Virus record (IMG/VR): IMGVR_UViG_3300035698_025196
Location: 1-37,821 of that record
Length of the DNA: 37,821 nt
Source: a virus
Direction: 5' to 3' (one strand)
Shown here: piece after piece, positions 1 to 37,821 of the stretch
Layout: each line of letters opens with the position of its first letter
Position numbering within the stretch: position 1 is the first letter of the stretch
The notes under the pieces: model-generated
Told to the model about the DNA's origin: nothing
What the model saw: only the letters and a program-made list of their open reading frames with translations
The model's database searches: none
Position numbers and translations under genes: made by a program

Positions 1-1
1 C

Positions 2-175
2 AGTATGATGTTTACTGGAAGCGGTGAAGATGATGCAAGGGTATTTATCCCAAAAGAACCAATGCCGCCAAAAGGCACAAAGGAATATTTTTTTAATAGC
101 GTTGGCGAATTTTCAACCGAGCAAATGTTAAAGACTGAAACCGTTTTTAAATGCTGTGGTAATCGATTTCAGTAA
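2..175 (+). CDS. 3' end of a hypothetical protein (partial)
   Basis: The frame is open from the first bases of the window to a TAA at 173-175, giving the last 57 residues of a protein whose start lies outside. The tail ends in CCGNRFQ after a proline- and acid-rich stretch. I do not recognise it. A second frame stays open just beyond (132-275), so either a small overlapping gene follows or the reading frame shifts near 130-160. Confidence 0.5.
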   Translation, partial: SMMFTGSGEDDARVFIPKEPMPPKGTKEYFFNSVGEFSTEQMLKTETVFKCCGNRFQ

Positions 176-275
176 GCCTCTTGGAGAAATAGCATTGAAT
201 GGAGTGACAAATCAAGCACTCCAAACAGGAGCCTACCAACGAGGTGAGGAATTCAAAAAACTTTGTAATCTTTAA
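156..275 (+). CDS. possible small ORF, GTG start
   Basis: A 39-residue frame begins at a GTG and ends four bases before the next gene. It overlaps the tail of the preceding partial gene in another frame. The translation reads like normal protein (motif GEIALNG, tail EEFKKLCNL), and the close spacing to the next gene fits the packing here. It may instead be the true C-terminus of the preceding gene after a frameshift. Not recognised. Confidence 0.3.
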   Translation: MVIDFSKPLGEIALNGVTNQALQTGAYQRGEEFKKLCNL

Positions 276-278
276 ATC

Positions 279-494
279 ATGACATTCGAAGAAATATTAG
301 CACAAGATGGAATGTATAGAGCTAGTTCTTTCAGGAAAGGAGTTTGCTTTGAAGTAAAACATGGGAACCTTCATCAAGTAACTTATGATGATGCATCAGA
401 TATTCTTCCTGATAGGAGTTTTCCAATGATTACACTTTCAATTGTAAAGAAAGAATATTCTAAAGTATTAACTAGACAATCTTTATTCTCATGA
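279..494 (+). CDS. hypothetical protein, 71 aa
   Basis: This small soluble protein has no family that I recognise. It starts at an ATG and its TGA overlaps the ATG of the next gene (ATGA at 491-494), so the two are probably translationally coupled. No membrane segment or metal motif is visible. Confidence 0.6.
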   Translation: MTFEEILAQDGMYRASSFRKGVCFEVKHGNLHQVTYDDASDILPDRSFPMITLSIVKKEYSKVLTRQSLFS

Positions 495-868
495 AGTATC
501 TATTGATCATCATATCGACCCTATTCATAGGTCAGCTATCTGCTCAAGTAGATGCTGACCCTGATAAAGAAGGCATGCAATATCAATACAATGATGTAAC
601 ATATGACGAGGCAACTACGTTAGATGAAGTAGTATACAACCATCACTCTATTCCAATCAATTGCCCCGCTAACAAATTCAGGCGCTTTAAAAGGCAACAG
701 GACAGAGTTAAGCGTAAATACTATGGAGATCGTTGGATCGATAGAGTAGGTGATTCTATGAGCAGCTTAGGCAGAGGAGTTGGAAGACTCGCTGTGTATA
801 TTGGTGCAGGAGTCGTAGTTACTTTAATTGTCTCAGCAATATTAAAATCATCTCAAAAAGCTATCTAA
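491..868 (+). CDS. exported protein with C-terminal membrane segment, 125 aa
   Basis: The first 18-19 residues form a signal peptide (MKY, hydrophobic core, then LSAQ as a likely cleavage site). The middle is basic (RRFKRQQDRVKRKYYG) and the end carries a hydrophobic helix around residues 100-118 (GAGVVVTLIVSAIL). It would be exported and anchored by its C-terminus. The function is unknown. It is coupled to the gene before it by an ATGA overlap. Confidence 0.65.
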   Translation: MKYLLIIISTLFIGQLSAQVDADPDKEGMQYQYNDVTYDEATTLDEVVYNHHSIPINCPANKFRRFKRQQDRVKRKYYGDRWIDRVGDSMSSLGRGVGRLAVYIGAGVVVTLIVSAILKSSQKAI

Positions 869-869
869 T

Positions 870-1322
870 ATGAAACATTCAAAAGAAAAAGGGTTCTTTG
901 CGGAAAACTATGAAGAGCAAAAAAAGAACAACCAGCTCATAGCTGACTTCATGGGTCTCAATTATAAGGCTGATGGCTTATACCATCACACCCAAATCAT
1001 GAACCCTGATGGAACTCCTTACAGAACTTCAGGGACTGCAAACAAAGATGTCGATTGTTTCGATCTTTGGAATCCCCACAACGACTGGAGACATCTCATG
1101 GCAGTCGTAAATGAAATTGAGATGAGGGGTTACTCAGTGATGATTACCAATCAGAACACTGACATATGGAGCGTTCACTCTGATGATTACATTACCAAAG
1201 TTCGTGGAAAATTCGGAAAGGTGTTCGATGGATTGATTGGTAAGAAAAATATGAGCAAACTAGAGGCTACGTATGCAGCTGTAGTTGATTTCATAACATG
1301 GCATAACAAACTAGCAAAATAA
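870..1322 (+). CDS. phage-type hypothetical protein, 150 aa
   Basis: The pattern NQLIADFMG near the start, then a tryptophan/histidine stretch (DWRHLMAVVNEIE, GYSVMI) and a C-terminal EATYAAVVDFITWHNK, matches a family of short proteins common in phages of Bacteroidetes and other hosts. No biochemical function is known to me. The family link is from memory of the sequence pattern, not a search. It starts two bases after the preceding stop. Confidence 0.7.
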   Translation: MKHSKEKGFFAENYEEQKKNNQLIADFMGLNYKADGLYHHTQIMNPDGTPYRTSGTANKDVDCFDLWNPHNDWRHLMAVVNEIEMRGYSVMITNQNTDIWSVHSDDYITKVRGKFGKVFDGLIGKKNMSKLEATYAAVVDFITWHNKLAK

Positions 1323-1955
1323 ATGACAAAAATATTTAAACCAACCGTAGACATTCGAAGAGAACTTCAGTCCATTATTGAAAAATATGAAGCAGCAGCA
1401 TACGTTGATAAATGTGTGGTAGAAAGTATATCGATGAATGTAGCTGAGTTCTTTAAAGAGAGACTCGACCTGATTTCCATCTCATACACAGATGGAACCC
1501 TCACTGATGAGCAGTTTACAATTGATTTTGCTAGACCTGAAGTGTCTATTGAGATTACTTTTTATGATTTCCTCCAGTACTATACAGCTGAGGTTAAAAC
1601 CAAACCACAAGAGGAACTTCTCCAGTCACTAGTGTCTATGGGAATGTTAAACACAGCTGCCGTTGCTGAACTCCTTATTCAAAAGGAATTCAAAGCCTCT
1701 GAAATGATATCACCACCCTTAGCTGAAGGATATAAAAGAGCCAAAGAAAGAATGCAAATCATTCAGCAGCGACAGCAAGCTAGCTTGAAATGGTTCCTAC
1801 TACCAGCCCTACTCCAAAAGGAAGACATCCTTAGGTTCCTGAAGAGCCTCAGCTCAGAACAACTGAATACAGTGGCTGAGGAAATGTGCGTTGATATCGA
1901 TGGCATTAGTACTGATGAGGTAGAAGAGCTGATCATCTCTAGTCTGGTTCTTTGA
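1323..1955 (+). CDS. hypothetical protein, 210 aa
   Basis: This soluble, largely helical protein is not recognised. It follows the preceding stop directly. The middle (about residues 95-150) is rich in Gln, Glu and Lys and could form a coiled coil. The last 40 residues (LSSEQLNTVAEEM, DGISTDEVEELI) resemble a small helical regulatory or EF-hand-like tail, but I see no complete calcium loop. Confidence 0.6.
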   Translation: MTKIFKPTVDIRRELQSIIEKYEAAAYVDKCVVESISMNVAEFFKERLDLISISYTDGTLTDEQFTIDFARPEVSIEITFYDFLQYYTAEVKTKPQEELLQSLVSMGMLNTAAVAELLIQKEFKASEMISPPLAEGYKRAKERMQIIQQRQQASLKWFLLPALLQKEDILRFLKSLSSEQLNTVAEEMCVDIDGISTDEVEELIISSLVL

Positions 1956-2003
1956 TAATCATAAATTTTATAAGCATCTTTGTTCCATCTAACTTTAATT
2001 TAA

Positions 2004-2378
2004 ATGAAAACACCAAGCTGGTTAACACCGAAAGACCCAACCCTTCCAAAGAATCTCGATTTAACTGAACAGCAAGTTGTAGATATTTTCGAAGAACTAT
2101 TGGTCAACCCTAAGACTGAGCTTCACTATGATCCAGAAAGATACGAATGCTTTCTGGAATGTGATCCTTACTTTATGGTCATGGAAGGAAGTAAAGCTAT
2201 CATCGTCAATTCAATATACTCACATGAAGTAACCATGTCGCATAAGACGGAAGTATACATCAGCTTCACCTTCAATAAAGAAGTCTCAAAGAGACGACAA
2301 GCACTTAAGCTTAAGTATCTATCCAAGGTCGAAAAGAATCTAGGAAAGATACTTGAATCTGTAAAAAAACTTTCCTGA
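2004..2378 (+). CDS. hypothetical protein, 124 aa
   Basis: A soluble protein of unknown function with a basic C-terminus (RRQALKLKYLSKVEKNLGKI). It is the last gene before a long poorly coding stretch. Its 48-bp leader contains CATCTTTG, close to the host -7 box but lacking the TA, so the promoter is uncertain. An opposing frame at 2168-2416 is judged a shadow. Confidence 0.6.
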   Translation: MKTPSWLTPKDPTLPKNLDLTEQQVVDIFEELLVNPKTELHYDPERYECFLECDPYFMVMEGSKAIIVNSIYSHEVTMSHKTEVYISFTFNKEVSKRRQALKLKYLSKVEKNLGKILESVKKLS

Positions 2379-2490
2379 AGTTTTTGTTTTTCTGTTTTCT
2401 GTTGCGTTATAAGCAATGATGCCTTTTAGTTTCTGATCAGGCAAATTTAATTTAAAAAAGTTTTTGTTTTTCTAATTTTTAATGCGTTAT
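2379..2490 (+). repeat. two imperfect direct copies, about 32 bp each, 80 bp apart
   Basis: The 15-mer AGTTTTTGTTTTTCT occurs at 2379-2393 and again at 2459-2473. Each copy is followed, after a T-rich gap, by TGCGTTATA (2403-2411 and 2482-2490). The first copy begins at the stop of the preceding gene. The rest of 2491-2713 is AT-rich without a convincing ORF. It contains CCCCAAACTTTTTTAAA at 2543, a sequence similar to the leader motif at 29086 and 31352. Confidence 0.7.
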
Positions 2491-2713
2491 ATAAATTGCC
2501 CGCTTTTTGGAAAAGGAAGCGCTAGGATAATCCACCCCTACCCCAAACTTTTTTAAACCCTCTCAACTCACATCGTCTTCTAAAATTAGAAAATCTTTAT
2601 TTTTATTCTAAAACAAATCCTAATCTAAAGTTGATTTCCTGTTATTTATCATTCATTGAAAATAAACTTTGTATTTGAGGCAACTATTTGTCTTTTTTTA
2701 CGTTTAACAATAT

Positions 2714-2890
2714 ATGAGAAAACTTTATCACATATTATTGATCACACCTTTGATCAACTTACCTTTACTTGCAATGTCGCAAGATTTTATGAAAGGTGTA
2801 CTTCCTGACTGGGTTTACAACTTGTTTGCTGTTAACTACATTCTTGCCATTGGAGGAACTGTAATTTACCTTGCACTCACAGCCACATGA
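2714..2890 (+). CDS. small membrane protein, 58 aa
   Basis: The protein begins MRKLYHILLITPLINLPLLAM, a signal-like hydrophobic start, and has a second hydrophobic helix near residues 38-56. Its TGA overlaps the ATG of the next small membrane protein (ATGA at 2887-2890), so the two probably form a pair. I do not recognise either. Two membrane peptides encoded back to back could be a holin/antiholin-like or toxin pair, but nothing in the sequence proves it. Confidence 0.6.
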   Translation: MRKLYHILLITPLINLPLLAMSQDFMKGVLPDWVYNLFAVNYILAIGGTVIYLALTAT

Positions 2891-3084
2891 GAACCCTTAA
2901 CGCTCTCATGTGGCTCCCAGTAATTGGTATCTTCGCATTCCTCCTGAGACACCTCATGATCGATAAGGAACTCAAAACTTGGGTGTACCCCATCAATGGA
3001 GCATTTCATGCCCTCACCTTGTCGTGCCTTATTATCTATCTCCCACAGATATTTAATACCATTGTTACGATCCAGATTTTTTAA
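2887..3084 (+). CDS. small membrane protein, 65 aa
   Basis: Two hydrophobic segments (about residues 8-22 and 40-62) flank a short polar loop (RHLMIDKELKTW). The start overlaps the stop of the preceding membrane peptide. Function unknown. A long non-coding stretch follows it. Confidence 0.6.
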   Translation: MRTLNALMWLPVIGIFAFLLRHLMIDKELKTWVYPINGAFHALTLSCLIIYLPQIFNTIVTIQIF

Positions 3085-3686
3085 CTCTCCCTCTAAGATT
3101 TCATAGCCTCTCCCTTCCTCTCAAAACTTTCACAAGCTTTCACAAGCTTTCACCAACTTTCACCAACTCTCCCCAAGACTCAAACACCCTAATTTAACTG
3201 TTGAGGTTTTCCTTATTTAAGATATGTAGAAGACCTTCAATAACAAATATTCTATATCAAAAACCCCAACCCATACACAAACTACCCCCAACATCAATGA
3301 TAATACCCTGAAAATAATCTTAGGATTCCAATATCTTCAACATTTAAATTTGGTTTTCTGGGTTGAAATTTCGAAGTGGTAACTTGTGGTAAAAAGTGGG
3401 CAGAACAGCCCAAGGGCATTTTTCCCTCATTTTCGCCAATATTTACCTTAACTAACTAAGACTCACACACTTAAAGCTCAAACCTACATCAATTCAGGCA
3501 TATTTCCGCATCAACTTACTGCACTTTCGGGAGTTGATTTCGAGTTTATTTTAGGCTTTTGGATCATCTATATTATCGCCCTCAAATACACCCTCAAAAA
3601 CACTCTCAAAAACACTCAAAAAAAACCCACTAATATAGCCTATAAAAAACCGCCTTAAAACAATGTAACAAATACGGTAAAAAATA
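3085..3686. other. non-coding stretch with pyrimidine-rich repeats
   Basis: No convincing gene lies in these 600 bases. The plus strand is rich in C and T at its start, opposite to the purine-rich coding strands around it. Short tandem repeats occur at both ends: CTTTCACAAG-type decamers near 3127 and (ACACTCTCAAAA)-type units near 3600. A frame open at about 3470-3657 encodes a hydrophobic stretch (FILGFWIIYIIAL) but has no start codon. The stretch could hold an origin, a CRISPR leader or decayed DNA. Confidence 0.5.
3127..3176. repeat. 10-bp tandem repeat, about five units
   Basis: Units of 10 bp follow one another: CTTTCACAAG twice, CTTTCACCAA twice, then a diverged CTCTCCCCAA. The array lies in the non-coding stretch upstream of cas6. 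Short iterated pyrimidine repeats can act as iterons or arise by slippage; nothing here tells which. Confidence 0.8.
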
Positions 3687-4385
3687 ATTTTTACTAGCAA
3701 TTCATTTCCAGTTCCTAATGATCGTTCAATTGTATTATCGTGGTTGCATGAGGTATTGGGTCAAAACCAAGTCCATGACAAAGAGAGTGATTATTCTGTA
3801 TCATCTATAATGGGTGGAACATTCAAAGGGAAGACGGTTGAGTTCCCAGAGGGTGGTTGGGTGATTGTGTCATCCAACGATGACTCTCTATTGGGCAGGG
3901 TGGCATTGAATTGTTTCAAGCACGATTTGGGTTATGGAATGAAGTTTGAGTCCATGCAACATATATCGGAAGAAATAGAAACTGGATGGAACAACTTCTT
4001 CACATTGACTCCCATTGTCTTAAGGAGGCGAAATAAAGGCGGTGGGCGCGCTTTCATCACTCATGAGGACAAAGAGTTCTCTGAGCTTCTATTGGATCGT
4101 TTAAAGGCTAAGCTATTGCGTTTGGATTCGTCATTGGATGTTTCTCGAATTGAGTTAAAGGTTGATGATCATTCATCTCACCGTATTCAGTGGACGAAAC
4201 TTCATGAATCAAATTTATTGGGTTCATTGTGTTTGGTCTCGATCAAATGCAACAAAGATGTTGGTCAGATGATTTACAACTTTGGGTTGGGCAATTTAAC
4301 TGGAAGTGGATATGGTTCAATTTGTTTGGTTCAAAACAAATCCATGTATCGTTTTGGGTTGGTTGGAGAGAAAAAAATGGCTTAA
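3687..4385 (+). CDS. cas6: CRISPR-associated endoribonuclease Cas6
   Basis: Cas6 cuts CRISPR precursor RNA within each repeat. The sequence has the glycine-rich loop near the C-terminus (GLGNLTGSGYGSICL), the Bacteroidetes-type N-terminal block (SWLHEVLGQ, then HDKESDYSVSSIMGGTF) and the FPEGGWVI stretch. About 232 residues is a normal length. A CRISPR array begins 20 bases downstream. The conserved N-terminus reaches upstream of the first TTG (3744), but the frame is closed at 3678 and offers only ATA (3684) or ATT (3687). The gene therefore uses a rare start, starts at TTG with a shortened N-terminus, or has lost its start codon. Its codon use is more G-rich than its neighbours, which suggests separate acquisition. 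No other cas gene is visible. Confidence 0.75.
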   Translation: MFTSNSFPVPNDRSIVLSWLHEVLGQNQVHDKESDYSVSSIMGGTFKGKTVEFPEGGWVIVSSNDDSLLGRVALNCFKHDLGYGMKFESMQHISEEIETGWNNFFTLTPIVLRRRNKGGGRAFITHEDKEFSELLLDRLKAKLLRLDSSLDVSRIELKVDDHSSHRIQWTKLHESNLLGSLCLVSIKCNKDVGQMIYNFGLGNLTGSGYGSICLVQNKSMYRFGLVGEKKMA

Positions 4386-4405
4386 AACAAATCACCAATT
4401 GTTCT

Positions 4406-4705
4406 TTGATGTATTTTTATCCGAAAGGGAATCACAACTTCGTAGTTCAAAAAAACTACATTCTCTTCACTGTTTCATATCTATTTCCGAAAGAACATCG
4501 AACGAAGAGATGTTCCAAAGGGAATCACAACATTGCCAAATAAGACTCTACAGCACCTCTAATTGTTTCATATCTATTTCCGAAAGGGAATCACAACGAT
4601 TTATACGACTTGCAGAAGATAATTGAAGTTGTTTCATATCTATTCCATCTGGGAATCACAAGATACATTTGATATTCTAATAAATGTTTCATATATTATT
4701 TTTAG
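4406..4705 (+). CRISPR. short degenerate CRISPR array, three 33-nt spacers plus a remnant
   Basis: The best repeat (4565-4597, 33 nt) starts GTTTCATATC and ends GGGAATCACAAC. Other copies are a degenerate first repeat (4406-4438), a copy with a 27-nt insertion (4472-4531), a 32-nt copy with a changed loop (4631-4662) and a truncated last one (from 4686). Spacers at 4439-4471, 4532-4564 and 4598-4630 are each exactly 33 nt; a last gap is 23 nt. Each main repeat can fold as ATTTCC/GGGAAT or a near version around a loop, suitable for Cas6. The direction of transcription is uncertain, because the reverse strand ends in ATATGAAAC, like many 5' handles. The array lies directly after cas6. Confidence 0.85.
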
Positions 4706-4734
4706 TTTAAAAGCTAACAAATAAAAACAAACAA

Positions 4735-5385
4735 ATGAAAGACGAACTAGAATTGGGTATTATTACCTATCAGACTCCAGACGGGGATTTAAAGACAAGG
4801 CGCTTTGAAAAGATGAGTACTGTAGAAATTACGGTTGATGGACTGAAAAGTATCAAAGATGGATTAGAAGAAAAAGAATGGATAATTAAGGAGGTTCATA
4901 GTTTTCTTTATTTAGGAAACGAATTTTTCAAAAATGATCGTTTCGTTTTCCTAGTAGATAAAGAGATAATAAAACACACATATTTCGATAGTTATAAAGA
5001 CGGAAAATTTAACTTCAAAAATCACAACAAAAATCACAACGAAAGTAATAAAGAAGATAATTTATCCTTCTCTAGCTTTGATTCTTTTATCACAGGAAAG
5101 CTAGAGTACTCTTTGCAAAATCTTATTAAGAAATACGAATTCAAACCAAGTAGTGATCAGGATTTAAGTAAGTTCAAAGAAAGATATAGAAATATGATAA
5201 TAAATCAAGGAACTCACATGGAAGATTTATTATATACAACAATAGGAAATTGGCTTGTTGTTGTTCCAAAACACTGCAACCCTTCTTGTTATTATATTTA
5301 TTACTACAACAAAAAAGAGAGTAGGTTTTTCTACCAATCAATAGATATAGAGAGCATAAAAGGCGAAATTAGCATTAATATATAA
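4735..5385 (+). CDS. hypothetical protein, 216 aa
   Basis: A soluble protein of unknown function that starts about 50 bases after the CRISPR array. It has a central Asn/Lys/His-rich stretch (FKNHNKNHNESNKEDN) and a Tyr-rich C-terminal part (SCYYIYYYNKKESRFFYQ). Its position next to cas6 and the array makes an accessory role conceivable, but no Cas or anti-CRISPR motif is visible. It converges on the minus-strand block that begins at 5390. Confidence 0.65.
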   Translation: MKDELELGIITYQTPDGDLKTRRFEKMSTVEITVDGLKSIKDGLEEKEWIIKEVHSFLYLGNEFFKNDRFVFLVDKEIIKHTYFDSYKDGKFNFKNHNKNHNESNKEDNLSFSSFDSFITGKLEYSLQNLIKKYEFKPSSDQDLSKFKERYRNMIINQGTHMEDLLYTTIGNWLVVVPKHCNPSCYYIYYYNKKESRFFYQSIDIESIKGEISINI

Positions 5386-5389
5386 TATA

Positions 5390-5557
5390 TTATATATTCG
5401 GGTCTATTGAGTTGAATCTCAATAAGGTTTCGGTAGAATATCCATCTGTACAGTAGTCTGGTTTTATTGGCGAAACGTAAATGGAGACTCCTGATAAAAC
5501 GCATCTTGCAACGTATTCTTCACTGATAGTGGATTGCATCTCATTTAAAATATCCAT
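5390..5557 (-). CDS. small hypothetical protein, 55 aa
   Basis: On the minus strand an ATG at 5557 opens a 55-residue frame ending TAA at 5390-5392. The protein starts MDILNEMQ and contains one cysteine-flanked hydrophobic strand (RCVLSGVSIYVSPIKPDYC). It overlaps the start of the previous minus-strand gene's end by 13 bases, consistent with the operon packing here. Function unknown. Confidence 0.55.
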   Translation of the reverse strand: MDILNEMQSTISEEYVARCVLSGVSIYVSPIKPDYCTDGYSTETLLRFNSIDPNI

Positions 5558-5772
5558 AAGAAACAATATTTTTTTTCATTAGACAAATTTTTTTCTTTAT
5601 ATGAAAATTCCATATTGATACGTATATGATTAAATTCCTTATCCTCTTTTGCAGCTCGCTTCTTGATGTTTTTATTCAAACGATAAAAAATCATAAAACC
5701 ATGTTTATTGGCTTTCCGTTTCACCATTTGAATTAAATGATAAGCTTTATTTTTTCCTAGTAGGGTTTTCAT
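5545..5772 (-). CDS. small basic protein, possible third member of a local paralogous family, 75 aa
   Basis: The protein is Lys-rich. Its pattern (AYHLIQMVKRKANKHGF, later INMEFSYKEKN) can be aligned loosely with the N-terminal halves of the proteins at 6710-7066 and 7518-7880 (RxKxI, xVxKxGYxC, xxPFSKK). It would then be a shortened paralog. It overlaps the end of the preceding minus-strand gene by 26 bases. Function unknown. Confidence 0.5.
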   Translation of the reverse strand: MKTLLGKNKAYHLIQMVKRKANKHGFMIFYRLNKNIKKRAAKEDKEFNHIRINMEFSYKEKNLSNEKKYCFLWIF

Positions 5773-6190
5773 TCAGGGTGTCAAAAGTTTTGTTTTTAGT
5801 TTTCACAACTTCAATTAACTTACGAAGGCAACCTAGTTCGGCTTTTTCTACATCATCAAACCAACCGCTCATATAATCTTCTCCTTCTTCTCTATCCAAA
5901 TACCTCAACATATACCAGCATCTTTCTGGTTGTTCTGGGGTTGGATAGACATCAACGAAGGAATGTAGTTTATGTTCTTTTCTAAACCACCTAAAAGCTT
6001 GTTGGATGATTGGGGCTGTTATTGAGCCAAGCTCTGAATTTTTCAGTTGAGTGATATCTCCTCCATAAGTTTTAAGTTCTTTTGTATGAAGGAAATTCCC
6101 AATACAAGCTTCATCAAACCCTAGTTTTTTTAATTCAAGCGCTTCATTGTAACGTGCAAATTCTTTATCTTTCTTCTCCATTGATATCAT
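5747..6190 (-). CDS. phage-type hypothetical protein (ALELKKLGFDE family), 147 aa
   Basis: The N-terminal block EALELKKLGFDEACI, the central QQAFRWFRKEHKL and the C-terminal KAELGCLRKLIEVVK match a small protein family widespread in phages and mobile elements of Bacteroidetes, where it often recurs in one genome. Its biochemical role is unknown to me. The start may be the ATG at 6190 or the in-frame ATG nine bases later. It overlaps the gene before it by 26 bases. Confidence 0.7.
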   Translation of the reverse strand: MISMEKKDKEFARYNEALELKKLGFDEACIGNFLHTKELKTYGGDITQLKNSELGSITAPIIQQAFRWFRKEHKLHSFVDVYPTPEQPERCWYMLRYLDREEGEDYMSGWFDDVEKAELGCLRKLIEVVKTKNKTFDTLNENPTRKK

Positions 6191-6710
6191 CTATAGTAAC
6201 GGTATAACTTTTAATAATTCCATTATCTGTCTTCTCCATGATAGCGAAAGAAGCTTTACGACCCATTTTGGTTGGGTCATACATGATAGCGCTTGTCATT
6301 TCGATATCTGGATGTTCATCCAAATTATTTCTAATCAATTTTAACATATCCTCTGCGTTCATCGGTTTAATTTTCTCCACAGGAGCCACAGGAGCCACAG
6401 GATCAACGCTCTTATAGTTTGACATATATTCCTTATAGTCTGTCAATCCGAGTTCTTTAGAGTCTCCGTAGATATATCCTACAACAAAGTAAATAAATTT
6501 ACCTGAAGGAGACATTGCAAGTGCCATTAAATAATCAGGAGAGCGTTCATTTGTTTTATCGGAATTGGAACAGAACATTCCTATATGACCTTCGATATCT
6601 GATTTACTTTTAATCCAATCAATTTCCATCAATTCTTCATTGGATTTGACTTCATGTGTGGTTACTTCAAATTCTGTAAAGAAATTTGGATATCTTCTTT
6701 CTACTATCAT
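6165..6710 (-). CDS. hypothetical protein, 181 aa
   Basis: Not recognised. The protein has a Val/Pro/Ala linker (PVAPVAPVEK, encoded by a 9-bp tandem repeat near 6382-6402) that separates an N-terminal part (about residues 1-105) from a C-terminal part with a basic strand pair (KMGRKASFAIMEK). It shares one base with the start codon region of its upstream neighbour, so the two are coupled. Confidence 0.6.
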   Translation of the reverse strand: MIVERRYPNFFTEFEVTTHEVKSNEELMEIDWIKSKSDIEGHIGMFCSNSDKTNERSPDYLMALAMSPSGKFIYFVVGYIYGDSKELGLTDYKEYMSNYKSVDPVAPVAPVEKIKPMNAEDMLKLIRNNLDEHPDIEMTSAIMYDPTKMGRKASFAIMEKTDNGIIKSYTVTIDDINGEER

Positions 6711-7066
6711 TATGGGGTGTTTATTAATTTTTTAATTTTTCTTGATTCAGAAAAAAAGATATAAAAGTTTTCAATTTGGTTTTTACTATAAAAGTTCATT
6801 ATATTATTAAAAAGCGAACCACTCCAAGCACCATGTGTTTTGTTTTTGGATAAAAGGGTTCTCTTTATATTAATATATGTGTTAAGTACATCTACGGGTT
6901 TTTTAGAAAAAGGGGTAATAATTAATTTATTATCATAGCACACATTAAAATCAGGATGCTTCATTGTTTTATTTTCAACTCTTCCCATGTCAAAGCAATT
7001 ATACCCATCCTTCTGTACGGCTGAAGATATTGTTCTGATAATTTTTAATCTTTCTCTTGAGTTCAT
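6710..7066 (-). CDS. hypothetical protein, paralog of 7518-7880, 118 aa
   Basis: The N-terminus (NSRERLKIIRTISSAVQKDGYNCFDMGR) is clearly related to that of the gene at 7518-7880 (NSRERAKLINIMRS...EKHGYDCLDRGR). Both also share ITPFSKK/LIPFSKK in the middle and a basic SRKIKKL or PRSIKKL tail. The ATG at 7066 is preferred over the TTG one codon earlier. No catalytic motif is visible. The family could bind nucleic acid given its basic tail, but this is a guess. Confidence 0.65.
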   Translation of the reverse strand: MNSRERLKIIRTISSAVQKDGYNCFDMGRVENKTMKHPDFNVCYDNKLIITPFSKKPVDVLNTYINIKRTLLSKNKTHGAWSGSLFNNIMNFYSKNQIENFYIFFSESRKIKKLINTP

Positions 7067-7073
7067 CAATTCA

Positions 7074-7511
7074 TCAATTATATTTATGATACGAATTTAC
7101 CTTACGATCTATTTTGAGACTAATCTCATAATGGATATTATAATCTGGGCTAGTACGATCAGACAGCCACAGCCAATTATATGTTTCATTGTAGCTGAGT
7201 CTAATATCTCCAATTACAGAGGTATCGAATAGGCTCATAACTTTTGCATTGGTACGACTCCATTCACCGTCAACCCATTCATCCCAATGAATTACGAGGA
7301 ATTTATCACTAACTTCTCCTTCCCATATTCTATAAAGGGTATCTACTTCTAGAACCCATTCGCTATCGCTTAGGTATAAGGAATCGTTAAGGTATACGTT
7401 TCCTTCATATCCTTCTAATTGCCATCTTAAAGAGTGGTAAGAATAGTCTTGGCTACTCATAGGAGATATTAGTCCCAACGCCATTATCAATATTAGCATT
7501 AATGTTTTCAT
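7074..7511 (-). CDS. exported protein, 145 aa
   Basis: A signal peptide is plain: MKTLMLILIMALGLISPMSS with a likely cut before QDYSY. The mature part is rich in aromatic residues and Ser/Asp (SLYLSDSEWVLEVDTLYRIW) and probably forms beta strands. It sits between the two paralogs at 6710 and 7518, with eight and six bases between them. Function unknown; it may act in the host periplasm. Confidence 0.65.
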   Translation of the reverse strand: MKTLMLILIMALGLISPMSSQDYSYHSLRWQLEGYEGNVYLNDSLYLSDSEWVLEVDTLYRIWEGEVSDKFLVIHWDEWVDGEWSRTNAKVMSLFDTSVIGDIRLSYNETYNWLWLSDRTSPDYNIHYEISLKIDRKVNSYHKYN

Positions 7512-7517
7512 AATTTA

Positions 7518-7880
7518 TTAATTTTTATTGTTAATTGTTTTCAGTTTTTTAATACTTCTTGGATAAGAGAAAGAGAAAGAATCTTTGGATTCATATTTAC
7601 GAAACATCATACAATTAAAACCAAGAGCTTTAGACCAAATTTGCTTTGAATGAAAAACTTTACATAAACTTAAGAATACCGCATATTGGCTTCCAGTTTT
7701 TTTAGAGAAGGGGATAAGAGTCAATATTACATTATTTCTAACAATAACTTTATCGGAATTAGGTTGTGGGAAACGACAAACCAACCTACCTCTATCGAGG
7801 CAATCGTATCCATGTTTCTCCACAGTAGATCGCATTATGTTTATGAGTTTAGCTCTTTCTCTTGAATTACTTTCTTCCAT
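7518..7880 (-). CDS. hypothetical protein, paralog of 6710-7066, 120 aa
   Basis: See the related gene at 6710-7066: shared NSRER..K start, HGYDCLDRGR and PFSKK motifs, and a basic SIKKL tail. The ATG at 7880 is chosen because a TATCTTTG promoter box ends only six bases upstream, leaving no room for an earlier start such as the in-frame TTG. The message is probably leaderless or nearly so. Confidence 0.7.
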   Translation of the reverse strand: MEESNSRERAKLINIMRSTVEKHGYDCLDRGRLVCRFPQPNSDKVIVRNNVILTLIPFSKKTGSQYAVFLSLCKVFHSKQIWSKALGFNCMMFRKYESKDSFSFSYPRSIKKLKTINNKN

Positions 7881-7886
7881 AGGCAA

Positions 7887-7894
7887 CAAAGATA
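7887..7894 (-). promoter_or_regulatory. Bacteroidetes-type -7 box (TATCTTTG)
   Basis: On the minus strand TATCTTTG matches the consensus TAnnTTTG exactly and ends six bases before the ATG at 7880. No clear TTG -33 element is visible at the right distance. The spacing to the start codon is the same as at 8858-8865. Confidence 0.6.
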
Positions 7895-7940
7895 AGAAAA
7901 AAAAACGTTACATCATATACTGTCACGGAAATTAATCTTT

Positions 7941-8486
7941 TCATTCGATTATCTCTATATACAAATCTTCTTTAGAATATTGAATATCACATTTTTGTGA
8001 CACTCTAAAGCCACCACATTCGTTTACACCTACTATTTCACCACAAAGCTCTGAGAAGAAATCCATCTCACCACATTCCTCTAGGTATTCTTCATCTTCT
8101 TCACCATATACCAAATCTAGATTATCTTTTACAAAGGTTATTATTCTTTTTTCTTCAGACTCCGACAGATCACATCCATTACTAATTCCAAATGACTTTG
8201 CACCATTACGTGATTGCAACAGAGTGTCACACATTTTCTTTATGGCAAGTGCTTTATCTTTTGACTCTGTATGATACAATTCTGTATTATAATGATCTCC
8301 ATCATTTTCCCAAGACACTACCTCTAAGGTGTATCCTTTTTGTCTAATAAGTTTCTTCTCGTTCTTTGTTTCTAATTTTAGCAGACCTTCTTTTGATCCA
8401 TCATTAGTTTTCCAGTCTGCAAAGGCTTTTAATTTCTCAGGTGAGCTTAAGTCAACCAAGGCTACGAGTTTAAGTATTTCTTCCAT
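7941..8486 (-). CDS. hypothetical protein, 181 aa, possibly the larger part of a split gene
   Basis: Blocks such as KLKAFADWKTNDGSKEGLLKLE and YTLEVVSWENDGDHYNTE recall a family seen in Bacteroidetes phages. The C-terminus is acidic with several cysteines (LEECGEMDFF, CGEIVGVNECGGF). The frame continues upstream, without a frame change, through two stops (TAG at 8526-8528, TAA at 8544-8546) into the short ORF at 8544-8624. The two may therefore be one interrupted gene. Function unknown. Confidence 0.6.
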   Translation of the reverse strand: MEEILKLVALVDLSSPEKLKAFADWKTNDGSKEGLLKLETKNEKKLIRQKGYTLEVVSWENDGDHYNTELYHTESKDKALAIKKMCDTLLQSRNGAKSFGISNGCDLSESEEKRIITFVKDNLDLVYGEEDEEYLEECGEMDFFSELCGEIVGVNECGGFRVSQKCDIQYSKEDLYIEIIE

Positions 8487-8543
8487 TGTTTTGATTATAA
8501 AATATATCTGGGTAGTCTCTAGTGACTACTCTTGATATTCTTC

Positions 8544-8624
8544 TTATGTCATGCAAGCTAAGGCTGGAACATTGTGTTCATCTCCGTAGTCTCGGTTAAA
8601 TGTTAATAGTTTGTATTTTTTCAT
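8544..8624 (-). pseudogene. 26-residue ORF that looks like the broken 5' end of a longer gene
   Basis: The peptide MKKYKLLTFNRDYGDEHNVP followed by ALACMT looks like the conserved N-terminus of a phage protein family that normally continues with an acidic EEEY stretch. Here a TAA follows, yet the codons after it read EEYQE in the same frame before a TAG. That frame then runs into the gene at 7941-8486. I read this as a gene interrupted by two nonsense codons. A real 26-residue peptide cannot be excluded. Confidence 0.45.
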
Positions 8625-8646
8625 TTTCTTTTATTAGTGGGGTGGT

Positions 8647-8817
8647 TTACTCCCATGACCTTGATTGTTCCAGACGCAATATCGCCTTATCTGCTTCTAA
8701 TCTTGAATCAAAATGATGCGTCCTGTAACCCACAGGAGAATGATAAGAGGTTTGGTAGATTTTAATCAATCCCCATAAGTATCCTTGGAAGATGCAATAC
8801 CTCTTTACTCCTGTCAT
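8647..8817 (-). CDS. small hypothetical protein, 56 aa or longer with a frameshift at its start
   Basis: From the ATG at 8817 the protein reads MTGVKRYCIFQGYLWGLIKI and ends in a charged helix (SRLEADKAILRLEQSRSWE). The first ATG after the promoter (8851) is in another frame. With one A fewer in its AAAA run (plus-strand TTTT at 8845-8848) it would join this frame as MKYKIKEEINSMTGVKRY. A start-proximal frameshift is therefore likely. Function unknown. Confidence 0.55.
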   Translation of the reverse strand: MTGVKRYCIFQGYLWGLIKIYQTSYHSPVGYRTHHFDSRLEADKAILRLEQSRSWE

Positions 8818-8843
8818 GGAATTTATTTCTTCTTTGATTTTGT

Positions 8844-8900
8844 ATTTTCATGTAAGACAAAGATACAAAAAAAAACTACACCTTTGTCTTACATGAAAAT
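8844..8900. repeat. perfect 19-bp inverted repeat in a divergent promoter region
   Basis: Arms at 8844-8862 and 8882-8900 are exact reverse complements, separated by 19 nt. The left arm contains part of the minus-strand -7 box and the ATG at 8851. The right arm lies just upstream of the plus-strand box at 8908. It is well placed to be an operator that controls both directions, and its RNA would form a strong hairpin. Confidence 0.85.
8858..8865 (-). promoter_or_regulatory. Bacteroidetes-type -7 box (TATCTTTG) for the minus-strand block
   Basis: TATCTTTG on the minus strand matches TAnnTTTG. It overlaps the left arm of the inverted repeat and ends six bases before an ATG at 8851, the same geometry as the box at 7887-7894. 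It is the natural promoter for the genes reading down to 5390. Confidence 0.65.
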
Positions 8901-8907
8901 TATTTTG

Positions 8908-8915
8908 TATATTTG
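8908..8915 (+). promoter_or_regulatory. Bacteroidetes-type promoter (TATATTTG) for the rightward run
   Basis: TATATTTG at 8908-8915 follows a TTTG at 8883-8886 with 21 bp between. It ends four bases before the ATG at 8920, so transcription would start at or next to the start codon. The TTTG lies inside the right arm of the inverted repeat, so a protein bound there could block it. Confidence 0.7.
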
Positions 8916-8919
8916 ACCA

Positions 8920-9480
8920 ATGGATAAAAAAGAATTAAAAGATAATCTAGATAAGCAGATTATAAAGTTTGGCAAATACCTCAAGACACCATCGAAGCAG
9001 ATTCAAGCAGAATTTGATGCTTTGTATAAAAAAACTTATGACGAGGAATATTACATTAAAGATGTTATATTAACCCCTAATGGTATTTTGTTCGAAACAG
9101 AAATTAAAACAATCAGCAAGAAACTTGATTGGTTTAGAGATACAGACACACTTGTTTATTCTGTGTATCAACTCGACAAGTCAAATCATGTGATTAAGGA
9201 AGTTGATTTCATTAACAATTTCCTTAACACTGAAAGCATATCTGTTGATGAAGTTGATGAAGTTGAAGATAATTCTTTTAAGATGACTTGGTTGGATGCT
9301 AGTTTTCCACCAACAGGAGGGAGGTACTGGTGTGTGGTAGAGGAGCAGAACGATTTAGGGTTATCTAAATTCCAATGGAATTGCGATTACAACCCTAACG
9401 ACAAAAGATGGTCTGATGGTGGAGAATCAATGGTTGTTACGCATTATGTTGAGCTTCCACCAATGCCTGTTAAAAAATAA
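8920..9480 (+). CDS. hypothetical protein with C-terminal DUF551-like domain, 186 aa
   Basis: The last 60 residues read as a DUF551-type domain: TWLDASFPPTGGRYWCVVEE, a tryptophan-bearing middle, then VTHYVELPPMP. This domain is frequent in phage proteins and has no assigned function. The first 120 residues are charged and unrecognised, with an acidic repeat SVDEVDEVED near residue 110. It is the first gene of the rightward run and probably leaderless. Confidence 0.75.
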   Translation: MDKKELKDNLDKQIIKFGKYLKTPSKQIQAEFDALYKKTYDEEYYIKDVILTPNGILFETEIKTISKKLDWFRDTDTLVYSVYQLDKSNHVIKEVDFINNFLNTESISVDEVDEVEDNSFKMTWLDASFPPTGGRYWCVVEEQNDLGLSKFQWNCDYNPNDKRWSDGGESMVVTHYVELPPMPVKK

Positions 9481-9488
9481 CAAAGATT

Positions 9489-9911
9489 ATGAGAGCTGAA
9501 GCCTTAGGAAAAGGAAGCATTGTATTTTTTGACAATGAAGTTCATTGGGTATTAGCTATATTGCTTCCCGATGAAGAATCTCTTGTTGTCCTTCAAAATC
9601 AGAAGCAAGAAGAGATTGTAGTTAACATAAACTTGATCAGAGGAGTTTACTTGAACCCTATTTGGATGAAGCGTTTAGGTTTCTCTTATAGGGTTGCAGG
9701 GATTGGAGGGCAAGACCAATGGGCTGGCTACGGCACTTGGGAGCATGAAGAAGCCAAGATATATTTTCATGGGCATAAGAAGATATCTGACACTCTTCCG
9801 TTGTTCTATGGACGTAATAGAGAGTTTAGGTTTGAGTTTGTCCATGAGGTTCAGAATTTGTATTTAGCATTGAAGAAAGAAGAGATAAAGACAACAAATG
9901 AAACGACCTAG
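9489..9911 (+). CDS. phage-type hypothetical protein (VHEVQNLYLAL family), 140 aa
   Basis: The N-terminus GKGSIVFFDNEVHWV looks like a small beta barrel. The middle LNPIWMKRLGF and the C-terminal VHEVQNLYLALKKEE match a family repeated across Bacteroidetes genomes and phages, usually ending VHQLQNLYFALTGEEL or similar. Its role is unknown. The recognition rests on pattern memory. Confidence 0.7.
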   Translation: MRAEALGKGSIVFFDNEVHWVLAILLPDEESLVVLQNQKQEEIVVNINLIRGVYLNPIWMKRLGFSYRVAGIGGQDQWAGYGTWEHEEAKIYFHGHKKISDTLPLFYGRNREFRFEFVHEVQNLYLALKKEEIKTTNETT

Positions 9912-10010
9912 AGTGGAAGATTTTCTTGATTTAGCTGACGGTCAATGTGGCTCAAAAAGGAATTTGACATTCATTCTATCGAAAAAGATTTAATGGACAA
10001 ACTAAAATGA
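9898..10010 (+). pseudogene. small gene with a -1 frameshift at an A run
   Basis: The ATG at 9898 gives MKRPRVEDFLDLADGQCGSK and then leaves frame, ending at 9991-9993 after 31 residues. After the A5 run at 9954-9958 the other frame reads KKEFDIHSIEKDLMDKLK and ends with a TGA (10008-10010) that overlaps the next ATG as ATGA, the coupling seen throughout the window. One missing A, or programmed -1 slippage, would explain this. The intact protein would be about 37 residues. Confidence 0.6.
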
Positions 10011-10603
10011 GCCTAAAGACTTACATAAGCGATTTGCGTAGCTCAGGTTTTGGGCTTAAAACACCTTTATATAATCTTCAAGGGGATTACAAAACAGCTT
10101 TAAAAATCAACAAGAAGGTTCGAGAGGGTTGGGAGATCAAGACAGTGTATCACCGAGGAGCTTTCATTGAAGCAGATCAATTCTGTCTCTACAACAACAC
10201 TCCAATGTTAACCAGTGGTTTTGAATTAAGGGGTTGGAATATATTTGTTCATTTGAATGAATGGTGGGATAAAGAATCTGATTTAATTGTGCCTATAGAG
10301 GACATTAAAATTCAGGATGTATGTATGGGCTTGTTTCGGGAGTGTCTTTGTGTTGATTCTGGCTATGAAATTTTTGACCACTTCATCTTAGAGAAGGAAA
10401 CTAAGTCTAACCAATTTTTAATTGAGGACAAAGTTGGTTATTTATCTTTTAAGATTTACGATTCAGAAACTAACAACCGATTTTCAAAAAGCATAGACAA
10501 AGACGTAGCGCTAAGAGACTTCCACAATGGAGTGTTTGATATAGAGTTTATTGAGAAGGAGTTAATAAAAGGGTTTAATTATGACACACAAGAAACAGAC
10601 TGA
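10007..10603 (+). CDS. hypothetical protein, 198 aa
   Basis: A soluble protein with Trp-rich stretches (RGWNIFVHLNEWWDKESD) and no recognised family. Its start overlaps the stop of the frameshifted small gene before it. Its last 23 bases overlap the next gene. Confidence 0.6.
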   Translation: MSLKTYISDLRSSGFGLKTPLYNLQGDYKTALKINKKVREGWEIKTVYHRGAFIEADQFCLYNNTPMLTSGFELRGWNIFVHLNEWWDKESDLIVPIEDIKIQDVCMGLFRECLCVDSGYEIFDHFILEKETKSNQFLIEDKVGYLSFKIYDSETNNRFSKSIDKDVALRDFHNGVFDIEFIEKELIKGFNYDTQETD

Positions 10604-10970
10604 AGAACTTATTCAGCAATACCAATTACACAGCGATAGTCGGATTGATGCCATCGAGAATACATTGTTGCATGTTAATCAGCTTCTAGCTATCATTGAG
10701 AAATATGATTTGCTTATTTTAACAGATGTTAATGGAGGTAAAGAAGATTATTGGGAAGTCATTAAAACACGTTTAATTAACCTGCTTATATTAGAGATCG
10801 AAAAAGATTTTTATTGTAACGACAAGCTTCTAAAGGGCGCTATGGATACAACTTGTGACAACTTGTTGGATGCATGTAGCTCTCAGTGTGATCGCTGCAA
10901 AAAAGAATCTTTGGATTGGGTTAGCACAAAGAAAAGAGAAAAGAGGGTTTTAGAGTTAAAAAAGACTTAG
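10581..10970 (+). CDS. hypothetical protein with C-terminal Cys cluster, 129 aa
   Basis: This mainly helical protein begins with a Gln/Leu-rich stretch (QTEELIQQYQLHSD). Near residues 93-108 it has four cysteines (CDNLLDACSSQCDRCKKES), a spacing that could bind a metal ion but does not match a zinc finger family I know. It ends one base before the next start. Confidence 0.6.
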   Translation: MTHKKQTEELIQQYQLHSDSRIDAIENTLLHVNQLLAIIEKYDLLILTDVNGGKEDYWEVIKTRLINLLILEIEKDFYCNDKLLKGAMDTTCDNLLDACSSQCDRCKKESLDWVSTKKREKRVLELKKT

Positions 10971-10971
10971 A

Positions 10972-11532
10972 ATGAGAGATAAACGACCTTATACAATAAA
11001 CAAAGTCACCAAACCTGATGGGTTTTATCGTGCTTTTTGGGTAAAGAACCAAGTTTACATTGACGATCAAATTTCTACGTTAGAGAATCAAATGCAACTC
11101 TCTGGTATAAGAGATTTTTATAAAGAAGAATTAATAGAGGTGTCACAAGACTGTTTTGACACTAGAGGTTTTTGTATTGTGGTAGAAGTGAAAGATCAAA
11201 CTGGATACTTAAATGTTCTTCATACTGGGATACCTATTTATGAAGAGGTTTTTGAAACAAAAGGCTACAAAAACAATAAACCATATAAAACACGCAAAGG
11301 GTTTAAAGAGAAGAGAATCCAAACATTCATTTTGGGTGCAGGAACAAATTATAGTTATACAACAACTATTCGGGGAAGAAATATTATTGTTGCAGCCAAT
11401 TTGGATAAAGTCATATTTGTTGAAGACCTATTTACAAAAGATTTTTGTTTAAAAAACTTTTTTAAACAAGATTTTTGGAGTTCTAACGGCACTGTGTATA
11501 TGACATCAAGACCTGAAAATTTGTTGGAATAA
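10972..11532 (+). CDS. hypothetical protein, 186 aa
   Basis: A basic soluble protein of unknown function (GYKNNKPYKTRKGFKEKR in the middle). The N-terminal part could be all-beta (GFCIVVEVKDQTGYLNVLH). Overlapping frames at 11213-11452 and 11355-11582 are shadows. A new promoter follows directly, so this is probably the last gene of its transcription unit. Confidence 0.6.
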   Translation: MRDKRPYTINKVTKPDGFYRAFWVKNQVYIDDQISTLENQMQLSGIRDFYKEELIEVSQDCFDTRGFCIVVEVKDQTGYLNVLHTGIPIYEEVFETKGYKNNKPYKTRKGFKEKRIQTFILGAGTNYSYTTTIRGRNIIVAANLDKVIFVEDLFTKDFCLKNFFKQDFWSSNGTVYMTSRPENLLE

Positions 11533-11542
11533 AAATTTTTTG

Positions 11543-11550
11543 TATATTCG
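11543..11550 (+). promoter_or_regulatory. Bacteroidetes-type -7 box variant (TATATTCG)
   Basis: TATATTCG lies four bases before the ATG at 11555. A TTG at 11524-11526 is 16 bp upstream. The same variant box occurs at 25172-25179 and 31307-31314, which suggests it is a real alternative in this genome. Confidence 0.55.
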
Positions 11551-11554
11551 TAGT

Positions 11555-12049
11555 ATGATAAAATACAGAATACATTTACCAAAGATGGGCGATGCTTCTC
11601 CCACTGGTACAGTCACCGAATATCTTGTTCAAGATGGAACCATTGTAGAAAAGGATCAAGTTGTTATGGAAATTGCCACTGACAAAGCATCGCTTGAAAT
11701 GCCAGCTACTATCGGAGGAAGGATTGAGTACGTTGCTAAGATTGATAAGGAATTCAAAGTAGGTGAGATTTTGTTTTACATCCATGCAGACGTAAAGTTT
11801 GAAGTTGGAGATCAAGTGAGGTGTGTTGATTTGACAATGTTATCGGATGCCCATATCAAACCCCCTTTAATACTGAGCCAAATATACCCTGTCAAAGAGA
11901 TTATTTTGGATTCTAAAGGTAACCAGCATCTTGATTTGGGTTTAAAGTCTGAGTACAACTACATCAGAAGCATAGAAACTGAAGATGAACTAGATCGAGG
12001 AGATCAAATTCACTGGTGTCACCCATCAAGAGTTATAAAGCAAGACTAA
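11555..12049 (+). CDS. lipoyl-domain protein fused to a phage C-terminal domain, 164 aa
   Basis: Residues 1-78 are a near-complete biotinyl/lipoyl domain: LPKMGDASPTGTV, then TDKASLEMPA with Lys44 as the expected lipoyl attachment site, then KVGEILFYIH. Such domains carry lipoamide in 2-oxo acid dehydrogenase E2 subunits. Here no catalytic domain follows. Instead residues 83-164 (GDQVRCVDL, GNQHLDLGL, IHWCHPSRVI) resemble a small beta domain recurrent in Bacteroidetes phage proteins. The ATG at 11555 is chosen because the promoter box ends four bases upstream. The domain could be lipoylated by host enzymes; the role is unknown. Confidence 0.75.
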   Translation: MIKYRIHLPKMGDASPTGTVTEYLVQDGTIVEKDQVVMEIATDKASLEMPATIGGRIEYVAKIDKEFKVGEILFYIHADVKFEVGDQVRCVDLTMLSDAHIKPPLILSQIYPVKEIILDSKGNQHLDLGLKSEYNYIRSIETEDELDRGDQIHWCHPSRVIKQD

Positions 12050-12061
12050 AATTAGACTAAA

Positions 12062-12490
12062 ATGAAAACTATGACAATCGATGGACAAGAATATGTTCTT
12101 GTCCCAAAAAAAACATTTGAAGAACTGAGTTCTTCAAATTACACAAAAGAAATTGACACATCTGACTTAGCTATACATAACATATCTTTTGAATGCCAGT
12201 CTGAGACAGATGATGACTTATTTGAATTTTCTGTATTGGTGGACGAAGAAGACGGGGACTTAGTTGTGACCGATATGGTTTCCACCAAATGGACAAACAA
12301 AAGGGTTCCTAAAAGTGAGTGTAAGAGTCAGTGCTGGGATAGTAAGTTATGGCTTCTAGAGTTGAGCAACACCAATGACAGATTATCTATTGATGAGTTT
12401 CCAGAGGAAATTGATGAATATGGATTTAAAGTTGTGCAGGTATTAATGCTAAAAGTAATCGACTTAGGTTGGTTGGGAGAAAAAATATAA
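12062..12490 (+). CDS. hypothetical acidic protein, 142 aa
   Basis: The opening (MTIDGQEYVLVPKKTFEEL) resembles short phage proteins and antitoxin-like starts, but the rest is an acidic domain I do not recognise (LVDEEDGDLVVTDMV). The tail repeats hydrophobic residues (VLMLKVIDLGWLGEKI). It starts 12 bases after the lipoyl gene. Confidence 0.6.
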   Translation: MKTMTIDGQEYVLVPKKTFEELSSSNYTKEIDTSDLAIHNISFECQSETDDDLFEFSVLVDEEDGDLVVTDMVSTKWTNKRVPKSECKSQCWDSKLWLLELSNTNDRLSIDEFPEEIDEYGFKVVQVLMLKVIDLGWLGEKI

Positions 12491-12492
12491 AA

Positions 12493-12699
12493 ATGGCTAT
12501 AACAAAAAAAATATCGTATCTGATCAAGCATCAAGACGAAGAAGAAATGATTTCAATGGGAGGTTTTAGTTTCAATGCAGATGAAGATGAACTAGAAGAA
12601 GCAATGAATCACTTATGGAAAAATGTAATGAAACAAATACTCGATGAAGAAGAAATTGATGCCGATAAGATAACTTCTATCAAAATAGATATGTCATGA
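12493..12699 (+). CDS. small acidic protein, 68 aa
   Basis: The ATG at 12493, two bases after the previous stop, is preferred over an in-frame TTG. The protein is mostly Glu/Asp-rich helix (DEDELEEAMNHLWKNVMKQI). It ends in an ATGA overlap with the next gene. Function unknown. Confidence 0.6.
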   Translation: MAITKKISYLIKHQDEEEMISMGGFSFNADEDELEEAMNHLWKNVMKQILDEEEIDADKITSIKIDMS

Positions 12700-12896
12700 A
12701 GATATACTTTTTAACACTATTGTTAACGGCAGTCATGGCTGCTTTTCCTATCTACGGACTTATGTCGGGAGATACGTTTTGGACTTGGAGTCAACCAGAC
12801 CAAATACTAGTAATAAACTGTACTGTTATTTTATGTTTTTTGTTTGCTAAACTTTTATACGAATCAATCACAGAACATGGAAAGAATAACAGCTAG
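12696..12896 (+). CDS. small two-helix membrane protein, 66 aa
   Basis: Two hydrophobic segments (about residues 3-22 and 38-54) flank a Trp-rich loop (TFWTWSQPD). Function unknown. It is coupled to the previous gene by ATGA and overlaps the next by 20 bases. Confidence 0.6.
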   Translation: MKIYFLTLLLTAVMAAFPIYGLMSGDTFWTWSQPDQILVINCTVILCFLFAKLLYESITEHGKNNS

Positions 12897-13113
12897 TAGC
12901 TTAAAAAAGAAATCAGATGAGTTTAACTCGTTTAAAAACAAGTTAAATAAAATTCTTTATATATTGGATGATAGAGCAGAAATTGGAGCCACATTCTTTC
13001 GTGCTACATTTACTGAGGTAGATGAAATCAAAGAGGAATTAAGAGCAAGAGGTTTTAAAGTAAGGCGTTTCGCGCAGTCTGACAATACTGAAACAACCAA
13101 TATATTTTGGTAA
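12877..13113 (+). CDS. hypothetical protein, 78 aa
   Basis: The ATG at 12877 (MERITASSLKKK) is preferred over an upstream in-frame TTG, which would overlap the preceding gene further. The pattern of charged helix, then FFRATFTEVDEIKEELRARGF, suggests a small alpha/beta fold in which the final part holds a ridge of basic residues. Not recognised. Confidence 0.6.
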   Translation: MERITASSLKKKSDEFNSFKNKLNKILYILDDRAEIGATFFRATFTEVDEIKEELRARGFKVRRFAQSDNTETTNIFW

Positions 13114-13114
13114 A

Positions 13115-13384
13115 ATGAGTTTTAAATGGTTTATGAATTGGTTTTTTTCTCAACTCTATAGAATGACGCTCTGTAGAGTTGGGCTGCATTGGAATAAATA
13201 CTACTTCGAAGCACATAAGACATCAGGAGTCGATCATATCAACATGAGTGAAATCATGGTTCCCATAAGAGAATGTGCTTGCTGCAATAGGCGCGAACAC
13301 CACTTAAGTCCTATGAATCAAGGGTTTAATGATTGGCAAAGATTTAACTACAAACCAGACGAAGAAATAAAATTAACAAATTAA
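13115..13384 (+). CDS. small Cys/His protein, possible zinc binder, 89 aa
   Basis: After an aromatic N-terminus the protein has LCRVGLHW, then near residues 54-63 CACCNRREHH, a set of Cys and His that could hold zinc. It resembles small phage zinc-ribbon proteins that start LCxxGxHxW. The coding sequence contains an 8-bp inverted repeat (13151-13158 and 13174-13181), probably incidental. Confidence 0.6.
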   Translation: MSFKWFMNWFFSQLYRMTLCRVGLHWNKYYFEAHKTSGVDHINMSEIMVPIRECACCNRREHHLSPMNQGFNDWQRFNYKPDEEIKLTN

Positions 13385-13394
13385 TTGAAAAAGA

Positions 13395-13622
13395 ATGAAG
13401 TTAAAAGAATACATGGAAGGGCTTGCTCTATTCATAAAAGAAAATCCAGACGCATTAGAACTAGAGGTGGTTACTAGTAGGGATGATGAAGGAAACGGCT
13501 ACAACGCAGTATACTACACACCAAGTAAAGGTATACATGAAGATGGAGATTTCATTTCAGCAAGCCAAATTAAGGAATACGAACGAGAAACTGATGAAAT
13601 AAACGCAGTATGTTTGAATTAA
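13395..13622 (+). CDS. phage-type hypothetical protein, 75 aa
   Basis: The layout, a short helix (MKLKEYMEGLALFIKENPDA), then LELEVVTSRDDEGNGYNAV, matches a small phage family that often reads PDAEVxxxxDDEGN. Its function is unknown. It overlaps the next gene by 13 bases. Confidence 0.65.
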   Translation: MKLKEYMEGLALFIKENPDALELEVVTSRDDEGNGYNAVYYTPSKGIHEDGDFISASQIKEYERETDEINAVCLN

Positions 13623-14029
13623 ACTATTTTGTATTTGCGGTTCCTTCAAAAAAAAAACCAAGAGATGAGCAATTATATTTATCTCCAGCCAAGATTATCT
13701 TTTACCCTTTAAATCAGAAGGATAAGGAGTTAGATTCGGATTTCTGGACACATTATGATTTGTTCATTTGTTCCGACGAAGACATTGAGTCAGGAGATTA
13801 TTTTATAACTCCTTACGATAAAACGCAACATTTTGGTCAATCTAAACGTTGTAGGGAAGGAACACCAACTTGTTTCAAGGTAATCAAGTCTACAGTTAAT
13901 CGTAAATTTAGGAAGGAGTTCTTAAATGAAGTCATCTCTAGACATTTTAAAGATAAAGAGTTACCTTTTGTTGATGTTTCAGAATCTCATATAAATTTAG
14001 AACTAAATTTAAAAAAATGTACAATGTAA
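13610..14029 (+). CDS. phage-type hypothetical protein, 139 aa
   Basis: The middle (DLFICSDEDIESGDYFI), a following CFKVIKSTVNRKF and the C-terminal ELPFVDVSESHINLEL match a recurring phage protein plan in which a small beta domain is followed by residues describing a variable end. I know no activity for it. It overlaps both neighbours. Confidence 0.6.
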   Translation: MFELNYFVFAVPSKKKPRDEQLYLSPAKIIFYPLNQKDKELDSDFWTHYDLFICSDEDIESGDYFITPYDKTQHFGQSKRCREGTPTCFKVIKSTVNRKFRKEFLNEVISRHFKDKELPFVDVSESHINLELNLKKCTM

Positions 14030-14349
14030 CTTTTTGGATTGAAATAGAAGAAGAAGAAATTCAAGTTGCTTCTTGGGAGCAGCCATCAGACCCAAATTTT
14101 CAAGTGGGTGATATTATGAATTTTGATATTCACAACTCTATTTACGCAGGTCATAAATTATATAACCAAACAAGAACAGAAGAAGAATTAATTAAATCAC
14201 TTCGACACAAAAAACTTGTTATTATCGATAAAGGTAACTGGGTTAAAATTTGGGTCGATGGAAAAAAAGATTTTAAAGGCATTGAAGAATACTACAGCCG
14301 CAGAACTATGGTGAATGTAGAATATAGAATGGAGTTGAGAGATGTTTAA
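14017..14349 (+). CDS. hypothetical protein, 110 aa
   Basis: Not recognised. An acidic N-terminus (WIEIEEEEIQV) is followed by a GD..NFDI strand that recalls small SH3-like folds, then a basic C-terminus. The start overlaps the previous gene by 13 bases. Confidence 0.6.
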   Translation: MYNVTFWIEIEEEEIQVASWEQPSDPNFQVGDIMNFDIHNSIYAGHKLYNQTRTEEELIKSLRHKKLVIIDKGNWVKIWVDGKKDFKGIEEYYSRRTMVNVEYRMELRDV

Positions 14350-14366
14350 TTTTTAATTTTTATTAT

Positions 14367-14654
14367 ATGACCTTCGACATGTTTAGTGTATTTCTAGCTT
14401 TACTAATAATCTTCACTATCGCTGTTGGTATGTTTAAGCTTATTGAAGTCCCTCATATAAAATACTTTGCTCCTATTATTAAGAGCAAAGCAAAGATTGT
14501 AAAAATAGTTATATCTGTAGACGTTACAGATTACATAAAAAGGAATAAATTCAACCAAAAGGAGGCTGCTCAAAAGATTAAGCAGAACCTAGTTGAATCA
14601 AATATAATTTCAAACTACGGAGACCTAAACACGGTGAGGGTTTCTATTAATTAA
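14367..14654 (+). CDS. membrane-anchored small protein, 95 aa
   Basis: One N-terminal helix (residues 5-24, VFLALLIIFTIAVGMFKLI) anchors a lysine-rich helical domain (KRNKFNQKEAAQKIKQNLVE) that would face the cytosol. Function unknown. It begins a run of four small membrane or exported proteins to 16203. Confidence 0.6.
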   Translation: MTFDMFSVFLALLIIFTIAVGMFKLIEVPHIKYFAPIIKSKAKIVKIVISVDVTDYIKRNKFNQKEAAQKIKQNLVESNIISNYGDLNTVRVSIN

Positions 14655-14660
14655 AACAAA

Positions 14661-22735: not shown

Positions 22736-23466
22736 TCAAAGAAATCCTAGATGAAATCGCTGCCGAGAGCAGCACCAACCAAAAGATGGTTATCCTTGAA
22801 AAATACAAGGACAACGAACTTTTGAAAGAAGTGCTTTACAAGGCTAAGTCTCCTAGAATTAAGTTTTATATAAAACAAATTCCAGATCATATACCATCTT
22901 TAGTTCCAAGCAAGTATTCTTTGGAGCAAATTCTTATAAAGATTGAAGCTCTTTCAAACCGAGAAATCACTGGGAATGCCGCCAAACTCTATGTAAAATC
23001 ATTGCTAGAAGGCACAACTGAGGAAAATTGTCACATCTTAAAGAGAATCATCGAGAAGGATTTGAAGTTCGGAATGGGGCGTTCAAATATCAACAAGGTT
23101 ATTCCTGATTTGATTGAAAGAACTCCTTACATGGGAGCAAAGTCTTACTCAGAGAAACTTGCAAAGAAAATCTTCGAAGAAGATGGAGTGGCTTATTCTC
23201 AGATAAAAATGGATGGTCGTTACTGTAACGCTATCCTTCAGGAAGATGGAGAGGTAGAGCTAGTGTCGAGACAAGGCGAAACAACTTATGTTGGTAATGC
23301 CCCATTCTTGAAGGAACTAGGTCTAATCAGAAACATGGTGTTGAATGGGGAATTGACTGTCGATGATTCAAAAAAACATATTGTATCTAAAGGCGAAGAC
23401 ATTATCATTGATGGAAAAAAAACAACTTACGAAGAACTTGTTAATCTTTATATAAAGCCATTATGA
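22732..23466 (+). CDS. ATP-dependent DNA ligase (T4 type), N-terminal part, 244 aa
   Basis: The opening (EILDEIAAESSTNQKMVILE, KDNELLKEVLY) aligns well with phage T4 DNA ligase. Motif I is KMDGR with the nucleotide-binding Lys at 159, the same position as in T4. Motif III is LNGELTV at 204-210. The frame stops at a TGA (23464-23466), but the rest of the enzyme continues in the same frame at 23506. The enzyme seals DNA nicks using ATP. Unless the TGA is read through, or two chains assemble, this fragment lacks motifs IV and V and the OB domain and could not ligate. Confidence 0.85.
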   Translation: MIKEILDEIAAESSTNQKMVILEKYKDNELLKEVLYKAKSPRIKFYIKQIPDHIPSLVPSKYSLEQILIKIEALSNREITGNAAKLYVKSLLEGTTEENCHILKRIIEKDLKFGMGRSNINKVIPDLIERTPYMGAKSYSEKLAKKIFEEDGVAYSQIKMDGRYCNAILQEDGEVELVSRQGETTYVGNAPFLKELGLIRNMVLNGELTVDDSKKHIVSKGEDIIIDGKKTTYEELVNLYIKPL

Positions 23467-23505
23467 AAAGATATCATTTTGAAAATTGTAAGAAAAAAAA
23501 CAATC

Positions 23506-24351
23506 ATGATAAAGAGTAAAGATATAAAAGAAGTAAAGTTGGTTAATGATAATGTTGAAATAACAACCAAAGGAGACTTAGACAGATTCACCGCAAACGG
23601 GTTAATTGCTTCAATTGTTGATATTGAAGGGAAATTAGCTAGAGAAGAAAGAACTCAGGAAGAAACTGATAAGAAAATTGCTGCTTTTGAAAAGAAACAC
23701 GCTCCTTACCAAGAAACAATCAATAAGATTAGATTTACGACTTGGGACTGTATAACTTTAGAAGAGTACTTTGAAAAGAAGACAGCAACTCCTTACAAAG
23801 AAAGACTCTCAATGTTAGAAAGTCTTCTTCGGGGTAATGAATCACCAGAGGCAATGCTCTCTATAGTTGAAACAATCGAAGTAACATCATTTAAAGAGGC
23901 AATGGAACATTTTCAAGATGCTTTGGAGCGAGACCTAGAGGGGACAATTTTGAAGTCAACCACTGGTGCTTGGAAGGATGGGAAACCAAACTGGCAAGTT
24001 AAGCTAAAATTAGAGATGAACATTGATTTGCGAATCATTGGTTTCAAATACGGATCAAAAGGAACAAAGAACGAACACGTCATCTCTACTATTTTGGCAG
24101 AGACTTCTTGTGGGATTCTAAAGACCGATCCATCAGGGATGAAAGAAGCAATGATGCAAGATGTAACCGAGAGACAAGAAAAGCTTTTGGGTACGATTGT
24201 GGAGATTCGATGCTGTGGTCTTTCACAGAACTCTAAAGGAGAATGGTCTACGCTTCATCCATCGGTAGCAAAACTACGAGATGATAAAGACACTTGTGAT
24301 TCATTAGAGTCAGCAAAAGAGATTGAAGAAATGGCTAAAGCACTTGTATAA
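23506..24351 (+). CDS. ATP-dependent DNA ligase (T4 type), C-terminal part, 281 aa
   Basis: This part holds TANGLIASIV (T4: TASNG), WDCITLEEYF, motif IV (LEGTILK), motif V (WQVKLKLE) and the OB-fold domain to the end. It is in the same frame as the N-terminal part; only one TGA separates them. The ATG at 23506 is a possible restart; a TTG at 23479 is another. The linker between motif III and TANG is about 40 residues longer than in T4, and the TGA falls in that extra segment, so a two-chain enzyme could fold. Confidence 0.8.
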   Translation: MIKSKDIKEVKLVNDNVEITTKGDLDRFTANGLIASIVDIEGKLAREERTQEETDKKIAAFEKKHAPYQETINKIRFTTWDCITLEEYFEKKTATPYKERLSMLESLLRGNESPEAMLSIVETIEVTSFKEAMEHFQDALERDLEGTILKSTTGAWKDGKPNWQVKLKLEMNIDLRIIGFKYGSKGTKNEHVISTILAETSCGILKTDPSGMKEAMMQDVTERQEKLLGTIVEIRCCGLSQNSKGEWSTLHPSVAKLRDDKDTCDSLESAKEIEEMAKALV

Positions 24352-24593
24352 TGGAAAGAGAATTTAATTATTTCTTCGATGAAGGGACGGAAGTAACAAT
24401 AAATGGAGATGAAATTTCTAAAGTTGAGTTTCATCTTGTTGAGTTAGACGAATACGTTGGCAAGAAGGGTGTCGTTAAAAAATTGTACTCAGATTTTCAC
24501 GCTTTTGGCAGAGGTAAACTATACATTATGGATATAGATTTCGATGGAACTTTAGTTGAGAACATAAGGGCAAATTATGTTGATGAATTCTAA
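24351..24593 (+). CDS. hypothetical protein, 80 aa
   Basis: Starts in a TAATG overlap with the ligase stop. It looks like a small SH3-like beta barrel (FDEGTEVTINGDEI, GKKGVVKKLY), a fold common in small phage proteins. Not recognised further. It ends in a TAATG overlap. Confidence 0.6.
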   Translation: MEREFNYFFDEGTEVTINGDEISKVEFHLVELDEYVGKKGVVKKLYSDFHAFGRGKLYIMDIDFDGTLVENIRANYVDEF

Positions 24594-24937
24594 TGGCTAC
24601 AGTTACTGGTGGTGGAGCAGAAGGTTTTCAAAGTTTTGGATATTTACCTAGCTCAAGAACAGTCAAAAAACCAAAGATGGCGAATTATAAGATAACAAGA
24701 GAAAACGTACAAGATGTGATCAAACATCTTGACCAACAACGAAACGTATCCTTAGGTGATAAACATTCCTATTACTATAACGGAGAGGATATCACAGCGA
24801 ACGAAATATCTGTAATGGTCTTCAATGAAAGAGGTTTCACTTGTAAATTCTATGCATCAGGAGGAGCTATTGGAATGTTTAGAGTCGTAAGCAAATTAAC
24901 TGAACCCGTAATAACGAAGAAGATAGAAGATGGCTGA
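24593..24937 (+). CDS. hypothetical protein, 114 aa
   Basis: A glycine-rich opening (MATVTGGGAEGFQSFGYLP) precedes an alpha/beta part (NVQDVIKHLDQQRNVSLGD). Not recognised. It overlaps its upstream neighbour by one base and its downstream neighbour by a single base. Confidence 0.6.
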   Translation: MATVTGGGAEGFQSFGYLPSSRTVKKPKMANYKITRENVQDVIKHLDQQRNVSLGDKHSYYYNGEDITANEISVMVFNERGFTCKFYASGGAIGMFRVVSKLTEPVITKKIEDG

Positions 24938-25149
24938 TGGCTGATAAATACAAGCACTTAAAGAAGAAGATTCGTAAAAATAGAAGGAAAGATAAGAGTT
25001 GTGACTCAAAAAAAGCATTCGACACTAAAGCGGAAGCTTATCAGAAAGGGCAGCAGACTTATAAGTGCAAGTATTGTGGAATGTACCACAGAAGCGGTAA
25101 AATGTCGAAATTTCTTTATGAAATGGGGATTAGAAAGAAAAAAGATTGA
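24937..25149 (+). CDS. small zinc-ribbon-like protein, 70 aa
   Basis: A basic N-terminus (KKKIRKNRRKDKSCDSKKAF) precedes YKCKYCGMYHRSGK, a CxxC followed by His, as in small phage zinc proteins that usually read YKCxxCxxWHL. The seven-base sequence ATGGCTG occurs twice at its start; the second ATG (24937) gives the longer frame. It could bind nucleic acid. It is the last gene before a new promoter. Confidence 0.65.
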   Translation: MADKYKHLKKKIRKNRRKDKSCDSKKAFDTKAEAYQKGQQTYKCKYCGMYHRSGKMSKFLYEMGIRKKKD

Positions 25150-25171
25150 ATCATTTGCAACATTTTGAATT

Positions 25172-25179
25172 TATATTCG
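25172..25179 (+). promoter_or_regulatory. candidate promoter box (TATATTCG) for the envelope gene set
   Basis: TATATTCG sits 37 bases before the ATG at 25217. It is identical to the boxes at 11543 and 31307. The nearest TTG is 23 bp upstream and a TTTG is 14 bp upstream, so the -33 element is unclear. Confidence 0.5.
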
Positions 25180-25216
25180 TTATTAGAGAGCAAAACATAA
25201 TTCAAACAGAAGTAAT

Positions 25217-25936
25217 ATGGGATTAAAAGATTTGATTTTTAAATCTGATGATGAAGATAAAAAGCCTCAACATCAGGAGAAACAAGAAACGCCCACCCAT
25301 GAGTCGCATGATGAGTCAGGTGTAAAGTTTCCAACTAATGAACCGCTATTTGATAGCGATACCACAACATCATCAATATTTCCTGAGACCACAATTCAGG
25401 CTGATGATGTTCCTATATCATGTCAACCTCACATCGACAAAGTAGTTCAGATGTATGAGGATGGATTTGCTTCTCTTGATCAAGAAGGTTTCGATTTCTA
25501 TGAGTTCTTCCAAACGATCCTGAAAGGCGGAATCCACAACCCTGCTGCTTATCAAATGGCGTTTCAAATGGCAAGCACCATGACCTCCATAAGCAAAGAT
25601 AAGCTTATTAATCAATCAGACTTCTATCTGACAGAGATTAATAAGGTTTTCAAAACTTATGTGGACGAAGGCGAGAAAAAAGAGAATCAACTCAGAAATA
25701 GTAAAAATTCTGAGGAATCAAATCTCCGTTCCGAAGTAAGTAATCTCAACAAAGAGATTGAGCGTCTTCAGTTACTTCAATCTCAAAAGCAATCAAAACT
25801 CAACACAATCGACAACCGATACAAAGAAGAGGTAGACGACCTTCACTGTAAGACTCAGGCAAATCAAATTGCCAAGGATCGTCTTGTTGGTAAGATCGAA
25901 ACTGTTGTCTTGGGGATCAAAAACAACATTCAATAA
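25217..25936 (+). CDS. coiled-coil protein, first gene of the envelope set, 239 aa
   Basis: A charged, disordered N-terminus (residues 1-75) is followed by a helical domain with SxxF and aromatic residues (YEFFQTILKGGIHNPAAYQM) and then a long coiled coil (about residues 150-225, LRSEVSNLNKEIERLQLLQ). No signal peptide or membrane helix is seen, so it should be cytosolic. The leader TTCAAACAGAAGTAA (25201-25215) is shared with the next two genes. I suggest it works with the membrane coiled-coil protein that follows, but its activity is unknown. Confidence 0.7.
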   Translation: MGLKDLIFKSDDEDKKPQHQEKQETPTHESHDESGVKFPTNEPLFDSDTTTSSIFPETTIQADDVPISCQPHIDKVVQMYEDGFASLDQEGFDFYEFFQTILKGGIHNPAAYQMAFQMASTMTSISKDKLINQSDFYLTEINKVFKTYVDEGEKKENQLRNSKNSEESNLRSEVSNLNKEIERLQLLQSQKQSKLNTIDNRYKEEVDDLHCKTQANQIAKDRLVGKIETVVLGIKNNIQ

Positions 25937-25962
25937 GTAAATAATTTCAAACAGAAATAAAG

Positions 25963-27105
25963 ATGAGTTCTAAAAAAATTACTGCTGTACGTGAGCGTAA
26001 CTTGCCGATCTTTTCCTCAAATGGAAAAGACAAGCCTTCCTTCGATATCAACAAGGTTGGAGACACGCTAGACAGCTTCAGAAAAGGAGAGAAAAATTGG
26101 TTCGGAATATTAAAACTGATTGCCGTTGGAGCGCTTGGTTGGGCTACATGGGTTTATGTTATCCCACCATTGTTTCAAGCAATTGGAAAAGTGATGGCAG
26201 TTGCAGGTAGCTTGATTTTGATCGTTGGCTTGATCATGTTGGCTCCAGTAATCTTCAAAGCGCTGAGGCGTTTTGCTAGATGGACGCACAAAGCTGTTAT
26301 TAAGCACGATCCTTTCGGAGAGCTTTATGAGCAGAAGACAAAGATGTACGAAAACAAAGAGCGTTTCCAGATTTCAAGAGGAACAATCGCTTCGCTGCAA
26401 CAAGAGGCTGAAACAAAAGCTACAGAAGCGGAAGAAGAAGTCGAGAATATCAAAAAGACAGTTCCTCGAATTGAGAAGGAACTCAAAAGAATTGATTTTG
26501 GAATGTCTGTAATTCTTACAGAGAAAGGAGACCAAGGGAAGTATGACGATGAATATCTTAAGTTTTACACTGATCGTCAGAAACTTAAAGGTGAAACAAG
26601 ACGAGCCACTAATCGTTTGGAGCAGAAAGAAGATTTCGTTCGTAAGTACGGAATGCGGAACTCGACTCTTAAGAGATTTGGTCAGAAGTTGTTGTTGATT
26701 GATTCAGACATGGAGATCAAAATCTTGGACTTCGATGCAACAATTGAAATCCTTGAGGATGATTACAAGTTTGCCAAGGAAGCTCGTGCCGCTACATCAG
26801 CAGCAAAGTCAGCTATGCATTTTGACGAGAACTGGGAGCTTGAATATGCTATTGAAGTGGTTGTTGAGACTATTGCAAGAGACGTTGCTATTACAGCGGG
26901 TAACTTGAATGATATCGACAGATTGACATCAGGAGGTCTTTATAGCCTTGATGATGATAGTATCTTCGAAGAGCTTGAATTGCTATCGGCTGAGATTTCT
27001 TCAGGAAGTCACGTATCACCAGTAGCAGACAAGTATCTTGACCCCGAGTACATTCCTAACAAGAAGGATCGCAAAGCAAACACTGGATTTGGAGAGCTTT
27101 ACTAA
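25963..27105 (+). CDS. membrane protein with long coiled coil, 380 aa
   Basis: Two hydrophobic helices (about residues 49-70 and 75-97) are followed by a long charged helical part (about 115-340) with coiled coils (SLQQEAETKATEAEEEVENI). The plan recalls PspA- or XpaC-like membrane-stress proteins that act beside TelA-type toxic-anion resistance, but I cannot assign a family from sequence alone. The leader TTCAAACAGAAATAA (25946-25960) repeats that of the previous gene. It would sit in the inner membrane with its bulk in the cytosol. Confidence 0.7.
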   Translation: MSSKKITAVRERNLPIFSSNGKDKPSFDINKVGDTLDSFRKGEKNWFGILKLIAVGALGWATWVYVIPPLFQAIGKVMAVAGSLILIVGLIMLAPVIFKALRRFARWTHKAVIKHDPFGELYEQKTKMYENKERFQISRGTIASLQQEAETKATEAEEEVENIKKTVPRIEKELKRIDFGMSVILTEKGDQGKYDDEYLKFYTDRQKLKGETRRATNRLEQKEDFVRKYGMRNSTLKRFGQKLLLIDSDMEIKILDFDATIEILEDDYKFAKEARAATSAAKSAMHFDENWELEYAIEVVVETIARDVAITAGNLNDIDRLTSGGLYSLDDDSIFEELELLSAEISSGSHVSPVADKYLDPEYIPNKKDRKANTGFGELY

Positions 27106-27142
27106 GCTCCTCAAATCTTTATTCACAAAAAATGTAACAAAG

Positions 27143-27157
27143 ACGTAAAATTTACGT
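27143..27157. promoter_or_regulatory. 15-bp palindrome upstream of the substrate-binding fusion gene
   Basis: ACGTAAA and TTTACGT flank a single A. It lies 44 bases before the ATG at 27201 and just before the third copy of the CAAACAGAA leader motif (27166-27180). It could be an operator. Confidence 0.5.
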
Positions 27158-27200
27158 TTAATATATTACAAACAGAAACAAAACAAAACAAAACAGTATC

Positions 27201-29012
27201 ATGGTAAAATTTTTTAAATCATTAACAACTGGAGCTAAAGTAGCTGCTACTATCATATTCCTAGCAGTACTCGGAACGGGTCTCTGGGTTGTGTCCCCGG
27301 GGTTGAGAACGGCAGCATCCGTCACAATGGATAAATTAGATGTTGACGATAAGATTATCGACAATAATTCAGCAGCCACCTTTATGGAGTTGCCATCGAA
27401 GTCACCTTCAACTAAGGTAGCTTCCCAACCAAACCTTACTATTGCAGGTTATGCATGGGACTGTGAAATGCCTCTTCTCACCGCAGTAGGCGGAGAGACC
27501 ACAATGAAAGGTTCTTTAATGGAGAAGGAAGGGATTAAACTAAACGTCGTTCGTCAAGATTGGCTGTCAGAGCTAAAGGCGATGCAGATGAAGTTTATCG
27601 AACAATACGACTCAGGTGAAGAGTTTCCGTCCTCGGACAAAGCTGCCTTTGCAATTATGATGATGGGTGATGGTGCGCCATTCTATATCTCAGCTATGCA
27701 GAAGTCTATTGACGAGAAGTTTGGAGCAGGAAAGTACCACGTAAAAGTTATCGGCTCTATGGGAATGTCTGATGGAGAAGATAAATTGATCGGACTACCT
27801 GAATGGAAATCAAATCCACAATCTATGTTGGGTTCATTGATTTCGACCGTCCCCGGGGATGGAGATTGGGTTACTTTACTCAATTACTGTTTTGCTAACG
27901 GACTCAAAGTAAACCCTGACTTCACTACTTATGATGCTCAAGCCGTAAACATCTTCCCTTCTAAAGATGACGATTACATTAATTCCGCAAAAGAACTTAT
28001 TGCCTCACAAACTGAAGGTTTCACAGTAAACTTGAAAGTTGTTGTGGATGGAGAATTGACAGGAGAAACTATCGACAAGAAAATTGACGGATGTGCCACA
28101 TGGACGCCCGGTGATGTGATGGTCTTCCGAGCTTTAACAGGCTTTACAGACATTGCTTCTACTTCAGATTTTCCAAATCAAATGGCAACCACAATCATCG
28201 CAGTTGATGAATGGTGTAATGCTCACACAGATATAACAGTTGGAATTTTACGAGCTACACTTACAGCTTCTAACCAATTGAAACTGTATGACGAATGGAG
28301 ACGAAGAGGTGCTGAAGCACTAGCTGAAACATTCAAGATTGAAGGAGAAGCTTCTAGCCCAGACTACTGGTATGAAATCTTCGATGGCAATACTGGAACG
28401 AAAGCTGGAATCACTTACTCAACTGGTGGAGGTCGAGTCCTAAACTATGACGATGTACTACAGTACTACGGATATGGAACAGACCGAACTAACCGATACC
28501 GAGCAGTATATGAGCAAGTCTCAGGATACTTAACTGCACTGAACCCATTCGGATTCAATGAAGAAGTTGGCGGGGTTGTACCTTACAAAGATGCTGTAAA
28601 TCTTTCATACTTGCTTCAAGCGAATATCGAAGAGGAAAGCCGAGGTACAGCGACTACTTACGACTACAATACTACCAAGACTAAAGTTCTAGGAAAGGCT
28701 GATTACCAAATCAACTTCGCATACAATGCAGCTGATATCGAACAATCGTCTTACGGAGCCATCTCAAGTATCTATAACCAACTAGTGCAAGCTGAACAAG
28801 CAACAATAGTATTGATTGGATATACAGATATAAAAGGTGATGCTGCCTACAATCTAGGACTATCGGAGAAACGTGCAAACTCAGTAGCTCAGGCTCTGAT
28901 TGATCGAGGAATTGATCCACAAAGAATCCAGTCTGTAGAAGGTGCAGGAGAAAGCTCTAAGTACCCTACGAATGCTCAGAATCGAAGAGTAGAAGTTAGC
29001 TTACTCCAGTAA
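27201..29012 (+). CDS. substrate-binding protein fused to OmpA domain, 603 aa
   Basis: A single N-terminal helix (about residues 13-30) anchors the protein in the inner membrane. A long periplasmic part follows (LTIAGYAWDCEMPLLTAVGG, YINSAKELIASQTEGF, WTPGDVMVFRALTG), which I read as a substrate-binding domain of the nitrate/sulfonate/thiamine-precursor type. Residues about 500-603 are an OmpA-like peptidoglycan-binding domain: GYTDIKGDAAYNLGLSEKRA, then GES and NRRVEV, with the Asp and Arg that bind the peptide. The fusion would hold a binding protein in place in the cell wall. It is followed by a permease and an ATPase gene, so it is likely their binding partner. Confidence 0.8.
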   Translation: MVKFFKSLTTGAKVAATIIFLAVLGTGLWVVSPGLRTAASVTMDKLDVDDKIIDNNSAATFMELPSKSPSTKVASQPNLTIAGYAWDCEMPLLTAVGGETTMKGSLMEKEGIKLNVVRQDWLSELKAMQMKFIEQYDSGEEFPSSDKAAFAIMMMGDGAPFYISAMQKSIDEKFGAGKYHVKVIGSMGMSDGEDKLIGLPEWKSNPQSMLGSLISTVPGDGDWVTLLNYCFANGLKVNPDFTTYDAQAVNIFPSKDDDYINSAKELIASQTEGFTVNLKVVVDGELTGETIDKKIDGCATWTPGDVMVFRALTGFTDIASTSDFPNQMATTIIAVDEWCNAHTDITVGILRATLTASNQLKLYDEWRRRGAEALAETFKIEGEASSPDYWYEIFDGNTGTKAGITYSTGGGRVLNYDDVLQYYGYGTDRTNRYRAVYEQVSGYLTALNPFGFNEEVGGVVPYKDAVNLSYLLQANIEEESRGTATTYDYNTTKTKVLGKADYQINFAYNAADIEQSSYGAISSIYNQLVQAEQATIVLIGYTDIKGDAAYNLGLSEKRANSVAQALIDRGIDPQRIQSVEGAGESSKYPTNAQNRRVEVSLLQ

Positions 29013-29032
29013 GCTACTAACATAAGATAAAC

Positions 29033-29083
29033 AAAAAGGTGGGGAGGGCGATTGGCTCAACCAAAAGTTCCCCTCACCTTTTT
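29033..29083 (+). terminator. intrinsic terminator, probably bidirectional
   Basis: AAAAAGGTGGGGA pairs with TCCCCTCACCTTTTT (one bulged A) around a loop that can itself pair TTGG with CCAA. A T run follows, and an A run precedes it. It separates the binding-protein gene from the barrel and ABC genes. Confidence 0.75.
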
Positions 29084-29085
29084 GT

Positions 29086-29107
29086 ATGCCCCAAACATTT
29101 TTAAAAC
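29086..29107 (+). promoter_or_regulatory. conserved leader motif ATGCCCCAAAC...
   Basis: ATGCCCCAAACATTTTTAAA lies just after the terminator and 28 bases before the ATG at 29114. A close copy lies at 31352, 29 bases before another start and again directly after a terminator. It may be a promoter for a non-host sigma factor or phage polymerase, or a translation element. Confidence 0.5.
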
Positions 29108-29113
29108 AAGAAC

Positions 29114-29587
29114 ATGAAGAAATTATTATTTTTGCTTTGCGCTGTACTTTTTACAGCAACAACTTTCGCCCAAGGCGGAGAAGACTCACAAGAGAATACT
29201 GAGCCGCTTTACAATATGTATGTGGCATCTGGGATTTCGGTTACCAATTTCAGTGGAGACGAAACATTCAACTCAACATCTTATGTCTCAGCAGAGATTG
29301 GGGTTATGCGAGACAACCTTGCAGTTGCAGGTGTCTTCGGTATAAGCAGCCTTCACCAAGCTGATTCATACTGGTATGAAGGTAAGGTTATGTTTTACCA
29401 ACCTCTAGGAGCAGTTGATGGTTACGGAGTGTTAGGAGTCGGAAGCTACATTAATGACAACAGCTTATTTCTAGAGTATGGAGTAGGAATATCAAAAGAA
29501 TTTAATGGCTGGGGTGTCTTTGCTCAAGTCAGTAACTGGGACACTGCAAACTACATCTCGCTTGGAGTAAGCGTATCTTCATTTTAA
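29114..29587 (+). CDS. exported outer-membrane beta-barrel candidate, 157 aa
   Basis: The signal peptide MKKLLFLLCAVLFTATTFAQ is clear. The mature part alternates polar and apolar residues in strands with aromatic ends (TSYVSAEIGVMRDNLAVAGV, GYGVLGVGSYI, NYISLGVSVSSF) and ends with Phe, as outer-membrane barrels do. It lies between the substrate-binding fusion and the ABC genes, so it may be the outer-membrane part of the same system. Confidence 0.7.
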   Translation: MKKLLFLLCAVLFTATTFAQGGEDSQENTEPLYNMYVASGISVTNFSGDETFNSTSYVSAEIGVMRDNLAVAGVFGISSLHQADSYWYEGKVMFYQPLGAVDGYGVLGVGSYINDNSLFLEYGVGISKEFNGWGVFAQVSNWDTANYISLGVSVSSF

Positions 29588-29591
29588 GATT

Positions 29592-30362
29592 ATGAAAAGC
29601 CTAATAACACCGTTCGAAAAAGTCTCCAAAAAAACCACTTGGGCAGTAGCCGCATTTTGGTTGATCCTAGTACTAGGATCATGGGGATTATACGGTACAC
29701 AAGATACACATTTGTTTCCAAGTATTCCACAGGTACTAGACGGATTTAGTGGTCTATGGTCTGAGGGCTTAGTAACACATATTTTTAGCTCTCTTTGGCT
29801 ATGTGCCAAGTCAGTATTTTTTGCAATATTGGTTTCATTACTTTTCGTTTACCTATCACCTATTCCTCTAATACAACCGTTAACAAAAACAATTTCTAAA
29901 TTTAGATTCCTTCCACTAACAGGTATTGCTTTTTACATTACCATGATAGTGTCTTCAGGAAGAAGTGTTCAGATGTGGATTCTGGTCATCTTTATGACCA
30001 CTTACCTAGTCACAACACTCTTGTCAATGTTGAAAGACATTAAAGAAGAGGAATTTGATCACGCTAGAGCTTTGGGGTGCAACAGATGGGTGGTACTTCT
30101 CGAAGTTGTCATCAAAGGAAGATTCGATTACGTACTTGATATGGTTCGTCAGAACCTAGCAATTGTTTGGATGTTCTTGGTAACTGTTGAATCACTTCTC
30201 GCAGCAGCGGGAGGCTTGGGATTCCTCATCAAGAACTCAGACAAGTTTATGAATCACGGACGAATCGTAGCCCTTCAAATAGTAATTTTGCTAATAGGCT
30301 TAGGTCTTGATTACATAGTAAACAAGATTCGACAAGTCTCATTTAGATACTCTAAACTTTAA
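29592..30362 (+). CDS. ABC transporter permease, 256 aa
   Basis: This is a binding-protein-dependent transport permease of the SsuC/TauC/NitT type. Several hydrophobic helices span about residues 15-250. The EAA-type loop that contacts the ATPase reads FDHARALGCNRWVVLLEVVI, followed by LAIVWMFLVTVESLLAAAGG and GLGFLIKNS as in that family. Length is normal. It lies four bases after the barrel gene and three bases before the ATPase gene. The substrate cannot be told from sequence. Confidence 0.85.
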   Translation: MKSLITPFEKVSKKTTWAVAAFWLILVLGSWGLYGTQDTHLFPSIPQVLDGFSGLWSEGLVTHIFSSLWLCAKSVFFAILVSLLFVYLSPIPLIQPLTKTISKFRFLPLTGIAFYITMIVSSGRSVQMWILVIFMTTYLVTTLLSMLKDIKEEEFDHARALGCNRWVVLLEVVIKGRFDYVLDMVRQNLAIVWMFLVTVESLLAAAGGLGFLIKNSDKFMNHGRIVALQIVILLIGLGLDYIVNKIRQVSFRYSKL

Positions 30363-30365
30363 CAG

Positions 30366-31196
30366 GTGCAATACGAAGAAAAAGATACAATTTTATACCT
30401 AGAGAATGTAGAGGTGGGTTACGGCAAAGGCGATAGCTACAAGCCAGTCCTAAAGAACATTAACATCATCGAGAAAGATGTAGTTAGATCAGGGTATGTA
30501 ACTGGACAGACTATTGCAGTTGTTGGAAGATCAGGACGTGGAAAATCCACTCTCTTCAAAGCTTTAACTGGGTTGGTAAAACCACAATCAGGTCAAGTTC
30601 TTATCACCGAATTTGATTCTGAAGATTCTACAGATGCAAAGGTTGTCCAAGAGGGTGATGTTGGATTCGTAGATCAGAAATACACTCTTTTCCGACACAA
30701 GACAGTTGAGCAATGCTTTAAGTTTGCTTTGCGTAACAGCGACAAATCTAAGGAAGAAAAAGAAGAGATCATTGAAGAGTACCTACAAGACTGGGGACTG
30801 AAAAATCAGAGGAAGCAATATCCGAATGAGCTTTCAGGAGGTCAGAGGCAAAGGACTGCAATCATCGAACAAATTCTTTCATCAGGTCACTTTATGGTGC
30901 TTGATGAGCCTACAAGTGGTCTTGATTTAATCAATGTCGATGATGTGAAAAAATCGTTTGAGAAAATAAAAGAAGATCATGAGTTGAATACTATAATATT
31001 CTCTACCCACGATATCAATTTTGCAGTAGAAATGGCTGATAGTATTTATGTTGTTGGTTACCCTGATGAAACTCATGAGTTTGCCACGATTGTTCAGCAT
31101 TACGATCTTAAAAAATTAGGTCTTGCTTGGAAAGAATTTGGAATAGAACATTTAGAAATTGTAAAAGACATCAAAAGAGTTTTCCGAAACTCTTAA
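30366..31196 (+). CDS. ABC transporter ATPase, 276 aa
   Basis: All ABC ATPase motifs are present: Walker A GRSGRGKST (residues 54-62), Q-loop VDQKYTLFRHKTV, signature LSGGQRQR, Walker B FMVLDEPTSGLD and H-loop STHD. The start is a GTG; no ATG lies before Walker A. It is coupled to the permease and would power import together with it, and with the OmpA-fused binding protein. It most resembles nitrate/sulfonate/taurine ATPases. Confidence 0.9.
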   Translation: MQYEEKDTILYLENVEVGYGKGDSYKPVLKNINIIEKDVVRSGYVTGQTIAVVGRSGRGKSTLFKALTGLVKPQSGQVLITEFDSEDSTDAKVVQEGDVGFVDQKYTLFRHKTVEQCFKFALRNSDKSKEEKEEIIEEYLQDWGLKNQRKQYPNELSGGQRQRTAIIEQILSSGHFMVLDEPTSGLDLINVDDVKKSFEKIKEDHELNTIIFSTHDINFAVEMADSIYVVGYPDETHEFATIVQHYDLKKLGLAWKEFGIEHLEIVKDIKRVFRNS

Positions 31197-31306
31197 TTAT
31201 CCCTTTTTATTATTCTGTTTGTAAAACTGCAAAGAGGCTGGAAGTTAGAATAGTGGTTTAATCTAGTGACCCCCTCTTTTGTGGTTGCTGAAGAAATTTG
31301 AATATT

Positions 31307-31314
31307 TATATTCG
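31307..31314 (+). promoter_or_regulatory. candidate promoter (TATATTCG) directly before a terminator
   Basis: TATATTCG follows a TTG at 31285-31287 with 19 bp between. An intrinsic terminator begins only six bases downstream. Either the box is chance, or it makes a very short terminated RNA. The stretch 31197-31380 otherwise contains no gene. Confidence 0.4.
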
Positions 31315-31320
31315 AGCATT

Positions 31321-31351
31321 AAGTGGGACTATTGAAAGTCCCACTTTTTTT
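31321..31351 (+). terminator. intrinsic terminator of the ABC operon
   Basis: AAGTGGGACT (31321-31330) pairs perfectly with AGTCCCACTT (31337-31346) around a six-base loop, and seven T follow. It ends the transcription unit that includes the permease and ATPase. Confidence 0.85.
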
Positions 31352-31370
31352 ATGCCCTAAACTTTTTAAT
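31352..31370 (+). promoter_or_regulatory. second copy of the conserved leader motif
   Basis: ATGCCCTAAACTTTTTAAT matches the motif at 29086 at nearly all positions, lies directly after a terminator's T run, and is 29 bases before the ATG at 31381. See the entry at 29086. Confidence 0.5.
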
Positions 31371-31380
31371 TAAAAACAAT

Positions 31381-31572
31381 ATGGAACTTTACGCAACGCT
31401 AGGAGATGAAAAATATTACAGAGATACAGTCGATGGGTTAACTGTAGAAGAAGTTTGGAAAAACGGAGAGCTAATCGAAAAGTATAGAGAAATCCCAAGA
31501 ACTAGCTCCGCTTATATGTTTCACTCAGAACCCATAAGCCCGTGTAGTATGTTAATGGAGAAAATAATTTAA
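31381..31572 (+). CDS. small hypothetical protein, 63 aa
   Basis: The first half (LYATLGDEKYYRDTVDGLTV, then EEVWKNGELIEKY) is a short beta-then-helix design seen in many small proteins. Not recognised. It is alone between two terminators, with the conserved ATGCCC leader motif ahead of it. Confidence 0.6.
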   Translation: MELYATLGDEKYYRDTVDGLTVEEVWKNGELIEKYREIPRTSSAYMFHSEPISPCSMLMEKII

Positions 31573-31574
31573 TT

Positions 31575-31607
31575 AAAGAGATACCTTTGTTGGTATCTCT
31601 TTTTTTT
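31575..31607 (+). terminator. intrinsic terminator whose loop holds the next promoter's -33 element
   Basis: AAAGAGATACC (31575-31585) pairs perfectly with GGTATCTCTTT (31592-31602) around TTTGTT; T residues follow. The TTTG of the loop (31586-31589) is 20 bp before the TATCTTTG box at 31610, so the terminator and the next promoter share bases. Confidence 0.85.
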
Positions 31608-31609
31608 GT

Positions 31610-31617
31610 TATCTTTG
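31610..31617 (+). promoter_or_regulatory. Bacteroidetes promoter (TTTG-N20-TATCTTTG)
   Basis: This is the best promoter in the window: TTTG at 31586-31589, 20 bp, then TATCTTTG. It ends four bases before the ATG at 31622, so the mRNA must be leaderless or nearly so. Confidence 0.8.
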
Positions 31618-31621
31618 TTTT

Positions 31622-31852
31622 ATGGAAATAATAAACAATTCAGTTTTTTTAACTAAAGACGACTTGCACCCAAGTCAATCTCACAAACACGAAGATGATG
31701 TGTTTTTATGTGATTTTAAAGTAAATCACCAACTCTTGAATAAAAGCACAGATGTTGTTTTTGTAAAACAACATGGAGATACCCGTTATTTTAAAATAAA
31801 AAGATTTAGAAACTTTATCAACCAATCTCTTCTATCTAATCGTACTAAGTAA
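31622..31852 (+). CDS. small hypothetical protein, 76 aa
   Basis: A basic C-terminus (RYFKIKRFRNFINQSLLSNR) and a His-rich middle (HPSQSHKHEDD) are the only marks. It is the first gene of the nucleotide/NAD-related set and starts four bases after a strong promoter box. Its stop overlaps the next start (TAATG). Confidence 0.6.
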   Translation: MEIINNSVFLTKDDLHPSQSHKHEDDVFLCDFKVNHQLLNKSTDVVFVKQHGDTRYFKIKRFRNFINQSLLSNRTK

Positions 31853-32793
31853 TGGATCAGAAACTTCTCGACTACATTAAACTGCTTACTAAAGCAGACA
31901 CCAAATCACTTATCGGAAAGGTAGCCAAAACTACCGAGGAAACAGGAGAGCTAGCCAAGGCGGTTCTTCCTTTCGAAAATGCTTCAGGCACACTACATAG
32001 ATTTACAGAAAAGGAATCAACCCTAGAGGAATGCGTAGATGTCTATCTATGTGTTCAGTCTATTGCTTATCAATTAGGTTTCTCTGATGAAGAGTTTGAA
32101 GCAATGGTTAGAACCAAAGCAGAGAGGTGGCAAGAGATTCAAGCAAAAGAAGAAGGTCTTGAATTCCCAATTCCTTACGAGATTCATATTACAGTCGAGA
32201 TTACTGAGAAGTCAGAAATTGACTACTTCAAATTAACCTGCAAAGAAGCCGAAGTGAAACCAATTGTTATTGAACTAGAAAACAATGGTGAACATGCCAC
32301 AAGGGATGTTATGACTTCATCTCATCACTTCGGAGATAACGCTAGTGTTTACGCAGAGATGCAAAGAATTGAAAATTTTCTAGAAAAGGAAGGATTCAAA
32401 GTTGTTCGATCAAAGATTGAAACTGTACCTTGGCATCCTGCCGCCCCATCAAGACATGGTGAACCAATGCCAAAAGACTGCTACTTCGAAGCTCATGTTG
32501 GTTGCGTTATAAATCAAGAAGAAAAAACTAAATTGAAAAAATTTGTGATGAAGAATGATCTACTTCATCTCTCTAAAAACGCTTTTAAGAAGCTAGAGGA
32601 TGGAAAGTTCGTAAACATGATCACCTTTAGGCGCTACGATACCTATTGTGCTGTATTTGAAGGGCAACTGAAGGGTTATCTCGCTGATCTGGATATGATG
32701 GGCATTGAGTACGAGAAGGTCATCACAGAGTTCGCTATTTACGATACAAAGATTAGTCATGATTTCTTATGGTTAGAAACAAAAATGGTATGA
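31852..32793 (+). CDS. MazG-like pyrophosphohydrolase fused to an unknown domain, 313 aa
   Basis: Residues 1-100 form a MazG/dUTPase-like all-alpha NTP pyrophosphatase domain: KTTEETGELAKAV (E29, E30, E33) and LEECVDVYLCV (E60, D63) supply the metal-binding acids. Such enzymes hydrolyse NTPs or related nucleotides to the monophosphate. Residues 110-313 form a second domain (PYEIHITVEI, DVMTSSHHFGD, KIETVPWHPAAPSRHG, YFEAHVGCVI) that I do not recognise; PWHPAAP with nearby His residues looks like a possible active site. The next gene overlaps its stop by ATGA. Confidence 0.75.
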   Translation: MDQKLLDYIKLLTKADTKSLIGKVAKTTEETGELAKAVLPFENASGTLHRFTEKESTLEECVDVYLCVQSIAYQLGFSDEEFEAMVRTKAERWQEIQAKEEGLEFPIPYEIHITVEITEKSEIDYFKLTCKEAEVKPIVIELENNGEHATRDVMTSSHHFGDNASVYAEMQRIENFLEKEGFKVVRSKIETVPWHPAAPSRHGEPMPKDCYFEAHVGCVINQEEKTKLKKFVMKNDLLHLSKNAFKKLEDGKFVNMITFRRYDTYCAVFEGQLKGYLADLDMMGIEYEKVITEFAIYDTKISHDFLWLETKMV

Positions 32794-33578
32794 AAAAAAA
32801 TCAAGAATTAATCAATGTTTGGGAAAATACTAAAAGTATATTCTCAAATAATTTATTCAAAAAGATGGGATACACTCTTGACCCTAAGACTGAGAGATAC
32901 GATAGTGGAGACATTATGAGTTACGAATCTCCTCAGAGCAAGATTGAAGTATCTAATGTAGATAGCGTTAGTTCTTTATTAGATGAAGATCAATATGCTG
33001 GGAAGGTCTGTGTTTTAAATATGGCTTCAGCAAAACACGCTGGGGGCGGAGTTAGAAATGGGGCTAAGTCTCAAGAGGAAGATTTATTCCGTTGTTCTAA
33101 TTTGTTTCTAACTTTAGATGAAAATGAATATCCTATAGAAGAAGATGAGGCGTTTTATAGCAAAGATGTAATGTTCATCAAAGACTCTGACTATAATGTA
33201 TTAAAGGCTCCAGTTATTTGTGATGTGGTTACTGTCCCTGCTTTTAATCTAAACAAAAAATCCAAGTACGATAAAGTAGCTGAAAAATGGATTGATCAAC
33301 CCGAAGAAAAACCTCCTCACTACGAAGAGACTATGATGGACAAGATTAGATTGATGCTTACTTTAGCAATTGACAACCACTGTGACGTTATTATATTAGG
33401 GGCATGGGGTTGTGGGGTTTTTAAGAACAACCCTAGAGATGTAGCTGAACTTTTCAAAAAAGCATTAGTGGATGAAAATTATGGCATAAAATTCGAAAGA
33501 ATTGTTTTTGCTGTGATCGATGATAGAAATTCAGTCGGAAACAATTACAACGTATTTCGTGAAGTGTTAAACAACTGA
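32790..33578 (+). CDS. bacterial-type poly(ADP-ribose) glycohydrolase (TIGR02452-like), 262 aa
   Basis: The PARG signature GGG-x(7)-QEE is complete: GGGVRNGAKSQEEDLFR (GGG at 85-87, QEE at 95-97), and the macrodomain end GAWGCGVFKNNP follows near residue 210. This family removes ADP-ribose from proteins or cuts ADP-ribose polymers and related compounds. The ATG at 32790 overlaps the MazG stop; an earlier in-frame ATG (32769) is less likely. In a phage it could undo ADP-ribose-based host defence or regulate ADP-ribose levels; this is inference. Confidence 0.85.
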   Translation: MKKNQELINVWENTKSIFSNNLFKKMGYTLDPKTERYDSGDIMSYESPQSKIEVSNVDSVSSLLDEDQYAGKVCVLNMASAKHAGGGVRNGAKSQEEDLFRCSNLFLTLDENEYPIEEDEAFYSKDVMFIKDSDYNVLKAPVICDVVTVPAFNLNKKSKYDKVAEKWIDQPEEKPPHYEETMMDKIRLMLTLAIDNHCDVIILGAWGCGVFKNNPRDVAELFKKALVDENYGIKFERIVFAVIDDRNSVGNNYNVFREVLNN

Positions 33579-33583
33579 AAAAA

Positions 33584-33802
33584 ATGAGAGAGATAAACAA
33601 ACTAGCAAGAGAGGGCGATCCTGAGGCAGATAAGCAAATGAAGATAGAGATTCGGAAGGAGGCTCAAGAAATGCTATCAAAAAATGGTCACGAATGGTGC
33701 TTAGATTTTTCTAAAGAATTAGGAGAAGCGGCTATGGAAGATTACGAAAATGCAATGAAACAATATTTTAACGAAGCCCATAAAGGGCTTGAAAATAATT
33801 AA
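33584..33802 (+). CDS. small helical hypothetical protein, 72 aa
   Basis: Charged and largely helical (REINKLAREGDPEADKQMKI), with no recognised motif. It starts five bases after the PARG gene. An opposing frame across it is a shadow. Confidence 0.6.
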   Translation: MREINKLAREGDPEADKQMKIEIRKEAQEMLSKNGHEWCLDFSKELGEAAMEDYENAMKQYFNEAHKGLENN

Positions 33803-33803
33803 C

Positions 33804-34130
33804 ATGAGCGATTGGAAAAACGATAGAGGTGAGATGGAAATGCGTAAGCATGGAGAGATCATGATGAAAAAAGCTAGAGAAGATAGTCTTTTAAGAAAAA
33901 TAGAAGAATTCAAATCACTTGGAAATGACGTAGATCGTTGGAAGTGGATTTTTGCCAACAAAGATTTAGGTTTTGTTATCAAAATTGACAACGATGACAC
34001 TTACGCCTATATCGAAAACGAAGACCCCGACAAAGATAGTGTCACCCTAGACTTCGAAAATTACATTGGTAATGGATATGGAGTTTATGACATGTTTGAA
34101 GCATTGGGAATTAAAGCGGAAGGAGTGTAA
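33804..34130 (+). CDS. phage-type hypothetical protein, 108 aa
   Basis: The ATG at 33804 is preferred over a TTG five codons earlier. The end (GFVIKIDNDDTYAYIENED, LDFENYIGNGYGVYDMFEAL) matches a small protein family found widely in phages. Its role is unknown. Its stop shares bases with the next start (TAATG). Confidence 0.65.
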   Translation: MSDWKNDRGEMEMRKHGEIMMKKAREDSLLRKIEEFKSLGNDVDRWKWIFANKDLGFVIKIDNDDTYAYIENEDPDKDSVTLDFENYIGNGYGVYDMFEALGIKAEGV

Positions 34131-34699
34131 TGGAAAAAATTAGAGAAATATTACCAGAAATCATAAGCGATGTTCATCACGCCCTTGTCAACAAGACCTT
34201 CACTAAATTCAAAGGACTAAAAATTGATTGGAGAGAACCACACACTCTTCGACTCTTCTATTATAGAGAAGATGGTTTGAGAGTGTGTTTGCACATCTTT
34301 CAGCCTTGTGCTTGGGAGGATGCATTTCCGCACCCACATAATTGGGATTCAGAAGTGTTAATTGTTCAAGGAATTTACCAGCACTGGGTAAGTGATCACA
34401 CTCCACTAAATGAAAAGTGTGATGAATCTAAAGGCTTCAAGCACACACTGATAGATGGGTCAAGTTATTCAATCGACAACCCTTATGTGTGGCATAAAGT
34501 TCAACCACTAGAAGAGGTTATGACTGTGATGATCAATGGTGACACTTGGGAAACAAAAAGTGATTTCTGTGTAACCACAAAAGGAAAAGAATTGGTAGAG
34601 TTGACGGAAACAGAAAAGCACAATATGCTTGGGAGGTTTTTAATTCCATTACTTAGAACTCAAGAAATGATTTGCCTCGTTGCAGAGACTAATGATTAA
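34130..34699 (+). CDS. cupin-fold protein, 189 aa
   Basis: Cupin motif 1 is present (HPHNWDSEVLIVQGIYQHW: two His, a Glu and the final Gly) and motif 2 follows as NPYVWHKVQP with the third His. The three His and the Glu would bind one metal ion. Cupins include dioxygenases, isomerases and binding proteins; this sequence does not point to one. It lies downstream of the MazG and PARG genes and may act on a small molecule in the same pathway. Confidence 0.7.
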   Translation: MEKIREILPEIISDVHHALVNKTFTKFKGLKIDWREPHTLRLFYYREDGLRVCLHIFQPCAWEDAFPHPHNWDSEVLIVQGIYQHWVSDHTPLNEKCDESKGFKHTLIDGSSYSIDNPYVWHKVQPLEEVMTVMINGDTWETKSDFCVTTKGKELVELTETEKHNMLGRFLIPLLRTQEMICLVAETND

Positions 34700-34717
34700 A
34701 ACAAATATTAAAAAAAA

Positions 34718-34903
34718 ATGGAAGAAGTATTAGGAAAAGAGATTACGCTTACAGATCACCAAGTTAATTTCTTTTTGGATATGTTCGGTGATAGATATGT
34801 CGAACCTATAGTTGGACAAGACAAGACCATATCGATACAGCTCAAGAAGAAGTTGATGAAGAAGAAAATGAGGAGTATCGTGAATACAGGCAATTGGAAT
34901 TAG
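34718..34903 (+). CDS. hypothetical protein, perhaps the 5' part of a frameshifted gene, 61 aa
   Basis: The first 40 residues (EVLGKEITLTDHQVNFFLDM) read normally; the last 20 are a run of Lys/Met from the frame AAGAAGAAG. The -1 frame over the same bases reads AQEEVDEEENEEYREYRQLE and continues as the next gene. The two together may be one protein of about 190 residues. Confidence 0.5.
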   Translation: MEEVLGKEITLTDHQVNFFLDMFGDRYVEPIVGQDKTISIQLKKKLMKKKMRSIVNTGNWN

Positions 34904-35289
34904 ATGCACTTATTGCGTTGAAAGGTTTTGAAATATCTGGATACACTTGTGATGATCATTCACATGATGGTCAAATGTGTGAGTATGACTTTACATTCAC
35001 ATCCCCTTCAGGAGCTACAACTTCAATTTCAACCGACATGTGTTTAGCGGTGGGTTTCAATTGGGATGGGAATCTATCAGTTAAGATTGAGGAAAGCTCA
35101 AAAGAAACCAACGAAAGATTAGAAGAAGCTCAAAGAAAAGATCACGAGAAAAATCAGAAAAAAAAAGCAAAACGCAAAAAGTCTGATGACAAGTGGTTCG
35201 AACTGATTGAAAACAATGTTGACAGGAGCATAGAAGAGTTTTTTGACGTTCTAAAAGAATATAAATTTCCAACAAAATATAAACAATAA
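34894..35289 (+). CDS. hypothetical protein, perhaps the 3' part of a frameshifted gene, 131 aa
   Basis: Only a TTG at 34894 serves as start, while the frame is open upstream to about 34795 with an acidic stretch. The protein has a Cys/His/Asp-rich part (YTCDDHSHDGQMCEYDFTF) that could bind a metal, then a lysine-rich helix (NQKKKAKRKKSDDK). Not recognised. See the entry at 34718. Confidence 0.55.
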   Translation: MELDALIALKGFEISGYTCDDHSHDGQMCEYDFTFTSPSGATTSISTDMCLAVGFNWDGNLSVKIEESSKETNERLEEAQRKDHEKNQKKKAKRKKSDDKWFELIENNVDRSIEEFFDVLKEYKFPTKYKQ

Positions 35290-35300
35290 AATACAAACAC

Positions 35301-35537
35301 ATGAATTCACGAGATTACTGCTTTTGGCTACAGGGTTTCTTTGAGATATCAGAGACCGAACAACTAACAACGAAACAAATAGAGATTATTAAGAATCATT
35401 TGAGCTTGGTATTCATCCATGAGATTGATCCGTCAATGTCGGACAACCCAGCTCATCAACAAGCTTTAAATAATACCCACAACGGGACTCCTCACTTTTT
35501 AAATGACGGAAACGGTGAAGAAAATGCACGTTGTTGA
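35301..35537 (+). CDS. phage-type hypothetical protein (FWLQGFFEIS family), 78 aa
   Basis: The start MNSRDYCFWLQGFFEISETE and the helix TTKQIEIIKNHLSLVFIHEI match a very common small phage protein that usually reads CYWLQGYFEI...VIKNHLALVFKHEIDPS. Its function is unknown, but it is a useful phage marker. Confidence 0.75.
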   Translation: MNSRDYCFWLQGFFEISETEQLTTKQIEIIKNHLSLVFIHEIDPSMSDNPAHQQALNNTHNGTPHFLNDGNGEENARC

Positions 35538-35568
35538 AACAAATTGCTATTTTTATCGTTATAGAGAT

Positions 35569-35877
35569 ATGAGAAATATTTTAATTGTACTAGGATTTAC
35601 CTTTATGTTTTCTTCTTGCGGGACATATACTCAACCAGAATGGTTTTGTGATTGTGACGAGCAAGAAGAGGTGGCTAACTTCATCACTACCAACACTGGC
35701 GCAGCCAATAACATGAGTGACGAAGAAATGGAAGATGTAATTAAACAACTTCAAAGAGAAGGCACTAAATCTTTCTGCCACCAAAAAATGGTAACAAAAG
35801 AGAACGGTAGCCATGCAGTCGATTGGAGCAAAACCGCTCCGCTAGACTCTTGTGAAGTTTATATAGGCAAATGGTAA
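35569..35877 (+). CDS. lipoprotein, 102 aa
   Basis: The ATG at 35569 gives a clear lipoprotein start (MRNILIVLGFTFMFSSCGTY) with Cys17 as the lipid site; an upstream in-frame ATG (35503) would bury it. Four more Cys (FCDCDE, SFCH, SCEV) could form two disulfides outside the cytosol. Function unknown. Confidence 0.65.
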   Translation: MRNILIVLGFTFMFSSCGTYTQPEWFCDCDEQEEVANFITTNTGAANNMSDEEMEDVIKQLQREGTKSFCHQKMVTKENGSHAVDWSKTAPLDSCEVYIGKW

Positions 35878-35881
35878 TATT

Positions 35882-36502
35882 ATGAGTTTATTTGGTTTTG
35901 ATGACGATAAAAAGTTGCACTGTCAATGTTTGCATGAGACAGAAAACAACCTACCTCGTACCCAACATTGCATGATGCCTTGCAATGAACAGCGACAAAT
36001 TCTCTTTAATAGAGAAAAAGAAGAAATGGAACAAATTTCATTTACAGGCTCAAGAAAACCTTGGGGGTGGCTTGGAAACATGTCACACTTCCCAATTGAA
36101 TTCGAAGGGAAAATTTGGAACAACACAGAAGCTTTATTTCGGGCTATGAGGTTTCCAGAAGAGTCTCCTATCCGTGAACTTATTAGAGATGAAAAATCTC
36201 CAATGAATGCAAAAAATGTAGCTAAGGGAAACCAAAGCTCTATGAGTGTAATCCAACTATCGGAAGAGGATGTAGAAAACATGGTAGTCTGTCTTCGTCT
36301 AAAATTAGAACAACACCCAGAACTTCAAGATAAACTTTTGTCTTCTGGTGAGAAAGAAATCATTGAGGATGTTACTTCAAGAGGTCGTAAAGGTTCTAAT
36401 TTATTCTGGGGTAGATTATTGAATGAAAGACAAGAGTGGGAAGGTCGCAGCCAACTAGGAAAACTCTGGATGGAACTCAGAGAAGAACTTAAAAGCAAAT
36501 AA
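35882..36502 (+). CDS. NADAR (YbiA-like) N-glycosidase domain protein, 206 aa
   Basis: The main domain (about residues 50-206) has NADAR family marks: GWLGNMSHFPIEFEGKIW, NNTEALFRAMRF, then AKxVAKGNQ and KGSNLFWGRLL. NADAR/YbiA proteins cleave N-glycosidic bonds of riboflavin precursors or of ADP-ribose attached to guanine, and some act against ADP-ribosylating toxins. The N-terminal 50 residues hold Cys and His (CQCLHE, HCMMPCNE), possibly a zinc-binding add-on. In this window it joins a PARG, both acting on ADP-ribose chemistry. Confidence 0.8.
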   Translation: MSLFGFDDDKKLHCQCLHETENNLPRTQHCMMPCNEQRQILFNREKEEMEQISFTGSRKPWGWLGNMSHFPIEFEGKIWNNTEALFRAMRFPEESPIRELIRDEKSPMNAKNVAKGNQSSMSVIQLSEEDVENMVVCLRLKLEQHPELQDKLLSSGEKEIIEDVTSRGRKGSNLFWGRLLNERQEWEGRSQLGKLWMELREELKSK

Positions 36503-36504
36503 AA

Positions 36505-36783
36505 GTGATAAGAATTAACGACAAAGAACAAAGAATAAAAGACCTCCAAGAGGAAAAAGATTGCCTAAATTCTATGAGTTTCTTCGCAAGAATAGACAAT
36601 GAAGATAGAGTTGGAGAGATCGATAGAGAGCTTGAAGAATTGAACTTTCAGAGTCCTACTCAAAAACTAATAAACCTCAAATCAGAATGCTCTTATCTTA
36701 GAAGCTACGCAATTGGTTCAGTTGGTTGCGGAAGGTTAATGGAAGTCGAGCGAGAAATCGATTGGTTAGAACGATTCAAATAA
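36505..36783 (+). CDS. small coiled-coil protein, 92 aa
   Basis: Starts at a GTG two bases after the NADAR gene. It consists of two charged helices (KEQRIKDLQEEKDCLNSMSF and GRLMEVEREIDWLERF). Not recognised. Confidence 0.55.
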   Translation: MIRINDKEQRIKDLQEEKDCLNSMSFFARIDNEDRVGEIDRELEELNFQSPTQKLINLKSECSYLRSYAIGSVGCGRLMEVEREIDWLERFK

Positions 36784-36788
36784 AGGTT

Positions 36789-37019
36789 ATGAACGAAGAA
36801 GAACACAAAGAAGAAGCCTTAAAGCTTCTAGAGGAATCCGACATTAAAGACTCATCTCCAACGCCTTGGGAATTTGTTTGGGACGGTATTCGACCTCCAA
36901 CTATATTTGATGCAGACGGAAAATGTGTCTGCACATTAGGTACAGGAACTCTTATGGGGGCTTCTGAAACAGAAGAGATTATTGGAAATGCAAAACGTTT
37001 ATTAGAAGGAAATGAGTGA
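36789..37019 (+). CDS. hypothetical protein, 76 aa
   Basis: The ATG at 36789 (MNEEEHKEEALKLLEE) is preferred; the frame extends upstream into the previous gene. The pattern PTPWEFVWDGIRPPTIFDAD followed by GKCVCTLG is a short family in phages where the middle holds a strand and a hairpin (DADGKxVC). Function unknown. Overlaps the next gene by eight bases. Confidence 0.6.
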   Translation: MNEEEHKEEALKLLEESDIKDSSPTPWEFVWDGIRPPTIFDADGKCVCTLGTGTLMGASETEEIIGNAKRLLEGNE

Positions 37020-37221
37020 TTATCAATTAATGATATTGGAAGGTCTTCAGATTGGAGCTAGACTTAAATCAACAGAAGGTGCAAACTATAAATGTTGGTT
37101 AGTTTATCCAAATGGAGAAAGAAAAAATGTCAGAAGAGACTCGGCAGAAAAGGTCTGCTTGGACAATGAACAATATCTTGTGTTCGGAGAACATGAGGGA
37201 ATAAAATGGAGAAATGTTTGA
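37012..37221 (+). CDS. hypothetical protein, 69 aa
   Basis: A small beta-rich protein (ANYKCWLVYPNGERKNVRRD) with no recognised motif. It overlaps both neighbours by eight bases. Confidence 0.55.
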   Translation: MSDYQLMILEGLQIGARLKSTEGANYKCWLVYPNGERKNVRRDSAEKVCLDNEQYLVFGEHEGIKWRNV

Positions 37222-37537
37222 ATTTAATAAGAATATAGAGGACAATGACTACCGATCTGATTTTGCAAATTACATCTGCAAGCTCTTGGTTGATAAACAC
37301 GGAACTCCAGAGGAAGCTGTTAAGCACCTAGAGGAGGCTTCAAGTTATATTCATAAGCATGTCAGAAACATCTACGAACTAATTAGCTCAGAGATTCCGT
37401 TATTGGCTCTTTATGACTTAACCCTTTGCCCTAACCATGAAGCCGATCCAGATAATTGGGATTTTACTCAAGAAGAATACGACCAAGCGCTATCAAGAAC
37501 ACGACCAAGCACTATCAAGAACATTGGAAGCTTGTGA
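37214..37537 (+). CDS. hypothetical helical protein with frameshifted C-terminus, 107 aa
   Basis: The protein is helical, with DKHGTPEEAVKHLEEASSYI in the middle and LCPNHEADPDNWDFTQEEYD near the end. A 22-bp tandem duplication at 37481-37524 shifts its frame, so it ends RPSTIKNIGSL. Without the second copy it would read ALSRTLEACEKYYK and stop just before the next gene. Function unknown. Confidence 0.6.
   Translation: MFEFNKNIEDNDYRSDFANYICKLLVDKHGTPEEAVKHLEEASSYIHKHVRNIYELISSEIPLLALYDLTLCPNHEADPDNWDFTQEEYDQALSRTRPSTIKNIGSL
37481..37524 (+). repeat. 22-bp tandem duplication inside a gene
   Basis: GACCAAGCGCTATCAAGAAC plus AC is followed by a copy with one change in the middle and a final T. 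Twenty-two is not a multiple of three, so the reading frame changes downstream. Confidence 0.9.
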
Positions 37538-37554
37538 GAAATATTACAAATAAC

Positions 37555-37821
37555 ATGGATAACTTAGACTTAATAACTCTGACTGAAGGAGAGGTCGCTG
37601 ATACTTACGGTGGAGATTACACCTATAGAGATACAGCTTACACAAAAAACGATGATGGGACACTCACTTTTTACAAGCAATTCTATGGAGCTAAACCTTC
37701 GGATGGTTGGGGTGTAATCGATGATCCAGATGAGATTGAAGAAATAACTCGTGATGTTAGAGAGATGGAAATGAAGGAAAACCTTTCTGAAGCTATAAAA
37801 AACGATGAGTTCATTCACGGC
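37555..37821 (+). CDS. hypothetical protein, 5' part (open at the window end)
   Basis: The frame starts at the ATG at 37555 and is open for 89 residues to the last base. It reads like a normal acidic protein (LDLITLTEGEVADTYGGDYT, VREMEMKENLSEAI). Not recognised. The opposite-strand frame at 37570-37818 is a shadow. Confidence 0.6.
   Translation, partial: MDNLDLITLTEGEVADTYGGDYTYRDTAYTKNDDGTLTFYKQFYGAKPSDGWGVIDDPDEIEEITRDVREMEMKENLSEAIKNDEFIHG

Follow-up and report, generated by a model that had tools for sequence, protein, structure and literature searches.

The viral DNA analyzed here, a stretch of 37,821 nucleotides (hereafter, the window), contains an operon with five conserved genes that we interpret, on balance and with somewhat better than even confidence, as encoding a cell-wall-tethered NMT1-type ABC importer that was acquired by huge phages more than once and has been lastingly kept.

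An earlier note on this DNA had described a run of six genes, and all six open reading frames proved to be real, with the coordinates confirmed: they lie consecutively on the plus strand from 25217 to 31196 (Table 1) and are separated, in the order A-B-C-D-E-F, by gaps of 26, 95, 101, 4, and 3 nucleotides. Protein A has no membrane segment and consists of a short NH2-terminal motif (KDLIF..DDEDKK), a low-complexity linker, a helical region, and a coiled coil. Protein B contains two adjoining hydrophobic segments (residues 49–70 and 69–105) followed by a long coiled coil, which is probably on the cytoplasmic side, given the basic flank behind the second membrane segment.

Table 1. Positions of the genes, protein C domains, and hairpin of the operon in the window.
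Feature	Coordinates	Strand	Description
Gene A	25217..25936	+	239 aa, soluble; no Pfam family
Gene B	25963..27105	+	380 aa, membrane coiled-coil protein; no Pfam family
Gene C	27201..29012	+	603 aa, membrane-anchored substrate-binding protein with COOH-terminal OmpA domain
C residues 10–31	27228..27293	+	Inner-membrane anchor helix
C residues 65–475	27393..28625	+	Type II periplasmic-binding-protein domain (NMT1/TauA/SsuA/NrtA-like)
C residues 495–603	28683..29009	+	OmpA-like peptidoglycan-binding domain
Hairpin	29031..29085	+	Terminator-like, separating C and D; -29.9 kcal/mol, z -4.3
Gene D	29114..29587	+	157 aa, small secreted beta-rich protein; accessory
Gene E	29592..30362	+	256 aa, ABC permease of TauC/SsuC/NtrB/CmpB type
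Gene F	30366..31196	+	276 aa, ABC ATPase

Protein C consists of one NH2-terminal membrane segment, a domain of 410 residues, and a COOH-terminal OmpA domain. A structure model obtained with AlphaFold2 from an alignment of 91 sequences had a pLDDT of 90.1 and a pTM of 0.87, whereas four phage sequences alone gave a pLDDT of 41. Foldseek matched the binding domain of this model to TauA (E value of 2e-9, TMt of 0.73), CmpA, NrtA, SsuA, and PqqT. A Pfam scan of the window's own C detected OmpA only (E value of 2.7e-16), with NMT1 unmatched, and the C homologs of phage G (gp249), Lak megaphages (Lak-C1), and a 735-kb phage passed the Pfam cut-offs for OmpA together with NMT1 or NMT1_2. The domain is recognizable only through its fold and its distant homologs. 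The earlier note had assigned a substrate-binding domain to C and had proposed structure prediction as a check; the model, the Foldseek matches, and the NMT1-positive homologs place this region among the type II periplasmic-binding-protein domains of the NMT1 group. The OmpA domain matched PA0833, OprF, and PAL by sequence and structure, with Foldseek giving PA0833 and OprF, and has the COOH-terminal domain fold of OmpA-like peptidoglycan-binding proteins.

Binding proteins of ABC transporters are normally soluble or lipid-anchored. Protein C departs from this norm, which also holds for NMT1/THI5-type importers, in that its anchor helix and OmpA domain would tether it to both the membrane and the cell wall, as the earlier note had suggested. 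The BFVD library contained no viral protein with this composite build, a result that speaks only of the content of that library. Many invariant residues of C are situated in loops behind the central strands, and conservation is densest at the ligand cleft. At the site of the GSSSH sequence of SsuA, the C lineage has an invariant GDGDW. Given that this motif replaces the usual oxyanion site, the ligand and mode of action are not readable from TauA or NrtA.

The solved structures nearest to E were those of CmpB (1.5e-9) and NrtB, and E matched Escherichia coli TauC over its full length (hhalign probability of 98%, E value of 3e-14). It retains the EAA loop and belongs to the TauC/SsuC/NtrB permease group, with scores under the curated NCBIfam cut-offs. 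Protein F is an ABC ATPase in which the Walker A (GRSGRGKST), signature (LSGGQRQR), Walker B (VLDEP), and H-loop (STHD) motifs are all intact, and it carries a family-specific COOH-terminal motif, YDLKxxGLAW.

The operon thus shares the binding-domain fold, permease family, and ATPase motifs of the TauABC, SsuABC, NrtABC, and CmpABC importers. It differs from them in the membrane helix and OmpA domain that are fused to the binding protein, in the invariant acidic GDGDW in place of an oxyanion-binding Ser/His loop, in the two additional coiled-coil partners A and B, and in its occurrence in phages. Phage-encoded solute-binding proteins have a precedent in the literature in cyanophage PstS and others. 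These are typically single genes, whereas the window encodes all parts of a transporter together with two partners. The PSP (PspA), XpaC/TelA, and Ter sets likewise include inner-membrane coiled-coil proteins, and B has their layout of two helices followed by a coil, but these sets lack the binding-protein ABC transporter that is the center of the phage operon. The earlier suggestion that A and B form a pair of the PspA/XpaC/TelA type was not borne out. Pfam detected these families in none of 59 B proteins and, among the matches listed, in none of 50 A proteins (E value of 0.01), PspA itself being absent from all 109, and the two hhalign probabilities for PspA were 6.4% and 0.6%. Sequence kinship was thus undetectable, and, a very distant relationship to XpaC or TelA aside, we rejected this assignment. 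No relatives of A or B are known, and the roles proposed for them below are guesses. PADLOC returned only weak, generic matches to ZorB (through the OmpA domain) and to ABC-type ATPases, with no complete defense system, and no cassette gene matched ZorA; assignment to Zorya was therefore also rejected.

Searches with HMMs detected all five genes, in the order A-B-C-E-F, at 46 of the 59 viral loci whose flanks were complete. The same held for 64 of 69 bacterial loci, which belong almost exclusively to Bacteroidota. Most of the remaining viral loci have, in place of HMM matches, open reading frames of fitting size and with fitting membrane segments. The five bacterial exceptions still retain C-E-F, which marks the transporter as the core and A and B as its partners. 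Chance is excluded as the cause of this arrangement, given that independent loci, dozens in number and as little as ~30% identical, share it. Ratios of dN/dS were 0.02 to 0.26 across the five genes, indicative of purifying selection. The set is ancient and has been held intact by selection. Gene D was found at 16 of 59 viral loci and none of the 69 bacterial loci. Its product has a signal peptide, matches no known family, and is likely an outer-membrane barrel. The small barrel that the earlier note counted as part of the system is thus present in the window but, on the basis of these counts and the hairpin between C and D, is accessory, and the conserved operon is A, B, C, E, and F. The operon was present in 8 of 395 genomes, a figure not tied to any phylum because the draws by phylum overlapped. 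We found no account of this gene set in the literature searched, which excluded most subscription papers and all preprints, and as far as we could find it has not been described.

The five-gene set is present in many of the largest bacterial viruses known. The operon and a terminase gene occur together on single phage contigs of 306 to 462 kb, and a distant version is present in complete, circular 540-kb genomes of Prevotella Lak megaphages and in the 735-kb phage. Bacillus phage G encodes homologs of C (gp249 and gp250), E (gp243), and F (gp245), with gp249 matching the C profile at 1.9e-34 (hhalign, 99.6%); this region (gp243–gp250) bears the annotations "ABC-like transporter permease," "ABC transporter," and "OmpA/MotB domain." The phage G region differs from the window operon in its Gram-positive host and in its gene order (E-F-gp246-gp247-C-C2), in which gp246 and gp247 are small coiled-coil genes that resemble A and B in layout only, without sequence similarity. 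The presence of C, E, and F homologs in phage G indicates that an outer membrane is not needed. Single-sequence tblastn searches of phage records left the Lak phages and phage G unmatched, and these surfaced only with divergent relatives as queries. The phage location and the tethered design described in the earlier note are thus supported, but the set is no peculiarity of a single phage, being conserved in huge phages and in Bacteroidota chromosomes; nor is the operon confined to bacterial chromosomes.

In a quick tree, the phage copies of the main lineage formed a single clade of 31 rows with an SH-aLRT of 98. A more careful tree yielded phage clades of 10 and 20 rows (bootstrap values of 100 and 97) and forces at least three changes of label between virus and bacterium. 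Because the base of the main lineage is unresolved in the careful tree, we do not claim a single phage origin there; the best reading is that huge phages gained the operon at least twice and kept it for long. Two metagenome-assembled records, L135 and L146, labeled Limnohabitans and Thermoanaerobaculia, group with Bacteroidota and are probably misbinned.

What we infer about assembly, direction of transport, substrate, the roles of A and B, and the benefit to the phage is as follows. The products of A, B, C, E, and F, with D aside, would form one inner-membrane complex of the NMT1/TauABC/NrtABC kind, with a pump of two E permeases and two F ATPases. Protein C would be held by its membrane helix and, across a flexible linker, by its OmpA domain bound to peptidoglycan, so that its binding domain, placed close to the cell wall, could catch a solute there and hand it to E. 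Proteins A and B might gather at the complex or beneath it, where they would position or regulate it. The source of the operon would be bacteria (Bacteroidota for the window's lineage), from which huge phages took it up more than once, and the phage would probably benefit from solute inflow or from a working envelope in a host that survives a long infection.

The double tether of C could also signal sensing rather than solute carrying. In a possible, though tentative, alternative, the complex is an envelope device and not a nutrient importer: ATP hydrolysis by F would move E and wall-tethered C, with A and B as a scaffold at the inner membrane. Through this movement, the complex would detect or adjust how far membrane and peptidoglycan lie apart, their tension, or their lipid state, in a protective manner similar to PSP or Ter. 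Besides the tether and the two dedicated coiled-coil partners, unknown in TauABC and SsuABC, this reading draws on the AAA+ ATPase gene that adjoins 55 of 80 bacterial copies, on the NtrC-type regulator and histidine kinase near some of these, and on the presence of Ter components such as TelA in jumbo phages (PMC7824862). The concentration of conserved residues at the ligand cleft would, however, follow from the importance of a ligand. In addition, E and F resemble a normal importer, and A and B lack similarity to PspA, XpaC, and TelA. If the reading nevertheless applied, which we doubt, the set might be a near-core, ATP-driven machine of unrelated megaphages with Gram-negative and Gram-positive hosts, whose NMT1-type sensor monitors or holds the envelope in long infections.

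It is unlikely that the operon serves superinfection exclusion, altering the envelope so that DNA injection by competing phages is blocked. Huge phages do carry other such systems (PMC7824862) as well as membrane and surface proteins that may influence infection by other phages (PMC7162821), and the weak, generic PADLOC matches would fit, but no defense family was matched as a system, Flavobacterium holds the operon stably in its chromosome beside ATP synthase genes, and an arms race would account less well than ligand binding for the strict conservation of the pocket. Slighter still is the likelihood of ordinary auxiliary metabolic genes that phages gained in separate, recent transfers from their individual hosts. 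Host-like Bacteroidota chromosomes contain the operon and the tree forces the label changes noted above, but most phage copies cluster in large, deep clades, the bacterial AAA+ gene is absent from them, and the five genes remain together in Lak phages, the 735-kb phage, and contigs ~30% identical. Misclassification of host DNA as viral is very improbable and was rejected for the operon family: although Flavobacteriaceae chromosomes commonly contain the operon and the window, a 37.8-kb fragment, yielded no terminase, the terminase-bearing contigs, the complete Lak genomes, and isolated phage G establish the phage location. The phage nature of the window itself rests on its IMG/VR classification and its placement among the terminase-bearing contigs.

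Why phages grow to 300 to 735 kb is still an open question. A complete and ancient transporter-like complex, kept by selection, is common to Lak megaphages, a 735-kb phage, and many contigs of 300 to 460 kb, and phage G has relatives of its core genes. This distribution suggests that giant phages share a requirement involving the host envelope, and the availability in culture of phage G with its host Bacillus megaterium makes a direct test possible. The operon extends the range of known ABC importers by a wall-tethered design, and it provides leads to the function of an uncharacterized operon of Flavobacteriaceae and other Bacteroidota.

In the 37,821-base window, an IMG/VR virus record, we found six consecutive same-strand genes, A to F, with the predicted features that the earlier note had assigned to them. 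The intergenic gaps are 26, 95, 101, 4, and 3 nt, with a strong hairpin resembling a terminator in the C–D gap. Shine-Dalgarno–like sites precede only 4 of the 42 window genes (6.2 at random), a scarcity compatible with a Bacteroidota host, though not proof of one. The element TATATTCG is present in four copies (expected, 1), of which one lies approximately 45 nt upstream of gene A and another downstream of gene F; it is possibly a phage promoter element. Elsewhere in the window, an ATP-dependent DNA ligase is divided between two ORFs, which match consecutive parts of phrog_114; the related contig L003 has a single ORF of 468 aa.

Features of the window and of compared loci
Feature	Sequence	Position	Description
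Genes A–F	window	25217-31196	six genes, one strand
Gene A	window		soluble, coiled-coil
Gene B	window		pair of adjacent membrane segments followed by coiled coil
Gene C	window		membrane helix, large domain, OmpA domain
Gene D	window		small secreted protein
Gene E	window		ABC permease
Gene F	window		ABC ATPase; intact Walker A, signature, Walker B, and H-loop motifs
TATATTCG	window	5393, 11543, 25172, 31307	all + strand
DNA ligase ORFs	window	22732-23466, 23479-24351	match consecutive parts of phrog_114
548-aa ORF	window	16882-18528	partial matches at several sites in Tetrasphaera phage TJE1, also Edwardsiella phage Edno5
Gene F	L021 (353 kb phage contig)	13212-14029	two ORFs; frameshift or assembly error
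AAA+ ATPase gene	L083 (bacterial) and equivalents	5944-7422	AAA_lid_6, SpoVK/CbbX-like; next to operon
gp249 and gp250	L233 (Bacillus phage G)	5992-9197	tandem SBP-OmpA paralogue pair

A search for this gene order in other phages and in Bacteroidetes, as the earlier note had proposed, revealed the same arrangement in both. Among 59 non-redundant viral loci with complete flanks, profile HMMs detected all five genes, in the order A-B-C-E-F on a single strand, in 46; the 462 kb phage LR756500 and IMG/VR contigs carry all five. Among the 13 loci incomplete by HMM, one (L192) is without partner genes, and most of the others have an ORF of similar size and membrane pattern where the gene is missing. 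Given that gene D was present in 16 of the 59 viral loci and in no bacterial locus, it is accessory. Relatives of C numbered at least 360 in a scan of GTDB genomes; the best 80 showed 48–55% identity and were almost all from Bacteroidota (Flavobacterium, Aquimarina, Cellulophaga, Saprospiraceae, and Chitinophagaceae), with contigs of approximately 3 Mb among them. The five genes were in the same order in 64 of 69 bacterial loci with full flanks, and five Saprospiria loci contained C-E-F only. Judged by sequence, A-B-C-E-F is a conserved operon. It adjoins ATP synthase genes in many Flavobacterium genomes and a gene for an AAA+ ATPase (AAA plus AAA_lid_6) in 55 of 80 bacterial loci, with no such ATPase neighbor in the viral loci compared. 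The neighbor of a divergent bacterial operon (L224, L225, and L226) is a response regulator of the NtrC type, and two of these three loci also have a histidine kinase nearby.

The operon is truly phage-borne, as had been claimed: it shares contigs of 306–462 kb with the terminase large subunit. Searches that started from divergent relatives brought out a third lineage, present in all 15 of the Prevotella Lak megaphage records that were matched and in a 735 kb phage. The five genes keep the order A-B-C-E-F in the 735 kb phage, in Lak-B5, and in Lak-C1, a complete circular genome of 540 kb. The Lak-C1 proteins matched the HMMs at E-values of 2e-23 (A), 4e-8 (B), 4e-29 (C), 4e-27 (E), and 2e-42 (F). 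Homologs were also found in the cultured Bacillus phage G, which has a Gram-positive host: gp243 for E (hhalign, 99.2%), gp245 for F (99.9%), and gp249 for C (99.6%), with a second C-like protein, gp250 (99.3%). The paralogues gp249 and gp250 may bind different ligands. The layout of gp246 and gp247 is like that of A and B, but their sequence similarity is not significant. The cassette genes of Lak-C1 and Lak-B5 lack in-frame TAG and read alike with or without TAG recoding, whereas a neighboring Lak gene requires TAG to be read as Gln; in a recoded phage, this suggests that the cassette is expressed early, before recoding.

For close phage pairs, dN/dS was about 0.02–0.26 in the five genes of the operon and 0.02–0.35 in D. 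The tree of C (maximum likelihood, 80 proteins) split into two deep lineages, each with phage and bacterial members, and forced at least three phage/bacterium label changes; phage clades of 10 (bootstrap, 100) and 20 (97) were present in the main lineage, and the permease tree concurred in strongly separating phage and bacterial copies. On the basis of these trees and dN/dS values, the operon was gained by phages more than once, or passed back, and then long kept.

The model of C obtained with AlphaFold2 (91 homologs in the alignment) had a pLDDT of 90.1 and a pTM of 0.87. Foldseek matched its large domain to TauA (E, 2e-9; TM-score by target, 0.73), CmpA, NrtA, SsuA, PqqT, and Thi5, and its OmpA domain to PA0833, OprF, and PAL. 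A Pfam search found no NMT1 match for the window C, and phage G gp249 and the C proteins of Lak-C1 and the 735 kb phage exceeded the Pfam thresholds both for OmpA and for either NMT1 or NMT1_2. Given these matches, the large domain is a binding-protein domain of predicted TauA/SsuA-type fold, in agreement with the earlier proposal. Of its 77 columns conserved at ≥90%, 33 fall within 74 of 411 residues, immediately following the central strands in the ligand-binding zone of such proteins, and include D120, D157, E193, D194, D220, D222, and D305 as against R118. The GSSSH of SsuA aligned, weakly, with a GDGDW loop in the window lineage, whereas Lak C keeps an SsuA-like GTASH. We infer that a simple oxyanion is not the ligand of the window lineage, which may instead bind a cation or a metal-assisted ligand, and that the bound compound varies from lineage to lineage.

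The main text of a huge-phage survey (PMC7162821) mentions no transporter, and none of this kind appears in a jumbo-phage review (PMC7824862) in which Ter/TelA parts are mentioned. Given that the gene set is also not described in PMC13037316, PMC10747093, PMC8346664, or PMC12607003, and that the phage G genes have generic annotations only, it appears undescribed as a system within the open-access papers searched.

We consider an importer the somewhat better than even reading of A-B-C-E-F; that the proteins instead form a sensing or envelope-maintenance device is possible but rather unlikely. The suggested resemblance of the coiled-coil pair to PspA, XpaC, or TelA was not supported by sequence, with none of these Pfam families among the matches listed for 59 B and 50 A proteins, hhalign probabilities against Escherichia coli PspA of 0.6% and 6.4%, and no known relatives for either protein. 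In an importer, C, itself held between membrane and wall, would capture a solute for an E2F2 pump, which A and B might position or regulate from the cytoplasm. The phage would benefit by keeping a supply or envelope function going through long infections.
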